From positions 2,699,380 through 2,763,379 of the forward strand of contig CP166133.1 in the NCBI GenBank assembly GCA_041228285.1: a stretch of DNA of 64,000 nt, given 5' to 3'. Positions 1-64,000 of this stretch are shown here, one piece after another. The stretch's first letter is position 1. Every line of letters starts with the position of its first letter. This stretch comes from Neisseriaceae bacterium CLB008 (GTDB lineage Bacteria; Pseudomonadota; Gammaproteobacteria; Burkholderiales; Neisseriaceae). Below the pieces are notes generated by a model. It ran no database searches and was not told the DNA's origin. It worked only from the letters and a program-made list of their open reading frames with translations. The position numbers were made by a program, and so were the translations under genes.

Positions 1-88
1 GACACAGCCGTCGAAATGGCTTATCGGTAATGCCCGCCATTGGGGCCAGCATGACCGGCTCGGCCAGCTCATAGGGACCAATCTGCAT
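1..88 (-). CDS. dusB: tRNA-dihydrouridine synthase B, N-terminal fragment
   Basis: Only the first 29 residues lie in the window; the gene runs off the left edge. They read MQIGPYEL followed by [15 protein letters not shown], the flavin-binding start of the Dus family, which reduces specific uridines in the tRNA D-loop using FMN and NADPH. The ATG at 88 is chosen because DusB proteins begin with an M-x-IG-x-Y pattern and a GAGG-like ribosome site precedes it; an in-frame ATG 14 codons upstream exists but would add a charged extension unlike the family. It lies downstream of yidC on the same strand but is separated from it by a strong terminator, so it is probably transcribed on its own. Confidence 0.85.
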
Positions 89-261
89 CCCATCCTCACT
101 TTCATCGCGGGCTTCATTCTGTCGCATCAAGGAATGAATTTTACCGCTTTTTCACTCACCTCGCCAATGCCACACGTCAAAAGCAGGCGTTTACCCACAT
201 GACTTTGGCCTAAAGGGTGCTGTATTCACACTTTAAATCAAACTCTACAAGATACTTGCGC

Positions 262-287
262 AAAAAAAGCAGCCTTTTCAGACTGCT
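262..287 (-). terminator. Rho-independent terminator after yidC
   Basis: On the minus strand a 7-bp stem (AGCAGTC with GGCTGCT, one G-T pair) closes a TGAAAA loop and is followed by seven T. It ends the rpmH-rnpA-yidD-yidC transcript before dusB. The stem includes CAGTCTGAAA, resembling the core of neisserial DNA uptake sequences, but no matching family was found elsewhere in the window. Confidence 0.8.
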
Positions 288-305
288 TCCCATCGCATCA
301 CATCC

Positions 306-1982
306 CTACTGGCGTTTGGCCTCAACGCGGGCCAACTCTGTTTGTTTGGCAATCTTGCGGTTCACCAACCATTGTTGCGCAATCGACAAGATGTTATTCA
401 CCAACCAGTACAATACCAAACCTGCTGGGAAGAAGAAGAACATCACCGAGAACGCAATTGGCATAATCTTCATCATCTTCGCTTGCATTGGATCAGCCGG
501 TGGCGGATTCAAGAAGGTTTGCAAGAACATAGTAATGGCCATCAAGGCAGGCAATACATAGTAAGGGTCAGGGCGCGCTAAGTCGGTAATCCAGCCCATC
601 CATGGTGCTTGACGTAGCTCCACCGAGGCGAACAGCGCCCAGTACAGGCCAATAAACACCGGAATCTGTACCAGCATGGGCAAACAGCCGCCCAGAGGAT
701 TGATCTTTTCTTTCTTATAAAGACTCATCATCTCTTGCTGTAGCTTCACTTTGTCTTCGCCATACTGCTCACGAATCGCGGTCAAGCGCGGCGCTACGGC
801 ACGCATTTTGGCCATAGAGCGGTAAGAAGCAGAGGTCAGTGGGTACAGAACCAGCTTCACCACGACGGTCAATAGCACGATAGACCAGCCCCAGTTGCCG
901 ACAAACTTATGAATTTCATTCAATAGCCAGAACAAAGGCGACGCAAAGATGTGTACCTTGCCATAGTCTTTACTCAGGATCAGGTTATCCGCCACGCCTT
1001 GCATGATGCTGTATTCTTCAGGACCAGAGTAAAGGGTCATGTTTAGCTGACCGGTTTGGCCTGGCGCCACGGCAGCCATCGGCACCCGCACACCAGAAGA
1101 GTACAGGCCATCGCTACGCTTACGGATGTCAAACTGGCAGTCACCGCCACCTTGAACACAGGCACTGGCCTGATCTTTAGGCTCTAAAATCCAAGCAGAC
1201 ACAAAGTAATGCTGAATCATCGACACCCAACCGCTTGGGGCACGACGCTCATAGTCAGCCGCGTCACGGCCTTTGCTGTAATCGGTGTCTAAGTCGCCAA
1301 AGGCCACTTTTTGGAAGCCACCTTCAGGCGTGTACAGAGCCGGACCCGTATAAACGTGGGCCAAGCGGCTTTCGCCTTCTGGGGTGCTGCCGTCACGCAG
1401 CAAGCGATATACAGCGTCTAGCTTAACAGGGGCTTCGCCCTGGTTAGCCACCTCAAAGCGCACGCCAATTTCATAGCTGCCCTTCTTAAAGGTATAGACT
1501 TTATTCACCACCACACCATTGGTTTCAGGCGCGGTCAACGTCACTTCCAACGTGTCGCCATTTAAGGTGTAGCTGTTTTGTGCGGCGCTAAACGCCACAT
1601 CTTTTAATAGGTATTGACCGTCGGCGCCTAATAAATCAGATTGGGCCACATAGGTATAGTTAGGTTCGTCATCCAACAACACCATTTGCTGATTTTCATC
1701 GCCGGTGGCATTGTGTTTCAACAGTTCTAAACGACGCAGATCGCCACCTTTGGTGTCGATGGTGGCTTTAAACATGTCGGTGGTGACTTCGACGCGCTCA
1801 CCTTTGCCCAATTTTGAATCTTGAGCAGCGGTGCCATTAGGCGCGGTGGTGGATTGACCGGCAGCATCAGTCGTCGCTTGCTGGGTCACTGGTACGGGTT
1901 CTGGAGCTGGGAAGAAGTAGTTCCAGCCCATCAAAATCGCCATCGCCACGATGGCAAATGAGATGAGTCGTTTAAATTCCAT
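306..1982 (-). CDS. yidC: Membrane protein insertase YidC
   Basis: YidC inserts and folds inner-membrane proteins, alone or with SecYEG. The 558-residue length is typical of the Gram-negative form. A first membrane helix at residues 5-20 is followed by a large periplasmic beta domain (about 60-340) and then the conserved core of five membrane helices. The core carries the family signature NPLGGCLPMLVQIP near residue 430 and the C-terminal LVLYWLVNNILS helix, with a basic tail. It is the last gene of the rpmH-rnpA-yidD-yidC block, 18 bp after yidD, an arrangement conserved across proteobacteria that links ribosome, RNase P and membrane insertion genes. Confidence 0.98.
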   Translation of the reverse strand: MEFKRLISFAIVAMAILMGWNYFFPAPEPVPVTQQATTDAAGQSTTAPNGTAAQDSKLGKGERVEVTTDMFKATIDTKGGDLRRLELLKHNATGDENQQMVLLDDEPNYTYVAQSDLLGADGQYLLKDVAFSAAQNSYTLNGDTLEVTLTAPETNGVVVNKVYTFKKGSYEIGVRFEVANQGEAPVKLDAVYRLLRDGSTPEGESRLAHVYTGPALYTPEGGFQKVAFGDLDTDYSKGRDAADYERRAPSGWVSMIQHYFVSAWILEPKDQASACVQGGGDCQFDIRKRSDGLYSSGVRVPMAAVAPGQTGQLNMTLYSGPEEYSIMQGVADNLILSKDYGKVHIFASPLFWLLNEIHKFVGNWGWSIVLLTVVVKLVLYPLTSASYRSMAKMRAVAPRLTAIREQYGEDKVKLQQEMMSLYKKEKINPLGGCLPMLVQIPVFIGLYWALFASVELRQAPWMGWITDLARPDPYYVLPALMAITMFLQTFLNPPPADPMQAKMMKIMPIAFSVMFFFFPAGLVLYWLVNNILSIAQQWLVNRKIAKQTELARVEAKRQ

Positions 1983-2000
1983 AGCGTATCACTTTTCCAT

Positions 2001-2213
2001 TTAAGGGACAGGATCGTAGCCACTGCCGCCGAAGGGGTGGCAACGACAAATACGTTTTGCAGCCAAACAGCCGCCTTTGCACGCGCCATACTTAGTTATC
2101 GCTTCGAGCGCATACTGTGAACAGGTCGGCGTATAGCGACAGCGAGGCGGTATTAAGGGGCTAATGCATAACTGATAGAACCGGATTATGAGCTTAAATA
2201 ATCGTGACATCAT
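2001..2213 (-). CDS. yidD: Membrane protein insertion efficiency factor YidD
   Basis: A 70-residue protein with the family core [23 protein letters not shown] and a C-terminal [14 protein letters not shown]. The conserved cysteines and the amphipathic N-terminal helix (FKLIIRFYQ) are visible. YidD associates with the inner membrane and assists YidC-dependent insertion. Its ATG overlaps the rnpA stop codon by four bases (ATGA), implying translational coupling, and yidC follows directly. Confidence 0.95.
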
Positions 2214-2551
2214 TGATTTTGCCTTTGCATGAGGGAAGCTAAGGCCGCTACTGCTTCGGCATAGTCTTCACGCTCAAACTTTTTTTTGGCACGGACAATA
2301 AAATCTTTTTCAGAAAGTGTGTGTTTATGGCAACGAAACCACTCACGCACCAGCCGCTTCATGTAATTTCGCTCATGTGCGCGCTTAGCGACTTTCTTAG
2401 CCATCACCAATCCTAGCCGTGCATGACCTAGTTGATTAGGCCCTACGAAGACTTGGAAGAAAGCATTGCTTTTAGTACGGCGTAAAGTAAAAACGGATGA
2501 GTATTCATCCGTTTTTAACATACGATATCGCCGCTCAAATCGGTTTTGCAA
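2210..2551 (-). CDS. rnpA: Ribonuclease P protein component
   Basis: The 113-residue protein subunit of RNase P, which helps the catalytic RNA remove 5' leaders from tRNA precursors. It has the basic N-terminal region [13 protein letters not shown] and the RNR-type motif [13 protein letters not shown] near residues 60-74. The start is the TTG at 2551, three bases after the rpmH stop: this gives the 10 residues that family members have before YRLLK, whereas the first ATG (2521) would remove them. The tight spacing and lack of an obvious ribosome site suggest coupling to rpmH translation. Confidence 0.95.
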
Positions 2552-2554
2552 AGC

Positions 2555-2689
2555 TTATACAGCCAAGCGTTTACGACCTTTAGCACGACGCGCAGCCAAA
2601 ACGGCACGACCACCACGGGTTTTAGAGCGAACCAAGAAACCGTGAGTGCGTTTGCGACGGGTAACTGAAGGTTGGTAAGTACGTTTCAT
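2555..2689 (-). CDS. rpmH: 50S ribosomal protein L34
   Basis: A 44-residue, very basic protein starting [19 protein letters not shown] and ending KGRKRLAV, an unmistakable bL34 sequence. It is a component of the large ribosomal subunit. It is the promoter-proximal gene of the minus-strand block; a near-consensus sigma-70 promoter lies about 40 bp upstream. Confidence 0.98.
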
Positions 2690-2728
2690 AATGAGTATTC
2701 CTACATTTTGCAATCAAGTAAACGAGGG

Positions 2729-2757
2729 ATTACACCCTGTTTTATTGAATTTGTCAA
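2729..2757 (-). promoter_or_regulatory. Sigma-70 promoter of rpmH
   Basis: On the minus strand TTGACA (2757-2752), a 17-bp spacer and TGTAAT (2734-2729) make a near-perfect sigma-70 promoter 40 bp before the rpmH ATG. A DnaA box lies 32 bp upstream of the -35 element. Confidence 0.85.
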
Positions 2758-2788
2758 TGTTTTTAGCGCTCTGCACTTCAACATTGTC

Positions 2789-2797
2789 TGTGGATAA
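2789..2797 (-). promoter_or_regulatory. DnaA box upstream of dnaA
   Basis: The sequence TGTGGATAA is a perfect reverse-orientation DnaA box (TTATCCACA). It is the only match to the relaxed consensus TTWTNCACA found by eye in the 292-bp rpmH-dnaA gap, which also lacks a strongly AT-rich stretch. It more probably serves dnaA/rpmH autoregulation than replication initiation. Confidence 0.75.
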
Positions 2798-2981
2798 CTT
2801 TAGCAAAACAGGGTAAAATATAGGGCTTAGAGTGGAAACTTTCTTTTGTCCGTCGTTTGCTGATTAATATCAATCGCCTACACCTAGGGCAACCTAGCGC
2901 GTACTGGGGGTTATTTTACCCCGAAGCGACGTCGACAAGCACGACCCATTGACTTACTTTTTAAGAAAAACTGTCGCACTT

Positions 2982-4424
2982 ATGCAATTAACTGATTTTT
3001 GGCTGCAATGCCTCACTCGTTTAAAAAATGAGCTATCGACGCAACAATACGAAACTTGGATTCGTCACCTAACCGTGGACGAGTCTGAGACGAATTGGAT
3101 TGTATACGTGCCGAATAACTTTATGCTGAGCTTTGTGAAGGACCGCTTTTTTGAAGGCATCGTCGCCATTCACGCTGAGCTCACCCCTACTAGCCTACCC
3201 TTGATCCTCAAAGTAGGCAAAGGCCAAACCGTGGCCTTAGCAGAAGCAAAGAAGCCCAGCGCGGCCGAAGCCATCATGCCTAAGCACGTCCAAAGCGTGC
3301 CCAGAGTGCCCGTCAGCGTACCGGTACAGCCTATTTTAAACGTCAACGACACCGACGAAGAGAAAATCAAGCGGGCCGAAAGCATCAGCCACACTCATGA
3401 AAACACGCGCTTAAACAGCGCCTACACTTTCGACACCCTGGTTGAGGGCAAGGGTAACCGCTTGGCCTGCGCCGCGGCTCAGCACATTGCTGAAACCCCG
3501 GGCGACAGCAACTACAACCCTTTATTTATTTATGGTAGCACCGGCCTGGGTAAAACCCACTTGGTCCAGTCTATCGGTAACCGCGTCTACCAGCTCAACC
3601 CTAAAGCCAAAGTGCGCTACATTCACGCCGAAAGCTATGTGCGCGACATCATGCGCGCCTTTAGAGAAAAATCGTTTGACCAATTTAAACAGTATTATCA
3701 CTCGTTGGATTTATTAATCATCGACGACGTGCAGTTTATTTCGGGCAAAGACCGCACCATGGAAGAATTCTTCTATTTGTTTAACTATCTTGTGGACACG
3801 CAAAAACAGGTGGTGATGACCTGTGATACTCTACCCAATAAGATAGACGGCATGGACGACCGCTTAAAATCGCGTATGTCTTGGGGCCTAACGGTTGAGT
3901 TAGCGCCGCCTGAACTGGAAATGCGCGTGGCCATTTTGCAGCGAAAGGCCGAACAGTCTAACGTGCGCCTAGCCCATGAGCCGGCGTTCTTTATTGCCCA
4001 AAGCATCCGTTCCAACGTGCGTGAATTAGAAGGGGCCTTTAAGAAGGTGGTCGCCACCAGTAAATTCTTAAACGCCGAGATCGACACCGAATTGGCCAAA
4101 TATGCCTTACAAGACATTTTGGCCACGACCCAGCGTCAAATCACCATCGATCAGATTCAAAAAATTGTGGCCGACTATTACCACATCAAGGTCAACGACA
4201 TCTTAGGTAAAAAGCGCACCCGCGCCATTGCCCGACCCAGACAGATCGCCATGACCTTGGCCAAAGAACTGACCCAGCAAAGCTTACCCAGCATTGGCGA
4301 CGCCTTTGGCAATCGTGACCACACCACGGTGCTGCACGCGAACAAAACCATTAACGAATTCAAAAAGACCGACCCCGAAGTCTCACAAGACTACGAAGCG
4401 CTCTTACGCATACTACGCAACTGA
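2982..4424 (+). CDS. dnaA: Chromosomal replication initiator DnaA
   Basis: The AAA+ initiator that binds DnaA boxes and melts the origin; 480 residues. Domain I starts FWLQCLTRLKNELS; after a short variable linker the ATPase begins near residue 155, with Walker A GSTGLGKTH at about 184-192 and Walker B LLIIDDVQF near 244. The domain IV DNA-binding signature GNRDHTTVLHA is near residue 441. The ATG at 2982 is preferred to an in-frame TTG at 2949 because family members begin four or five residues before the FW pair. The N-terminal domain and linker are shorter and more divergent than in enterobacteria. It heads dnaA-dnaN-gyrB. Confidence 0.98.
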   Translation: MQLTDFWLQCLTRLKNELSTQQYETWIRHLTVDESETNWIVYVPNNFMLSFVKDRFFEGIVAIHAELTPTSLPLILKVGKGQTVALAEAKKPSAAEAIMPKHVQSVPRVPVSVPVQPILNVNDTDEEKIKRAESISHTHENTRLNSAYTFDTLVEGKGNRLACAAAQHIAETPGDSNYNPLFIYGSTGLGKTHLVQSIGNRVYQLNPKAKVRYIHAESYVRDIMRAFREKSFDQFKQYYHSLDLLIIDDVQFISGKDRTMEEFFYLFNYLVDTQKQVVMTCDTLPNKIDGMDDRLKSRMSWGLTVELAPPELEMRVAILQRKAEQSNVRLAHEPAFFIAQSIRSNVRELEGAFKKVVATSKFLNAEIDTELAKYALQDILATTQRQITIDQIQKIVADYYHIKVNDILGKKRTRAIARPRQIAMTLAKELTQQSLPSIGDAFGNRDHTTVLHANKTINEFKKTDPEVSQDYEALLRILRN

Positions 4425-4455
4425 ACTTGAATGACACTTTCTTAAGGAATTGATT

Positions 4456-5559
4456 ATGCTTATTTTACAAGCTGAACGTGATGCCCTGCTCAAGCCATTG
4501 CAAATGGTGACAGGGATTGTGGAGCGTCGCCACACATTGCCCATTTTGTCTAACGTTCTGATTGAGAGCAAAGGCGGTCAAACCCATATTTTGGCCACCG
4601 ACTTAGAAATTCAAATTCACACCCTAGGCCCCACCACCAGCACCGAAGACTTTCGGGTGACCACCAACGCCAAAAAGCTACAGGACATTTTACGTGCCCT
4701 ACCCGACAATGCTTTGGTGTCATTGGAACAGGCCGACAACCGCATGACGTTAAAAGCAGGCAAAAGCCGCTTTAACCTACAGACCCTACCGGCCGACGAC
4801 TTTCCGCTATTGTCAGTAGGTGAAGACATCACTTCTTGCTTTAGCCTGCCGCAAGAAGCGTTCAAGCAAATGTTGTCTCAAGTTCAGTACAGTATGGCCG
4901 TGCAAGACATCCGCTACTATTTAAATGGTTTATTGATGCAAACCGAAGGCGACCAGCTGCGCCTAGTGGCCACCGACGGCCACCGCCTAGCCTACGTTTG
5001 CTGCACCATCGACGCTCAACTGCCCAAGGCCGAAGTGATTTTGCCGCGTAAAACCGTGATTGAATTATTCAAACTATTGAATCAGCCAGAAGAGCCGCTG
5101 ACCATTGAATTACTGACCAATCAAGTGCGCCTACGCTGCGGCGACACCGTGATCGTGAGTAAAATCATCGACGGTAAATTCCCAGACTTTAACCGCGTCA
5201 TCCCTTTGGATAACGACAAAATCTTCTTGGTGGGCCGCACCCAGCTATTAGGCGCCTTAGAACGGGCCGCTATTTTGGCCAACGAAAAATTCCGCGGCGC
5301 GCGCTTACAGATCAAGCCCGGCGTATTAAGCGTGGTGTGTAGCAATAACGATCAAGAAGAAGCCCAAGAAGAAATCGAAATCGCCTATCAAGGCGAAAGT
5401 TTAGAAGTAGGCTTTAACATTGCCTACTTAATGGACGTGTTACGTAACGTCCACGTGGATGACCTACAGTTGGCCTTTGGCGATGCCTCACGCTCAACCT
5501 TGTTCACCATCCCTGAAAATCCAAACTTTAAATACATCGTGATGCCGATGCGCATTTAA
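4456..5559 (+). CDS. dnaN: DNA polymerase III beta subunit (sliding clamp)
   Basis: The 367-residue ring-forming clamp that tethers DNA polymerase III to DNA. It starts MLILQAERDALLKPLQ and contains GIVERRHTLPILSN and ATDGHRLA, standard clamp motifs, ending YIVMPMRI as clamps do. The ATG at 4456 has an AAGGA ribosome site seven bases upstream; an in-frame TTG two codons earlier is not supported. It follows dnaA by 31 bp and is probably co-transcribed with it. Confidence 0.98.
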   Translation: MLILQAERDALLKPLQMVTGIVERRHTLPILSNVLIESKGGQTHILATDLEIQIHTLGPTTSTEDFRVTTNAKKLQDILRALPDNALVSLEQADNRMTLKAGKSRFNLQTLPADDFPLLSVGEDITSCFSLPQEAFKQMLSQVQYSMAVQDIRYYLNGLLMQTEGDQLRLVATDGHRLAYVCCTIDAQLPKAEVILPRKTVIELFKLLNQPEEPLTIELLTNQVRLRCGDTVIVSKIIDGKFPDFNRVIPLDNDKIFLVGRTQLLGALERAAILANEKFRGARLQIKPGVLSVVCSNNDQEEAQEEIEIAYQGESLEVGFNIAYLMDVLRNVHVDDLQLAFGDASRSTLFTIPENPNFKYIVMPMRI

Positions 5560-5618
5560 CCTCGCCTTAAGCGCGTCACGAAACGGTGACTCACGTCACC
5601 GTTGGTTATTTATATTGA

Positions 5619-8051
<2,433 letters not shown>

Positions 8052-8075
8052 GTAATTGGCTCACACAGCTAAGAG

Positions 8076-8113
8076 AACGGCATGACGCCCACAAGCGTCA
8101 TGCCGTTTTTTTG
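8076..8113 (+). terminator. Terminator after gyrB
   Basis: A perfect 13-bp stem (8076-8088 with 8095-8107) closes a six-base loop and runs into a tract of T. Confidence 0.9.
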
Positions 8114-8251
8114 GGCCTAGAATCCTAGCGCACACCCCATTCTCGTGTTTATGACTTTTAGCCATGAACATACAATTATTCATTCTTTTTGATTTAGCTT
8201 TAACTAGCCTAAGCTATTGCCATACCAACACATTTCCAGTGGAGAAACGGC

Positions 8252-9313
8252 ATGAACGCAACAGCAGCACAGGCAAGCTTACCCATTTTAGACCTCAGCC
8301 TCTTTGATCAGGCAGACACGCGCGAACGGTTTTTGGCGCAGCTGCAAGACATGGCGCGCAATATTGGCTTTTTTTATCTGACCGGCCACGGTATCGGCCC
8401 TGAACGCGTGGCCGAAGTGACGGCCATCAGCCGCCAGTTTTTCGCCCAGCCGCAGGCGCAAAAAGACGCGCTGTCGATGAGCCAATCGCCCCACTTTCGC
8501 GGCTACTCACGCCCCAACGAAGAAACCACCCGCAACAAACCTGATTTTCGCGAACAAATCGACATCGGCGCCGACCTACCGCCAGTGGTATTTGATGACA
8601 CCACACCGCTGTGGCTGAAGCTACAAGGCCCCAACCAATGGCCTGAACACTGGCCCGAATTCAAAACCATCACCACCGCCTGGCAACGCGATCTGCGTCA
8701 GGTGTCGATTAAGCTCTTGCACGCCTTTATGCTGGCCTTAGGCCTAGCTGAAGACGCCTTAGACCCATTCATCACCGGCCTGCCTAATGAGTTGCTCAAA
8801 TTGATCCACTATCCTGGCCAGCCAGATGCCGAACATCACGACCAAGGCGTAGGCGCCCATAAAGATGCGGGCATTTTGACCCTGCTGTGGCAGGACCAAG
8901 TGGGTGGCCTACAGGTGTTCAGCAACGGTGAATGGCTGGATGCGCCCTATGTTGAAGGCACCTTCATCGTCAATATTGGCGAGCTATTGGAGCTGGCCAC
9001 CAACGGCTATTTAGTGGCCAATCTGCACCGAGTGGTGGCGCCGCCACCCAATGTTGAGCGCTACTCGATTGCCTACTTCATCACCCCTAACCTCTACGCT
9101 GGTGAGGTGCCCATTTTGGCTTTGCCGCCCGAGCTGCAACAGCTGGCCACCGGCCCCGAAAGCGACCCACTCAACCCCATGTTAAAAAATGCGGGTGCAA
9201 ACACCATTAAAGGGCGTTTACGCTCCCACCTGGCCGTCACCCAACGCTTTTATCCCGAGCAATACGCCCAAATCATCCAGCAACGTCAAGCCATCAGCGA
9301 GGCCACATCATGA
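8252..9313 (+). CDS. Isopenicillin N synthase-family 2-oxoglutarate/Fe(II) oxygenase
   Basis: A 353-residue non-haem iron oxygenase of the DIOX/IPNS family. The N-terminal DIOX_N region begins LPILDLSLFD; the double-stranded beta-helix carries the iron ligands H203 and D205 (AHKDAGILTLL) and H259 (NLHRVV), and the R-x-S motif at about 270-272 (ERYSIAYF) that binds the 2-oxoglutarate carboxylate. Family members hydroxylate or cyclise small molecules; the substrate here cannot be told. GGAGA precedes the ATG. Its stop codon overlaps the start of a MetQ-like lipoprotein, so the two are translationally coupled and probably serve the same compound. Confidence 0.88.
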   Translation: MNATAAQASLPILDLSLFDQADTRERFLAQLQDMARNIGFFYLTGHGIGPERVAEVTAISRQFFAQPQAQKDALSMSQSPHFRGYSRPNEETTRNKPDFREQIDIGADLPPVVFDDTTPLWLKLQGPNQWPEHWPEFKTITTAWQRDLRQVSIKLLHAFMLALGLAEDALDPFITGLPNELLKLIHYPGQPDAEHHDQGVGAHKDAGILTLLWQDQVGGLQVFSNGEWLDAPYVEGTFIVNIGELLELATNGYLVANLHRVVAPPPNVERYSIAYFITPNLYAGEVPILALPPELQQLATGPESDPLNPMLKNAGANTIKGRLRSHLAVTQRFYPEQYAQIIQQRQAISEATS

Positions 9314-10176
9314 TCAAACCTTTAGCCCCTCTTTTTGCCCTCGCCTTGGCGCTGGGCCTAGCCGCCTGCTCTCACCAAGACAGCGCCACGTCGGCCAAGG
9401 CAGGCGTGGCGAAAGCCGCCGACAGCCACATTGTTTTGGGCGCAACCGGCGCCGACGCCGACATCTGGCGCTTCATCGCCACCACGCCTGCGGCTAAAGC
9501 CGCCGGCCTCACCATTGAAGTCAAAGACATCACCGATGGCATTACCTTAAACACCGCCACCGCCGAGCAACAGCTAGACGTCAATGCCTTCCAATCGTGG
9601 GCTTATTTAAAAACCTTTAATAAAAACCACGGCGACAGCCTGCGCGCCTTAGCCACCACTTATTTAGAACCGATGGGCCTGTATTCCAATCAGCATCAAA
9701 GCCTGGCCACCCTGCCTGAGGGGGCTTTAATCAGCATCCCCAATGATGCAGCCAATACAGCGCGCGCCTTACTGCTGCTCGCCCAGGCGGGGCTGATTAC
9801 CCTATCACCGCAGTTCGACCCAGTGATGGGCACACCGCAAGACATTGTGGACAACCCCAAACACCTCACCTTTAAGCTGGTTCAGGGTGCCTCTGGCCCA
9901 CGCATTCTGCGCGATGTCGATCTAGCCGCCATCAGCAACACCTTTGCTCTGGAAGGCGGCCTCAACGTGGTGAAGGATGCGCTCATCCACGAGCAAGCCA
10001 ACGGCAGCAACCACAACAACGTTAATCTGCTGGTCACCAGCAAAAGCCGCATCGACGACGTCAACCTCAACCAACTTGGCAAGCTCTACCATCAGCCCAG
10101 CGTCCAAGCCTATATCAAGGAACATTTTGGCGGCACCAAGCTGGCCGTCACCCAACCCGTCTCCTCACTCAACTGA
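9310..10176 (+). CDS. MetQ/NlpA-family substrate-binding lipoprotein
   Basis: A 288-residue periplasmic binding protein anchored by a lipobox, LAAC with the lipidated cysteine at residue 20. Family motifs are clear: DVNAFQSWAYL, TYLEPMGLYS, ISIPNDAAN, ARALLLLAQAGLI and the C-terminal QAYIKEHF. MetQ proteins deliver methionine (or related compounds) to the MetNI ABC importer, but no ATPase or permease gene is adjacent, so it either uses a transporter encoded elsewhere or has another role. The overlap ATGA with the oxygenase stop suggests a shared substrate, possibly a sulfur or amino-acid compound; this is inference. Confidence 0.88.
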   Translation: MIKPLAPLFALALALGLAACSHQDSATSAKAGVAKAADSHIVLGATGADADIWRFIATTPAAKAAGLTIEVKDITDGITLNTATAEQQLDVNAFQSWAYLKTFNKNHGDSLRALATTYLEPMGLYSNQHQSLATLPEGALISIPNDAANTARALLLLAQAGLITLSPQFDPVMGTPQDIVDNPKHLTFKLVQGASGPRILRDVDLAAISNTFALEGGLNVVKDALIHEQANGSNHNNVNLLVTSKSRIDDVNLNQLGKLYHQPSVQAYIKEHFGGTKLAVTQPVSSLN

Positions 10177-10192
10177 GGCACTGAGCACGACA

Positions 10193-10218
10193 AAGCGGCC
10201 TTAACGGCCGCTTTTTTG
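10193..10218 (+). terminator. Terminator after the oxygenase/MetQ-like pair
   Basis: An 8-bp stem AAGCGGCC / GGCCGCTT with a TTAAC loop is followed by TTTT. It lies between convergent genes. Confidence 0.8.
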
Positions 10219-10253
10219 CTGAGAAAAACCCCTACACCTAACCTAGATTCACG

Positions 10254-11822
10254 TCACTCTACGTCTTTAATCCAGGCACGATAGCCTTCTTGGGCCATAT
10301 CGGCCAGCGGTATGAACCTCAGGCTGGCGCCATTGATACAGTAGCGCAGCCCGCCTCGATCGGCTGGCCCATCAGGGAATACATGGCCTAAATGGGCGTT
10401 GGCCAGCCGACTGCGCACCTCAATGCGGCGCATGTTGTAGCTTAAATCTTCTTGCTCCACCACAGCGCTCGCGGCAATGGGCCGCACAAAGCTGGGCCAG
10501 CCACAGCCAGACTGATACTTATCCCGTGATGAAAACAGCGGCGCGCCGCTGATCACGTCTACGTAGAGGCCTGGCTCGAACAAATGATCGTAGGCATGAC
10601 TAAAGGCGCGTTCAGTACCGTTGTTTTGGGTGACGTCATATTCAGCCCGACTCAGGCTTTGCTTGAGCGCTTGCGTGGTCGGCGGCACAAATTGAGTCGG
10701 ATCAAAATCAGGCTTAGGCGCTGGGGCCTGATTGGGCAAAGGCTCATCCGCCAGGCTTAAATCAATGTGGCAATAGCCATTGGGGTTTTTCAATAAATAG
10801 TCTTGATGTTCAACTTCCGCTTCGTAAAACTGCGTCAGCGGTTGATTTTCGACCACGATCGGGCGATCGTAACGCGTTTGTAGCTCGCTCAGCGCTGCGG
10901 TCACGACGGCCGCATCGGCCGAGTTTGTGGTGTAGACGCCCGTTCGGTACTGAACGCCTCTATCGTTACCCTGGCGATTAAGGCTGGTCGGATCAATGAT
11001 GCGCGCATAGTGCCGCAATAAGTCTTTTAAGCTGATTTTATCGGCGTCGTAGGTCACCCGAACCGTTTCCGCGTGGCCGGTGTGGCGAGACACCACGTCT
11101 TCATAACTGGGGTTTTCGGTGCGGCCATTGGCATAGCCAGAGACGGCATCCACCACGCCAGCGATGCGCTCAAAATACGCCTCTACGCCCCAAAAACAGC
11201 CGCCAGCAAAGTAGATGGTGCGGGCATTAACCGGGATGGCCTGCTGCTTGGCCTGGGGCTGATAAAACGTCGGCGCGCTCAGGTTTAAATCGGCTTTAGG
11301 GTCTTGCAGCAGCGCCAGCGCCTGCGGCTTCGTCAGGCTGCCTTTTATAATGCGCTGCAGCCGCCCCTCGGCGTCCAGCACCGCCCAACTGGGGTAAACG
11401 CTCACGCCCAGCTTTTTCACCAGCTCTCCGCTGGGGTCTAGTAAAACCGGCAGCTCAGGATGGTCTAAGCCGGCATACCAGCGCTGAAAGTCGGCCAATG
11501 GCTGCTCGCCCAAGACGCCTGGCGACGCCACGGTGACCACATTAGCGCCGCCAAACGCCGCATCATCAACCCAGGCCTCAGTCATGTCCAACTCAGACAG
11601 GCACAGAGGACACCAGCTGGCCCACAGCTTAATCAGCGTCGGCTGCTTGGGCACCAAATGGTGGCTGGCCGGCTGCGCTTCGGTGTCGTATAAACTCAGC
11701 AAAACCTGCTGAATCGGTGCGGCCTGAGCCTGGCTGCCAAAACCGATACCGGGCCGCCACCAGGCCAATAAGGCCAGTAAAACGCCCGCCAACAGCACCC
11801 CTTTAAACCACAATGTTTTCAT
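10254..11822 (-). CDS. msrAB: Trifunctional thioredoxin-MsrA-MsrB methionine sulfoxide reductase
   Basis: Repairs both stereoisomers of oxidised methionine in exported proteins. After an N-terminal membrane anchor or signal (residues 7-22) comes a thioredoxin-like domain with redox cysteines C71 and C74 (WCPLC), then MsrA with catalytic C209 in GCFWG, then MsrB with SGCGWPSF and RYCINGAS. The 522-residue length and domain order match the neisserial PilB/MsrAB protein, whose thioredoxin domain recycles the reductase domains in the periplasm using electrons from DsbD. AAGGGG precedes the ATG. The gene stands alone, which fits family practice; regulation is not visible. Confidence 0.95.
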
Positions 11823-11932
11823 GTTTACCCCTTATTTTGATGCGTAAAGCAATCGACATAGCTTTGATTTTAAATCCATTTACCGAATGCATCGTAGGGG
11901 TTCATTATGGCATAGCCCTCACCCACAGCTGA

Positions 11933-12733
11933 TTACTTTAGCCTATCGGCCTGGTCAGAAAAATAGCGGCTGGGGGTTTGGCCGAGGCGGCGTTGAAACA
12001 GCGCAATAAACGCACTGACGTTGTCGTAGCCAACGCTGAGCGCCGTGGTGGTCACCGATGCGCCCGCGGCCAAATAGGCCAACGCCCGCATTAAACGAGC
12101 CTGCTGGCGCCATTGGGTAAACGTTTGGCCAGTCTCCTGCACAAATTTACGGCTGAGGCTGCGAGCGGATAGGCCAACCAATGCCGCCAAAGCCGGCAAG
12201 GCATGCTCGGCGCTTAAGTCGGCCAACATCACGGCAGCCGCCTTTTGCACTGCAGGCGTCTGAGGGTACGGCAAGCTCAGGGCCGCAGGGGCTAAAGTAT
12301 TTAATTCATCCGCCATGACGGCCCACACACGCTGCTGCGCTGGCGTCGGCTCCAGCACCGGCTGCGCCCATGTGGCCAAGCGTTCTACGCAGGCATGTAA
12401 TAGCTCAGAGCGCATCAAGGTTTGGGGCTGCGGTGGCAGGCGATCACAATAGACCTCAGCCACGTAGACGCTCCAGCCCCGAAAGGCCCCATGTGAAGAC
12501 AAGGCGTGCGGCGTATGCGGCGGTAACCACACCACTTGAGTAGGCGACACCAAATGCTGGCTGCCGTTGATGGTGAGGGTCACCAGACCCGACTCAGTGC
12601 CGATGAGCTGGCCCTTACCGTGTTGGTGTTCGGGCGTGTGACGGCCGTCGCTGAGGTTCATGGCGCCGTAGCCCACCAAGGCATGACTGCGCGACTGAAC
12701 GGCAAAAGCATCTGGGGGTACAGAATCGGTCAT
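11933..12733 (-). CDS. AraC-family regulator with N-terminal cupin sensor
   Basis: A 266-residue transcription factor. The N-terminal cupin region (about 30-110) has the metal-site-like pattern HTPEHQHGKGQL and a second PPHTPHAL strand. The C-terminal 100 residues form the double helix-turn-helix of AraC proteins: SLSRKFVQETG and SVGYDNVSAFIALFQRRLGQTPSRYF. It is divergent from the small SnoaL-like gene, with a 125-bp gap between them, so that gene is the likeliest target. The effector is unknown. AGAGGA precedes the start. Confidence 0.88.
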   Translation of the reverse strand: MTDSVPPDAFAVQSRSHALVGYGAMNLSDGRHTPEHQHGKGQLIGTESGLVTLTINGSQHLVSPTQVVWLPPHTPHALSSHGAFRGWSVYVAEVYCDRLPPQPQTLMRSELLHACVERLATWAQPVLEPTPAQQRVWAVMADELNTLAPAALSLPYPQTPAVQKAAAVMLADLSAEHALPALAALVGLSARSLSRKFVQETGQTFTQWRQQARLMRALAYLAAGASVTTTALSVGYDNVSAFIALFQRRLGQTPSRYFSDQADRLK

Positions 12734-12858
12734 CTTGTCCTCTATGCGGTATTTATTGGCATCCTTACGGGCGTAATGCCAAATTAAACCCCGTATGCTG
12801 TGACGTCAAGCAGGTTTCCTGCCTGCATCATTCGATTCCCTTATAGAAAGGCTTAACC

Positions 12859-13263
12859 ATGCTGCCCACCACCCCTCACGACGCTCGTGTATTTTTACAC
12901 GCCTTGTTTGAACAACTGTTCGACCCTGCCGTTCCCTCCGAGGCCATCGGTGCTTATTTCCACCCCGACTACCAGCAGCTGGTTGACGGCAAAACCTTAA
13001 ACTTTACCGACTTCATCGCCCATGTCGGCGTTTTAAAATCCACTCTGGCCAGCGCCCAAGTCACGTTTGAACAAATCTTAGTCAACGGCCAGGAATGGGC
13101 CGACATTCACTATGTGGATGCCGTGAAGCAAGACGGCAGCCGCTTACGCGTTAAAGTGTTGGCTTTTTACACCTTTCGCGACGGCAAAATCCGCCACATC
13201 GAAGAGCTGACCCACTTAGAACAAGGATCAGCCGCTGATCAGGATTTAGGCTCACGCCTCTAA
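12859..13263 (+). CDS. SnoaL/NTF2-like small protein
   Basis: A 134-residue protein with the cone-shaped NTF2-like pattern: an N-terminal helical part, YFHPDYQQLVDGK, then beta strands ending RDGKIRHIEELTHLEQ. Proteins of this fold are small-molecule enzymes or binding proteins; none of the catalytic residues of a known SnoaL cyclase can be confirmed by eye. It is divergent from the AraC regulator and its stop codon overlaps that of the convergent MocR gene (13260-13263). Confidence 0.7.
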   Translation: MLPTTPHDARVFLHALFEQLFDPAVPSEAIGAYFHPDYQQLVDGKTLNFTDFIAHVGVLKSTLASAQVTFEQILVNGQEWADIHYVDAVKQDGSRLRVKVLAFYTFRDGKIRHIEELTHLEQGSAADQDLGSRL

Positions 13264-14699
13264 GCGTCTGCTGAAGCCCAAGCCTGCGCTAAGGCCTCGG
13301 CATACGCTTGAGCCTGGGCAATATCCACAACATTGGCAAAGCCAAACAGCAGGCCTTGCTGAGCCTGTGCCGGCGCAATGGCCCAATGCGACAGCGCCTG
13401 AACGGCCATGCCTTGTGCCTGCGCTCGTTCGGCCAACCAAACATCTCGATACGGTGGCTGCACCTTGGCCACCAAATGCATGCCCCCCGCTTCGGCAGCG
13501 ATGTTTAGCCAGGGTGAAAGCCGCTGCTGAAACACCGTCATCACCATTGCTCGACGCTCGGCGTACAGGCGGCGCATTTTCTTGATGTGGCGGCTAAAAT
13601 GGCCCGCCTGCATGAAATCCGTCAAAACCTGTTGGCCTAAGAGTGCAGGGCTGTAGCTACTGTGTTGTAAAGCCTGTCCAGCAGGCGCTACCAAGGCCGG
13701 TGGCAGCACCACATAAGCCAACCTAAGGCCAGGAAACAACACCTTGCTTAAGGTGCCCACGGTGATGCAGCGTTCCGCTTGGTCTAGGCTACTTAAGGCG
13801 GGCAACGGCCAGCCGCGATAGCGATATTCGCCGTCGTAGTCGTCTTCAATTACCCAACCACCCGTGCGCGCGGCCCAGTCCAACAGCGCCAGCCGCCGCG
13901 CCAAGCTCAGCGACACCGTCAGTGGGCTTTGGTGGGCGGGCGTGACCACGGCGCAGCAGGCCGTTGGCGCCAAGGCCAAGCCCGCCGCCACGCACAGACC
14001 CTCTTCATCCACAGGCACGGGCACAATCTCAGCACCGGCCTGACGCCACGCCGCGCGCCCAAACACATAGCCTGGATCTTCCAACCACACCTGACGATTG
14101 GCCACCCCCAATAGCTGAGCCAACAGCGCCAAGGCCGCTTGATAGCCCGCCACCACCACGATCTGCTCAGGACGACAGACAATGCCGCGCGCCAGCCGCA
14201 GGTATTTCGCCAACTCGCTGCGCAGCGGCGCATAGCCCGCAGCAGGCGGATAGGCTAAGTCGGCCGCCGTCCAGGCCTGCATACGCTTCGTGCTCAAGCG
14301 CGCCCACAGCTTAGTCGGAAAGGCATCCAAAGCCGGCAGCCCCATTTGCAACGGCAAGGCCTGTGCCGTACGGTTAGGATCTGCAGTCACCTCCATGACT
14401 TCAGCTGCCTCGGCTGGCGCCTCAACAGCAGATACTCGCAACGGTAATTGAGCGCTGACAAACGTCCCCGCAGCGCCCTTCGCAATAATGTAGCCTTCGG
14501 CACTCAATAAATCATAGGCGGCCTCAACCGTACCCTGAGCCAAGCCCAGCTCATGCGCCAAGGTTCGAATCGCCGGCAGGCGCCCACCCGGCGGCAGCTG
14601 GCCGGTGCTGATTAACGCCACCACGCGCTGATAGATTTGCCGATAGGCCGGCTGCTTGGTTTCGTGCCAATCAATCTCGGCCTGTAAGCGCAACACCAT
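13260..14699 (-). CDS. MocR/PdxR-type regulator (GntR helix-turn-helix plus aminotransferase domain)
   Basis: A 479-residue fusion. Residues 10-75 form a GntR winged helix (RQIYQRVVALISTGQLPPGGRLPAIRTLA); the rest is a class I aminotransferase fold with the pyridoxal phosphate lysine in TLSKVLFPGLRL. MocR proteins sense PLP, GABA, taurine or other amines and control adjacent genes. Start: the ATG at 14699 is preferred to a TTG four codons upstream. It is divergent from the AhpD-like gene, the presumed target; ATTAAT occurs twice, 19 bp apart, in the 102-bp gap. Confidence 0.92.
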   Translation of the reverse strand: MVLRLQAEIDWHETKQPAYRQIYQRVVALISTGQLPPGGRLPAIRTLAHELGLAQGTVEAAYDLLSAEGYIIAKGAAGTFVSAQLPLRVSAVEAPAEAAEVMEVTADPNRTAQALPLQMGLPALDAFPTKLWARLSTKRMQAWTAADLAYPPAAGYAPLRSELAKYLRLARGIVCRPEQIVVVAGYQAALALLAQLLGVANRQVWLEDPGYVFGRAAWRQAGAEIVPVPVDEEGLCVAAGLALAPTACCAVVTPAHQSPLTVSLSLARRLALLDWAARTGGWVIEDDYDGEYRYRGWPLPALSSLDQAERCITVGTLSKVLFPGLRLAYVVLPPALVAPAGQALQHSSYSPALLGQQVLTDFMQAGHFSRHIKKMRRLYAERRAMVMTVFQQRLSPWLNIAAEAGGMHLVAKVQPPYRDVWLAERAQAQGMAVQALSHWAIAPAQAQQGLLFGFANVVDIAQAQAYAEALAQAWASADA

Positions 14700-14801
14700 T
14701 ATATGTCCCAATCAAATTAATAAAATATGCCCCTATTAATCATGACATAGCCGCCGTACACTAGGCATGATTATTTGTCTTTCGCCTTTAAAGGAGCCCT
14801 T

Positions 14802-15242
14802 ATGTCCACCTTACGCCTTCCTTATCCACGCCTGTCTGCCGCCATCTATCAAGGCTTTGGCAGCGCCCATGCCGCTTTAGCCCAAAGCCCACTCGGCCCA
14901 CAGCTATTGGAATTGGTGTATTTACGCGTTTCTCAAATCAATGGCTGCGCCTATTGCTTGGGCTTACACACCGAATCACTACGCCAGCAGGGCGAGTCGC
15001 AAGCCCGCCTAGACGTGCTCTCGGCCTGGCGCCACAGCAGCGCCTTTAGCGAACGGGAACAGGCGGCGCTGATCTGGGCGGAATCTCTAACCGAGTTGGG
15101 CGCTCTTGGCGGCGGCAGCGACGCCGACTACCAACGACTTCAGGCCCACTTTAGCGATGTCGAAATCAGCGACCTCACCTTGGCCGTGGCCTTGATGAAC
15201 GCCTATAACCGCATGGCCATCGGCATGCGCCAACAGGGTTAG
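14802..15242 (+). CDS. AhpD-like carboxymuconolactone decarboxylase-family protein
   Basis: A 146-residue protein with the AhpD peroxidase core: C49-x-x-C52 and H56 in GCAYCLGLH, followed by LSAWRHSSAFSEREQAAL. Such proteins are alkylhydroperoxidase-like thiol enzymes or oxidative-stress proteins. The ATG at 14802 has an AAAGGAG ribosome site six bases before it; an in-frame TTG at 14775 lies upstream of that site and is rejected. It is divergent from the MocR regulator, a common pairing in proteobacteria. Confidence 0.88.
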   Translation: MSTLRLPYPRLSAAIYQGFGSAHAALAQSPLGPQLLELVYLRVSQINGCAYCLGLHTESLRQQGESQARLDVLSAWRHSSAFSEREQAALIWAESLTELGALGGGSDADYQRLQAHFSDVEISDLTLAVALMNAYNRMAIGMRQQG

Positions 15243-15340
15243 CACTATCCTTCACAACAAACCATGAAAACAGCTGTTCAACATAGGCATGGGGCATTGC
15301 CCATGATAGAGTAAACCCTCTGATCTCAATCGGTGCCCCT

Positions 15341-16111
15341 ATGCAGCTGACGCACAACAATCTTGAAGAATACCAAGACCCCCGCAACTACGATTTAGAA
15401 TTTGGTGGCGAAGTCGATAAATACGCTTTTTTTCTGCGCTTAGCCGAGCAACAGCAAGGTTCGGTTTTGGAATTAGCCTGCGGCACAGCCCTGACGGCGC
15501 TGCCGATCGCTCAGGCTGGTTTTGACGTCACCGGCGTTGATCTGGCGCCAGAAATGCTGGCCTATGCCCAGCATAAAGCCCATGCCTTAGGCGTGCCGTT
15601 ACGGCTGCTGCACGGCAATGCCCTTCGCCTTAACGAGGTATTACCCACGCAGCGCTATGACTTAATCTATCTGACCGGCAATGCGTTTCAATGCTTTTTG
15701 ACCCCACAAGACCAAACAACCTTACTGCAAGGCGTGCATGCCCTCCTAGCCGACGGAGGTGTGTTTGCTTTTGAAACCCGTAACCCCAACGGCACCGACT
15801 TAAGCCTGGTCGAGACAGCCGAACCTTGGCACACCTTTGTCGACGGCCACGGCGAAACCGTGACGGTATCAGGCACCCAACGCTACGACGCAGAAAACGC
15901 CATCATGCACTGGACCACCATTCGCCGTAGCGAAGGGCAAGAGCGCCACAGCCGCATCGCCTGTCGATTCACCGATCGCGACGCCCTTAATTCGCTCTTG
16001 GCCGCCAACGGTTTGGCCCTAGAAGCCCAATACGGCAATTGGCAAGGCGATGCATTCAGCCCCAACAGCCCCTTAATCATCAGCGTGTGCCGCCGCACCG
16101 AACGCCCCTAA
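15341..16111 (+). CDS. Class I SAM-dependent methyltransferase
   Basis: A 256-residue protein with methyltransferase motif I at residues 42-50 (VLELACGTA), then GVDLAPEML and the motif II/III region YDLIYLTGNAFQCF. The fold and length match small-molecule methyltransferases of the Methyltransf_25 type; the substrate is unknown. It begins a run of four plus-strand genes (methyltransferase, C39-like peptidase, VOC protein, alpha/beta hydrolase) with gaps of 17, 39 and 132 bp. Confidence 0.85.
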   Translation: MQLTHNNLEEYQDPRNYDLEFGGEVDKYAFFLRLAEQQQGSVLELACGTALTALPIAQAGFDVTGVDLAPEMLAYAQHKAHALGVPLRLLHGNALRLNEVLPTQRYDLIYLTGNAFQCFLTPQDQTTLLQGVHALLADGGVFAFETRNPNGTDLSLVETAEPWHTFVDGHGETVTVSGTQRYDAENAIMHWTTIRRSEGQERHSRIACRFTDRDALNSLLAANGLALEAQYGNWQGDAFSPNSPLIISVCRRTERP

Positions 16112-16128
16112 CCTCAGGCCCAACCCAA

Positions 16129-16752
16129 ATGACGCCCTCTTTGCCTTTCCCCTACGTACCCCAATGGGCTTCCGCCCACGCCATCCCGCAAATACTCAGC
16201 GGTGAGCTGGCCTTAATCGACGACCCGCTCTGGGCCGACAGCGGCGCACCTTCTGCCGCCGCCTACGCCGAATGGACCAGCCACATCTGCGGCATGGCCT
16301 GCCTGCGCATGATTTTGGGCCAACGCATGGGCCTAGACCAAGCGCCTAGCCTATTCCAGCTCAAAGATCAGTGTCTTGCCCACGGCGGCTACATTCAAGA
16401 AGGCGAACGCATCAAAGGCCTATACTATCGACCCTTTATTGAATGGGTGCACAGCGCCTATGGCCTCAAGGCTGAGCTGAAAGAGCACACGCCGATTCAA
16501 GCCCTCCTACCAGGCCTGGGCCACAAGCATGTGTTCATCGCCTCCGTCCACCCCAGCATACGCACGCCTGAAAATAACCCACCGCACCAAGGCGGCCATT
16601 TAATCTTGGTGTATGGCTACGATGCCGAACGCCACACGCTGACGTTTCACAATCCTTCAGGGCATGTACACAGCAGCCAACAGGCGGTGTGTATGCCAGT
16701 GGCCGACTTTGAACGCTTTTATGCCGGCCGCGGTATTTTAGTGGCGCGATAA
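16129..16752 (+). CDS. C39-like cysteine peptidase domain protein
   Basis: A 207-residue, apparently cytoplasmic protein with no signal peptide or membrane segment. The papain-like C39 pattern is visible: ICGMACLRM with candidate nucleophile C54, a histidine in HQGGHLILVYGYD and a following FHNPSG in the usual Asp/Asn position. Unlike bacteriocin-processing C39 domains it is not fused to an ABC transporter, and no leader peptide gene was found nearby. The ATG at 16129 is chosen because the longer frame reaches back into the methyltransferase gene. Substrate and role are unknown. Confidence 0.7.
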   Translation: MTPSLPFPYVPQWASAHAIPQILSGELALIDDPLWADSGAPSAAAYAEWTSHICGMACLRMILGQRMGLDQAPSLFQLKDQCLAHGGYIQEGERIKGLYYRPFIEWVHSAYGLKAELKEHTPIQALLPGLGHKHVFIASVHPSIRTPENNPPHQGGHLILVYGYDAERHTLTFHNPSGHVHSSQQAVCMPVADFERFYAGRGILVAR

Positions 16753-16791
16753 AGCACGGCCATCCCTTAGCCATTCAGCGAGCCCAACACC

Positions 16792-17157
16792 ATGAACCTA
16801 AACGCCATTGAACTCAAAACCTTCGTGCCCGCCCGTGACTTTAATGAGTCTCTACATTTTTACGAAACCTTAGGCTTCAGCAAACGATACGCCGATGACG
16901 AACTGGCCTATTTCGCCTACGGTGAGCACATCAGCTTTTTTGTCCAAAACCTATACCATCCTGACTGGGCCAACCATGCCGTCTTACATTTACTGGTTGA
17001 AAACCTGTCCGACTGGCACCAACATCTCACCCAGTTGGACCTAAAAACCCGCTTTAATCTCGAAGTATCAGCCATCAGCTACCAACCTTGGGGCATGCTG
17101 GAATGCCACTTACTCGACCCAAGCGGCGTCTTAATACGGGTGGCGCAAAACATTTAA
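16792..17157 (+). CDS. VOC-family (glyoxalase/bleomycin-resistance fold) protein
   Basis: A 121-residue single-domain vicinal oxygen chelate protein: FVPARDFNESLHFYETLGF is the typical first beta-alpha unit and MLECHLLDPSGVLIRV the last strand with a metal-ligand-like region. Members include glyoxalases, dioxygenases and drug-binding resistance proteins. Nothing in the sequence specifies the substrate. It follows the C39-like gene by 39 bp. Confidence 0.82.
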   Translation: MNLNAIELKTFVPARDFNESLHFYETLGFSKRYADDELAYFAYGEHISFFVQNLYHPDWANHAVLHLLVENLSDWHQHLTQLDLKTRFNLEVSAISYQPWGMLECHLLDPSGVLIRVAQNI

Positions 17158-17221
17158 CCTGTCGCTCAAGGCCCTCTCAAGCGGAGCAACAGCTCTACTA
17201 TTAAGGCTGGCAACGACGGCG

Positions 17222-17255
17222 TTTTATGGTGTAATGGCCTGATAACACCATAAAA
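17222..17255. repeat. Inverted repeat upstream of the alpha/beta hydrolase gene
   Basis: TTTTATGGTGT and ACACCATAAAA form a perfect 11-bp inverted repeat separated by 12 bases, 35 bp before the hydrolase start. It has no following T tract on either strand, so an operator is more likely than a terminator. Confidence 0.6.
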
Positions 17256-17289
17256 ATACGTCAGCAGCAGCCTTAGAGAGAGATTCGTC

Positions 17290-18126
17290 ATGCCCAACCC
17301 CACCCAGTTATTCACCGTGGCCAATGCTTTTCAGTGCCCGGTTTACGTTGATCAACCTAGCCATTGGGCCATGAGCAGCCCCGTGGTGGTGCTCTTACCC
17401 GCCCTAGGCGTGGCGCGCCAAAAATACCAAACCGTGATTGCCCATCTAGTCGAGCATGGCTATGCCGTGGTCAGCGCCGACATGCCCGGCTACGGCGACA
17501 GCCTGCCGCGCCCTAGCCGCCAGCATGATTACGGCTACGCCGATTTGGTGCGCGAATACATCCCCGCCTTGCTACAGCAGGCCCGCGACCTCAACCCACG
17601 GCAAACGCCGATTCTGTTTGGCCACAGCATTGGCGGCCACATTGCCACCCTGTACGCCCACACCACCCACCAGCCGTTTTCCATGTTCTGCGTGGCCAGT
17701 GGCAACGTCCACCATCAAAACTGGCCGCCAGCGAGCCAAGCCAAGCTGCGCCGTGCTGCCTTCTTATTTAAATGGATGGCGCAGGCCTACGGCTACTTCC
17801 CAGGTAAAAAAGTCGGCTTTGGGATTCACGAAGCCAAGCGCCTCATCATCGACTGGACCAAAATCGTCCGCACTGGCCGCTTCGACCACATCGAACCTCA
17901 GTTTGCCCGTCCGGCACAGCAGTCGCGCGATGCTGTCTTTGTCCACATTGAAGGCGACGATTGGGCGCCGCTGGCGTCGGTGCAAACCTTATCCGAACGC
18001 ATCCCCAGCGCCAAGACCGTCAGCATAGCGCTACAGGCCGACGTACGCGGTAACCCCCACAGCGGCTGGGTGCGCAATCCCGCCGAAATCGTGGCCCTGC
18101 TACACCAGCATGTCCAGGCGGCGTAG
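17290..18126 (+). CDS. Alpha/beta-fold hydrolase (serine hydrolase)
   Basis: A 278-residue hydrolase with nucleophile elbow GHSIGG (S113), the oxyanion strand VVLLPALGVARQKY and a preceding DMPGYGDS loop. A candidate catalytic histidine lies near the end (GNPHSGW). The fold matches the serine aminopeptidase S33/lipase-like group; substrate unknown. GAGAGAGA precedes the ATG. An inverted repeat upstream and a terminator downstream suggest a single-gene unit. Confidence 0.85.
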   Translation: MPNPTQLFTVANAFQCPVYVDQPSHWAMSSPVVVLLPALGVARQKYQTVIAHLVEHGYAVVSADMPGYGDSLPRPSRQHDYGYADLVREYIPALLQQARDLNPRQTPILFGHSIGGHIATLYAHTTHQPFSMFCVASGNVHHQNWPPASQAKLRRAAFLFKWMAQAYGYFPGKKVGFGIHEAKRLIIDWTKIVRTGRFDHIEPQFARPAQQSRDAVFVHIEGDDWAPLASVQTLSERIPSAKTVSIALQADVRGNPHSGWVRNPAEIVALLHQHVQAA

Positions 18127-18142
18127 GCGCTTGACCAAAAAA

Positions 18143-18168
18143 AGCCACCGCTAAGCGGTGGCTTTTTT
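18143..18168. terminator. Bidirectional terminator between hydrolase and MFS genes
   Basis: A 9-bp stem AGCCACCGC / GCGGTGGCT with a TAA loop is flanked by A and T tracts, so it can end transcripts from both convergent genes. Confidence 0.88.
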
Positions 18169-18176
18169 AAACATGG

Positions 18177-19559
18177 CTATTGCGGCCTAGGCGGCTCATC
18201 TTCGGCCACCGTCGGTTCTGATTCCTGCTCTGGCTCTGGTTCTGGTTCTGGTGCCGACTCAAATACCGTCCCCACCGCATCTTCTCGTGCACCAATGCTG
18301 TCGGTTAAGTCCACCACGGCCTCATCTGGAATTTCATCGGTGTCCACGCGCGGGTCAATCATCACTGCGCCCACCGGGTGCTCTGTCATGGGCACAAACT
18401 GAGTCGGTGCCTCATCCACCAAGTGCTCGCCCGTGGTTTTACTGGGCCGCACCCACAGCACTAACAACAAAGTCATGGCGCTAAACATAATGTATAGGGC
18501 GCCAGGCGTATATTTCATCGCCATCCCCGTCAATACAGGGCCAATACTGGCCCCAATGCCAAAGGTTGCCAATAACAGCCCACTAAGAGCCACCCGCTTA
18601 GGCTGTTCGACGTTGTCGTTGGCAAACGCCACCGCCAGCGGGTAGAAGGTAAATAAAAACACCCCTAACATAAAGCTAAACGTCAGCAGTACGGCATATG
18701 ACCAGTTGAAAAAGCCCCACAGCGGCACCGCCAACACAGCCATGATGATGGCGTTGGTCTGGATCAGACGCGAGCGGTCCATGCGATCAGAAATCCAGCC
18801 GATTGGCCACTGCGCCACAAAGCCGGCGGCCACGCCTACGGCGATGAACACGCTCACTTGAGCCGTGCTCAGGCCAGCTTGGCTGGCGTACACTGGGCCT
18901 AGGCCATAAAACGAACCGTTCATCACGCCGGCCAAAAATACCGTCACCAAAGACTGGGGAATCCGCGTCCAGAAATATTTAATTTCCAGCGGCGCCGCCA
19001 CCAGCTGCGCGGGGTGAACGCGGCGCGTCATGGCCACCGGAATCAGGCTGGCCGAGAAGAATATGGCCACCAGCAACAGCGGCTTGAAGTTAAGGTCGGG
19101 AAAGTAGATCAACAACAGCTGGCCGATCACCTGACCAATGCTGACCGCAATCATGTAGCCCGCGAACACAATGCCGCGCTGGCTGTTCTCGGCCTGCTCG
19201 TTCAGCCAGCTTTCGATCACCATGTATTGGCTCATCATCACTAGACCCAAAATAAACCGCAGCGCCATCCACACTGCCGTCGATTCGATCAGCAAATGCA
19301 GCAGCACAATAATGGTGCTCAAGCCGGCGCAGGTCACATAGGTACGAATGTGGCCCACTCGGGTGATTAACAGCTGGCCTACCTTAGCGCCCACCACCAT
19401 ACCAGCGTAGAAAAAAGCAATCATGCCACCAATCCAGGTCGCGCTGACCTGGGCCTGATTTAAATACAAAGCGATGTAGGTGTTAAAGGCACCAGTACCC
19501 ATCAGCATCAGCATGGTGGCCAAATACAGGGCAGGGAAAGTCAATAACGGTGTGGTCAT
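18177..19559 (-). CDS. MFS transporter with long acidic C-terminal tail
   Basis: A 460-residue major facilitator. Twelve membrane helices can be traced between residues 5 and 365, with the loop motif GQLLITRVGHIRTY after helix 2 and WISDRMDRSRL in the middle loop; the sequence resembles the YcaD-like subgroup. The last 90 residues are soluble, acidic and end in a run of EP repeats, an unusual extension for the family. It is the last gene of the minus-strand BCCT-CocE-LysR-MFS cluster, 44 bp after the LysR gene, with an AAGGAG ribosome site. Substrate unknown; export or import of the cluster's metabolite is inference. Confidence 0.88.
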   Translation of the reverse strand: MTTPLLTFPALYLATMLMLMGTGAFNTYIALYLNQAQVSATWIGGMIAFFYAGMVVGAKVGQLLITRVGHIRTYVTCAGLSTIIVLLHLLIESTAVWMALRFILGLVMMSQYMVIESWLNEQAENSQRGIVFAGYMIAVSIGQVIGQLLLIYFPDLNFKPLLLVAIFFSASLIPVAMTRRVHPAQLVAAPLEIKYFWTRIPQSLVTVFLAGVMNGSFYGLGPVYASQAGLSTAQVSVFIAVGVAAGFVAQWPIGWISDRMDRSRLIQTNAIIMAVLAVPLWGFFNWSYAVLLTFSFMLGVFLFTFYPLAVAFANDNVEQPKRVALSGLLLATFGIGASIGPVLTGMAMKYTPGALYIMFSAMTLLLVLWVRPSKTTGEHLVDEAPTQFVPMTEHPVGAVMIDPRVDTDEIPDEAVVDLTDSIGAREDAVGTVFESAPEPEPEPEQESEPTVAEDEPPRPQ

Positions 19560-19603
19560 TTTGTGTGGCTCTTAAGGAGCCTTCTCCTTATTCAAACAGC
19601 GAA

Positions 19604-20527
19604 TTAATCAACTGCCTGCAAATGATGCAGCAACCATTTTGCAAACAGGCGCGCCGGTTCCGCTGGATACCGGTTTTGCGGCGTCATCATGGCCAAATAG
19701 CCGTAGCTAGGCATGCGCTCGGGCAAAGGCTGGCACAGCCGTCCAGCACGTAAATCGTCTTGCAGCATTTGCGTCCAGCCTAAAGACACGCCCATGCCCA
19801 GAGTAGCGGTTTTCAACACCAGCTGATAGCAGTCGCTGCGGAACTGCTGTTTGGGCGCATAGTCGTCCACCCCATGGTGGCGCAACCAGTCGGCCCAGGT
19901 CAACCAATCATGGTAGTGATCTTCCACCACCAGCAAGGTATGATCCTGCGCCAAGTCGGCCACGCTGTGAATCGGCCCATGTTCGGCCAAATAATCAGGG
20001 CTACACACGCAGATCACGCTTTCTTCGCTAAATAAGCGCTGCGAGTCTAGACCGGGCACCAGCTCACGATGATCAAGATGGTAAAAAAAGCCCAAATCAA
20101 ACTCACTGGTGTCGAGCAGACGCGGATGCTCACTACACAAAATGCGCGCATTGATGTGGGGATACTGCTTTAAAAACGCCATCAACCGATAGGTCAGCCA
20201 AGTCGAGCTGATGCTGGGCGTGGTGGCCAAGGTCAGCTGATCGGTGTGGCCGCGCCGCTGTAATTCAGCCGTGGCTTCGTCTAAATCATGCAGCAGCCGT
20301 TGTACGGTCTGGAAATAGCGTTCACCCGCAGGGGTTAAATGAATCCCGTGCGGGTGACGATCAAACAAAGGTCGACTCAAAGTTTCTTCCAGCCGTTTGA
20401 TTTGGCGGCTGATGGCGCTTTGGGTCAGGTTTAACTCCAAGGCGGCTTGGGTAAAGCTTAAATGCCGCGCGGCGGCTTCAAACGCCACCAAATAATTCAG
20501 CGGCGGTTCGTTGTGATGTCTCGCCAT
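19604..20527 (-). CDS. LysR-family transcriptional regulator (GcvA-like)
   Basis: A 307-residue regulator. The N-terminal winged helix has the family pattern LSFTQAALELNLTQSAISRQIKRLEE (written in part) and the GcvA-type start PPLNYLVAFEAAARH. The C-terminal periplasmic-binding-like part senses an unknown effector. It lies within the cluster, same strand as its neighbours, between the CocE hydrolase and the MFS gene. GAGG precedes its ATG. Confidence 0.92.
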   Translation of the reverse strand: MARHHNEPPLNYLVAFEAAARHLSFTQAALELNLTQSAISRQIKRLEETLSRPLFDRHPHGIHLTPAGERYFQTVQRLLHDLDEATAELQRRGHTDQLTLATTPSISSTWLTYRLMAFLKQYPHINARILCSEHPRLLDTSEFDLGFFYHLDHRELVPGLDSQRLFSEESVICVCSPDYLAEHGPIHSVADLAQDHTLLVVEDHYHDWLTWADWLRHHGVDDYAPKQQFRSDCYQLVLKTATLGMGVSLGWTQMLQDDLRAGRLCQPLPERMPSYGYLAMMTPQNRYPAEPARLFAKWLLHHLQAVD

Positions 20528-20575
20528 GCTGCCTCACTGTTTTGCCATCTGAGCGCAGGGCTGATGGCCGGCAAC

Positions 20576-20593
20576 GGCAGGCCTAAGCCTGCC
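20576..20593. repeat. Stem-loop between the CocE-type and LysR genes
   Basis: GGCAGGC and GCCTGCC pair around a CTAA loop. There is no T tract, so it may be a processing signal or partial attenuator rather than a terminator. Confidence 0.5.
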
Positions 20594-20602
20594 TTAGGTT
20601 AA

Positions 20603-22615
20603 TTAACTCAAACGCGCCACCCGCTCTTGCCAGCAACGCTCATGCACCACTTGGCCCTGATGTTGGGCGACTTGCTTGGCCTCAATATAGAACCAATCGG
20701 CATCGGCCGTCAGCTGAATGTCGCTGTCAACCTGAACCGACCACTCATCACGCCCAGCACGATAGGTCCAGGCAATGTCGGCGCGCATCGACAAAGGATC
20801 ATAAGGTAACACCGAGTAACGTTCGGTACAGCGTTGATCCACCCAGAAACCATGCTCTAAAAAGCGCATGTGGCCAAGATCATCGTTGATCTCCACGCAC
20901 ACTTCGCCACTGATGACGTCTTCTCGAATGGTGCGTTTAGGCCCTGGCTCACGAATGATTTCCAGGCGCTCAGGCGTGGCCGACTGCGGCGTCTCAAACG
21001 GACAATCCACTGCCGCGCCGGTAAACACCGGTAGCCAAACCGTTTGCACTTCAGGCAATAGCGTCAACGTGGTCATCACCTTGCTCGGCCATAAGAGCGG
21101 GAAGCTGCCGGTGCTGATGGCGATGCGTAGCTTATGCCCTGCCGGTACTTTATAGCCGGCCTGATCCAAGCTTAGGGTCACCGTCTTGGCCTCGCCTGGC
21201 ACCGGTGGCTCAATCGCAGTAAAGTCTTCATTCATGGCCAAATTCAAAGCGCCATAAGTAATTTGCTGTACCTGACCGTCAGGGGCCACTGAGTTCAAGC
21301 GCACCACGATCTGGCCACAAGGTTGATCCACGCTCAAGCGTAATGATAAGCGAGTATCGCCTAATAAAGCCAGCGGTTTACTTAAAGGTGCTGAATCAAA
21401 GCATAGGGATAAGGCATCATCGCGACGCTGATCAGTCGGGCCATCGGGGCCAAACCAGATGGCGCAGTACTCGCCCTGATGCACGCCCACGGTATTGGGC
21501 GAACACACCGATTGTGGCTGAGCCAAGGGTTGAGCCACATCGTTCAGACCAGCCTCATTCAGGTAAAACGGCGTCCATTCAATCTGCTCATCAGGCCAAC
21601 CCTGAGTTTGTACCCATTCGCCTGGGCGCTCTAAATAGCTGGCCTTAGGCGGTAAAGCATCCTGAATGTAATAGGTCGACATCGGTTCATCCATGATGCC
21701 ATTATCGATGCCTTTTAGCCAATGATCCCACCAACGTTTGGCTTCTTGCAAAAAGCCTATGGCGGGATTGGGCACGGCAAAATGAGGATATTTATGAATC
21801 CACGGGCCGATAACCGACTTCTTCGGGCCAGGCAAATGCTGCATCATCCGTGGCACGGTATTGCGATAGGCATCGCCCCACGCCCCAAAAGCGTACACAG
21901 CGGCTTTAATGTCGGCATAGCGCTCACACACCGAACCATGTTGCCAATAAGCATCACGGGTTTGATGCTCAAGCCAGTTTTTAATCAACAGCGGCATATT
22001 ATCGAGGCGTTCTTGCCACATCGGTAGCCAATCCTCGCCCACCAATAAGGGATCGGGCACGGCCGCTGAGAAGTCCAGCATGGTCGCGGCCCAGCCTAGG
22101 TTTTCCAGCAGTAAATTGCCGCCCTTATAGTGGATGTCGTCGCGGTAGCGGTCGTCGGTCGAGCAAATGGTGATGATGGCCTTCAGCGCCTCTGGGCGTA
22201 AGGCCGCTACCTGTAGGCCGTTAAAGCCGCCCCAGGAAATGCCCATCATGCCAACTTGGCCACTACACCAGGGTTGGGCGCACAGCCAGTCGATGACTTC
22301 CAAGGCATCTTGCTGCTCTAGGGCTAAATACTCATCGGCCATCAGCCCTTGCGACTCGCCGTTGCCGCGGATGTCCACCCGCACGCATACATAGCCTTGC
22401 CCCGCCATCCATGGATGGGTTAAGGCGTCGCGAACGGCGGTTCCGTCCCGCTTACGATACGGCAGATATTCTAAAATTGCGGGGAAGGCGGCGGTGCCAG
22501 CAGCGGCCTCTTCTGGTAGCCAAATGCGCGCCGCCAGCTGGGTGCCGTCGGCCAGTGGAATCAAGCAATGCTCGATCTCGCGCACGGCGTAGGGAAATTC
22601 GGTGATGATGTCCAT
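20603..22615 (-). CDS. CocE/NonD-family hydrolase (S15 peptidase/esterase)
   Basis: A 670-residue serine hydrolase. The N-terminal alpha/beta domain has GISWGGF with nucleophile S127, the preceding VRVDIRGNGESQG strand and a conserved GPWIHKYPHF region that supplies the likely catalytic histidine. The C-terminal jelly-roll (about 420-560) includes GHKLRIAIS, as in X-Pro dipeptidyl peptidases and cocaine esterase. The family cleaves esters or amides of bulky substrates. The gene starts 11 bp after the BCCT transporter gene, suggesting that the hydrolase acts on the imported quaternary-amine compound; the exact substrate is not known. Confidence 0.9.
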   Translation of the reverse strand: MDIITEFPYAVREIEHCLIPLADGTQLAARIWLPEEAAAGTAAFPAILEYLPYRKRDGTAVRDALTHPWMAGQGYVCVRVDIRGNGESQGLMADEYLALEQQDALEVIDWLCAQPWCSGQVGMMGISWGGFNGLQVAALRPEALKAIITICSTDDRYRDDIHYKGGNLLLENLGWAATMLDFSAAVPDPLLVGEDWLPMWQERLDNMPLLIKNWLEHQTRDAYWQHGSVCERYADIKAAVYAFGAWGDAYRNTVPRMMQHLPGPKKSVIGPWIHKYPHFAVPNPAIGFLQEAKRWWDHWLKGIDNGIMDEPMSTYYIQDALPPKASYLERPGEWVQTQGWPDEQIEWTPFYLNEAGLNDVAQPLAQPQSVCSPNTVGVHQGEYCAIWFGPDGPTDQRRDDALSLCFDSAPLSKPLALLGDTRLSLRLSVDQPCGQIVVRLNSVAPDGQVQQITYGALNLAMNEDFTAIEPPVPGEAKTVTLSLDQAGYKVPAGHKLRIAISTGSFPLLWPSKVMTTLTLLPEVQTVWLPVFTGAAVDCPFETPQSATPERLEIIREPGPKRTIREDVISGEVCVEINDDLGHMRFLEHGFWVDQRCTERYSVLPYDPLSMRADIAWTYRAGRDEWSVQVDSDIQLTADADWFYIEAKQVAQHQGQVVHERCWQERVARLS

Positions 22616-22626
22616 GATGTGCTTTC

Positions 22627-24195
22627 TTATTCTTGAGTTGAATCAGGCGTCGCTTGAGCGTCGTCTTCGGTAACGGTTAAGGCTTCGGGATGGTTCAGCC
22701 AATAAATCAACGAGCAGGCGGCGGTCAGCGTGATGACAATGCCGGGCAGACCACCGAGGTTGGAGAGCATTTTCACCCCGTCGATGCCGATAAAGGCCAC
22801 CATAATCCACGCCACCACGCCGATGATCACGCCCCAAATCACTTTAATGAAGGCATTGCCGTTGATATTGCCTTGGGCGGTAAAATTGGCCGTACACAGA
22901 TTGCCAATGGCGTCGGTGCTGGAGTCTGCCGCCGTCACAAAGGAAATAAAAGCAATGAACAATAAGAAGGCAATGACGATGCCGCTGGCCGGCAGCTGTT
23001 TTAAAACAGCGTATAAAACCTGCTCAATCCCTTGCTCATTCAGGACGGCATAGAGCGCACCGCCGCTTTGGGCATCAAGGTAAATGGTGGTACCAGAGAA
23101 AATACAAATCCACACCGCAGTAAACAAGGCTGGGTACACCATGCTCACCAAGATAAACTCACGCACGGTATAGCCACGGCCAATCTTGCCCAAGAACATC
23201 GCCGTTACCGGCGCCCAGGCAAACCACACCGCCCAGTAGAAAATGGTCCAGCTGTGCGGCCAGTTGTCGCCGCTGGCGGCACCGGTAAACAGGCTTTTTT
23301 GGAAGAAGGTTTGCAGATACAGGCCCACCGACTCTGTGCCAAAGGTGAAAATATACAAGGTAGGGCCGGCCAACAGCACAAACACGCCCAAGGCCAACAT
23401 CACCCAGGTATTGATGGTCGATAGCCACACCAGGCCTTTATGCAGGCCGCTGGCGGCCGACGCCACAAAGGTCACCACAATCACGGCAATGATGATGCCC
23501 AAACGAGCGGGCGTGGTGTCGCCACCGAGGTATTGGCTCACGCCACCGGCTAAGGTCAATGACCCCGTGCCCAGCGATGAAGCAATACCTGCCACCAGCG
23601 CAAACAGCGCTAAGGTATCAATCAGGCTGCCGTAGCGCGCCACGCGCTTTTCACCCAAGATGGGGATCAGCATCGACCCAATCGACAAGCGTTGGCGCAG
23701 GTTGTAAAACACCAGCGCAGCCACGATCGACGGCACGGCATAAATTGCATAAGGGGTGATGGTCCAGTGTAGGAACATGGTCGCCATAGAGAACACATAG
23801 GCGCCAGGACTACCGGGCACGATGCCCATAGATTCGGGTGGGCTGTAGACGTGGTAGAGCGGCTCAGCCGTGGTCCAAAACAGCACGCCCACGGCCGTGG
23901 TGGTGCTGAGCGTCATCATAAACCAGCTGGTTTTGCTCAATAGAGGCTTGGCTTTCGCCCCCCCAATGCGCACCGCGCCCACGGGCGACAGATACACCAC
24001 CACAATGAGCACCACCATTAAGAAAGACCCTAGGCTGAATACCCAGGAGAAATGATTCAGCACAAAGCTGTTCATCGCCTTGGTGGTGGCCAAAAAGCCA
24101 TCCATATTGACATAGCTAGCCAGCAAGGCGCCGATGAGAATCAAAAAAGTCGGCCAGAAGACCCATGGCCGTAATACCGATTGACTGGATTTCAT
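22627..24195 (-). CDS. BCCT-family betaine/choline/carnitine transporter
   Basis: A 522-residue transporter of the betaine-choline-carnitine family with about 12 membrane helices. The aromatic substrate-box helix reads WTIFYWAVWFAWAP, followed by KIGRGYTVREFI; FVTAADSSTDA lies in the helix that binds sodium in this family. It lacks the long C-terminal osmosensing domain of BetT, so it is more likely a nutrient uptake carrier than an osmolyte carrier. AGAGGA precedes the ATG, and a palindrome lies 126 bp upstream. First gene of the four-gene cluster. Confidence 0.9.
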   Translation of the reverse strand: MKSSQSVLRPWVFWPTFLILIGALLASYVNMDGFLATTKAMNSFVLNHFSWVFSLGSFLMVVLIVVVYLSPVGAVRIGGAKAKPLLSKTSWFMMTLSTTTAVGVLFWTTAEPLYHVYSPPESMGIVPGSPGAYVFSMATMFLHWTITPYAIYAVPSIVAALVFYNLRQRLSIGSMLIPILGEKRVARYGSLIDTLALFALVAGIASSLGTGSLTLAGGVSQYLGGDTTPARLGIIIAVIVVTFVASAASGLHKGLVWLSTINTWVMLALGVFVLLAGPTLYIFTFGTESVGLYLQTFFQKSLFTGAASGDNWPHSWTIFYWAVWFAWAPVTAMFLGKIGRGYTVREFILVSMVYPALFTAVWICIFSGTTIYLDAQSGGALYAVLNEQGIEQVLYAVLKQLPASGIVIAFLLFIAFISFVTAADSSTDAIGNLCTANFTAQGNINGNAFIKVIWGVIIGVVAWIMVAFIGIDGVKMLSNLGGLPGIVITLTAACSLIYWLNHPEALTVTEDDAQATPDSTQE

Positions 24196-24320
24196 TATTT
24201 TCCTCTACGTGTTTGTTTGAGTGCAAACGTTGGGCTACGTCCATGACTGGCGCGCCTCTTTTCTTTAGTGCTTGTTATGTCTGATTAAAATAAGGTCTTC
24301 GGGGTCTTTCGGGCAAATGC

Positions 24321-24348
24321 AAATAAATCATAGGCTCATGATTTATTT
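24321..24348. promoter_or_regulatory. Palindrome upstream of the BCCT cluster, candidate operator
   Basis: AAATAAATCAT and ATGATTTATTT form a perfect 11-bp inverted repeat around AGGCTC, 126 bp before the BCCT gene. No gene ends nearby on the plus strand, so a binding site is favoured over a terminator. Confidence 0.55.
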
Positions 24349-24480
24349 GGATACCATGCCATCCGCCTAGGGTTGAGCATCGGCATCGGCACCTCAAGGC
24401 TCAACTCAAACACAGGCACACGCAGCAGGCGTGGAGATAAAAACAAGAAAGCGCCAGCCGAAACGCTGACGCCAGACGTA

Positions 24481-24509
24481 AAAAAACCTCGCAAAAGCGA
24501 GGTTTTTTT
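24481..24509 (-). terminator. Terminator of tRNA-Lys
   Basis: An 8-bp stem AACCTCGC / GCGAGGTT with a four-base loop, followed on the minus strand by T residues, 6 bp after the tRNA CCA end. Confidence 0.9.
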
Positions 24510-24514
24510 GAAAC

Positions 24515-24590
24515 TGGTGGGTCGTGATGGATTCGAACCATCGACCAACGGATTAAAAGTCCGCTGCTCTACCAGCTGAGCTAACGACCC
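24515..24590 (-). tRNA. tRNA-Lys (anticodon TTT)
   Basis: The minus strand folds as a full cloverleaf: acceptor GGGTCGT with ACGACCC, D-arm GCTCAGCTGGTAGAGC, anticodon loop CTTTTAA with anticodon TTT, T-arm with GGTTCGAATCC, discriminator A. The CCA end is encoded (24515-24517). It is flanked by its own terminator. Confidence 0.97.
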
Positions 24591-24708
24591 AGAAGAGGAC
24601 GCTATATTAATAAAACTACGCCCTGCCGTCAACCATAAATTTCAAATAATTCTAAAAAATATGTTAGGACTTTGTTTTATTTAAATATAAACTTCCCTCT
24701 TTTTTAGA

Positions 24709-26775
24709 TCAGGCCGCCATTCCGCTGAAACGCAGCAATGGCTCGATGCTGGGCTCACGACCACGGAAGGCAATAAAAGAGTCCATGGCGCTACGCGAAC
24801 CGCCCACGGCCAGGATTTCCTGCCAGAATTTCTGGCCCATGGCCGCTACGTCTTCAGCCTCTTCAAACGCAGCATAAGCGTCACACGACAGCACCTCAGC
24901 CCATTTATAGCTGTAATAGCCCGCTGCATAGCCGCCGGCAAAAATATGGCTGAAGCTTTGCGCAAAGCGATTAAACGCCGGCGTGTTCACCACCGACACC
25001 TGTGCCCGCACGTCTTGCAAAATCTCAGCCCAGCGATCAGCGCCATCGGCCGCTTGATAAATCAGCATATCAAACAAGGCAAACTCAATTTGACGCACGG
25101 TTTGCATGCCGCTTTGAAAGTTTTTTGCCGCCATCATCTTATCGAACAGCGCCTGCGGCAGTACGGCCCCCGTGTCTTCATGAGCCGACATGCCTTGCAG
25201 CACCGACAGCTCCCAAGCAAAGTTTTCCATGAACTGGCTCGGCAGCTCTACCGCATCCCATTCCACGCCATTGATACCCGACACGCCTAACTCATCAACC
25301 TGGGTCAATAAATGGTGCAGGCCATGACCCATTTCATGGAATAAGGTCACGATCTCATCATGGGTAAGATGGGCCACTTTGCCGGCTACCGCGGGCGTGA
25401 AGTTACACACCAAATAAGCGGTTGGGGTTTGCACGTCCTGCGCCTGACGGCGGCGACCACGATAGTCGTTCATCCACGCACCGCCACGCTTGCCTTCGCG
25501 CGCGTATAGATCCATGTATACTGCGCCCACTTTTTGGCCAGCCTGATGCAGCTCAAAATAGCGCACGTCATCGTGCCACACGGGTACATCTTTGGCGACA
25601 AAGCTGATGCCATATAGCTTTTCAATCAGGCCAAACAGGCCGCTCAATACTTTATTCACCGGGAAATATTGCTTCACTTCTTGCTCAGAAAACGAAAATT
25701 TGGCTTCGCGCAGCTTCTCGCCAGCATAGGTTAAATCCCACGCCTGTAAATCGTCGCCAAAGCCTAGGGTTTCTTGCGCAAACTGGGTGAGTTCGGCCAT
25801 GTCTTTTTGGGCAAATGGCTTGGCCTTAGAAGCCAAATCCTGTAGAAATTCGATCACCTGAGCCGGCGTATCCGCCATTTTAGTGGCCAAAGACAGCTCG
25901 GCATAATTATCAAAGCCTAAGAGCTGCGCTTCTTCACGGGTAAGGCGCAGGCGCTGGCTGATGATGTCGGTGTTGTCGTTTTCGGCCGCACCAAACTCAC
26001 TGGCACGCGTGCTGAAGCCACGGTACATCTGGGCGCGCAATTCGCGGTTATGCGCATATTGCATCACGGCTAAATAATGGGGAAACTGTAAGCTGATTTT
26101 ATAACCGCTTTTGCCTTCGGCTTCGGCGGCTGCGGCGAACATTGCCAAGGCATAGTCTGGCAGACCCGTTTTGTCTTCGTCGCTTTGGGCACCCTCTGGC
26201 GCATACGCACCGGCTAAAGCCGCTACATCGTCAAAATACAGCGCGAAGGCATCGGTGGCGTCCAACACGTTTTGTGAAAAGTCTGCGCCCAATTTGGCTA
26301 AATCGTTCTGAATCTCGGCAAAGCGTTTTTGCTCGGCTTCGGGTAAATCGGCACCAGAGAGCACAAAGTCACGCAAATTGTTTTCTAGCTTACGCTGCTG
26401 CGCTGGGCTTAAGTCGGCATATTCCGCGCTGGCGCGAATGGCTTTAAAGCGTTCAAACAACACCAAGTCTTGTGACACTTCGGTAAAGAAGGTGGTCACG
26501 GCGGGCATCATCGCCTGATAGGCGTCGCGCAATTCAGGCGTATTCACCACGGAATTCAAGTGTGACACCACACCCCATACGCGCTCTAATTGTTCAAACA
26601 TGTCGGTTAAAGGATCGATGGTATTGGCCCAAGAGGCCTCAGGTAATGCTTTAATATTGGCCACGACTTCACGCCCGGCCTGCATCACGGTCTCCAAAGC
26701 GGGGGCGATTTGGCTGGGGAGAATCTTGCGGTAATCCGGCTCATCGGCCAAATTCAATAAGGCATTATCATTCAT
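24709..26775 (-). CDS. prlC: Oligopeptidase A (M3 metallopeptidase)
   Basis: A 688-residue cytoplasmic zinc peptidase that degrades short peptides, including cleaved signal peptides. The zinc site HEMGH (H480, E481, H484) is followed by GLHHLLT, and the family region GVEWDAVELPSQFMENF supplies the third ligand environment. The C-terminal FAGGYAAGYYSYKWAEVLS is diagnostic for M3A enzymes. The length fits OpdA/PrlC (about 680). AAAGGA precedes the ATG. It is divergent from the gamma-carbonic anhydrase gene. Confidence 0.95.
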   Translation of the reverse strand: MNDNALLNLADEPDYRKILPSQIAPALETVMQAGREVVANIKALPEASWANTIDPLTDMFEQLERVWGVVSHLNSVVNTPELRDAYQAMMPAVTTFFTEVSQDLVLFERFKAIRASAEYADLSPAQQRKLENNLRDFVLSGADLPEAEQKRFAEIQNDLAKLGADFSQNVLDATDAFALYFDDVAALAGAYAPEGAQSDEDKTGLPDYALAMFAAAAEAEGKSGYKISLQFPHYLAVMQYAHNRELRAQMYRGFSTRASEFGAAENDNTDIISQRLRLTREEAQLLGFDNYAELSLATKMADTPAQVIEFLQDLASKAKPFAQKDMAELTQFAQETLGFGDDLQAWDLTYAGEKLREAKFSFSEQEVKQYFPVNKVLSGLFGLIEKLYGISFVAKDVPVWHDDVRYFELHQAGQKVGAVYMDLYAREGKRGGAWMNDYRGRRRQAQDVQTPTAYLVCNFTPAVAGKVAHLTHDEIVTLFHEMGHGLHHLLTQVDELGVSGINGVEWDAVELPSQFMENFAWELSVLQGMSAHEDTGAVLPQALFDKMMAAKNFQSGMQTVRQIEFALFDMLIYQAADGADRWAEILQDVRAQVSVVNTPAFNRFAQSFSHIFAGGYAAGYYSYKWAEVLSCDAYAAFEEAEDVAAMGQKFWQEILAVGGSRSAMDSFIAFRGREPSIEPLLRFSGMAA

Positions 26776-26832
26776 GAACGAATCCTTTATACTTGTGGGA
26801 ATTATCTTAAAGCTACAGATTAGGGCATATTG

Positions 26833-27384
26833 ATGAAAAACAACATCCGCCGTTATTTAAACCACACCCCGCAACTCACAGACTGCGCCTTCATCGACCC
26901 CAATAGCGTCATCATTGGCGAGGTTTCGCTGGCTAAAAACACGTCGGTGTGGCCATTTGCAGTGATCCGCGGCGACGTCAACCACATCAGTATTGGCGCC
27001 GGCAGCAATGTGCAAGACTTCGCCATGCTGCACGTCAGCCACAAAACGGCGGCCAAGCCCGAAGGCTCGCCGCTCATCATTGGTCAAAACGTCACCATCG
27101 GCCATCACGCCACCCTACACGGCTGCCGCGTCGGCGACAATGTGCTGATCGGCATGAACGCCGTCATCTTAGACGATGCCGTGATCGAAGACTTGGTGAT
27201 GATCGGCGCCGGCAGCTTGGTCCCACCACGCAAACGCCTTCTGAGCGGCTTTTTATATGTTGGCAGCCCAGTCAAGCAGGTCAGAGCCTTAACCGATGAA
27301 GAAAAGGCCTTCTTGCCCTATTCTGCCGAGCACTACGTTAAAGTGGCCCACAATCATCAAAACAGTCTAGATGAGCAAGACTAG
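26833..27384 (+). CDS. Gamma-carbonic anhydrase-like hexapeptide-repeat protein
   Basis: A 183-residue left-handed beta-helix protein of the YrdA/CaiE-like gamma-carbonic anhydrase family. Hexapeptide repeats are visible (SVIIGEV, NTSVWPF, VRIGDN-type turns), together with the metal-ligand histidines in MLHVSHK and TIGHHATLHGC. Members bind zinc or iron as trimers; carbonic anhydrase activity of bacterial homologues is variable. The ATG at 26833 is used rather than the TTG one codon earlier. Confidence 0.88.
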   Translation: MKNNIRRYLNHTPQLTDCAFIDPNSVIIGEVSLAKNTSVWPFAVIRGDVNHISIGAGSNVQDFAMLHVSHKTAAKPEGSPLIIGQNVTIGHHATLHGCRVGDNVLIGMNAVILDDAVIEDLVMIGAGSLVPPRKRLLSGFLYVGSPVKQVRALTDEEKAFLPYSAEHYVKVAHNHQNSLDEQD

Positions 27385-27411
27385 CGCCACGCTCTAGCCT
27401 TGCTCGGTGGG

Positions 27412-28479
27412 CTAGGCTAGACCAAAGCCCACCGTTTCTACACACACGCCATCATCAAACATCAGCTGCCGTTCTGGCCAGCGTAAAGCCGCCAGCTTAA
27501 AGCGGGTGTCGGTCACGGCCACGCCCTGCTTGCGGTCGCGCCAACGCGCGCCCACCGAATAGTCCACGCAGAAGACATTACGGCGCGCGCCCATCCAGGC
27601 CTGTGGCGCCACCTCAGCGAACAAATGACCGTTGGCCGAAGGGTTGGCCTTGGCCTCGCCCCAAAGGCGCCAATAATGACCGATCACCACTGGTGTGTCT
27701 TCTTCATAACGTTGCCACCACGTATCGCGGGCGGTAAAACGCCAGCGCCCGCTGGCGTAAAAAGGTGCAGGCGCAAAGGTTTCCACCCCCGACGTCAACG
27801 CCTTTAAGGGATTGGCCTGCTGCTGGTGAAAATCATAGTCACGCGTGGCCGGCATGATCGTCATGTCCGCCATCTCGTCTTCCATGGCTGCGCCATGGGC
27901 CTGCTGTTCAGCCCGATAACGTGCCAATAATCCTGATGCGGCCATCGCTTCTTTAGCGGCTCGGTGCAAGGCTCGATAGTCTTCAGCCACCTCGCCCAAC
28001 TTCAGCCGCCGCGCCTGCGCAATACGTTCGGGCAACCAAGCAGCGTGCACCACGCGCAGATCCTCGCGCTCCAGCGCAATCGGCAGCTGACGTAAAAAAG
28101 CCTGCATATTGGCCCGTTCAGCCTCGGTCGCACACGAAGCATAGGGCGCATAGTTGGCGGCATCTTTATGCGCTCGCTCAGGGAAAAACCAGGCAGAGCC
28201 ATCTTTGGCGTCGCCCACCAGCAGATTGATTTCATGATTGCCCAACACCATATAGGCGCGCTTGGCCTCTATCAGTCGCCGCACCCACGCAATCACCTGT
28301 GGGCTATCTGGCCCGCGATCGCACAAGTCGCCTACAAACACCAAGGTCCGCCCATCGGGATGGTGACCCTCGTCATCGTAGCCCAGCGCCGCAACTAGGG
28401 CCTGTAGCGCGGCATACTCACCGTGGACATCGCCCACAATGTCTAAATGACCTTCAGGAAGGGGTTGCACTAAAGACAT
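27412..28479 (-). CDS. PPP-family metallophosphoesterase
   Basis: A 355-residue protein with the calcineurin-like metal motifs GDVHGEY, GDLCDRGPDSPQV and GNHEINLL within its first 90 residues, which bind two metal ions. The long C-terminal part, with VIGHYWRLWG, fits bacterial PrpE/diadenosine-tetraphosphatase-like or protein phosphatase-like enzymes; the substrate cannot be told. The ATG at 28479 follows an AAAGGAG site; a longer frame extends 22 codons upstream without support. It is convergent with the gamma-carbonic anhydrase gene and follows dnaJ's terminator. Confidence 0.82.
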   Translation of the reverse strand: MSLVQPLPEGHLDIVGDVHGEYAALQALVAALGYDDEGHHPDGRTLVFVGDLCDRGPDSPQVIAWVRRLIEAKRAYMVLGNHEINLLVGDAKDGSAWFFPERAHKDAANYAPYASCATEAERANMQAFLRQLPIALEREDLRVVHAAWLPERIAQARRLKLGEVAEDYRALHRAAKEAMAASGLLARYRAEQQAHGAAMEDEMADMTIMPATRDYDFHQQQANPLKALTSGVETFAPAPFYASGRWRFTARDTWWQRYEEDTPVVIGHYWRLWGEAKANPSANGHLFAEVAPQAWMGARRNVFCVDYSVGARWRDRKQGVAVTDTRFKLAALRWPERQLMFDDGVCVETVGFGLA

Positions 28480-28520
28480 GTCACTCCTTTCATGATTATT
28501 CTTAGATTCATTAAAGCATA

Positions 28521-28557
28521 AAAAACCCTGTTCGTTGTGGCGCAACGAACAGGGTTT
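28521..28557 (-). terminator. Terminator after dnaJ
   Basis: A perfect 15-bp stem (28523-28537 with 28543-28557) with a five-base loop, followed on the minus strand by T residues. Confidence 0.9.
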
Positions 28558-28576
28558 GGTTCAGCCTACTGACTGA

Positions 28577-29716
28577 TTATTCAAAAAACTTTCTCAACTT
28601 ATCCATAAAGGACTGGTTGCGCGGAGTTTGCGAACGCTCTTGCCCCGTGGCAATGGTGTCAAACTCGGCCAACAGCTCTTTCTGGCGATCGGTCAGATTC
28701 ACTGGCGTTTCGATCACCACGTGGCAGAATAAATCGCCCATATTGCTGGAGCGAACCGACTTAATGCCTTTACCGCGTAAACGGAATACTTTACCGGTTT
28801 GGGTTTCGGCCGGAATGCGCATTTTCGCCATGCCGTCTAGCGTAGGCACTTCAATCTCACCGCCCAAAGCCGCGGTCACAAAGCTGATCGGGAACTCACA
28901 GTGTAAGTCCATGCCATCGCGTTCAAACACGTCATGATTTTTCACGTGAGTGACGATGTATAAGTCGCCAGAAGCTGCGCCGTTACGCCCTGCTTCGCCT
29001 TCGCCCGTCAGGCGAATGCGGCTGCCGTTGTCAACGCCAGCAGGAATGTTCACCTCAATATTTTTCGAGGTTTTCACCAGCCCGTCGCCATGACACTTCA
29101 CGCAAGGATCGGTGATCTCTTTACCGCTGCCGTGACAGGTAGGACAAGGCTGCTGAATTTGGAAAATCGCCTGACGCACGTGCACCGTACCGCTGCCGCC
29201 ACAGGTTGAACACACTTTAGGCTTAGTGCCTGGCTTAGCGCCGCTGCCGTGGCATAGGTCACACTCTTCATGACGCGGAATGCGAATTTGTTTTTTACAG
29301 CCTTTGGCCGCTTCCTCTAAGGTGATTTCAATGTCGTAACGCAAGTCATCGCCACGGAAATCCTGCTGCTGACGGCCACCGCCGCCACCCGCGCCACCGA
29401 ACATTTGGCTGAATATGTCGCCAAAATCGAAGCTGCCGCCACCGCCGCCGCCAAAACCACCGAAGCCGCCACCGCCACCCATTCCATTAGGGTCGACGCC
29501 GGCATGACCATACTGGTCGTAAGCCGCTTTCTTTTCAGCGTTCGACAAGATGTCGTAGGCTTTTTGAATTTCTTTAAATTTTTCTTCCGCTTCTTTATTA
29601 TCAGGGTTGCGGTCAGGGTGATACTTCATCGCCAATTTGCGATAGGCTTTTTTAATGTCCGCCTCACTCGACCCACGAGCAACGCCCAATACTTCGTAAA
29701 AATCTCTTTGACTCAT
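28577..29716 (-). CDS. dnaJ: Chaperone DnaJ
   Basis: The Hsp40 co-chaperone that delivers clients to DnaK and stimulates its ATPase. A type I DnaJ of 379 residues: J domain with the HPD motif (YHPDRN, about residue 33), a glycine/phenylalanine-rich stretch (about 75-115), four CxxCxGxG zinc-binding repeats ([32 protein letters not shown]), then the C-terminal client-binding domain. It lies 144 bp downstream of dnaK, with a terminator between them, so some transcripts may stop before it. Confidence 0.98.
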
Positions 29717-29813
29717 AATGGTTTGCTTTTAAATAATGATTTAGTTGATCTTGAGATGGGGGCAGTCAGATAAATATCAACCCGCCCATCGCCCTAAATT
29801 AAAGCCGCCAACA

Positions 29814-29839
29814 AAAAAGAGTGCCGAGGCACTCTTTTT
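29814..29839 (-). terminator. Terminator between dnaK and dnaJ
   Basis: An 11-bp stem AAAAAGAGTGC / GCACTCTTTTT with a CGAG loop; the stem provides its own T tract. It would set dnaJ expression below dnaK unless read through. Confidence 0.85.
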
Positions 29840-29860
29840 ATCAGACCAAAGCAGGAGTGC

Positions 29861-31792
29861 TTAGTCTTTTTTCTTGTCGTCTTTCACTTCTTCGAAGTCA
29901 GCGTCGACTACGTCAGCGTCTTCTGCTTTGCTGCTCTGTGCATCCGCACCGGCTTCGCCTGCTTCAGCTTGAGCCTGGGCGTACATCATTTCGCCCAATT
30001 TTTGGCTCACGGTCGCCAAAGCCTCAGTTTTCGCTTCGATGGCTTCTTTGTCTTCACCGGCAATCACTTCTTCGGCTTCTTTAATCGCGGCTTCAATGCT
30101 TTCTTTTTCAGCTGCGTCTAATTTGTCGCCGTAGTCGGTCAGTGATTTTTTCACCGAGTGAACCAAACCTTCAGCCTGGTTGCGAACCTGTACCAGCTCA
30201 GCCAGTTTGCGGTCTTCTTCAGCGTTCAGCTCTGCGTCTTTTACCATGCGTTCGATTTCTTCTTCGCTCAAACCTGAAGAAGCCTGAATGGTAATGTGCG
30301 CTTCTTTATTGGTGCCCTTGTCTTTCGCGGTCACGTTCAAGATGCCGTTGGCGTCGATGTCGAATTTAACCTCAATTTGCGGCATGCCACGTGGTGCAGG
30401 TGGAATGTCACCCAGGTTAAACTGGCCTAAGCTCTTGTTGGCAGACGCTTTTTCACGTTCGCCTTGCAGCACGTGAATGGTCACGGCATTTTGGTTGTCT
30501 TCCGCAGTCGAGAACACTTGCGTGGCGCTGGTCGGAATGGTGGTGTTCTTCTGAATCACTTTGGTCATGATGCCGCCCATGGTTTCAATACCCAAAGACA
30601 GAGGCGTCACGTCCAATAGTAAAACGTCGGTACGGTCACCAGACAATACGGCACCTTGAATCGCAGCGCCTACGGCCACGGCTTCGTCAGGGTTCACGTC
30701 TTTACGTGGCTCTTTACCGAAGTAGTCTTTTACCGCGTCTTGCACTTTAGGCATACGGGTTTGACCACCCACCAAAATCACGTCGTCGATGTCGTTAACC
30801 GACAAACCAGCGTCTTTCATCGCCATGCGGCAAGGTTCAATCGAACGTTCGATCAAGTCTTCTACTAGGCTCTCAAATTTGGCACGGGTAATTTTCAATG
30901 CCAAGTGTTTCGGGCCAGTAGCATCCATGGTGATGTAAGGCAGGTTGATTTCGGTTTGTTGACCGCTAGATAATTCGATTTTGGCTTTTTCTGCCGCTTC
31001 TTTCAAGCGTTGCAATGCCATCACGTCTTGTTTTAAATCAATGCCTTGCTCACGTTTGAATTCACCAATGATGTAGTCAATCAAACGTTGGTCAAAGTCT
31101 TCACCGCCCAAGAAGGTGTCGCCGTTGGTGGCCAACACTTCAAACTGTTTGTCGCCGTCTACGTCGGCAATCTCAATAATAGAGATGTCGAACGTACCGC
31201 CACCCAAGTCGTATACGGCGATTTTACGGTCGCCCTTCTCGGCTTTGTCCATACCGAACGCCAAAGCGGCAGCGGTTGGTTCGTTAATGATGCGTTTTAC
31301 TTCCAAACCAGCGATGCGGCCTGCGTCTTTAGTGGCTTGACGCTGGCTGTCGTTAAAGTAAGCAGGCACGGTAATCACCGCTTCTGTTACGGGTTCGCCC
31401 AAATAGTCTTCTGCTGCTTGCTTCATTTTACGCAAGATTTCAGCGGCAATTTGTGGCGGAGCCAATTCTTGGTCTTTCGCTTTAATCCAAGCGTCGCCGT
31501 TACCGGCTTTAACGATGTCAAAAGGCATCAAGTCGATGTCTTTTTGAACTTCTTTGTCTTCAAAACGACGACCGATCAAACGTTTTGATGCATAAATAGT
31601 GTTTTTAGGGTTGGTCACTGCCTGGCGTTTTGCCGGCGCACCCACCAAAATTTCGTCGCCGTCTAGGTAGGCAATCACGGAAGGTGTGGTACGCGCACCT
31701 TCTGCGTTTTCAATTACTTTAGAAGTGCTGCCGTCAAATACGGCCAAACATGAGTTGGTTGTCCCTAAGTCAATACCGATTACTTTTGCCAT
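29861..31792 (-). CDS. dnaK: Chaperone DnaK (Hsp70)
   Basis: The 643-residue ATP-driven chaperone. The nucleotide-binding domain begins [13 protein letters not shown] and has the phosphate motif [12 protein letters not shown] and the [15 protein letters not shown] signature. The substrate-binding domain follows a [11 protein letters not shown] linker, and the C-terminal lid ends in an acidic, lysine-rich tail (about 610-643). AGGAG precedes the ATG. A sigma-32-type promoter lies about 60 bp upstream, so dnaK is transcribed separately from grpE. Confidence 0.99.
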
Positions 31793-31853
31793 TTGTTATG
31801 CTCCTAATTCAAAATTCTTGTATGAGGCCTGTGCCTTCAATCATGTCTATCAA

Positions 31854-31879
31854 ATAAGGGGGTTTTGGGGGATTTCAAG
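31854..31879 (-). promoter_or_regulatory. Sigma-32 (RpoH) promoter of dnaK
   Basis: On the minus strand CTTGAAA (31879-31873), an 11-bp spacer and CCCCTTAT (31861-31854) match the heat-shock consensus CTTGAAA-N11-16-CCCCATNT with one mismatch. Confidence 0.85.
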
Positions 31880-31903
31880 CCCTCACCCGCATTTTTTATT
31901 CCG

Positions 31904-32446
31904 TTAGGCCTCTTTGGCCTTAGCCACCACTACAAGAGCGGGGCGCAATACGCGGTCGGCGACCATATACCCTTTTTGCATCACTTTTAGCACGGTATTC
32001 GGCGCTTCATCACTTTCTTCTGTGGTCATCGCTTGATGCTTGTGCGGATCCAAAGGCTCGCCCAATGGGTTGATTTCTTGAATCTGACCTTTTTCAAAGG
32101 CGGCGATCAACTGCTTTAAAGTTAAATCCACGCCAAACTTCAAGGCATCAAACTGACCGCTTTGGTCTTGTAGTGCCATTTCTAAACTGTCTTTAACCGC
32201 CAATAATTCACCGGCAAATTTACCGATGGCGTATTTATTAGCCGCCTGAACCTCATCTTGACCACGGCGACGCATGTTTTCCACGTCGGCCTTACCGCGC
32301 AACACGCTGTCTTGCAGCTGGCCTTCTAATTCGGCAATGCGCGCCTGTAAAGACTCAATGCTGACCGCTTCGGTGTTCACTTCTGCTTCGTTAACGGCTT
32401 CGGCCGCTTCTTCGTTGTGGTTGTGTTTAACGTCTTCTTCGTTCAT
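31904..32446 (-). CDS. grpE: Nucleotide exchange factor GrpE
   Basis: A 180-residue GrpE that releases ADP from DnaK. It has an acidic, disordered start, a long coiled coil (LQARIAELEGQLQDS, then RRRGQDEVQAANKYAI) and the C-terminal beta domain with QKGYMVADRVLRPALVVVAK, diagnostic for the family. The ATG at 32446 gives the expected length; the open frame continues 32 codons upstream through the promoter and is rejected. It has its own heat-shock promoter. Confidence 0.97.
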   Translation of the reverse strand: MNEEDVKHNHNEEAAEAVNEAEVNTEAVSIESLQARIAELEGQLQDSVLRGKADVENMRRRGQDEVQAANKYAIGKFAGELLAVKDSLEMALQDQSGQFDALKFGVDLTLKQLIAAFEKGQIQEINPLGEPLDPHKHQAMTTEESDEAPNTVLKVMQKGYMVADRVLRPALVVVAKAKEA

Positions 32447-32500
32447 GACTGGGTCTCTTTCACTTCTATAAACAAGGTTAGTCCTAATAGTTGACTTGTA

Positions 32501-32527
32501 AATAGGGGTACTTCTGTTTATTTCAAG
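32501..32527 (-). promoter_or_regulatory. Sigma-32 (RpoH) promoter of grpE
   Basis: On the minus strand CTTGAAA (32527-32521), a 12-bp spacer and CCCCTATT (32508-32501) match the heat-shock consensus, 54 bp before the grpE ATG. Confidence 0.87.
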
Positions 32528-32642
32528 AGCCCTTACCTGCATTAAGGGTTAAAGGTCCGAAAATAAACCTTTTAAGAATGAACCAAGATCGAAAAGCCAT
32601 GGTTTGTTAGCGCCAAGTATTATGAAACAAATGATTCAGCTC

Positions 32643-32672
32643 GGTGGGCACGCTACGCTTTCCCCACCCTAC
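32643..32672 (-). repeat. Interspersed intergenic repeat, copy 1
   Basis: A 30-bp element, read on the minus strand as GTAGGGTGGG, then AAAGCGTAGC and a closing CCCACC. It matches the copy at 54597-54626 at 27 of 30 positions. The GGGTGGG/CCCACC ends can pair. It sits in the grpE-NhaC gap next to two direct copies of ACAAACGGC (32671, 32681). Confidence 0.75.
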
Positions 32673-32776
32673 AAACGGCTACAAACGGCCAACAAACCAT
32701 CACCCTCCCTCACCAGCAAAAAAATAGGCCACCGAATCTCTCGATGGCCTACGTTCACACTCACTTAGCCTCATCA

Positions 32777-34231
32777 CTAGGCCAGCACCCAATACAATAC
32801 CGCCGCCAGCGCGGCGCTGATCAACACATAGCGAAACTGGGTAATGGCATGCTGCAACGGCGTGATTTCGCAGCTGCGTGATGCCAACACCGTGGCGTCG
32901 CCAAAAAAACAAGCATGGCTACCAAAGCCCCCTGCAGACACCACGGCGCCCAAGGTCAACGCCATATTGGCGTCTAAGGCCTGAGCCAACGGCACAATAA
33001 TGGGGATCGAAATCGCGTAAATGCCCCAAAATGATCCAGTGGTAAAGGTTAAAAACGACAGCAGCACAAACGCAATCACCGGCAAATAAACCGCGCTTAA
33101 GTACGGCTTAACCCCATTGATTAAATACGGCGCCAAGCCCAGCTGTTCATTGACGTCTTGCAGCACAAAGGCGGCAAAAATAATCGCAATCGGGGTGATC
33201 ATGCTGCTGACGCCCGACATAAAGTGCTCGAACAAATCCGGTAAGCTACCGATTTTGGCCAAGCGATACACCGCCAGCGTCACCAGCACCGACGTCATCA
33301 CCCCTAATAAGGTGTCGCCCAAGACCCAAGTAGCGCCAATCATCACCACAATCGGCACAAAAAAGTGCCATAGCCTTGGCCGCGTCGTGCTCTCTAAGGT
33401 GACGTCGGGCGCCGCGTCAGGCTGCCACTCTTGAGCGGCAGCGGCCGCTTCAGCCGCGCGCATGCTGGGCGATGGCGGAATCAGGCGATAGGCTACCAGC
33501 GGCACCAACAAGATGGTGATCCAGGCGTAGAACATATAGGGAATAATCCCGGCATAGTAAGCCAGACCAGCGCCCTTAGCCGCCACACCGTTGCTTTCTA
33601 GCAGGCCCGAAATGTAAATCGCCCAGGTCGAAATTGGCACCAGCAGGCATACGGGCGCAGCCGTGGCCGCCGCCACATAGGCCAACATGGCACGCGATAC
33701 CTTAAACTTATCGGTTAAACGGCGCATCGCCGCCCCCACGGTTAAGGCGCTTAAATAGTCATCAATAAAGATCACCAAGCCCAGCGCCCACGCCGCCATC
33801 AAGCTTTGCGCTCGGGTTTTGACCACTTTACCCAACAGCTCACTAAATGCAGCTGTTGCGCGCGACACCTGTAGCCAAGTAATCAACCCGCCCATTAAAG
33901 CCGACAACAGTAAAATCCAGCCCATCACGGGGCTAGCCATCACTTTTAAGGCGCTGCCCATCAACGACTCAATAAACACCAGCGGGCTACTCGCCAACAT
34001 CATCATGCCGATGCAGGCGCCGGCAAACAGCGGTTCTAAGGTACGCTTACTGATCAAAGCCAACGCCAACACGCTGAGTACGGGGAACAGCGTGAACGCG
34101 CCAAATGCTTTAACTCCGTTCGCATCCGCTGGCACCCACCAATGCGCTGCCCCCACCATGGCCACCACCACCAGCACAATCCACAGCAATAACCGCCCCG
34201 CAAAGGGGTAAGATTTGGTTCTGAATAACAT
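32777..34231 (-). CDS. NhaC-family Na+/H+ antiporter-type permease
   Basis: A 484-residue membrane protein with 11-13 predicted helices and the NhaC features DDYLSALTVGAAMRRLTDK and the late TTGSFWGIYAISIPIIVPLA helix. The family exchanges sodium for protons, or in related members moves amino acids and amines. GGGAGTG precedes the ATG. It starts 32 bp after the deacetylase gene on the same strand, so here it may import or export the deacetylase's amine substrate or product; this is inference. Confidence 0.85.
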   Translation of the reverse strand: MLFRTKSYPFAGRLLLWIVLVVVAMVGAAHWWVPADANGVKAFGAFTLFPVLSVLALALISKRTLEPLFAGACIGMMMLASSPLVFIESLMGSALKVMASPVMGWILLLSALMGGLITWLQVSRATAAFSELLGKVVKTRAQSLMAAWALGLVIFIDDYLSALTVGAAMRRLTDKFKVSRAMLAYVAAATAAPVCLLVPISTWAIYISGLLESNGVAAKGAGLAYYAGIIPYMFYAWITILLVPLVAYRLIPPSPSMRAAEAAAAAQEWQPDAAPDVTLESTTRPRLWHFFVPIVVMIGATWVLGDTLLGVMTSVLVTLAVYRLAKIGSLPDLFEHFMSGVSSMITPIAIIFAAFVLQDVNEQLGLAPYLINGVKPYLSAVYLPVIAFVLLSFLTFTTGSFWGIYAISIPIIVPLAQALDANMALTLGAVVSAGGFGSHACFFGDATVLASRSCEITPLQHAITQFRYVLISAALAAVLYWVLA

Positions 34232-34263
34232 GATTCACTCCCATCTTTGGCGAATACCGCTGA

Positions 34264-35409
34264 TTAAAGGCTGGCCTGAGACGCCATTTGCGCCGCCAAT
34301 GGGCTGTGACGCACCTGTCTGAGCTGCACCAGCAGCTCATCAATCCACGCCTTTTGGTAGAACATCAGGCCTTGGCCAGTGCTGCTGGCAAAGCCAGCCT
34401 GTAAAGGGTCCTGGACGCCCGTCTTGATACCGGACAGGGTTTCAATCACGGCCAAGCCTAAGAAGGGTGTGGTATTGCCGTTATAACCGCCCTCATGCGT
34501 CATCACCACGCGGCCGTGGCCCAGCTCATCCGCCACGGCCATCACGGCCTGAGTCATGGCGCGGTAGCTGTCTGCGTGCAGCAGCATACGGCCCAGCGGG
34601 TCTTCAATGCTGGCGTCAAAACCACAGGGCACGATGATCAAATCAGGCTGAAACGCCCTCAATGCAGGCAGCACGATTTTTTCAAACGCGTAGAGATAGG
34701 CGCCATGGCCGCTGCCTGGCAGCATGGGAATATTGATGTTGGCACCCAGACCAGCGCCGCCGCCCACGTCGGTGACCGCGCCCGTACCGCGTGGGTATAA
34801 ATCATCTTGATGCAGGGAAATGGTCAGCGCGCGCGGATCATCCCAAAACACGGCTTCGGTACCGTTACCGTGGTGCACGTCCCAATCCACAAAGGCAATC
34901 TTGGCCAAGCCCAGTTCATCTAGGGCATAGGCACCAGCCACGGCGGCATTGGCATAGGTGCAAAAGCCCCGACCACGGTCGGGCTCGGCATGATGGCCCG
35001 GCGGGCGAATCAGGGCATAGGCGTTCTGCACCTGGCCGCTGACCACGGCTTTAACCGCCTCGATGGCGCCGCCGGCTGATTTTTTGGCAATGCGCACCGA
35101 GCTCGCGCCCAAAGGCGATTCTGGATCAACGCAGCCACCCACGCCATCCATGGCCTCTACCGACGCCAAATAGTCCGACGTGTGTGCCCGTGCTAAATCC
35201 TGCTGCCGTGCATCGATGGGCTTAATCGCCGTCAGCTGCTCGGTCAGCCCAGTGACATCCAAAAGGTTTTTAATCCGTCGCTTAGGCTCTGGCGATTCGT
35301 AATGGGCGCTGGGCTGCACCACTTCGCTCGGTCGGCTAACGCCGGCGTAATTACCGGTGTCGTGCCACATATACAGCTCATGCCATACAAATCCTGTTTT
35401 TTTGCTCAT
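34264..35409 (-). CDS. Class II histone deacetylase-like / acetylpolyamine amidohydrolase-like enzyme
   Basis: A 381-residue zinc deacetylase of the arginase/deacetylase fold. Catalytic features: PPGHHAEPDRGRGFC with the proton-shuttle pair H139-H140, zinc ligands D177 and H179 in DWDVHHGNG, a third aspartate in GFDAS, and the late HEGGYN tyrosine. In bacteria such enzymes typically deacetylate polyamines or other small acetylated amines, not histones. The strong AGAGGAG ribosome site and adjacency to an AraC regulator and an NhaC permease suggest an acetyl-amine utilisation unit. Confidence 0.9.
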   Translation of the reverse strand: MSKKTGFVWHELYMWHDTGNYAGVSRPSEVVQPSAHYESPEPKRRIKNLLDVTGLTEQLTAIKPIDARQQDLARAHTSDYLASVEAMDGVGGCVDPESPLGASSVRIAKKSAGGAIEAVKAVVSGQVQNAYALIRPPGHHAEPDRGRGFCTYANAAVAGAYALDELGLAKIAFVDWDVHHGNGTEAVFWDDPRALTISLHQDDLYPRGTGAVTDVGGGAGLGANINIPMLPGSGHGAYLYAFEKIVLPALRAFQPDLIIVPCGFDASIEDPLGRMLLHADSYRAMTQAVMAVADELGHGRVVMTHEGGYNGNTTPFLGLAVIETLSGIKTGVQDPLQAGFASSTGQGLMFYQKAWIDELLVQLRQVRHSPLAAQMASQASL

Positions 35410-35768
35410 GATTGACTCCTCTACCTGTAGACCACTTAAACGCCAAGCTGAAGCCGATCTGCGCTCCTCAACGCAGAGGCGACGTCATCATCGCCGGCCC
35501 AGCTAGCTCTTTATTTTTTATGCTGCTGACGACTATTCTAGTCATGAGCGCCCTCAATCAACGAGTTTTAAACAGGACAAAAAAGAGATAATTTAGGACA
35601 GGTAACCGGCCCAAAAACGCCAAAAAGAGTCCAGCATCGGCGCATGCCCACGCTGAACTCTCTTCATGTAAACTATTGATTAAGAAGGGCTAGGATCACA
35701 CCCCAGCCCTATCATCATTCGCCCGACACCACAAGCAAACACTAAAAAACGGACAGCATCACACCCGT
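35410..35768. other. 359-bp gap between the AraC regulator and the deacetylase gene
   Basis: No gene is seen. It contains the presumed promoter of the deacetylase-NhaC pair and two AGGACA repeats 21 bp apart (35574, 35595), described separately. Confidence 0.65.
35574..35600. promoter_or_regulatory. AGGACA direct repeats, candidate AraC-type operator
   Basis: AGGACA occurs at 35574-35579 and 35595-35600, 21 bp apart, i.e. two helical turns as for AraC-family half-sites. It lies 165-191 bp upstream of the deacetylase start, and the neighbouring gene encodes an AraC-type regulator. Confidence 0.5.
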
Positions 35769-36800
35769 TTAAAATGTTTGCCGTCGAAAGGCCGACGGCG
35801 TCATGCCCTTCCAACGCTTAAACGCCACCCGAAAAGCCGAAGGATCACTGTAGCCGAGCTGCTCGGTGATCTGGTTCATGCGCAGCTGGCCTTGCTGTAA
35901 CAGCAGCATCGCCTGCGACATCCGCGCTTCACTGAGCAACCACTGAAAAGCCGTCGCCTCTGCCTTTAAATAGCGCCGCAGCGTGCGTTCGGTCACGCAC
36001 AGCGCATCGGCCACGTTACCGATGGCGGCATAGCGCACAATGTCGCTAGCCAACAGCGTCGACACTTTGGCCGCCCAAGTGTCGATCACGGTTTGTGCCA
36101 GGCTTTCTTCGATGGCCTGACATTGCTTATACGCCATGTCAAAGCTGGTTTGGTTGTGATAGCGCGCCGGCCGCGTCAACCATGAAGCAGGAAAAAACAG
36201 CGCATCTTCTTTAGCGCCCAAGACAATGGGGCATTGAAATAGCGCCTCATAGGCATCCAGATAGGCCAGTTGGCGACGCTTTAAATGAATTTTGGTGGGC
36301 CAAACCTGATCGCCTAAAATAGACTGAATGATGCACCAATACGAGCTCAGGCAGGTGTCAATATTAAACCCATAGAGGCTGACGTCGGCGCTATAGTCCG
36401 CATAGGAAATGACCGCTAGCCCTTGCTGCTGGGTCAGCCGCGCTTGAAAATAGCTGCCTAACTGTAGCGGGCAAGACCAGGCGCAGCCCAAAGCCGTTTG
36501 CAGCTGATCGCTGACCAGCATCACATAGCCCAAAATACCGTATGAAGCCGAATGCATGTCCTGGCCCAGCAGCAGCCCTAAATCGGCCCGCTTGCTTTTG
36601 TGTAAGGCGATTTGAAACGCGTGTAGTTCTTCGCTTCGGGCAATCACCGTCATGTCTTTAATTTTGTAATCTACGTTTAAGTGCGCCAATAAATCAACGG
36701 CCACGCCAAGCTTATCGCACAGGCTTTGCAATACCTGTACCGCATGTAAGCTAATCGGGTGGTTGGCGTTTGGGCGCGCATGCGTTTGCGTCATCTCCAT
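35769..36800 (-). CDS. AraC-family regulator with PF12625-type (OruR/VirS-like) sensor domain
   Basis: A 343-residue regulator. The first 230 residues resemble the Arabinose_bd-like sensor found in OruR, ArgR and VirS regulators (LGLLLGQDMHSASYGILGYVMLVS). The C-terminal double helix-turn-helix includes LCVTERTLRRYLKAE and LGYSDPSAFRVAFKRWKGMTPSAFR. The ATG at 36800 has GGAG eight bases upstream; the open frame extends 37 codons further without a ribosome site. It precedes the deacetylase and NhaC genes on the same strand and probably controls them. Confidence 0.9.
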   Translation of the reverse strand: MEMTQTHARPNANHPISLHAVQVLQSLCDKLGVAVDLLAHLNVDYKIKDMTVIARSEELHAFQIALHKSKRADLGLLLGQDMHSASYGILGYVMLVSDQLQTALGCAWSCPLQLGSYFQARLTQQQGLAVISYADYSADVSLYGFNIDTCLSSYWCIIQSILGDQVWPTKIHLKRRQLAYLDAYEALFQCPIVLGAKEDALFFPASWLTRPARYHNQTSFDMAYKQCQAIEESLAQTVIDTWAAKVSTLLASDIVRYAAIGNVADALCVTERTLRRYLKAEATAFQWLLSEARMSQAMLLLQQGQLRMNQITEQLGYSDPSAFRVAFKRWKGMTPSAFRRQTF

Positions 36801-36864
36801 CAGGCCTTCTCCTCTATCTCCACCTATTACTGGTACTCTAACACTGTAGAGCCTAGGTTTTACC

Positions 36865-37257
36865 TCATAACTGCGTCTTCCCTTCAGCAGCGCACGCTGC
36901 CCCAAACTCATCTTGCAAAATCGTCATTAAAATCTGGACGTGATTTTGTGTTTCGTCACGCGCGGCGTACACCAGAGTGATGGTTTGCGTCATGCTACGC
37001 TCGGCCAAATCGGCCAAACAGGCCACTGCCTCTGGCTGGCTCAATAGCTCTACTTGATAGCGCTCGCCCAATTCGGTATAGCCACACTCACCTTGATGAT
37101 AGGCTTGACGCAGTGCCGTAGAAGGCGCAATCACCTTCAGCCAGCCGTCCAAATGCGCTGCTTCTTTAGCAACGCCGCGCGGCCACAGCCTATCCACCAA
37201 GAAGCGTGCGCCGTCGTCAGCGGCGTAGGCCGCATAAATTCGCTTACGCTGAATCAT
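36865..37257 (-). CDS. DUF488 (YeaO-like) protein
   Basis: A 130-residue protein with the DUF488 signature VDRLWPRGVAKEAAHLDGWLK and the C-terminal VYAARDETQNHVQIL. The family is widespread, small and cytoplasmic, with conserved Asp/Arg residues, and has no settled function. It begins 15 bp after the HD-domain gene, so the two are likely co-transcribed. Confidence 0.85.
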   Translation of the reverse strand: MIQRKRIYAAYAADDGARFLVDRLWPRGVAKEAAHLDGWLKVIAPSTALRQAYHQGECGYTELGERYQVELLSQPEAVACLADLAERSMTQTITLVYAARDETQNHVQILMTILQDEFGAACAAEGKTQL

Positions 37258-37272
37258 ATCTGAGCGCCCTGC

Positions 37273-37908
37273 CTAAGCCACCACCTGATCCAACACTTCG
37301 TGGGTCAGGTGGTATAAATCGATCTGCGTGTCTTCGGCCAAAACGTCGGCCAACATGGTGTGGCGAAAATAGGCAACGCTGGCCGGCAGCGGAATGTGCA
37401 AAATTTTATTCAGCGCGTTTTGATACATATCGATGAATTCATGGTCACGGTTGCCGCGCTTAAGCTCGGCAAAGGCCTCATAAAACTGGTCTAGCTTATC
37501 CGCCAACTCCAATAAGCGCCCCTCTAGGCTAGTGTCCTTACCTTCTTTCATGCGGTGAAAAAAAACGGCTTGAAACTCAGCCGGAATTTCATCCAGAATA
37601 AATTTCTCCATCATTTTGTCTTCCACATGGCTCAACATCTGTTTGAGTTCGGGCGAGGCGTGCTTCACCGGGGTTTTGATGTCGCCGATAAACACTTCGG
37701 CAAAGTCATGGTTGATGGTTTTTTCGTATACTGCCTTCCAGTCGACCTCGGCACCGTTCATTTCTTCTAAAGTGCCAAAAAACATGGCGTATTGCGACAC
37801 CTTCCACGAGTGGGCCGCCACATTATGCTCTTCAAACTTAAACCGGCCAGGCGCGCGAATAATGCGTTCTAAGTCATTTAAACTGGTAAAAAAACGGTGA
37901 ATCCCCAT
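37273..37908 (-). CDS. YfbR-like HD-domain phosphohydrolase
   Basis: A 211-residue protein with the HD metal-site pattern: HNVAAHSWKVSQYAMFF, then NHDFAEVFIGDIKTP, and a late aspartate in LELADKLDQFYEAFAEL. YfbR-type enzymes are 5'-deoxynucleotidases; related HD proteins act on other nucleotides. Start choice: GAGGAG (37920-37915) directly abuts an ATG at 37914, leaving no spacer, but gives a six-base spacer to the ATG at 37908, which is preferred. Confidence 0.85.
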   Translation of the reverse strand: MGIHRFFTSLNDLERIIRAPGRFKFEEHNVAAHSWKVSQYAMFFGTLEEMNGAEVDWKAVYEKTINHDFAEVFIGDIKTPVKHASPELKQMLSHVEDKMMEKFILDEIPAEFQAVFFHRMKEGKDTSLEGRLLELADKLDQFYEAFAELKRGNRDHEFIDMYQNALNKILHIPLPASVAYFRHTMLADVLAEDTQIDLYHLTHEVLDQVVA

Positions 37909-38234
37909 ATACATCTCCTCTTTATCGAGGCCCGAGCCCTATCGGTTTGGCCTGGACACTCTTTTGGCTGTGACATTCACAATACCCCAAACAGATGACA
38001 AAAAATAGGCTAACACAGCCGTTTCAGCCTGATCTCCCCCTAAAGGCCATCGCCTCAACCCATATAAGCTAGCCAAACGACACCTCTAATGTTTGCTTTT
38101 ACCACAGTTTCAACACTATTGCCGTAGGCCAGCTTCAATGCTATATTTGCCCACATATCGGGCCGGTTTTATGGCTGACGCTGAGCTTTTTTGGCTCACC
38201 CTCGCTAAGGTCCAACAATGTAAAGGGGAGTGCT
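37909..38234. other. 326-bp divergent gap between HD and DUF3870 genes
   Basis: No gene is seen. It carries a likely sigma-70 promoter for the DUF3870 unit at 38119-38147 and presumably a minus-strand promoter for the HD/DUF488 pair. Confidence 0.6.
38119..38147 (+). promoter_or_regulatory. Putative sigma-70 promoter of the DUF3870 unit
   Basis: TTGCCG (38119-38124), a 17-bp spacer and TATATT (38142-38147), about 88 bp before the ATG. Confidence 0.55.
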
Positions 38235-38561
38235 ATGCCCTACGGTGAAGACACCATTTATGTGGTGGGCGATGCTAAATCGCCACAAAACAACCCCATA
38301 ACCGAAAAGTTTAAGGCCTATTTTTTGGCCTTGGTCATTGACCAAACAACCCATCTGATCGTTGACGTGGAATGTTCCACCACCTTGACGCTGACCAATC
38401 GATTCATTCGTGAATTCTTCATTGGCCAGCACATCCAAAACAACGACATCAGTAACCAAATTACCCAACGCTATTTAGGCTCATCACAAAAAGCCTTGAT
38501 TGTGGCATTTAAAGACGCACAGAAAAAATATGCCCAACACCTTCAACGTGATGCCCAATAG
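38235..38561 (+). CDS. DUF3870-domain protein
   Basis: A 108-residue soluble protein matching DUF3870 by its core (YFLALVIDQTTHLIVDVECSTTLTLTNRFI, in part, and QRYLGSSQKALIVAFKDAQKKY). Function is unknown. It has conserved C and S/T positions but no recognisable catalytic motif. GGGGAG precedes its ATG. It is the first gene of a plus-strand unit with a DUF819 membrane protein and a dipeptide epimerase. Confidence 0.78.
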   Translation: MPYGEDTIYVVGDAKSPQNNPITEKFKAYFLALVIDQTTHLIVDVECSTTLTLTNRFIREFFIGQHIQNNDISNQITQRYLGSSQKALIVAFKDAQKKYAQHLQRDAQ

Positions 38562-38708
38562 CTGATTTAAGCTGCTTTATTTAATTACCTAAATAAAATC
38601 CAGCCAATCGCACCGCTTGCTTAACCGCAGGCGTGCGCTTGGCTGGATTTTTTTTGGCCATACCAACGCTACCGAATAAGTAGCGAACCCACACACCAGG
38701 AGAAACAC

Positions 38709-39866
38709 ATGATAGAACAAGGCTTTATGTATTTAAGCGTGCTGATTGCTTGGGCTGCCGCGATGGCCGCCTTTCAGCAATACACCCACGCCCGCAAGCT
38801 GCTGACTTTTTTACCCGCCGTGGTGCTGATTTACATCGGCGCTTCCATGATGAATACCTTTGGCGTGTTTGCGCCATCAGAATCGATCAGCACAACCTAT
38901 TCATCCGTGCGCAGCGCCCTCTTACCGGCCATGCTGGCGCTGATGCTGCTAAAATGCAATCTGCGCGAAATCATCCACCTCGGCCCCCGCATGTTGGTCG
39001 CCTATGCCTGTGCTGTATTCAGCATTTTGGTGGGCTTTGTAGTGGTTTATGTGGGCCTGAAACACTTCTACATTGACGGCACCTGGCGCGCATTTGGCGC
39101 CCTCGCCGGCAGCTGGACCGGCGGCTCGGCCAATATGGTGGCCTTACAAAGCATCTTAGACGTACCCGAAACCATTTTCGGCTACATTCTGATGATGGAC
39201 ACCATCAATTACGCCGTCTGGGTGATGTTCATGTTCTGGCTGGTGCCGTTTGCTGGGCGCTTCAACAAATGGACCAAGGCGCCAGAGCAGCTGTCGAGCG
39301 AAGCCATGAACATGAAGACCGAAACCGCAGAAGCGCCGATCACGTTTCAGAATATTTTGTATCTTTTAGGCATTGGCCTGTTGATTTCGGCCGTATGTAC
39401 CTGGGCTGGGCAAAACCTGCCCAACGTGGGCGACGTGATTAACGGCACCACTTGGACCATTATGCTGGCTTCCTTAATCGGCCTAGGCTTGGCGATGACG
39501 CCGCTGTCTAAAATGTCCGGCTCCATGGAATTATCCAACGTCATGCTCTACATCATCATCGCCTTAATCGCTTCGCGCTCAGACTTCAGCAATCTAGCCC
39601 AAGCCCCGATTTACCTCGTGTCTGGCTTCTTGATTTTGTTCATTCACCTGGTGGTGATGGTGCTGTTGGGCAAACTCTTTCGCTACGATTTATTTACCCT
39701 CGGCGTGGCCAGCCTCGCCAATATTGGCGGCATGGCTTCGGCCCCGATGCTGGCCGCCAGCTACCACAAATCGCTGATTCCCATTGGCGTGTTGATGGCG
39801 CTGATGGGCTCTTTTGCCGGCACCTATTTCGGCATGCTGGTGGGCAAAATTTTGTCCTTACTGTAA
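38709..39866 (+). CDS. DUF819-family membrane protein
   Basis: A 385-residue protein with about 10-11 membrane helices. The signature GSWTGGSANMVALQ lies near residue 139, and a mirrored ASLANIGGMASAPMLAASYHKSLIP near the C-terminus; together they suggest two inverted halves, as in many secondary carriers. The family is uncharacterised but transporter-like. AGGAG precedes the ATG. Thirty-three bases before the epimerase gene, so a role in uptake of the epimerase substrate (a dipeptide) is plausible but unproven. Confidence 0.85.
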   Translation: MIEQGFMYLSVLIAWAAAMAAFQQYTHARKLLTFLPAVVLIYIGASMMNTFGVFAPSESISTTYSSVRSALLPAMLALMLLKCNLREIIHLGPRMLVAYACAVFSILVGFVVVYVGLKHFYIDGTWRAFGALAGSWTGGSANMVALQSILDVPETIFGYILMMDTINYAVWVMFMFWLVPFAGRFNKWTKAPEQLSSEAMNMKTETAEAPITFQNILYLLGIGLLISAVCTWAGQNLPNVGDVINGTTWTIMLASLIGLGLAMTPLSKMSGSMELSNVMLYIIIALIASRSDFSNLAQAPIYLVSGFLILFIHLVVMVLLGKLFRYDLFTLGVASLANIGGMASAPMLAASYHKSLIPIGVLMALMGSFAGTYFGMLVGKILSLL

Positions 39867-39899
39867 TCGAACTTGATGAAACCATGAGAAAGCACGCAC

Positions 39900-40958
39900 A
39901 TGATCATTACCCAACTACGGGTGGCGCACACGCCGCTACAGCTGCACACCCCTTTTAAAACGGCGCTGCGCACCGCCCACGAAATTGACAGCATCGATGT
40001 GTATCTAGACACCGATGCAGGCCTAGTCGGCCGCGGCGCCACCGCCCCCACTTTAGTCATCACCGGTGATTCTAAAGAAGGCATCATCGGCGCCCTTTTA
40101 GGCCCAATTCAGGCCGCTCTCGTCGGCCAAGACGCACGCCAGCTCAATGTTTTACTTCTGGCCATACAGCGTGCCTGCATCGGTAATACCAGCGCCAAAG
40201 CCGCCGCCGACATCGCCCTACATGATCTATTTGCCAAGTGGCTGGATCAACCGCTTTACGCCGTTCTCGGCGGCCACAAAGCGCTGACCACCAATATGAC
40301 CATTGGCCTAGACACGCCAGAAGTCATGCAGGTAGCCGCCCAAAAAGCCGTGGCCGACGGTTTTGACACTTTAAAAATCAAGGTCGGTAACGACCCCAGC
40401 CTCGACATCGAGCGCATGCAGGCCATCGCCGCCGCCGTACCCAGCACCACCCGCTTTCGCCTCGACGCCAATCAGGGCTGGACAGCTAAAGATGCCGTCA
40501 ACGTGATTCGCCAATTAGAAGCGCTAGGCTTCAACATCGATTGGGTAGAGCAACCAGTATTGGCGCGCGACTTTGCTGGGATGAAATACGTCACCGACAA
40601 AGTCGCCACCAAAATCATGGCCGATGAGAGCGTGTTTTCGCCGCAAGACGCCTTCACCCTCATCAGCGAGCGCTGCGTCGACCTCCTCAACATCAAGCTG
40701 CTCAAATGTGGTGGCATCGGCCCCGCCCGCCAAATCGCCGACTTAGCCGCCGTTCACCATATGCCGTGCATGATCGGCAGCATGATGGAGTCATCCGTCT
40801 CGGTGAGCGCCGCAGCCCACTTTGCTGCCAGCCATCCCAACGTTTTATACTGTGACTTTGATGCGCCGCTGTGGCTGACCGAAGCCCCACAAGGGCTCAG
40901 CTACCAAGGCCAGCAAGTATTTTTAAACCAGCGCCCCGGCCTTGGTCTTGAGGCCTAA
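39900..40958 (+). CDS. Dipeptide epimerase (enolase superfamily, AE-epimerase-like)
   Basis: A 352-residue enzyme of the muconate lactonising subgroup. The catalytic lysines sit in TLKIKVG (K159, K161) and NIKLLKCGG (K266); metal ligands are D189 (DANQGW), E217 (EQPV) and D242 (ADES). This is the pattern of L-Ala-D/L-Glu epimerases and related dipeptide epimerases, which invert the second residue of dipeptides, often during murein peptide recycling. Which dipeptide is used cannot be told from sequence. A terminator follows. Confidence 0.9.
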   Translation: MIITQLRVAHTPLQLHTPFKTALRTAHEIDSIDVYLDTDAGLVGRGATAPTLVITGDSKEGIIGALLGPIQAALVGQDARQLNVLLLAIQRACIGNTSAKAAADIALHDLFAKWLDQPLYAVLGGHKALTTNMTIGLDTPEVMQVAAQKAVADGFDTLKIKVGNDPSLDIERMQAIAAAVPSTTRFRLDANQGWTAKDAVNVIRQLEALGFNIDWVEQPVLARDFAGMKYVTDKVATKIMADESVFSPQDAFTLISERCVDLLNIKLLKCGGIGPARQIADLAAVHHMPCMIGSMMESSVSVSAAAHFAASHPNVLYCDFDAPLWLTEAPQGLSYQGQQVFLNQRPGLGLEA

Positions 40959-40978
40959 AGCCCGACACGTTCTGCGCC

Positions 40979-41011
40979 AGCCGTTAGCCCATCAGGGTTA
41001 GCGGCTTTTTC
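40979..41011 (+). terminator. Terminator after the epimerase gene
   Basis: A 12-bp stem with two wobble pairs (40979-40990 with 40995-41006), ATCA loop, followed by TTTT. Confidence 0.8.
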
Positions 41012-41126
41012 ATGGGCGTAGATCGCCCTTCCCAAAACCCCATATGATTGTTATGATGAAATAAACACATAATAATGAATCAAATCAGCCTGAGTCCCAC
41101 TTGTTGTCACAAAGGAGTCACACAAG

Positions 41127-42905
41127 ATGTCGGATTTAAGCCCCCCCAGTCAGGGCCATTCCAGTCAAAACAGCCGTTCATTGCTGGTTGCCCAAAGCAT
41201 TTTAAACGGCTTTAATAAGCACTACTTTCTGTTTAGCCAGGCCAACGCCCAGGCCAAAGGCCTGTTCGAGGCCGCTAACTGGCATGGCATTCAAGAGTTA
41301 GTCGCCAATCGAATTCAAATGTACGACGACCGCGTCAAAGAGGCTGTGACCTTTTTGCGCGAAACCTGCGACGCCGCCCACTTTTCTGATGAAGTCTGGC
41401 AGCAGGCCAAAACCCTTTATATTGCGCTGCTGGTCAACCACAAGCAGCCCGAACTGGCGGAAACCTTCTTTAATTCGGTGTGCTGCAAGATTTTGGATCG
41501 GGAATACTTTAATAACGACTTCATCTTCTTTAAACCGGCAACCTCAACCGAATACATCGAATCCGACCCACCCACGTTTAAAAGCTTCTACCCTAATAAA
41601 GAAGGCCTACGCGGCTGCCTACAGCACATCATTGGCCACTTTAACTGGCAGCGCCCGTTTGCCCACCTCAATCACGACCTTTCCTGCGTGCTGCGCGCCG
41701 CTAAAGCCCATTTTCAAGACGAATGGCCGCCCAGCGAGCTCAATTTGCACCTGCAGGTATTGCATGCGCCGTTTTACCGCAATAAAGGCGCCTACATCTT
41801 TGGTCAAATCGTCAACGGCAGCCGCCGCCATCCGTTCGCCCTCGCCATTTTGCACGACGAGCAAGGCCAGCTAGTCATCGACACGGCCCTGTTTCATCCC
41901 GAGCAAATTGCGGTGCTGTTCTCGTTTGCGCGCGCCTATTTCTTAGTCGACATGGATGTGCCTTCAGCCTACGTGAATTTCTTACACCGACTGCTGCCGA
42001 TGCGCCATCCGCACGAGCTGTACACCATGCTGGGGCTGCAAAAGCAGGGCAAAAATATTTTTTACCGTGAATTCATTCAGCACCTCAACCATTCCAACGA
42101 TCAGTTCACCTTAGCCCCTGGGGTCAAAGGCTTGGTGATGTTGGTGTTTACGCTGCCGACCTTCCCCTACGTGTTTAAGCTGATTAAAGACGTGTTCGGT
42201 CCGAATAAAGACTTTGGTCGCAAAGAAGTGAAAGAGAAATATCTCTTAGTGAAGCGCCACGATCGCGTCGGCCGCATGGCCGATACCTTAGAGTTTTCCA
42301 ACGTGGCCTTTCCTCTAGATCGCTGCGATCCACTGCTCTTGGCCGAACTACGCGCTTTGGCGCCGTCGCAAATCGAAGAAAGCAACGGCCTGTTGGTGGT
42401 CAAACACCTGTACATTGAGCGCCGCCTCAAGCCTCTGAACCTCTTCATGCAAAGCGCCAGCCAAGCCGACAAAGACAGCGCCGTGATTGAATACGGTAAC
42501 GCCCTGAAAGAGCTGGCCTCGGCCAACATCTTCCCTGGCGACATGCTGTATAAAAACTTTGGCATGACCCGCTACGGCCGCGTGATCTTCTATGATTATG
42601 ATGAAATTGAATACATGACCGACTGTCAGTTCCGAGCCATTCCGCCAGCACCCAACCCTGAATACGAGTTGTCCAGCGAAGTGTGGTACCCCGTCAATAA
42701 GGGCGATGTGTTCCCCGAAGAGTTTGGGCCCTTCTTATTGGGTGAGCCTGACGTGCGCCAAGTGTTTTTAAAACACCACCGCGATCTGTTGACGCCGCAG
42801 TTTTGGCAAAGTAAGAAAGACCGCATTTTGGCCGGCCTCATCGAAGATTTTTACCCTTACCCCGAGTCTGGCCGCTTCCCTCGGTTAGCGCCAAACACAC
42901 GATAA
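41127..42905 (+). CDS. aceK: Isocitrate dehydrogenase kinase/phosphatase
   Basis: A 592-residue bifunctional enzyme that phosphorylates isocitrate dehydrogenase to send isocitrate into the glyoxylate shunt, and reverses this. The N-terminal half begins LLVAQSILNGFNKHYFLF, as in AceK, with NRIQMYDDRV and the regulatory domain. The C-terminal kinase-like half has the phosphate-binding region GVKGLVMLVFTLPTFPYVFKLI (in part) and catalytic FPGDMLYKNFGMTRYGRVIFYDYDE. AAAGGAG precedes the ATG. It lies upstream of aceA, with its own terminator. Confidence 0.96.
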   Translation: MSDLSPPSQGHSSQNSRSLLVAQSILNGFNKHYFLFSQANAQAKGLFEAANWHGIQELVANRIQMYDDRVKEAVTFLRETCDAAHFSDEVWQQAKTLYIALLVNHKQPELAETFFNSVCCKILDREYFNNDFIFFKPATSTEYIESDPPTFKSFYPNKEGLRGCLQHIIGHFNWQRPFAHLNHDLSCVLRAAKAHFQDEWPPSELNLHLQVLHAPFYRNKGAYIFGQIVNGSRRHPFALAILHDEQGQLVIDTALFHPEQIAVLFSFARAYFLVDMDVPSAYVNFLHRLLPMRHPHELYTMLGLQKQGKNIFYREFIQHLNHSNDQFTLAPGVKGLVMLVFTLPTFPYVFKLIKDVFGPNKDFGRKEVKEKYLLVKRHDRVGRMADTLEFSNVAFPLDRCDPLLLAELRALAPSQIEESNGLLVVKHLYIERRLKPLNLFMQSASQADKDSAVIEYGNALKELASANIFPGDMLYKNFGMTRYGRVIFYDYDEIEYMTDCQFRAIPPAPNPEYELSSEVWYPVNKGDVFPEEFGPFLLGEPDVRQVFLKHHRDLLTPQFWQSKKDRILAGLIEDFYPYPESGRFPRLAPNTR

Positions 42906-43393
42906 TCAATAAAGCATTGACAGCCCGCCCGCCCATATAGCGGGCGGTTTTGTTTTTTCAAGCCTTATTTTTAATATTATTACCAAAAATACAACAGATT
43001 AACAAAATCAACACAGATTCCTTTTGTGACAACGAAAAACAACATGTTGCGTTGCAGCGTTAATCACACCACTCCCCTAGGCGCATCAAGCTTACCCCAT
43101 TAAAAATCGCCCAGATTGGCCAAAAAAATCTTCTCTTCCCAACACCCGATTTTGTTAAAAAAAACGCAAAGGAACATTAAGCAACAAAGTCGAAACTCGA
43201 AACCGAACCCAACAGTAAGCAATTGAAAATTAGACCGTTTGTTCTAACTCGGCGGCGACAAATCGGGCTAGCCCCCCCGTCTGAAACATGGTTAAATTTT
43301 CCCATCGCCAAGGCCAAGAAAGCCGTTCCCTTCTACGCTTTGGACGATCCCTTAAGAATCCAAAATCTAAATTAGAACAAAGGAATTTCAAGT
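42906..43393. other. 488-bp gap between aceK and aceA
   Basis: The aceK terminator occupies the left end. The remaining 430 bp is A-rich on the plus strand and holds no recognisable gene; it contains CAACATGTTG, a 10-bp palindrome near 43040, and a CGAAACtCGAAAC direct repeat near 43193, both possible binding sites. No riboswitch or small RNA could be identified by eye. Confidence 0.6.
42925..42957 (+). terminator. Terminator after aceK
   Basis: An 8-bp GC-rich stem CCGCCCGC / GCGGGCGG with a seven-base loop, followed by TTTTGTTTTTT. Confidence 0.9.
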
Positions 43394-44692
43394 ATGACTA
43401 ATCGTGCACAACGTATCGCCGCCATCGAAAAAGATTGGCAAGAAAACCCTCGCTGGAAAGGCATCAAACGCGGCTACACCGCTGAAGATGTTGAACGCCT
43501 AAGAGGCTCTATCCATGTTGAACACAGCCTAGCGCGCAACGGCGCAGAAAAACTATGGCGCTTGGTTCACGACGAACCGTTCATCAACTGTTTGGGTGCC
43601 CTGACCGGCGGCCAAGCCATGCAGCAGGTTAAAGCTGGCATTAAAGCCATCTACCTATCTGGCTGGCAGGTCGCAGCGGACAACAACTCATACATGTCGA
43701 TGTTCCCAGACCAATCTCTATACCCGGTTGACTCCGTGCCTGCCGTGGTAGAGCGCATCAACAACACCTTTACCCGTGCCGACGAAATCCAACACGCTCG
43801 CGGCGTGGACGCTGGTGACAAAGAGTATGTTGATTACTTCGCCCCGATCGTGGCCGATGCTGAAGCAGGCTTTGGTGGCGTTCTGAACTCTTTCGAACTG
43901 ATGAAATCGATGATTAAAGCCGGCGCGGCTGGGGTTCACTTTGAAGACCAATTGGCGGCAGTGAAAAAATGTGGCCACATGGGCGGTAAAGTATTGGTGC
44001 CCACCCAAGAAGCGGTTCAAAAGCTGATTTCTGCTCGTTTAGCAGCGGACGTGATGGGCGTACCTGCCTTGATCTTGGCCCGTACCGACGCCGAAGCGGC
44101 CGATCTGTTAACCTCAGACGTAGACCCTAACGATCAGCCATTCTGCACTGGCGAGCGCACCGCCGAAGGCTTCTACCGCACCAAAAATGGCCTAGAACAA
44201 GCCATTTCTCGCGGCCTAGCCTATGCACCTTACGCCGACTTGATCTGGTGTGAAACCGGTACCCCTGATTTGGAATTCGCCCGTCAATTTGCCGAAGCGA
44301 TTCACAAAGAGTTCCCAGGCAAGCTGTTGGCCTACAACTGCTCACCTTCGTTTAACTGGAAGAAAAACTTGGATGATGCCACCATCGCCAAATTCCAGCG
44401 CGAACTTGGCGCCATGGGTTACAAATACCAGTTCATCACCTTAGCTGGCATTCACAACATGTGGTACAACATGTTCGATTTAGCTCAAGACTACGCCCAA
44501 CGTGGCATGTCTGCCTACGTTGAAAAAGTACAAGAGCCTGAATTTGCTGCTCGCGACCGTGGTTACACCTTTGTGTCGCACCAGCAAGAAGTAGGCACCG
44601 GTTACTTTGACCAAGTGACCACCGTTATTCAAGGTGGCAGCTCTAGCGTGACGGCCCTAACCGGCTCGACCGAAGAAGAGCAGTTCCACTAA
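43394..44692 (+). CDS. aceA: Isocitrate lyase
   Basis: A 432-residue enzyme that splits isocitrate into glyoxylate and succinate, the first step of the glyoxylate shunt for growth on acetate or fatty acids. The catalytic motif [13 protein letters not shown] carries active-site C193; the substrate region [12 protein letters not shown] and the later [13 protein letters not shown] are diagnostic. AAAGGAA precedes the ATG. Pairing with aceK supports a regulated glyoxylate bypass; malate synthase is not in the window. Confidence 0.98.
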
Positions 44693-44726
44693 GCAGTACC
44701 TTGTTTCCTGACTCATGCTGATATTT

Positions 44727-44756
44727 GCCCCAAGTTCTGCTTGGGGCCTTTTTTTA
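44727..44756 (+). terminator. Terminator after aceA
   Basis: An 8-bp stem GCCCCAAG / CTTGGGGC with a TTCTG loop, followed by C and seven T. Confidence 0.92.
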
Positions 44757-44777
44757 TTGGCCCAATCACATAGGCGC

Positions 44778-44815
44778 AAAAAAACACGCTTTTGCCCGAG
44801 GCAAACCGCGTGTTA
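44778..44815 (-). terminator. Terminator of tRNA-Arg
   Basis: On the minus strand AACACGC pairs with GCGTGTT, with an inner TTTGCC/GGCAAA stem, and T residues follow. Confidence 0.82.
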
Positions 44816-44825
44816 ATAGCATAAG

Positions 44826-44901
44826 TGGCGCACCCAACAGGGATCGAACCTGTGGCCTCCAGCTTCGGAAACTGACGCTCTTCCAACTGAGCTATGGGTG
44901 C
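44826..44901 (-). tRNA. tRNA-Arg (anticodon CCG)
   Basis: The minus strand forms a full cloverleaf: acceptor GCACCCA / TGGGTGC, D-arm GCTCAGTTGGAAGAGC, anticodon loop TTCCGAA (anticodon CCG, reading CGG), T-arm ACAGG TTCGATC CCTGT, discriminator G and an encoded CCA (44826-44828). The anticodon stem contains two G-T pairs. Confidence 0.95.
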
Positions 44902-45098
44902 GTAAACGTCACTATGGCGCAAGATTAGCTTATCTCATGCCTGCTTGTAAAGCCACATAAGCCCCAAAAGGGTAAATAAATGCGATAAAATGGATCAGAA
45001 CACAAACCTAAGCCAAGAGCTCATACGCGCTAATACCCTAACAACACCCGCTTTTTTCCCTTAATTGGCCTTAATTTGAGGCAGGCCAAAGTTTAAGA

Positions 45099-45127
45099 TT
45101 GGAAAGATGGGGCCTTTTAAGTATAAT
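45099..45127 (+). promoter_or_regulatory. Sigma-70 promoter of the cytochrome c gene
   Basis: TTGGAA (45099-45104), a 17-bp spacer and a consensus TATAAT (45122-45127), 53 bp before the ATG. Confidence 0.75.
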
Positions 45128-45180
45128 CTTGGCATTCTATTACCCTACGTTTACCCTTTTCAGGCGAGGCAATATATAAA

Positions 45181-45735
45181 ATGAACACCTCTAGAAAACA
45201 CACTACCGGTTCCGCAGCCACTACCTTAATCGGTGGTATTGTCATTATTCTTGGCTTTTTGTATTTGTTGGTTAGTTTAGCCACCTCTGGTTTTCACAGC
45301 GATTTCGATGAGATGACCAAAGAAGCGGTAAGCTCACGCATTAAACCAACTGGCAATATTGTCTTGGGCGATGGCGTTCCTGCAGGCCAACGCAGTGGTG
45401 AATTAGTTTTCAACAAAGTATGCATCCAATGCCACGCGGAAGACTCTACCGTGGCCAACTCTCCTAAATTCAACCACCCTGACCAATGGGGCCCTCGTAT
45501 TGCCAAAGGCTACGACACCCTATTAGACCACGCCATCAACGGCTTCATGAACGACACCATGCCCGCTCGTGGCGGTCGCTCTGACCTGACCGACGATGAA
45601 GTGGCTCGTGCAGTGGCTTACATGGCCAACAGCGCCGGCGCTAACTTTACTGCCCCAGCCATCGTTGAAGAAGGCGAAGAAGGCGCGGCTGAAGGCGAAA
45701 CTGCAGAAGCGGCTGAAGCAGCACCACAAGAATAA
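45181..45735 (+). CDS. Membrane-anchored cytochrome c5-like protein
   Basis: A 184-residue monohaem cytochrome held in the inner membrane by one N-terminal helix (residues 16-34), with the haem domain in the periplasm. Haem attachment is CIQCH (C81, C84, H85) and the sixth ligand is probably the methionine in DTMPARGG near residue 126. Its role is electron transfer to a terminal oxidase or nitrite reductase, as for neisserial c5. The last 25 residues are an acidic Glu/Ala-rich tail, probably unstructured, not usual for the family. A good promoter and a terminator frame it as a single-gene unit. Confidence 0.9.
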   Translation: MNTSRKHTTGSAATTLIGGIVIILGFLYLLVSLATSGFHSDFDEMTKEAVSSRIKPTGNIVLGDGVPAGQRSGELVFNKVCIQCHAEDSTVANSPKFNHPDQWGPRIAKGYDTLLDHAINGFMNDTMPARGGRSDLTDDEVARAVAYMANSAGANFTAPAIVEEGEEGAAEGETAEAAEAAPQE

Positions 45736-45752
45736 GACTTACTTTTCTTAAG

Positions 45753-45780
45753 AAACGCGCCTTCAAGGCGCGTTTTGTTT
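45753..45780 (+). terminator. Terminator after the cytochrome c gene
   Basis: A 9-bp stem AAACGCGCC / GGCGCGTTT with a TTCAA loop, then TGTTTGT. Confidence 0.82.
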
Positions 45781-45792
45781 GTCTACTGATAG

Positions 45793-45798
45793 TATAAT
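45793..45798 (+). promoter_or_regulatory. -10 element of anmK
   Basis: A consensus TATAAT 27 bp before the anmK ATG; no good -35 hexamer is placed 16-18 bp upstream, so confidence is limited. Confidence 0.45.
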
Positions 45799-45824
45799 CA
45801 GGCATACCCATCCAGGAGTGCATT

Positions 45825-46946
45825 ATGGCAACGGCAACGCTATCGGTTTCCGAATACGAATATTATATTGGCCTAATGTCTGGGACCAGCCTCGATGGCG
45901 TAGACGCCGTCTTGATTCGCACCCAGCACCACCGCTGGTGCGGCGCCCTGGCTCATGCCTTTGTGCCGTACGGCGCCGACACCCAAGCCCAAGTTTTGTC
46001 CTTACAGACAGTGGCCGACAACGAGCTGCATCGAAATGCCCTCTTGGCCCAAACGCTGAGCCATCTTTATGCCGAAGTGGTGAATAAGCTCTTAACCGAA
46101 CAGCAAATCAATCGCCAAGCCATCCGCGCCATTGGCTGCCACGGCCAAACCATTCGCCACAACCCAGCTCAAGGCTATACCTTGCAAAGCGTCGACCTCG
46201 CCCTATTAGCCGAACTGACCGGCATTGACGTCGTGGGTGACTTTCGCAGCCGCGACTTAGCCGCCGGTGGTCAGGGTGCGCCTTTAGTGCCCGCTTTTCA
46301 TCAGGCTTTGTTTGCCCATCCGCAGCAACACCGTGCCATTTTAAACATCGGTGGCATCGCCAACATCACCGTTTTGGCACCCGATCAATCTGCTTTTGGC
46401 TTCGACACCGGCCCTGGCAATATGTTGATGGACGCCTGGGTGCAGCAGCAGTGGCAATGCCACTATGACGAAGGTGGCCAAAAAGCCGCCTCAGGCCAGG
46501 TTTTGCCCGCCCTGCTCACGGCACTCTTAGCCCACCCTTACTTTGCCCAAACGCCACCGAAAAGTACGGGCCGCGACTTATTTTCACTAGACTGGCTGCA
46601 ACCCTTCTTAAGCGGCACCGAACAACCACAGGATGTCTTGCGCACCCTGCTAGAATACACGGCCCTCACCATTGCCGAAGCGGTTCAAACCCATGCAACC
46701 CACACGCAAACCCTATTTGTATGTGGTGGTGGTTTGAATAATGGCTTATTATACAATCGACTAAAAACACTATTGCCGCAGATCAGTTTAAGCGACACCG
46801 CCGAGCTGGCCCTACACCCCCAATGGGTAGAGGCCGCTGCATTTGGCTGGCTGGCCGCCCAGCTCATCCATCGCCAGCCGGGCAACCTACCGCAGGCGAC
46901 CGGTGCGGCTGGCAAACGTTTATTAGGGGCACTTTACCCTGCTTAA
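45825..46946 (+). CDS. anmK: Anhydro-N-acetylmuramic acid kinase
   Basis: A 373-residue kinase that opens and phosphorylates 1,6-anhydro-MurNAc from recycled peptidoglycan to give MurNAc-6-phosphate. The N-terminal YIGLMSGTSLDGVDAVL is diagnostic; later GCHGQTIRHNP, NIGGIANIT and FDTGPGNMLMDAW supply the ATP and sugar sites. GGAG precedes the ATG. The dipeptide epimerase elsewhere in the window could serve the same recycling network. Confidence 0.97.
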   Translation: MATATLSVSEYEYYIGLMSGTSLDGVDAVLIRTQHHRWCGALAHAFVPYGADTQAQVLSLQTVADNELHRNALLAQTLSHLYAEVVNKLLTEQQINRQAIRAIGCHGQTIRHNPAQGYTLQSVDLALLAELTGIDVVGDFRSRDLAAGGQGAPLVPAFHQALFAHPQQHRAILNIGGIANITVLAPDQSAFGFDTGPGNMLMDAWVQQQWQCHYDEGGQKAASGQVLPALLTALLAHPYFAQTPPKSTGRDLFSLDWLQPFLSGTEQPQDVLRTLLEYTALTIAEAVQTHATHTQTLFVCGGGLNNGLLYNRLKTLLPQISLSDTAELALHPQWVEAAAFGWLAAQLIHRQPGNLPQATGAAGKRLLGALYPA

Positions 46947-47007
46947 AGCACTCATACGACGAAACGTGGTGACCACACCACACCCGACCCCAATGACATG
47001 ACTGAAT

Positions 47008-49353
47008 ATGAATTTATTTAAAAAGAAACCCAAACGAAAATCCGTCGTTAAGAATAAATCCCGCACTCGGGCGCCCCACCTCATCATCCTCATCAATGAT
47101 GCCCTGTGGCTGGTCGCCCTATTGGTGGTGGTCTACCTTGGCCTAAGCTTAGCCAGCTTCACCCCGCTAGACCCTGCCTGGTCGCGCAGCGTTCAGGGCA
47201 CTGATGTGCGCAACCTCGGCGGCGTGTTTGGCGCCTATTTTGCCGATATTTTGTATTATTTAGCCGGTATTTCCGGCTGGTGGTTGATCATCGCCGCCAT
47301 CACTTGGCTGGTGAAATCGTTTCGACCTTTATCCAGCGACAGCGCCAACCACAGCTATAACAACATTATCGGCACCGTGGGCGTGGTGCTTCTCGTCATC
47401 GCCAGCCCAGTCTTAGAATACCTAGGCTGGAAAAACCAGTTCGACACCTTGCCCTTTGGCGCCGGCGGCTTTATTGGCGGCCAGCTCGGCGGCTTGTTAA
47501 GCACCTATCTGGGCATGACCGGCACCTTTGTGCTGAGCCTGTGCTGCGTGATGATCGGCCTGTCTTTATTACTACAGGTGTCTTGGCTGGTGCTGATTGA
47601 AAAACTGGGCACGCGCCTAGAGTGGCTGTGGCTCAAGCTGATTCAAAAACCGCACGCCTTCATCCAAGATCTGCCCAAAAAGCGCATCACCCGCCGCGTC
47701 GCCAAAGACGTCACCGCAGAGCTGCCGGTGGCCAAAGCCCCGATTGCGATGCAAGTCGCACCCGCTTTGGATTTAGAACAGCCGTCTTTATTTGACGAGT
47801 TTGATGAAGAGGACGAACGCGAGGCCGACACCAGCAGCGCCCAAGGCTCAGCCACCCCAAAAAAACCGCGCGCCGCTAGGAAAACCAATCTACCCGGCGT
47901 CAATCTGCTGTCGGTGACCGCCCAACAGAACAAGCCCATCGACCAGCAAACCCTACAGCAAACGGCCGATCTGATCGAGCGCAGCCTGAACGAATTTGGC
48001 GTGTCGGTACGCGTCATCAGCGCCACTTCAGGCCCAGTGATCACACGCTACGAAATTGAGCCCGCTCAAGGCGTGAAAGGCACCCAAATTGTCAATCTGG
48101 GCAAAGACCTAGCGCGGGCGCTGGCCTTACAAAGCGTGCGCATTGTGGAAACCATTGCCGGCAAAAGTTCGATGGGCATTGAATTGCCTAATCCAGAGCG
48201 CCTCAACGTTGGCTTAAGAGACATTTTTGATGCATCTGTGTTTGCCAACAGCGGCTCTAAGCTCACTTTGGCGATGGGCAAAGACATTTCCGGCCAGCCC
48301 GTGGTGGCTGATTTAGCCAAAATGCCACACGTACTGGTGGCCGGTACCACAGGCTCGGGTAAATCAGTGGCGATTAACGCCATGATTCTCTCCATGCTGT
48401 ATAAGGCCTCACCCGAAGAAGTCCGCCTGATCATGGTCGACCCCAAAATGCTGGAGCTGTCGATTTACGAAGGCATTCCTCATCTGTTGGCGCCCGTAGT
48501 CACCGACATGAAGCACGCCGCCAACGCCTTAAATTGGTGCGTGCAAGAAATGGAAAAACGCTACCGCCTGTTGGCCCACACGGGCGTACGCAACCTCGCC
48601 GGCTTTAACGACAAGCTCAAAGCCGCCAAAGAACAAGGCGAGCCCTTAACCAATCCCTTCAGCCTCGACAAAGACAATCCAGAGCCGCTCTTGCCGCTGC
48701 CGCAAATTGTGGTCATCATCGACGAGCTGGCCGACCTGATGATGGTGGAAGGTAAGAAAGTAGAACAGCTGATTGCGCGCCTGGCTCAAAAAGCTCGCGC
48801 CGCCGGCATTCATTTGATTCTGGCCACCCAACGCCCATCGGTGGACGTGATTACCGGCTTGATTAAGGCCAACATCCCCACCCGCATTTCTTTCCAAGTG
48901 TCTAGCCGCATCGACAGCCGCACCATCTTGGACCAAATGGGCGCAGAAAATTTATTGGGCAAAGGCGACATGCTGTTCTTACCGCCTGGCTCTGGCGACC
49001 CAACCCGGATTCACGGTGCCTTTGTGTCTGATGAAGAAGTGCACCAAGTCGTCGACTATTTGAAACGCCAAGGCCCGGTAGAATACGTCGAAGGCCTGTT
49101 AACAGGTGAAGCCAGCAACAGCACCGATGGCGCTGGTGACGGCAGCGGCCAAGGCGCAGACGAATTATTTGACCAAGCGGTAGAGTTTATTTTAAGCAGT
49201 CGTAAAACCTCTATTTCCTCTTTACAACGCCATTTACGAATTGGCTACAATCGAGCAGCCAATTTAATGGAAGACTTAGAACGCGGTGGCATCGTGTCGG
49301 CCCCTGAAGTGGGCGGCAGCCGCCAAATTTTAGCTCGATCCTCAGAAGAATAA
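47008..49353 (+). CDS. ftsK: DNA translocase FtsK
   Basis: A 781-residue septal DNA pump that clears and resolves chromosome ends at division. Four membrane helices fall within residues 25-190, followed by a short acidic, charged linker (about 260-300), much shorter than in E. coli. The motor domain has Walker A GTTGSGKS near residue 447 and Walker [13 protein letters not shown] near 570. The C-terminal gamma winged helix, [23 protein letters not shown], reads KOPS sequences. hemH follows six bases later. Confidence 0.97.
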
Positions 49354-49359
49354 CGCACC

Positions 49360-50457
49360 ATGACTTTTTTAGCCGAACCCAACCACAACCATGCCCAGTT
49401 CCAGCCTAAAGTAGGCGTCTTGCTCCTGAATTTGGGCACCCCAGACGCCCCAGAAACCAAGCCGCTACGCCGCTATCTGAATCAGTTTTTATCGGATAAG
49501 CGCGTAGTAGAGCTGCCAAGCTGGCTGTGGCAGCCCATCCTCAAGGGCATTATTTTGACCTTTAGGCCCAAGCAAAGCGCGCAAAAATACCGCCGCATCT
49601 GGTTTGAGGCTGGCTCACCGCTGGCCTATTACACCCAACAGCAAGCGGCATTGCTGGGCCAGGCGCTTCAGGCTAAGAGCGACCTCATCGTGGTGGATTA
49701 CGCCATGCGCTACGGCAACCCATCGGTACAAAGCGTGCTGACCAAGATGAAGCAACAAGGCGTCACCCGCCTCTTCGTACTGCCGCTGTACCCACAATAC
49801 GCAGGTTCCAGCAGCGCCACCGCCTTAGACGAAGTATTTCGCACCTTAATGCAGCAACGCAATATGATGGACGTGCGCACCGTATCGCGCTTTCACGACC
49901 ATCCCGCCTACATCAACAGCCTCGCCAACCACATTCGCCGCCATTGGCAACAGCACGGCCGTGGCGACAAGCTGTTGATGAGCTTTCACGGCGTGCCCGA
50001 AAAAACCCTACACCAAGGCGACCCTTATTTTTGCGAATGCCACAAAACCGCCCGCCTATTGGCCCAAGCGCTAGAACTGAAAGAAACAGACTATGTCGTA
50101 TGCTTCCAAAGCCGCTTTGGCAAAGCCAAATGGGTGGGACCGTCGACGCAAGACTTATTCAGCAGCCTGCCGAAAAAGCAGGGCGTCAAAAACATCGACG
50201 TGGTCTGTCCTGGCTTTGTGTCAGACTGTTTGGAAACCCTCGAAGAGATCAACGATGAAGGCCGCGAGCTCTTCATCGACGCCGGTGGTAAAGGCTTTCA
50301 ATACATTCCCTGCCTCAATACCGAACCCGAATGGCTAGACGCCCTTGCCAGTATTGTCCAAGAACATACTGAGGGCTGGATCCCGGCACAGGAAACCGGC
50401 GACAAACAAGACGAGCGTTTAATGCGGGTTCAAGCCGTTAAAAAACAGCTAGGCTAA
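49360..50457 (+). CDS. hemH: Ferrochelatase
   Basis: A 365-residue enzyme that inserts ferrous iron into protoporphyrin IX, the last step of haem synthesis. Characteristic stretches: GVLLLNLGTPDAPE, VDYAMRYGNPSV, PLYPQYAGSSSATALDE, and the catalytic histidine in LLMSFHGVPEKTLHQGDPY. The C-terminal QSRFGKAKWVGPSTQ and CPGFVSDCLETLEEI complete the family pattern. It is probably co-transcribed with ftsK (gap six bases). hemE lies about 9 kb downstream in the window. Confidence 0.97.
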   Translation: MTFLAEPNHNHAQFQPKVGVLLLNLGTPDAPETKPLRRYLNQFLSDKRVVELPSWLWQPILKGIILTFRPKQSAQKYRRIWFEAGSPLAYYTQQQAALLGQALQAKSDLIVVDYAMRYGNPSVQSVLTKMKQQGVTRLFVLPLYPQYAGSSSATALDEVFRTLMQQRNMMDVRTVSRFHDHPAYINSLANHIRRHWQQHGRGDKLLMSFHGVPEKTLHQGDPYFCECHKTARLLAQALELKETDYVVCFQSRFGKAKWVGPSTQDLFSSLPKKQGVKNIDVVCPGFVSDCLETLEEINDEGRELFIDAGGKGFQYIPCLNTEPEWLDALASIVQEHTEGWIPAQETGDKQDERLMRVQAVKKQLG

Positions 50458-50471
50458 ACAAACGGCCACAA

Positions 50472-50510
50472 AAAAGCCCTCGCTTCATCACACATGAAGC
50501 GAGGGCTTTT
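50472..50510. terminator. Bidirectional terminator between hemH and yqjG
   Basis: A perfect 17-bp stem (50472-50488 with 50494-50510) with a CACAC loop and A/T ends; it serves two convergent genes. Confidence 0.93.
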
Positions 50511-50518
50511 GATTGAGC

Positions 50519-51430
50519 TTAAATCGACCAATCCAAGTCTGGTCCCAGCGGCACCACGCCGGTTGGGTTAATCTTGAGGTGGCTCTCATAATAATGGTGC
50601 TTGATGTGAAAGAAATTCACGTCTTGGGCAAAAGCCGGCAGGGCATACAGGCGACGCGTATAGGCCCACAGCGCAGGATAATCCTGCAGCTGGCGCTGAT
50701 TACACTTAAAGTGACCATGATAAACGGCATCAAAACGCACCAGCGTGGTGAATAAGCGAATGTCGGCTTCGGTTAAAGCCTCGCCCATCAAGTAAGGGCC
50801 GCCTACAGCAAGCCGTGCCTCTAGCCAGTCCATAGTGGCGAACAGGGCCGTAAAGGCTTCTTCATACGCAGCCTGGGTGGTCGCAAAGCCAGCGCGGTAC
50901 ACGCCATTATTTAAGGTTTCGTAGATGCGCTCATTGACGGCATCAATGTCGGCACGCAAGGCCTCAGGATAATAATCGCCCGCTTTCGCACCTAAGTCAT
51001 CAAATGCCTGACCCAACATCCGAATCAGCTCTGAAGACTCATTATTCACAATGGTCTGGCGTTTTTTGTCCCACAGCACGGGTACGGTCACCTTACCTTG
51101 ATAACCTGGTTCAGCCTTTTGATACACTTCAGACAGGTATTGAGCATTCATGAGGGGATCTGCTTGAGCACCCTTTTCGTCGGCGAAATGCCAGCCTTGT
51201 GGGCCCAAACGCCAATGCACCACGGTAAAGGGCAGAATGTCTTCTAAGCCTTTTAAGGCCCGCATGATCAACACCCGATGCGCCCACGGACAGGCCAAAC
51301 CAACATAAAGATGATAGCGATCGCGCTCAGGCTCGAATGGCCCACTGGGGTTAAGCCAATCGCGAAACACGCTGGCAGGTCGTTCAAAATGGCCGTCTTT
51401 AGACACGCTTAACGCAACTTGGCTACCCAT
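50519..51430 (-). CDS. yqjG: Glutathionyl-hydroquinone reductase
   Basis: A 303-residue Xi-class glutathione transferase that reduces glutathionyl-hydroquinones. The N-terminal thioredoxin fold carries the catalytic cysteine in GLACPWAHRVLI, and VPVLWDKKRQTIVNNESSEL forms the glutathione site. The C-terminal helical domain includes LGEALTEADIRLFTTLVRFD-like residues (MGEALTEADIRLFTTLVR). AAGGAG precedes the ATG. Confidence 0.95.
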   Translation of the reverse strand: MGSQVALSVSKDGHFERPASVFRDWLNPSGPFEPERDRYHLYVGLACPWAHRVLIMRALKGLEDILPFTVVHWRLGPQGWHFADEKGAQADPLMNAQYLSEVYQKAEPGYQGKVTVPVLWDKKRQTIVNNESSELIRMLGQAFDDLGAKAGDYYPEALRADIDAVNERIYETLNNGVYRAGFATTQAAYEEAFTALFATMDWLEARLAVGGPYLMGEALTEADIRLFTTLVRFDAVYHGHFKCNQRQLQDYPALWAYTRRLYALPAFAQDVNFFHIKHHYYESHLKINPTGVVPLGPDLDWSI

Positions 51431-51525
51431 AGGAGGCTCCTTAAATGAGAAAAAACAATTGAGTTAATATAACAGAGACTTAGCCAATAAAATAGGTCAC
51501 ACAGCGTTCTACCCATAGAACAATA

Positions 51526-53559
51526 CTAAGGCGCACCAGCCTCGGTCAAGTTGGCTAGGCTGAGCAAAGCAATACTTAAACCTACGGCCAAAGGCTGTTT
51601 CAACGGTATCTGCCGAATATAGGGTCGGGCCTGTAAGATCAGTACTTCACCATCTTTAATCGCCCATTCAATGTCTTGTTCCTCTTCTCCAAACAGCGTT
51701 TTAATCGCCACGCTGGCCGCAGCCAATTGCTTAATGGTGGCTTCATCCAGCACCGCAGGCGCACCAGATAAAGGCACTTCGACCACGCCGCCCTGATCAT
51801 CTAGCTGTAGGGCAACCTCATCGGCCGAGTGCGTCAATACCTGTACGCTGCCGCTGCGGTGGGTATACAGCACTTGCTCAGCAATGCGCTTACCCTCCAC
51901 CACCCGAATGCCGATACCGCGCTTAGCGGCCAAATACATCACCCCTTTACGGCTTTCGTCAAATGGATCTAAGGTCACCATCACGCCCGAAGCATCGGCA
52001 TTAATCGCCTGCTGAACCAACACGCTCATTTTGACGCTGTCTTGCGGGAAGCCCGCCACGCGTCTGGCTTCATAGGCTTCAAAATGAAACACCGAAGCCC
52101 ACACGGTTTTAACCGCCTCGGCCAAAGCCGGTTCAGTAGTCACGTTCGGCACCGTTTGATACAGACCCGCACCGCTGAAATTTGGCAAGTCTTCCGAATT
52201 GGAAGAGCTGCGCACAAATACGCCCTGACCCTGTAACTGCTGCTGCCATTGCTTGGCCCAGCCGCGCACCCACTCAGGCTCCACAGGCGCGGCCATGATG
52301 CGCTGGCGTAGTGCCGCTAGGCCCGCTTTACGCTTGGCGACGTCACCTTCAAACTGGGCTTCCATTTGGTTCAAAGACGCAGCCGTGATGCCTTGCTGAT
52401 CCATGAACTGCTGGAATTGCGCAAACGGAATACAAAAACCATCCGGCACGTTCAAGCCCGAGGTACCTTGCTTGATCGCTCCTAAATTGGCAGCCTTGCT
52501 GCCACAGTATTGATGGTCTTTACGATCCAACTGGCTCAAAGGCCTTAACTGAGCGTCGGTCAGATTAGGCTGGGGTAAATGAGCCACCGCCGTGCGCCGC
52601 TGCAGCTGGCCTTCGGCAGCCGGTGCCAGGCTGTAATGGTTGGCACCCACTTTAAGAGTGACGTTTTGATTCAGCATAGACCCCATGATTTTACTGGCGT
52701 CTTTTAAATAAATATTGGGGACTCGCCAGCCCTTGGTCAGCAAATTGACGTGAGACAAAATGGTAGAAGGCTGCTCGTTGATCACGGCGGCCACCGGCGG
52801 CAGGCTCAACGGCACTTCTTTTAAAATCACAATATCGTGCTCACCCACCGTAGCCAAATCGGCCTCGGACTGCACCAGCTTCAATCGCCCTACGGCCAAG
52901 CCTGGATTCAAGGCCATGAAGTGTTGCTCTTTGATTAAGGCTTCTTGGGTCACGTAGTTCAAGCCCACGGCCGTGCCGACTTGCTGATGCCAGGACGAAT
53001 TGGTTTTAAACTGCACTGGCGCATAAAACGTGCGCTTCAGCTGCGCATCGGTGAGGCGCAGCAGCTCAGGGGTCAGCTTATCGCCTTCCCAAAATTCATA
53101 GGTAAAGGCGCGAATATTTTGGCGCCAGCTGAGCGTGCCAAACACATAGCGGCGATCAGGCTCATAATAATAGCTTTTCAAAGCGCTTTTGCTCGGTTTT
53201 GTACCCAATAGGTGGGTCACAAAACGCTCGTGCAGCTGATGTTTTGGCGTATTCACATAGTCAATTCGATTGTGATCCTGACGATCGATCACAAACAAAA
53301 TATGGGGAATTTCAAACGGCGTACCCTGTTCGTACACCCGCGCCAGCACGTCAAAATCCTGCCGACTGGTGACTTTGGCTAGGCTGTCTTGCTGGGTTTT
53401 TGCGGCCGTTTGCTCTGGCATCAGCGGCGGAATCAGATTGCTTTGCTGTAAATGACCATAATAAGAAGGCTTTTGGCCCGTTTGGGCATGGCTGGCCCCA
53501 ACGGCTACAGCAAGACCCAAAGCCAGCAGCCAAGAAGTACGTAAAGATCGATTGATCAT
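51526..53559 (-). CDS. Exported PEP-synthase/dikinase-like protein with swivel-then-ATP-grasp domain order
   Basis: A 677-residue protein that begins with a Sec signal peptide (WLLALGLAVAVGASHA, cleavage likely after residue 25). A unique N-terminal region (30-210) is followed by a phosphohistidine swivel domain (about 215-300) with candidate H270 in STILSHVNLL, and then a PPDK_N-type ATP-grasp domain (about 350-650): GSKAANLGAI, VPDGFCIPFAQF, RSSSNSEDLPNFSGAGLYQ, QQAINADASGVMVT and the ending LILQARPYI. PEP synthase and pyruvate phosphate dikinase have the reverse order plus a C-terminal barrel, absent here; swivel before ATP-grasp is the order in plant glucan water dikinases. An exported ATP-dependent enzyme is odd. 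Substrate unknown. Confidence 0.82.
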   Translation of the reverse strand: MINRSLRTSWLLALGLAVAVGASHAQTGQKPSYYGHLQQSNLIPPLMPEQTAAKTQQDSLAKVTSRQDFDVLARVYEQGTPFEIPHILFVIDRQDHNRIDYVNTPKHQLHERFVTHLLGTKPSKSALKSYYYEPDRRYVFGTLSWRQNIRAFTYEFWEGDKLTPELLRLTDAQLKRTFYAPVQFKTNSSWHQQVGTAVGLNYVTQEALIKEQHFMALNPGLAVGRLKLVQSEADLATVGEHDIVILKEVPLSLPPVAAVINEQPSTILSHVNLLTKGWRVPNIYLKDASKIMGSMLNQNVTLKVGANHYSLAPAAEGQLQRRTAVAHLPQPNLTDAQLRPLSQLDRKDHQYCGSKAANLGAIKQGTSGLNVPDGFCIPFAQFQQFMDQQGITAASLNQMEAQFEGDVAKRKAGLAALRQRIMAAPVEPEWVRGWAKQWQQQLQGQGVFVRSSSNSEDLPNFSGAGLYQTVPNVTTEPALAEAVKTVWASVFHFEAYEARRVAGFPQDSVKMSVLVQQAINADASGVMVTLDPFDESRKGVMYLAAKRGIGIRVVEGKRIAEQVLYTHRSGSVQVLTHSADEVALQLDDQGGVVEVPLSGAPAVLDEATIKQLAAASVAIKTLFGEEEQDIEWAIKDGEVLILQARPYIRQIPLKQPLAVGLSIALLSLANLTEAGAP

Positions 53560-53644
53560 CGGATGTCATCAAGCTCTGTCGTTTAAAAATCAGAAAATAA
53601 ACGCAGCCACCTCTGCCGTCAACTAAAACCGCACGCTGTGCCAT

Positions 53645-53670
53645 AAAAAAACGCCCTTGCGGGCGGTTTT
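53645..53670 (-). terminator. Terminator after nlpD
   Basis: On the minus strand CGCCC and GGGCG close a GCAA loop, followed by seven T. Confidence 0.8.
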
Positions 53671-53683
53671 CATCATACTGGTC

Positions 53684-54412
53684 TTAATTCAAATACGGCA
53701 TAGGGTTCACAGCCTTGCCTTGAATACGTAATTCAAAATGTGATTTGACGCGGTTGGTACCGGTGCTGCCCATGGTGGCAATTTGCTGGCCGGCGCTGAC
53801 GCGTTGATTCAGGCTGACGCTGGTACTGTTATTGTGGGCATAAGCAGTTAAAGTACGTGCATCGTGGCGAATCATCACCAGCTTACCGTAGCCACGTACC
53901 TCTTCACCCACGTAAATCACCGTACCGGCTGCGGCGGCCTTAATCGGCGTCCCCACGCTACCGGCGATGTCGATGCCCTTATTGGCACGACCGTCAAAGC
54001 GCGTGATCACCTGCCCTTGAACCGGCCACTGGAGCTTAATATTGGTTTTCAATGCAGCCGTATTAGCGTTGGCATTGCTGTTACCCTTATTGTTGGCGGC
54101 AGGCTTTTTACCCGCATTGGCCGGTGCCTTAGCGTTACCGCTCACCTTAATCAACTGCCCTATTTCAATTTTAGAGGGGTCAGACAGGCCATTTAAGCGC
54201 TGTAGAGCCGTTACGGTTTGTCCATGCTTCATCCCAATTCGGTATAGGTTATCGCCTGGCTTCACCCGATAGTAGCCAGCGGGCGCAGGCCCAGAACTAT
54301 TGCCGCGGGTCACGGGCGCGTTATTGCTGCCGCAGGCGCTCAATACCGCGATTAAACCGACCACACCTAGGGTGTGCATGACTTTTTGGGGACTCAATGA
54401 AAAAATACGCAT
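53684..54412 (-). CDS. nlpD: NlpD-like amidase activator (LysM plus degenerate LytM lipoprotein)
   Basis: A 242-residue lipoprotein with lipobox LSAC (C27), a LysM peptidoglycan-binding domain (about 46-90, YYRVKPGDNLYRIG) and a C-terminal LytM/M23 domain. The first metal-ligand histidine of active M23 enzymes is replaced by asparagine (NKGIDIAG), and the end reads TMGSTGTN then HFELR, as in E. coli NlpD. It should therefore activate the septal amidase AmiC rather than cut murein itself. The ATG at 54412 is chosen; a GTG 10 codons upstream is possible. Confidence 0.92.
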   Translation of the reverse strand: MRIFSLSPQKVMHTLGVVGLIAVLSACGSNNAPVTRGNSSGPAPAGYYRVKPGDNLYRIGMKHGQTVTALQRLNGLSDPSKIEIGQLIKVSGNAKAPANAGKKPAANNKGNSNANANTAALKTNIKLQWPVQGQVITRFDGRANKGIDIAGSVGTPIKAAAAGTVIYVGEEVRGYGKLVMIRHDARTLTAYAHNNSTSVSLNQRVSAGQQIATMGSTGTNRVKSHFELRIQGKAVNPMPYLN

Positions 54413-54596
54413 CCAGCTGCTTTCTCTGTTGGCGTTAAACACACACTTTAAGCACGAAGCTTAAAGCCTTCAAGACAAGGCGAAGGCGCCAGAATCTGGA
54501 CGCACAACTCACCTTAATATTCGGTCTATCGACGATAGACCATGAAACCGCAAAATCATTCCCAACAAAATCAAATGATGGATTATTTACCGTCGC

Positions 54597-54684
54597 GTAG
54601 GGTGGGTAAAGCGTAGCCTACCCACCACTCCTAACTGCTCACGTGCCCAGATTTAAAACCCGCGTGGGTCACGACCCACCCTAC
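54597..54684. repeat. Interspersed intergenic repeat, copy 2 with inverted second arm
   Basis: 54597-54626 begins GTAGGGTGGG and ends CCCACC, matching the copy at 32643-32672 at 27 of 30 positions. A second arm at 54662-54684, on the opposite strand, again begins GTAGGGTGGG and contains the palindrome GTGGGTCACGACCCAC (54664-54679). Confidence 0.78.
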
Positions 54685-54777
54685 TAGGGGCCTACGCTGT
54701 AAACGTAAAAAAAGCATAGGGAACGATACGATAAACCATCCTTATTTCGTCAACGGCACGACCATCATACGCGAACA

Positions 54778-54804
54778 AAGGGGGAGCTGTCACAGCTCCC
54801 CCTG
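54778..54804 (-). terminator. Terminator after the DUF2147 gene
   Basis: A GGGGGAGCT/AGCTCCCCC stem with a short loop, followed on the minus strand by TTTGTT; the T tract is weak. Confidence 0.65.
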
Positions 54805-54823
54805 CTTGATCTGCCTAATCCGA

Positions 54824-55246
54824 CTAGTTGAGGCGCTTCCAGGTTTGGGTACGGCCCAACAGGGACACACCCACAAAGCCACGCAGCTCTAGGGCATCTC
54901 CATTATTGGTCAGCTTGGCCTTAGCGCTGTAGGTCTTGCCGCTTTTCGGATCGAATACCTTACCGCCCTCATATTGGCCTTCTTTGGTTTGCTTCAGGCC
55001 CGACACCACCGTCATGCCCACGATGGGCGCATCTTTTTGGGCGCCGGTACAGCCGCTGCACTGATTTAAAGCGCCAGCATACAGCTGCGTGACTCGGCCT
55101 TGAAACACGCCGCCTGACTCAACGATCTCCACCACGCCCTTAGGTTTTTTGGTTTCGTCGTCAATCGTCTGCCATTTCCCCACAATACCTTGAGCCATGC
55201 TGACGCTGCTCAAGCCTGCCAACAATACCAACCATAATTTACTCAT
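54824..55246 (-). CDS. DUF2147 exported protein
   Basis: A 140-residue protein with a signal peptide (MSKLWLVLLAGLSSVSMAQG) and a small beta-barrel-like DUF2147 domain: GKWQTIDDETKKPKGVVEI and the C-terminal LRGFVGVSLLGRTQTWKR. It has a central CSGC pair (positions about 68-71) that may form a disulfide. Function unknown; homologues occur in periplasms of many Gram-negative bacteria. AAGGAG lies eight bases before the ATG at 55246, which decides the start. It is divergent from a GNAT gene. Confidence 0.85.
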   Translation of the reverse strand: MSKLWLVLLAGLSSVSMAQGIVGKWQTIDDETKKPKGVVEIVESGGVFQGRVTQLYAGALNQCSGCTGAQKDAPIVGMTVVSGLKQTKEGQYEGGKVFDPKSGKTYSAKAKLTNNGDALELRGFVGVSLLGRTQTWKRLN

Positions 55247-55386
55247 GATCTTTCTCCTTTTTTCGAATGTGGGCCTCATCGCCCCTATTTATTGTCGTGA
55301 ACGCGATACATGCGCCGACGGCATCATTTAAATGTGCTGAATTCATGGTACACTATTTTTATACTATTTCCAGAAAAAAACGCATC

Positions 55387-55890
55387 ATGAGACTGGCACA
55401 AGCATCTGATCTACAAGAGATCATGGCAATTTATAATGCCTCCTTGCCTTCTGGCGAATCCGCAGCCGACTTCCACACCCTGATTCAAGGCGATCAAACC
55501 ACTTGGTTTGATGCCCACAAGCAGGCCCATCACCCCCTTTACGCCTATTATAATGACGAGGGCAAAATGGTGGCCTGGGCGTCGTTTAGCGTCGAGCACC
55601 CCACCAATATGGATCGCCTCAGCGCCGAAGTCAGCATTTATCTGGCGCCCGAAGTCCAAAATCAAGGCCTAGGTTCCGAAATTTTAGCCTTTATGCTCAG
55701 CATGGCCCCCATCCTCGGCATCCAAAACGTATTGGCCATCGTATTTGCCAGCAATCAGGCCAGCATTGCCCTGTTTAAAAAATACGGCTTCGCCCAATGG
55801 GGCTTTCTACCCCAGGTCAGCGACCTACACCACGCCAAAACCGATGTTTTAATTTTGGGTAAATCAGTCCCTAAACTCAATCAGCCGTAA
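55387..55890 (+). CDS. GNAT N-acetyltransferase (phosphinothricin acetyltransferase-like)
   Basis: A 167-residue GNAT enzyme. It begins MRLAQASDLQEIMAIYNASL, typical of the Pat/YncA group, with the acetyl-CoA motif EVQNQGLGSEILAF (Q-x-x-G-x-G/A) near residue 95 and ASIALFKKYGF at the end. The substrate is probably an amine or a toxic amino-acid analogue. The ATG at 55387 lacks a clear ribosome site; an in-frame upstream extension of 40 codons does not match the family. Confidence 0.85.
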   Translation: MRLAQASDLQEIMAIYNASLPSGESAADFHTLIQGDQTTWFDAHKQAHHPLYAYYNDEGKMVAWASFSVEHPTNMDRLSAEVSIYLAPEVQNQGLGSEILAFMLSMAPILGIQNVLAIVFASNQASIALFKKYGFAQWGFLPQVSDLHHAKTDVLILGKSVPKLNQP

Positions 55891-55898
55891 GCGCCCAT

Positions 55899-55932
55899 AA
55901 AAAAACCGCAGTACCTATACGGCACTGCGGCT
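55899..55932 (-). terminator. Terminator after betT
   Basis: On the minus strand CCGCAGTGCC and GGTACTGCGG pair (one wobble) around GTATA, followed by seven T. Confidence 0.85.
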
Positions 55933-55949
55933 TCATCACGATCTCATCC

Positions 55950-58214
55950 TTAACGCTTGTCAGCCTTGCTATCGGCCTCTTCAACCGCTACAGCAGACTC
56001 AGCTGGAATTTCTACCTCAAACTGATCCACCACCGGTGCCACCACAGGCTCAGCCTGTGATTCATCAGCCGCAGCGCTTGGCGCGTCATCGGCCTCGCCA
56101 GTCTGCGCCCGCTCAGCCTCTGCTTCAGAGACCACATCAGCAGCTTCAGCTTCTACCGCTTGCAGCGCTTCTTCACGCAAAGCCTCTTCTTCAGCCAGCT
56201 GATCCTTGGTGACGTTTTGCGTCATCAACTGGTTAGATGGATCCATCACCAAGCTCATGTAGCGTTCATACTGCTTCAACACGTCGGTGATGATTTCATT
56301 TTTGGTCATGTATTGCACGTCATAGCCTAAACGACCGTCACCAAAGAAGGTCACCGGCTCATAGCTGTGGCTATTTTCTACCGTTGGCACCGAATCATCA
56401 TCCAAGAGGTCGGCGTGAATCGCGACCTTCTGAATACGAATACCGTAGGTAAAGTTACAAATAGAATCCACCTTAATCAGCAGTTCGGTTTCATACGGCA
56501 CGCTTTCTTTTTTGGTCACCTTCACGTCTAAGCCGTATTCAGTCAACTCTTTAGATAGGGCCGTCAATGCAGGAAAAGCAATACGATTGATGAAGGACAC
56601 GGCCTCCTCTTGCTGTGGCTGGCTCAAAATTTGCTTCAGCTGCTTCTTCCAATGACGCCCGCTCCAAAACGCACTGCCATAGTTAAAGTCTTGCCTAAAG
56701 TATTGATTGTCGACCACAAAGCCCTTCCACATCCCATAACACAGCACCAGCATGATGCCCATAAAGGGCAGCGCGATGATCAGCGTCATGGTCTGCAAGG
56801 CTGGCAGCCCGCCTGAGCGCAATAACGCCAGCGACAGCACCACCAGTAAAATACCCCAAAACATGCTTTGCCACGGTGGCGAATCGCCGCGACCGCCTGA
56901 AGCCAACGAGTTCATCACGTAAATACTGGAGTCGGCTGAAGTAATGAAAAACAGCGAAATGATGACAACCGCAATGATGCTGAGTAAGGTCGAGAACGGC
57001 AAGTATTGGAAAAACGCAAACAGCAGACCGTCAGGCGTATTGACCAAGCTACTCAAGGCACCGTTGGCCACGTTGATGTCAATCCAAATAGCGCTGTTGC
57101 CAAACACCGTCATCCATAAAAAGTTAAACATCGAGGGGATGAACATCACCCCAAGCACGAACTCGCGAATGGTGCGCCCGCGCGAAATGCGCGCAATAAA
57201 GAGGCCAACAAAAGGCGCCCAAGACACCCACCAAGCCCAATACAGCACCGTCCAGCCGCGAAACCAACCGGCTTTTTCTGGCTCATAGGCAAAGTTGGTA
57301 AAGCTTAGGCTCACCAGCTTACTGAAATAATAGCCCACGTTTTCGGTAAAACCTGACAGCACAAACAGCGTCGGGCCGGTCACCAATACGAACAGCATCA
57401 GCAATACCGCCACCACCAAGTTAATTTCACTCAAACGGCGCACGCCATTGCCCACACCCGACATGGCAGACATCACCGCCAATGCCGTCACCACCACAAT
57501 GAGTACGGCATTGGAAGTAAAGTCGTTCTCGCCGACCCAATTTAAGCTAAATAGGCCTGCATTCATCTGCATGGCGCCATAGCCTAAAGTCGTACACACA
57601 CCGAACACGGTAATGCACAAAGCCACGGTGTCGATGCCATGACCAATCGGGCCATTGATGCGGTTTTTTAACAGAGGATAAAAGCCGGAGCGCACGCTCA
57701 ACGGCAGCTTGTAGCGAAAGCCAAAATAGGTCAGCGCCAAGCCAATCACGGCATAAATACCCCAGGCGTGAATGCCCCAGTGATAGAAGGCGTACAGCGA
57801 GGCTTCTTTAATGGTTTGTGGCTGGTCCATGCCCGAACTCAACGGGTTGGCATAGTGCGACAGCGGTTCGGCCACGCCAAAATACATGAGGCCAATCCCC
57901 ATCCCTGCGGCAAACAGCATGGCCAACCAAGACACAAAGGGGAACTCGGGCTGCTCATCGTCGGCGCCTAGGCGGATGTCGCCAATGCGGCTAAAGGCCA
58001 GGAACAAGAGAAACACAATAAAAACCGAAGCGGTAAAGACGTAAAACCAGCTGAAATAATCGAAAATGAGGTCTTTAGCGTGATTGAGCATGATTTGCGA
58101 ACGCTCAGGAAAGACCGAACAAACAATAGTGATCGCCAAGATAAAGGCAATGCTGGGGAGAAAAACATAGGGGTTTAGAGTAGATGATTGCTGTAGTTTT
58201 TTAATAAAACTCAA
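55950..58214 (-). CDS. betT: Choline/betaine BCCT transporter BetT-like
   Basis: A 754-residue high-affinity BCCT carrier. Twelve membrane helices span residues 15-510; the substrate-box helix reads WTVLYWAWWVSWAPFVGLF, followed by ARISRGRTIREFVLG. The BetT-type cytoplasmic C-terminal domain (about 515-670) ends near IITDVLKQYERYMS, as in E. coli BetT. The last 82 residues are an extra acidic Ala/Glu-rich tail not seen in the E. coli protein. The start is a TTG at 58214 with GAGG five bases upstream. No betA/betB genes are nearby. Confidence 0.92.
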   Translation of the reverse strand: MSFIKKLQQSSTLNPYVFLPSIAFILAITIVCSVFPERSQIMLNHAKDLIFDYFSWFYVFTASVFIVFLLFLAFSRIGDIRLGADDEQPEFPFVSWLAMLFAAGMGIGLMYFGVAEPLSHYANPLSSGMDQPQTIKEASLYAFYHWGIHAWGIYAVIGLALTYFGFRYKLPLSVRSGFYPLLKNRINGPIGHGIDTVALCITVFGVCTTLGYGAMQMNAGLFSLNWVGENDFTSNAVLIVVVTALAVMSAMSGVGNGVRRLSEINLVVAVLLMLFVLVTGPTLFVLSGFTENVGYYFSKLVSLSFTNFAYEPEKAGWFRGWTVLYWAWWVSWAPFVGLFIARISRGRTIREFVLGVMFIPSMFNFLWMTVFGNSAIWIDINVANGALSSLVNTPDGLLFAFFQYLPFSTLLSIIAVVIISLFFITSADSSIYVMNSLASGGRGDSPPWQSMFWGILLVVLSLALLRSGGLPALQTMTLIIALPFMGIMLVLCYGMWKGFVVDNQYFRQDFNYGSAFWSGRHWKKQLKQILSQPQQEEAVSFINRIAFPALTALSKELTEYGLDVKVTKKESVPYETELLIKVDSICNFTYGIRIQKVAIHADLLDDDSVPTVENSHSYEPVTFFGDGRLGYDVQYMTKNEIITDVLKQYERYMSLVMDPSNQLMTQNVTKDQLAEEEALREEALQAVEAEAADVVSEAEAERAQTGEADDAPSAAADESQAEPVVAPVVDQFEVEIPAESAVAVEEADSKADKR

Positions 58215-58450
58215 AGGGGCCTCACTCTCAATAGTTAATAAAAGGCTTCACCATCATCAATAGGGAACGCATACCCAAATCCAACAAATAAGACAAAGAA
58301 AAATGACCGTTTTCATGGCAATTATAGGCGTTATTGTGACGGGCCATGAAGCAAAAAAAAGAAACTATTGTATCAAATTAAACACTTAGTCACAAACCCA
58401 CCCCCACAGCCCCCACCCCGTAAGGGCTGTAGCCAGCTCACGCCTCGGCC

Positions 58451-58894
58451 TCAATCCAGCCTAAGGGCCATATCTTGATGCCACAATCCCACGCTTAAAT
58501 ACGGCGCCGAAGTCACCTCATAGCCTAGGTTTTGATAAAACCCTAGCACACTGGTTTGCGCGCCTAAAACCAGCTGCGTATACCCTTGTGCCCGCGCCCA
58601 TTGCGCCACCTCTTGCATTAAGCGAACGCCATAATGCCGCCCACGTTGCGCCAAAGGCACGGCCACCCGCTGAACCTTTAACACCCCCTCACCTAGGGCA
58701 TGCACGCGGCAGCAGGCCAAGGCCGTCATCGGGGCGTCGGGCGCCGCCAACAGCATGTGCACGCAGCTGGCCTCTAAATCGTCTAGCTCCAGCTCGGCCG
58801 CAATGCCCTGCTCCTGAATGAACACCGCCGTGCGCAGCGCCACGGCCTGGGCATAAATGGGACTGGTTAAATCGCTTGTCGTCAACAACTGCAT
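58451..58894 (-). CDS. GNAT N-acetyltransferase (ElaA/YjcF-like)
   Basis: A 147-residue GNAT enzyme with the early VFIQEQGI region of the ElaA/YjcF group, the beta strand VLKVQRVAV and the acetyl-CoA motif QRGRHYGVRLM. The C-terminal LVLGAQTSVLGFYQNLGYE is typical. The acceptor is unknown. It stands alone upstream of betT on the minus strand. Confidence 0.85.
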   Translation of the reverse strand: MQLLTTSDLTSPIYAQAVALRTAVFIQEQGIAAELELDDLEASCVHMLLAAPDAPMTALACCRVHALGEGVLKVQRVAVPLAQRGRHYGVRLMQEVAQWARAQGYTQLVLGAQTSVLGFYQNLGYEVTSAPYLSVGLWHQDMALRLD

Positions 58895-59032
58895 TCTGTC
58901 TTTGCTTTCTTGAAGAAGGCCACAGCGAGGCTTAGGCCGCTGCGGTGCCAGATTGCCCCTAGCATGGCTTCGCCATGACGTGGGTCAAGGTTATATTTCG
59001 GTCGCAGCCGAACAGAAACCTTTGATTTAGGC

Positions 59033-59038
59033 TATAAT
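59033..59038 (+). promoter_or_regulatory. -10 element of hemE
   Basis: A consensus TATAAT 30 bp before the hemE ATG; no convincing -35 hexamer at the right spacing. Confidence 0.45.
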
Positions 59039-59067
59039 CTGGCTTAATTTATAAATAGGGTTTCGTG

Positions 59068-60132
59068 ATGACACAATTAAAAAATGACACTTTCTTGCGA
59101 GCATTACTCAAAGAGCCTGTTGAATACACCCCCATTTGGATGATGCGCCAAGCAGGTCGTTATTTACCTGAGTATAAGGCTACTCGTGCCGAAGCGGGTA
59201 GCTTCTTAGATTTATGCAAAAACACCGATTTGGCCACCGAAGTGACCATTCAGCCACTCGAGCGGTTTCCACTAGACGCCGCCATTTTATTTTCTGACAT
59301 TTTAACCATCCCCGACGCCATGGGCCTAGGTCTATACTTTGCCGAAGGCGAAGGCCCGAAATTTGAACGCCCTTTACAACATGAAGACGCCATCAATAAA
59401 TTGGCCGTGCCTCATGTAGAAGACAGTTTAAAATACGTGACCGACGCCGTCAGCAGCATCCGTAAAGCCTTAGATGGCCGCGTACCGCTTATTGGCTTCT
59501 CTGGCAGCCCGTTCACCTTGGCTTGCTACATGGTTGAAGGCGGCAGTAGCAAAGATTTTCGCACCATTAAAACCATGATGTACAGCCGTCCAGAACTGCT
59601 GCACAAAATCTTGGCGGTGAACACTCAAGCCGTGATTGACTATTTAAACGCCCAAATCGAAGCCGGTGCCCAAGCGGTTCAAATTTTTGACTCTTGGGGC
59701 GGCGTTTTGAGCGATGCGGCTTATGAAACCTTCAGCCTCAACTACATGCAGCAAATCATCGCTGGCCTGAAACGCGAACACGAAGGCCGTAAAGTACCCG
59801 TGATTGTCTTCACCAAAGGCGGCGGCTTATGGCTAGAAAAAATGGCCGCCATCGGCGCCGATGCTTTGGGCCTAGACTGGAGCTGCAATATTGGTGAGGC
59901 CCGTCAGCGCGTGGGCGATCAAGTCGCCCTACAAGGCAACTTCGACCCCTTCGCCCTATTTGGCACGCCAGAAGCCATTGAAGCTGAAGCCGCCCGCATT
60001 TTGGCCGCCTACGGCCACGGTTCGGGCCACGTGTTCAACCTTGGCCACGGCATCAACCAATTCACGCCACCAGAGCATGCAGCAGCCCTAGTAGAAGCCG
60101 TGCATCGTTTATCGAAACAGTATCACGTTTAA
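59068..60132 (+). CDS. hemE: Uroporphyrinogen decarboxylase
   Basis: A 354-residue enzyme that decarboxylates uroporphyrinogen III to coproporphyrinogen III in haem synthesis. The diagnostic N-terminal [28 protein letters not shown] and the later [13 protein letters not shown] and [13 protein letters not shown] are all present. The ATG at 59068 is used instead of the GTG one codon earlier. A strong terminator follows, isolating it from the downstream AT-rich region. Confidence 0.98.
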
Positions 60133-60153
60133 ACTGTTTAAAATAATGTATTA

Positions 60154-60185
60154 AAGGCCATAATCGTGCATTATGGCCTTTTTTA
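60154..60185 (+). terminator. Terminator after hemE
   Basis: A perfect 11-bp stem AAGGCCATAAT / ATTATGGCCTT with a CGTGC loop, followed by TTTT. Confidence 0.93.
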
Positions 60186-60371
60186 TTCACAATAAAATAT
60201 CAAGGCGTGGTTTTTTTAAATTTTTGAATTAATTGAAATTTTTTCCACATCAAATATAAGTTATTGATAAAAAACAAATTTAATGCAAGCATTTTGTATT
60301 CATTGGATTTCTTATGTTGACTTTATGCTTTACTTGATTTCATTAAGTGTTTATCCACAAACTTATCCACA
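60181..60371 (+). other. AT-rich DnaA-box cluster, candidate replication origin
   Basis: About 22% GC (hand count 40 of 180 bases in 60181-60360). Four matches to the relaxed DnaA box TTWTNCACA, all in the same orientation: TTATTCACA (60183-60191), TTTTCCACA (60241-60249), TTATCCACA (60351-60359) and TTATCCACA (60363-60371). The last two are perfect consensus boxes spaced 12 bp apart. A perfect IHF consensus sits between boxes 2 and 3. Together these are the parts expected of an oriC. The alternative is an AT-rich promoter region for priA that binds DnaA. Confidence 0.6.
60257..60269 (-). promoter_or_regulatory. IHF consensus site within the DnaA-box cluster
   Basis: TAAGTTATTGATA matches YAANNNNTTGATW, the reverse complement of the IHF consensus, at every defined position. 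Confidence 0.6.
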
Positions 60372-60449
60372 ACCCTTAAAAACCTAGACGGCATGACTTT
60401 AGGCCAAAATAGAATGGGTTTTTAACGCTTTTTATGGCATGATTTCACC

Positions 60450-62624
60450 ATGACCTCTGTTTACTATCATCAAGTGGCCATCGACGTGCCGCTGTATCGC
60501 CTGTTTACCTATCAGGCCAGCACTGAACTTGCGCCTGGCACGCGCGTTTTGGTGTCGTTTCGTGGCAAAACCGTGTGCGGCTTGGTGTGGGGCCATACCG
60601 ATACCCTAGACGTGGCGGCGCATAAGATTTTGCCCATCCAATCCGTGTTGGCTGACGATGCCCCGATGGCGGATGCTTGGCGCGCCTTAATTGAGTTTTG
60701 CGCCCGCTATTACCATCACCCACTCGGACAAACCGCGTTTACGGCGCTGCCCAGCGGCCTGAAGCAGCACCAAAGCGTCACCTTGCTGCCGCCTGAACAA
60801 TACTTTAGCCTCAGCCCCGCAGGCCTCACCGCAACGCCGCCGCCACTCGCCCATGCGCGTAAGCATGAGCTTTGGCAGGCGCTGGCCCAAGGCCCAATGC
60901 CGCTGACCCAGCTCAAACGCCTCCATCCTCAAGCCGCCAAAACCATTGACCAATGGCAGGCGGACGGCTGGATTTCGGCTCACAGTGGGCCCAGCGGCCG
61001 TATTTTGCCCAGTCCCCATCAGCTCAACCCCGAACAGCAACAGGCCGTCGACCAAATCAGCGCCAGCCTCGGCACGTTCGCCCCCTACTTACTGTTTGGC
61101 GTCACCGGCAGCGGCAAAACCGAAGTGTATTTTCAAGTCATCGCCGCCGCCCTGACGCGCGGCCTGCAAGTGTTGTTTTTATTACCCGAAATCAACCTCA
61201 CGCCGCAGTTATTGGCGCGTATTCAAGCGCGCTTTGAGCACGTTGACTGCGTGGTATTGCACAGCCAAACTGCCGCTGGCGAGCGCACCCAAAACTATCT
61301 GGCGGCCCAAAACGGACGCGCCCAACTCATCATCGGCACCCGCCTCAGCGTCTTCACCCCCTTACCCCAGCTAGGCCTCATTGTGGTCGATGAAGAACAC
61401 GATGGCTCATTCAAACAAGACAACGACTTACGCTATCAGGCGCGCGACTTAGCCGTGTGGCGCGCGAAGCAAAGCGCCTGCCCCATTATTTTAGGCAGTG
61501 CCACCCCCAGCTTAGAGTCGTGGCAACACGCCAAGGCTGGTCACTATCAGCTATTGACCCTCAGCCAGCGCGCCCACAGCGCCGCGACCTTGCCGGACGT
61601 ATTAATTGAAGACGTCGGCCGTCAGTTTCTCGACAATGGCTTCAGTAAAAAAACCTTGGCAGCGCTACAGCACAACCATAAAGAAGGTGGCTTGAGCCTG
61701 GTGTATTTAAATCGGCGCGGCTTTGCACCGGCCTTAATGTGCACCGACTGTGGCCACAGCTTTGGCTGCCCCATGTGTTCAGCCAAAATGGTGTTTCACC
61801 GCCTGGCCCATCATTTACGCTGCCATCACTGTAACCACGTCGAGCCCGTGCCCACCGCCTGCCCAGAATGCGGCAACCAAGACTTAACCGCCATTGGCCA
61901 AGGCACGCAGCGGGTGGAAGAAACGCTGCAGCAGGCTTTACCCAAGGCCCGCATCAAACGCGTTGACCGCGACAGCACCAGCAAAAAAAATGACTGGGAC
62001 GTGCTCTATCAACAAATTCAACAGCAGGAAATTGACGTTTTAGTTGGCACCCAAATGCTGTCTAAAGGCCATGACTTTGGTCGGCTGAACTTGGTCGTGG
62101 TGATGAATGCCGATGGCGGTTTGTATAGCCCGGACTTTCGCGCCAGCGAGCATTTATTCAGCGAACTGGCTCAGGTTTCTGGCCGCTCTGGCCGAGCCGA
62201 ACACAAGGGCCAAGTATTGATCCAAACTCAGGTACCCGACCACCCCGTCTTCCAAGCCTTAAAGGCCCATGACTATGTGCGCTTTGCCGACGAAGAGCTG
62301 GCCAACCGCAAGCTGTTCGGCTTTAGCCCGTTTCAGCACAGCATCGCCATCAAGGCCGATGCGCCGCTGATTCACGACGCAATTAAGTTTTTAACCGAAT
62401 TAAAAGCCCAGCTGCCCACACCCGACACGGTGTTCATCATGGGGCCCGCCCCGGCCTTTATGGTGCGCTTGGCCGGGCGCGAACGCGCACAGCTGTTTAT
62501 CGAGGGCCCTAAACGCAGCGCCCTACATCAGGTGGCCGCAGCCGCAGAGGCCTTATTGCCCTTCCTTTCTAAACCCTATAAAGATTTAAGGTGGTCTATT
62601 GATGTTGACCCATTGGCTTACTAA
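60450..62624 (+). CDS. priA: Primosomal protein N' (PriA helicase)
   Basis: A 724-residue 3'-5' helicase that reloads the replisome at stalled forks. The N-terminal DNA-binding domain starts YHQVAIDVPLYRLFTY. Walker A GVTGSGKTE is near residue 217 and the DEEH box near 314 (VVDEEHDGSFKQ). Eight zinc-binding cysteines lie in CTDCGHSFGCPMC and CHHCNH to CPECGN, followed by the helicase C motifs GTQMLSKGHDF and SGRSGR. It follows the DnaA-box region and overlaps dacB by 23 bp. Confidence 0.98.
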   Translation: MTSVYYHQVAIDVPLYRLFTYQASTELAPGTRVLVSFRGKTVCGLVWGHTDTLDVAAHKILPIQSVLADDAPMADAWRALIEFCARYYHHPLGQTAFTALPSGLKQHQSVTLLPPEQYFSLSPAGLTATPPPLAHARKHELWQALAQGPMPLTQLKRLHPQAAKTIDQWQADGWISAHSGPSGRILPSPHQLNPEQQQAVDQISASLGTFAPYLLFGVTGSGKTEVYFQVIAAALTRGLQVLFLLPEINLTPQLLARIQARFEHVDCVVLHSQTAAGERTQNYLAAQNGRAQLIIGTRLSVFTPLPQLGLIVVDEEHDGSFKQDNDLRYQARDLAVWRAKQSACPIILGSATPSLESWQHAKAGHYQLLTLSQRAHSAATLPDVLIEDVGRQFLDNGFSKKTLAALQHNHKEGGLSLVYLNRRGFAPALMCTDCGHSFGCPMCSAKMVFHRLAHHLRCHHCNHVEPVPTACPECGNQDLTAIGQGTQRVEETLQQALPKARIKRVDRDSTSKKNDWDVLYQQIQQQEIDVLVGTQMLSKGHDFGRLNLVVVMNADGGLYSPDFRASEHLFSELAQVSGRSGRAEHKGQVLIQTQVPDHPVFQALKAHDYVRFADEELANRKLFGFSPFQHSIAIKADAPLIHDAIKFLTELKAQLPTPDTVFIMGPAPAFMVRLAGRERAQLFIEGPKRSALHQVAAAAEALLPFLSKPYKDLRWSIDVDPLAY

Positions 62625-64000
62625 ACCACAGCGCGCCCTTGCGGGCGCTGCCACCCTCCTTGCCTTAACTGTCAGCCTACCGGCGCAGGCGCTGAATTTT
62701 GGTCAGATTCCCCAGCCCGAAATCGGCATTTACGTTCAAGATTTACGCAGCAACCAAATCGTGTACCAGCACAACGCCCACAAGCCGTTTAACCCAGCTT
62801 CTACGATGAAGTTGGTGACAACCTTTGCCGCCCTAGACAAGCTCGGCCCTGACTATGTCTGGCCCACGTTTTTTCGCAGCAATGCCCCCATAGAAAACGG
62901 CGTTCTCAAAGGCGATCTGTACTGGCAAGGCAGCGGTGACGCCGTATTTGATCAAAAAGATTTACAAGCCATGCAAGCACAACTGCTGATGCAAGGCATC
63001 CACCAAATCGACGGCAACCTAGTCTTTGACCGCAGCGTCTGGCAAACCATGGGCAGCGCCGAAGGCTTTGCCAACGATGCCAAAGAAGCGTTCACCACCC
63101 CACCAGACCCACAAATGGTGGCGTATAAGGTTGCCTGGCTCAACGTGAAAGCTGACGCCAATGGCCAGCCCACCCTCGACATGATCCCCGCCTTGCCCAG
63201 CGTGACCCTAAGCACCGACCTTAAACCCAGCACCGCCACCAGCTGCCTCAAGCTCAAGAATTTTCTCAGCGTGGACACGCCCACCGACACCGAAGTGCTG
63301 GTTAAAGGTAGCCTGCCACCTAGCTGCATTGGCAGCCAAACCTATGTGAACGTGATCGCGTCGCCCATGACCTTCGCCCACCAAAGCTTCCTCGCCAACT
63401 GGGCCCAATTAGGGGGCCAAAACACGCCTATTTTAATGAATGGCAAGACGCCGCAAAACGCCCGTATTTTAGCGGCCCACGCCTCAGCGCCATTAAAAAA
63501 CGTGATCCAAGACATGAACAAGGCGTCCAATAACGTCATCGCGCGCACCCTGTACTTAACCCTCGGCGCCCACCCACAAGCGCAAGCCGACACCGCCACC
63601 GAGGCAGAAAATAAAGTGCGCCAAAGCCTGTCGCAACACCATGTGGGCGACCGAGACTTTCTGATTCTGGAAAATGGTTCGGGGCTGTCGCGCAAAGAGC
63701 GCCTCACCCCAAGGCTGATGGGCGACCTATTGCAGCAAGCCTATAACAGCTCATTTAAACAAGACTTTATCGACAGCCTGCCCGCTGCGGGCGCCGAGGG
63801 CACCCTCAAAACCCGCTTCAAAGAATTAGGCTCGCCATTACGCCTAAAAACAGGTACCTTAAGCAATGTACGCGCCCTAGCCGGCTTTTGGCTGCCGACC
63901 GATCCTAGCCAAAAGCCTTTAGGGATTACCGTGGTAATCAACAGCCCCAACGCCACTCGTTATATAGAGGACATGGATGCCTTGGTCCAAGAACTGATTG
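62602..64000 (+). CDS. dacB: D-alanyl-D-alanine carboxypeptidase/endopeptidase (PBP4), C-terminus outside the window
   Basis: The first 466 residues of a penicillin-binding protein 4. A signal peptide (AGAATLLALTVSLPAQA) is followed by the active-site serine motif S67-T-M-K70, the later SNN motif in MNKASNNVIART and the KTG motif in LRLKTGTLSN, with the large domain insertions of class C PBPs between the first two. It trims or cleaves peptidoglycan cross-links in the periplasm. The ATG at 62602 lies inside the end of priA with an AAGGTGG ribosome site. The frame is still open at the window edge. Confidence 0.95.
   Translation, partial: MLTHWLTKPQRALAGAATLLALTVSLPAQALNFGQIPQPEIGIYVQDLRSNQIVYQHNAHKPFNPASTMKLVTTFAALDKLGPDYVWPTFFRSNAPIENGVLKGDLYWQGSGDAVFDQKDLQAMQAQLLMQGIHQIDGNLVFDRSVWQTMGSAEGFANDAKEAFTTPPDPQMVAYKVAWLNVKADANGQPTLDMIPALPSVTLSTDLKPSTATSCLKLKNFLSVDTPTDTEVLVKGSLPPSCIGSQTYVNVIASPMTFAHQSFLANWAQLGGQNTPILMNGKTPQNARILAAHASAPLKNVIQDMNKASNNVIARTLYLTLGAHPQAQADTATEAENKVRQSLSQHHVGDRDFLILENGSGLSRKERLTPRLMGDLLQQAYNSSFKQDFIDSLPAAGAEGTLKTRFKELGSPLRLKTGTLSNVRALAGFWLPTDPSQKPLGITVVINSPNATRYIEDMDALVQELI

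Follow-up and report, generated by a model that had tools for sequence, protein, structure and literature searches.

We found a conserved attenuator between a DUF3870 gene and a DUF819 gene, and this RNA element is the main new finding of our analysis. In the window (the whole 64-kb stretch of DNA that was analysed), three co-directional ORFs on the plus strand encode a 108-aa DUF3870 protein, a candidate antitermination regulator (38235..38561; Pfam PF12986, E=1.5e-32, 112.1 bits against a gathering cut-off of 22), a 385-aa DUF819 carrier, a proposed L-Ala-gamma-D-Glu importer (38709..39866; PF05684, E=1.3e-109, 367.2 bits against 27), and a 352-aa L-Ala-D/L-Glu epimerase-like enzyme (39900..40958). 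The second and third genes are separated by 33 bp, and the 147-bp gap between the first and second holds a strong terminator together with an antiterminator. The three genes are real, strongly linked and co-directional, as the sequence-only reading had it, but they do not form the undivided operon that it described, since the terminator/antiterminator splits DUF3870 from DUF819. A possible operon promoter (TTGCCG-17-TATATT with an extended -10; 38119..38147, plus strand) was recognised by consensus match only, and such matches numbered 7 in the window against 5.1 by chance. A terminator-like hairpin (12-bp stem followed by TTTTTC; 40979..41006, plus strand) marks the operon end before aceK; terminator-like sites in the window numbered 12 against 8.2 expected.

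Folding of positions 38562-38660 gave a z of -6.81. The antiterminator hairpin, GCTG C TTTATTTA attacc TAAATAAA ATC CAGC (38571..38604, plus strand), is matched by our model R1, and its 3' arm is the 5' arm of an intrinsic terminator (38595..38655, plus strand; -38.1 kcal/mol). From covariation and energies, the two hairpins are predicted to be mutually exclusive through this common AYCCAGY arm. The terminator of the window escaped a crude scan, its loop part being long; it was detected by side-by-side reading of stretches and by folding. Covariation was computed on 54 distinct rows, alignment A4 omitting four near-identical ones. Antiterminator pairing held in 92.7% of 648 cells, against 81.2% in shuffled and at most 49.2% in slid comparisons, and double changes numbered 104 against 31.9 +/- 5.9; the number of pairs with a double change, 8 against 7.0 after shuffling and reached in 153 of 500, was not distinctive. 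Covariation links the upstream arm to its partner strand and the internal-loop motif is invariant, the nearly invariant part amounting to ~10 nt of a hairpin of ~34 nt. A terminator was found in 61 of the 63 elements and is the more stable hairpin in all 61 (median energies -27.7 for the terminator and -11.9 kcal/mol for the antiterminator); two Streptomyces loci with the hairpin lack a U-run terminator. No Rfam family matched the element above its gathering score in 8 loci of this type (type a) or in 9 paralogue loci, and positions 36500-42000 of the window gave only RF03000, on the minus strand, at 25.5 bits against 46.4.

The sequence-only reading named co-occurrence of the three families as a check, to be refuted by its absence from other genomes; they do occur together. 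Among the loci of the best 80 DUF819 relatives in public genomes (DUF819s 43-97% identical), DUF3870 lies directly upstream of DUF819 in 73, the epimerase directly downstream in 65, and both adjoin it in 64. The DUF819 and epimerase genes overlap by 4 bp in three genomes of another genus, and neither an epimerase nor an M15 gene was found near DUF819 in 15 loci (L034-L048). The third protein contains the MR_MLE N- and C-terminal domains (Pfam), and of the solved structures the B. subtilis L-Ala-D/L-Glu epimerase 1jpm comes closest to it (E=3.4e-88). The full set of dipeptide epimerase residues previously claimed is present: R24, K159/K161, D189, E217, D242, K266, D319 and D321 match the residues of 1jpm at the aligned positions, which we take to serve the active site and specificity. 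The protein scores below the NCBIfam equivalog cut-offs (NF041118, 219.5 bits against 500; NF011708, 103.8 against 343). A YkfC-like peptidase gene lies within 2.5 kb downstream of DUF819 in 53 of the 80 loci, its domain set (PF00877 and PF23795) being verified on two members; no YkfC-type NlpC/P60 gene lies next to the epimerase in the window, and two NlpC/P60 genes lie elsewhere in this genome. PMC2954226 predicts secretion of YkfC by B. cereus and import of the dipeptide, and describes the B. subtilis permease as unidentified. Import and conversion of a cell-wall dipeptide is the most likely role of the gene set.

The comparison of DUF819 with known carriers that had been proposed was made on an AlphaFold2 model (pLDDT 86.7). 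The model matches the aspartate:alanine exchanger AspT (Z 27.3, rmsd 3.6, 350 aligned) and the citrate symporter CitS (Z 22.7, rmsd 4.7, 367 aligned), which indicates a predicted elevator-carrier fold with two reentrant halves. The glycine motifs, beginning at residues 134 and 337, sit at two helix breaks of the model (H125-138/H140-149 and H328-339/H341-352). Reading these internal repeats as inverted transporter halves was right, and not new: PMC8396727 already places DUF819 in the CPA/AT clan and describes inverted repeats together with reentrant helices. The earlier suggestion that DUF819 imports the dipeptide gains support from the epimerase and YkfC synteny, the AspT/CitS-like model, the 4-bp gene overlap and a DUF819 paralogue that adjoins a gene for a D-Ala-D-Ala dipeptidase. 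Both the inward direction and the dipeptide substrate are what we infer. A literature survey that covered few subscription papers found no link of DUF819 to dipeptides or of DUF3870 to RNA.

The RNA element tracks DUF3870 and not the epimerase. In these related, and hence not independent, loci, R1 found it in 66 of the 73 with DUF3870, leaving 7 without a match, against none of the six intact loci that lack DUF3870, and seven loci with the element have no adjacent epimerase. These counts treat L053 (E=0.068) as a match but not L090 (E=1.6), and L044 (E=0.18), a DUF819 locus outside the 80, was left uncounted. The R1 training alignment has 59 rows including the window and covers 58 of the 66 matched loci, the other eight being L053, L063, L065, L093, L100, L119, L125 and L127. 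The pattern scan behind the training set covered the region preceding DUF819 irrespective of the presence of DUF3870; it omitted four of the 80 loci (L119, L123, L126 and L129), and a spurious match in L049 was removed. In the 20 Actinomycetes alone, the element occurs in 8 of 14 loci with DUF3870 and in 0 of 6 without (Fisher p=0.04). Within its own genome, R1 has a single strong match among 150 of 1366 candidates (38569-38606, 48.2 bits), and among 36 genomes of the class it matches this genome only (best 150 or fewer candidates per genome). With the same number of candidates, 18 of 28 genomes have a site at E<=0.5, those of G811 (0.14) and G812 (0.46) being weak; a second weak site in G801 (0.063), away from DUF3870, was read as chance. 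Since at most 150 first-look candidates were scored per genome, weak copies may be missed by R1 and by R2, the model used for type b below. By eye, the motif also lies upstream of an epimerase-DUF819-hydrolase-DUF3870 operon in Fusobacterium. Type-a elements occur in Neisseriaceae, Bacilli and Actinomycetes, and the dipeptide cassette, with its RNA, seems to have passed from Bacillota to Neisseriaceae.

Attenuators built in the same way as type a stand ahead of CsiD and acyl-CoA dehydrogenase operons, next to genes for DUF3870 paralogues. These elements (type b) are larger, at ~60 nt, and their loops contain more sequence. The R2 search of 28 genomes (best 150 or fewer candidates each) gave 13 matches at E<1e-3, none of them farther than 8.4 kb from a DUF3870 gene. 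Eleven of the 13 belong to the training set; of the two new ones, one precedes a CoA-transferase/acyl-CoA dehydrogenase operon and the other an aldehyde dehydrogenase. A descriptor scan gave 11 matches in 10 of 22 loci against one in a first-order shuffled control of 1.29 Mb, and the descriptor matched 9 of the 13 type-b loci; because it requires pairing and served to pick the type-b elements, their covariation is partly built in. R1 missed type b in the 22 paralogue loci, its best match (L191, 613-662, minus strand, E=0.047) lying off the type-b site, and R2 cross-matched type a weakly at one site (E=0.0027), so the relation between the two types rests on architecture, the descriptor scan and this cross-match. 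Elements in L188, L195, L200 and L207 and a different hairpin in L206 were recognised by eye only, and R2 misses the sites in the first three. No element was found at the type-c DUF3870s (plasmid loci L208 and L209; L194, L202, L203 and L205), which lie among or close to thiolase/CoA-transferase and other genes, and this argues against a single function for the whole DUF3870 family. The survey covered 4 of the 6 plasmid matches and, in the 28 genomes, 17 of the 18 additional DUF3870 copies, all but one in G818 that has an internal stop.

DUF3870 had been proposed to be an accessory protein of the transporter. This is not borne out: the conserved attenuator separates the two genes and tracks DUF3870, and paralogues adjoin operons that lack DUF819 and have attenuators of the same architecture. 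A regulator role fits better, and DUF3870 becomes a candidate antitermination protein, of a new family, and the best candidate for operating the RNA switch. At E up to 1, Pfam shows only DUF3870 in the first protein, and no BglG/LicT or PyrR domain. Structure comparison found no recognisable RNA-binding fold: Foldseek gave no match at E<=0.001, and in the VIA comparison the best Z of ~8, to parts of IscU, aldehyde oxidase and lipoate ligase, was at noise level. PMC4387736 names the C-terminal domain of BVU_4064 (3kog) DUF3870; since neither 3kog nor 3g3l was matched by a profile of 62 DUF3870s, with E allowed up to 10, this structure was set aside.

These results make it fairly probable that DUF819 imports the dipeptide for the epimerase under an attenuator controlled by DUF3870. 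A YkfC-type NlpC/P60 enzyme, where it is a neighbour, would make the dipeptide outside the cell; DUF819 would bring it in as an elevator-type secondary carrier, and the epimerase would convert it to L-Ala-L-Glu, cleavable by ordinary peptidases. Transcription would start upstream of DUF3870, and the default RNA fold after this gene would be the strong terminator, so that DUF819 and the epimerase stay off. The alternative hairpin would take the terminator's 5' arm and block termination, and DUF3870 made from the same transcript may bind and stabilise it on sensing either the dipeptide or one of its products, for example Glu; the RNA binding, the ligand and this sign of regulation are presumptive. 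For a broader proposal we see about even chances: that DUF3870 is a new RNA-binding antitermination family, in which each paralogue pairs with its own antiterminator and senses a five-carbon acid or derivative, type a serving uptake of L-Ala-D-Glu or peptidoglycan dipeptide and type b glutarate and lysine catabolism, and in which the type-a cassette of protein, RNA, transporter and enzyme moves between phyla. The candidate antiterminators would have an NCUG/CAGY lower stem, an internal loop ending in A-N-C and an overlap with the terminator's 5' arm. Such a class would add to the few known and could be used as a portable sensor that reports wall turnover or glutarate.

Other explanations were weighed against this one. 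The element could be a small riboswitch or bind another protein, with DUF3870 a metabolic or accessory protein travelling with the pathway. We hold this to be unlikely: the lack of a clear RNA-binding fold, the type-c copies in or near catabolic genes without the element and the size and richer loops of type b are in its favour, but the nearly invariant ~10 nt of type a are small for a metabolite aptamer, DUF3870 is the gene common to the dipeptide and glutarate-like contexts, and all six intact DUF819 loci free of DUF3870 lack the element, though one has an epimerase. A constitutive partial terminator that merely sets the DUF3870:DUF819 ratio would agree with the far greater stability of the terminator in 61 of 61 elements; it is very unlikely, as a plain terminator needs neither a covarying upstream arm nor an invariant internal-loop motif. 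Highly improbable is translation-coupled attenuation, in which the ribosome ending DUF3870 chooses between the hairpins, since the stop codon precedes the element in the window and other loci and the Fusobacterium DUF3870 lies downstream of the motif (by eye), although in several Bacilli (e.g. L054, L056 and L058) the DUF3870 stop codon does fall within the antiterminator.

That DUF819 carries another solute (an amino acid or a longer stem peptide) or transports outward is doubtful. The fold does not reveal the solute, and the pairing of a DUF819 paralogue with a D-Ala-D-Ala dipeptidase means that substrates may vary within the family; against this, the adjacent epimerase (65 of 80 loci) and nearby YkfC (53 of 80) both act on or make L-Ala-gamma-D-Glu. 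With dipeptide import under DUF3870-controlled attenuation as the preferred reading, two domains of unknown function, DUF819 and DUF3870, gain testable functions, and DUF3870 becomes a candidate regulator for an RNA element unmatched by Rfam in the loci searched and for a related one at glutarate-type catabolic operons.

Several known systems resemble parts of this locus. In B. subtilis pyrR-pyrP, a small first-gene protein is followed by a terminator/antiterminator and then by a permease and an enzyme, and the DUF3870 locus has the same gene and attenuator order, whereas its first protein is only DUF3870 by Pfam and its element has no Rfam match. The RAT of BglG/SacT/LicT is a short hairpin with an asymmetric internal loop that overlaps the terminator's 5' arm, in paralogous pairs per substrate; the antiterminator architecture and the DUF3870 paralogues with different substrates are alike, but DUF3870 has no BglG-type domain (Pfam) and the RNA motif, YUGCYU ... 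AYCCAG, differs. DUF819 shares the predicted fold of AspT and CitS at only ~11-12% identity, and the AspT chain has 543 residues against 385. The second DUF819 of this genome adjoins an M15 peptidase, like the M15 peptidase-DUF819 pair of Neisseria meningitidis described in PMC12671195; the M15-paired DUF819s of L002 and L005 belong to a different subtype, with 23-26% identity to the DUF819 of the window, and neither DUF3870 nor an R1 element was found in these two loci. As in B. subtilis ykfABCD with dppBCDE and B. cereus ykfBC, described in PMC2954226, an Ala-Glu epimerase occurs with a YkfC gene in 53 of the 80 loci, the window itself having no adjoining YkfC. Unlike those systems, a single secondary carrier, DUF819, replaces the Dpp/Opp ABC transporter, and an attenuator and DUF3870 stand in front.

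In the window, three co-directional genes encode a DUF3870 protein (38235-38561), a DUF819 protein (38709-39866) and an epimerase-like enolase-superfamily enzyme (39900-40958), and a terminator-like hairpin (40979-41006) lies between this set and aceK. The nearest solved structure to the enzyme is 1jpm, the L-Ala-D/L-Glu epimerase of B. subtilis (E=3.4e-88), and the active-site residues that the sequence-only reading had recognized as those of a dipeptide epimerase were present at the expected positions; the enzyme fell under the NCBIfam equivalog cut-offs. Scanning a genome collection with a DUF819 alignment yielded 313 stretches encoding a relative; the 80 best of these, from Neisseriaceae, Wohlfahrtiimonas, Bacilli and Actinomycetes and with 43-97% identity, were kept. 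Being the query's closest relatives, they give non-independent counts. In tblastn searches of these best 80 of 313, DUF3870 was found directly upstream in 73/80 and an epimerase directly downstream in 65/80, confirming the proposed co-occurrence of the three families. DUF3870 was missing from seven of the 80, including one locus cut by a contig end (L066), and the epimerase was elsewhere in the locus in four and absent from 11. A gene for a YkfC-like NlpC/P60-type peptidase occurred within 2.5 kb downstream in 53 and anywhere in the locus in 57 of the 80, and the two such proteins checked contained NLPC_P60 and YKFC-specific SH3 domains. DUF3870, epimerase and YkfC were found in 3, 4 and 0 of the 4 beta/gamma loci, in 56, 51 and 43 of the 56 Bacilli loci and in 14, 10 and 10 of the 20 Actinomycetes loci, respectively. 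Within the same class, the window DUF819 had a match in 18/370 genomes, its own counted. In three loci of one genus without DUF3870 (L031-L033), the DUF819 and epimerase genes overlap by 4 bp. In another 15 loci (L034-L048), the stretch read contained no epimerase and no M15 gene, so the DUF819 family as a whole is broader.

Folding indicated that the RNA of 38562-38660, between DUF3870 and DUF819, is far more stable than its shuffles (z=-6.81). This segment contains the terminator arms AAAATCCAGCCAA and TTGGCTGGATTTT; alternatively, the upstream GCTGCTTTATTTA pairs with TAAATAAAATCCAGC, which includes the 5' arm of the terminator. The hairpin pair recurs in related loci with altered sequences. 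Among 54 distinct rows, 92.7% of antiterminator cells were paired, against 81.2% after shuffling and at most 49.2% after sliding, with 104 double-sided changes against 31.9 +/- 5.9 in shuffles and a covariation score of 0.489 against 0.259; the number of antiterminator pairs with any double change in these rows showed no excess (8 vs 7.0). The terminator was located for 61/63 elements and was the stabler hairpin in all 61; therefore, the default state would be off. Rfam gave no family at gathering score at the elements searched. The attenuator and its probable regulator are the new content beyond the sequence-only reading.

Searches with R1, a model of the antiterminator hairpin of DUF819 dipeptide loci (type a), took in all 80 loci (96 + 16 sources). 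The element was detected in 66/73 loci with DUF3870 but in 0/6 intact loci without it; eight of the 66 matches lay outside the training set, and one weak match was counted (L053, E=0.068). Seven loci bearing the element had no adjacent epimerase. Fisher tests of element against DUF3870 gave 6e-6 for the 79 intact loci and 0.04 for the 20 Actinomycetes, kinship being ignored in both. The window's genome had one strong match (E=7e-8; next E=1.2) and was the only one of 36 genomes of the class with the element. By eye, six Actinomycetes DUF3870 loci without an R1 match contained degenerate forms.

The 28 genomes of the related loci contained 41 DUF3870 copies, in 24 of them. A set of 22 paralogue loci was assembled from 17/18 extra copies, one copy from a genome of the same phylum (G580) and 4/6 plasmid matches. 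Neighbours included CsiD (PF08943, one member checked), an LhgO-looking FAD oxidoreductase, CoA-transferase III with acyl-CoA dehydrogenase, aldehyde dehydrogenases, a luciferase-like monooxygenase and, by plasmid annotation, thiolase and CoA-transferase genes, contexts that we take, by eye, to be glutarate/lysine-type and beta-ketoadipate-type catabolism. A descriptor of the element beside csiD and acyl-CoA dehydrogenase operons (type b; lower stem NCTG/CAGY, an upper stem and a terminator beginning at the same CAG) had 11 matches in 10/22 paralogue loci, compared with one in 1.29 Mb of shuffled sequence. Its sites lay upstream of csiD in eight loci, and others preceded a CoA-transferase/acyl-CoA dehydrogenase operon, a GntR-LhgO-DUF3870 operon and the monooxygenase. 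The derived model, R2, gave 13 matches at E<1e-3 over the 28 genomes, none of them farther than 8.4 kb from a DUF3870 gene: the 11 training sites and two new ones, before a CoA-transferase/acyl-CoA dehydrogenase operon and an aldehyde dehydrogenase. By eye, the element was also present at two CoA-transferase-dehydrogenase-DUF3870 operons (L195, L200), and GCTGCTT...AGTCCCAGC with a terminator was seen upstream of an epimerase-DUF819-hydrolase-DUF3870 operon in Fusobacterium (L207).

Terminator/antiterminator leaders precede csiD, CoA-transferase/acyl-CoA dehydrogenase and aldehyde dehydrogenase operons at Bacilli loci L191, L192, L193, L196-L199, L201, L189, L227 and L228; Rfam searches covering seven of these loci returned no leader match. 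No element was found for DUF3870s of thiolase and other contexts (type c). On Priestia and Peribacillus plasmids (L208, L209), a third DUF3870 type within thiolase/CoA-transferase clusters, where no attenuator was found, lies directly 3' of a muconate-cycloisomerase-family gene. A Cetobacterium plasmid (L206, 5989-7713) carries, in this order, DUF3870, a hairpin unlike R1 with a terminator after it, and a gene resembling diaminopimelate decarboxylase; murI and a permease are divergent.

In the DUF3870 tree (44 rows, several of them long), a fully supported split set type a and the two Fusobacteriota rows apart from types b, c and d. The window DUF819 fell within a 13-row clade (support 100/100) that is Bacillota save for the window, its Neisseriaceae relative and Wohlfahrtiimonas, and the tree suggests that the type-a cassette moved from Bacillota to Neisseriaceae. 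The cassette (38235-40958) looks horizontally acquired, since the closest DUF819s beyond Neisseriaceae among the best 80 of 313 are those of Wohlfahrtiimonas (75%) and Aneurinibacillus (71%) and any DUF819 was found in only 6/61 genomes searched (own and relatives).

The proposal that DUF3870 is a transporter accessory was not supported, because the RNA element tracks DUF3870 and DUF3870 paralogues lie beside operons of other pathways. These observations are most simply explained if DUF3870 proteins of types a and b bind these hairpins and act in antitermination: DUF3870 is the common partner across differing pathways, the RNA seems to go with it when gene order shifts, and the type-a cassette would have retained both protein and RNA on its tree-suggested move. 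Against antitermination stand the lack of a recognized RNA-binding fold for DUF3870, the type-c contexts and four type-b loci unmatched by the descriptor. PMC4387736 calls the C-terminal domain of BVU_4064 (3kog) DUF3870 (PF12986); a profile built from 62 DUF3870 proteins missed 3kog, so it was not used as a structure for the family.

The second DUF819 of the window's genome, about 26% identical, adjoins a PF01427 D-Ala-D-Ala dipeptidase, and the M15-DUF819 pair is reported for 75/128 N. meningitidis genomes in PMC12671195. This subtype lies directly 3' of an M15 gene in L002 (own genome, C1:2130194-2134363), L008, L005 and L049; the ORF upstream of the M15 gene in L002 resembles, by eye, a sugar-isomerase-type regulator and had no Pfam match. 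Three Brevibacterium loci without epimerase have other wall-peptide genes close by, Pfam identifying an S66 LD-carboxypeptidase, an M19 dipeptidase and a beta-lactamase-like protein in L116, and L128 and L130 being assigned by protein clusters shared with L116 or by look. We infer that DUF819s near wall-peptide genes carry peptidoglycan dipeptides and that the window subtype carries L-Ala-gamma-D-Glu. According to PMC2954226, B. cereus YkfC has a predicted signal peptide and dipeptide import is likely, the B. subtilis permease for the dipeptide being described there as unidentified. That DUF819 transports the dipeptide of the epimerase, as had been proposed, is well supported by synteny with the epimerase and YkfC and by an AspT/CitS-like model. 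In the AlphaFold2 model (pLDDT 86.7), the glycine motifs picked out earlier coincide with two helix breaks; PMC8396727 had previously described inverted repeats and reentrant helices for DUF819 and grouped it with the CPA/AT clan. The model aligned with the AspT exchanger over 350 residues at Z 27.3 and with the CitS symporter over 367 at Z 22.7.
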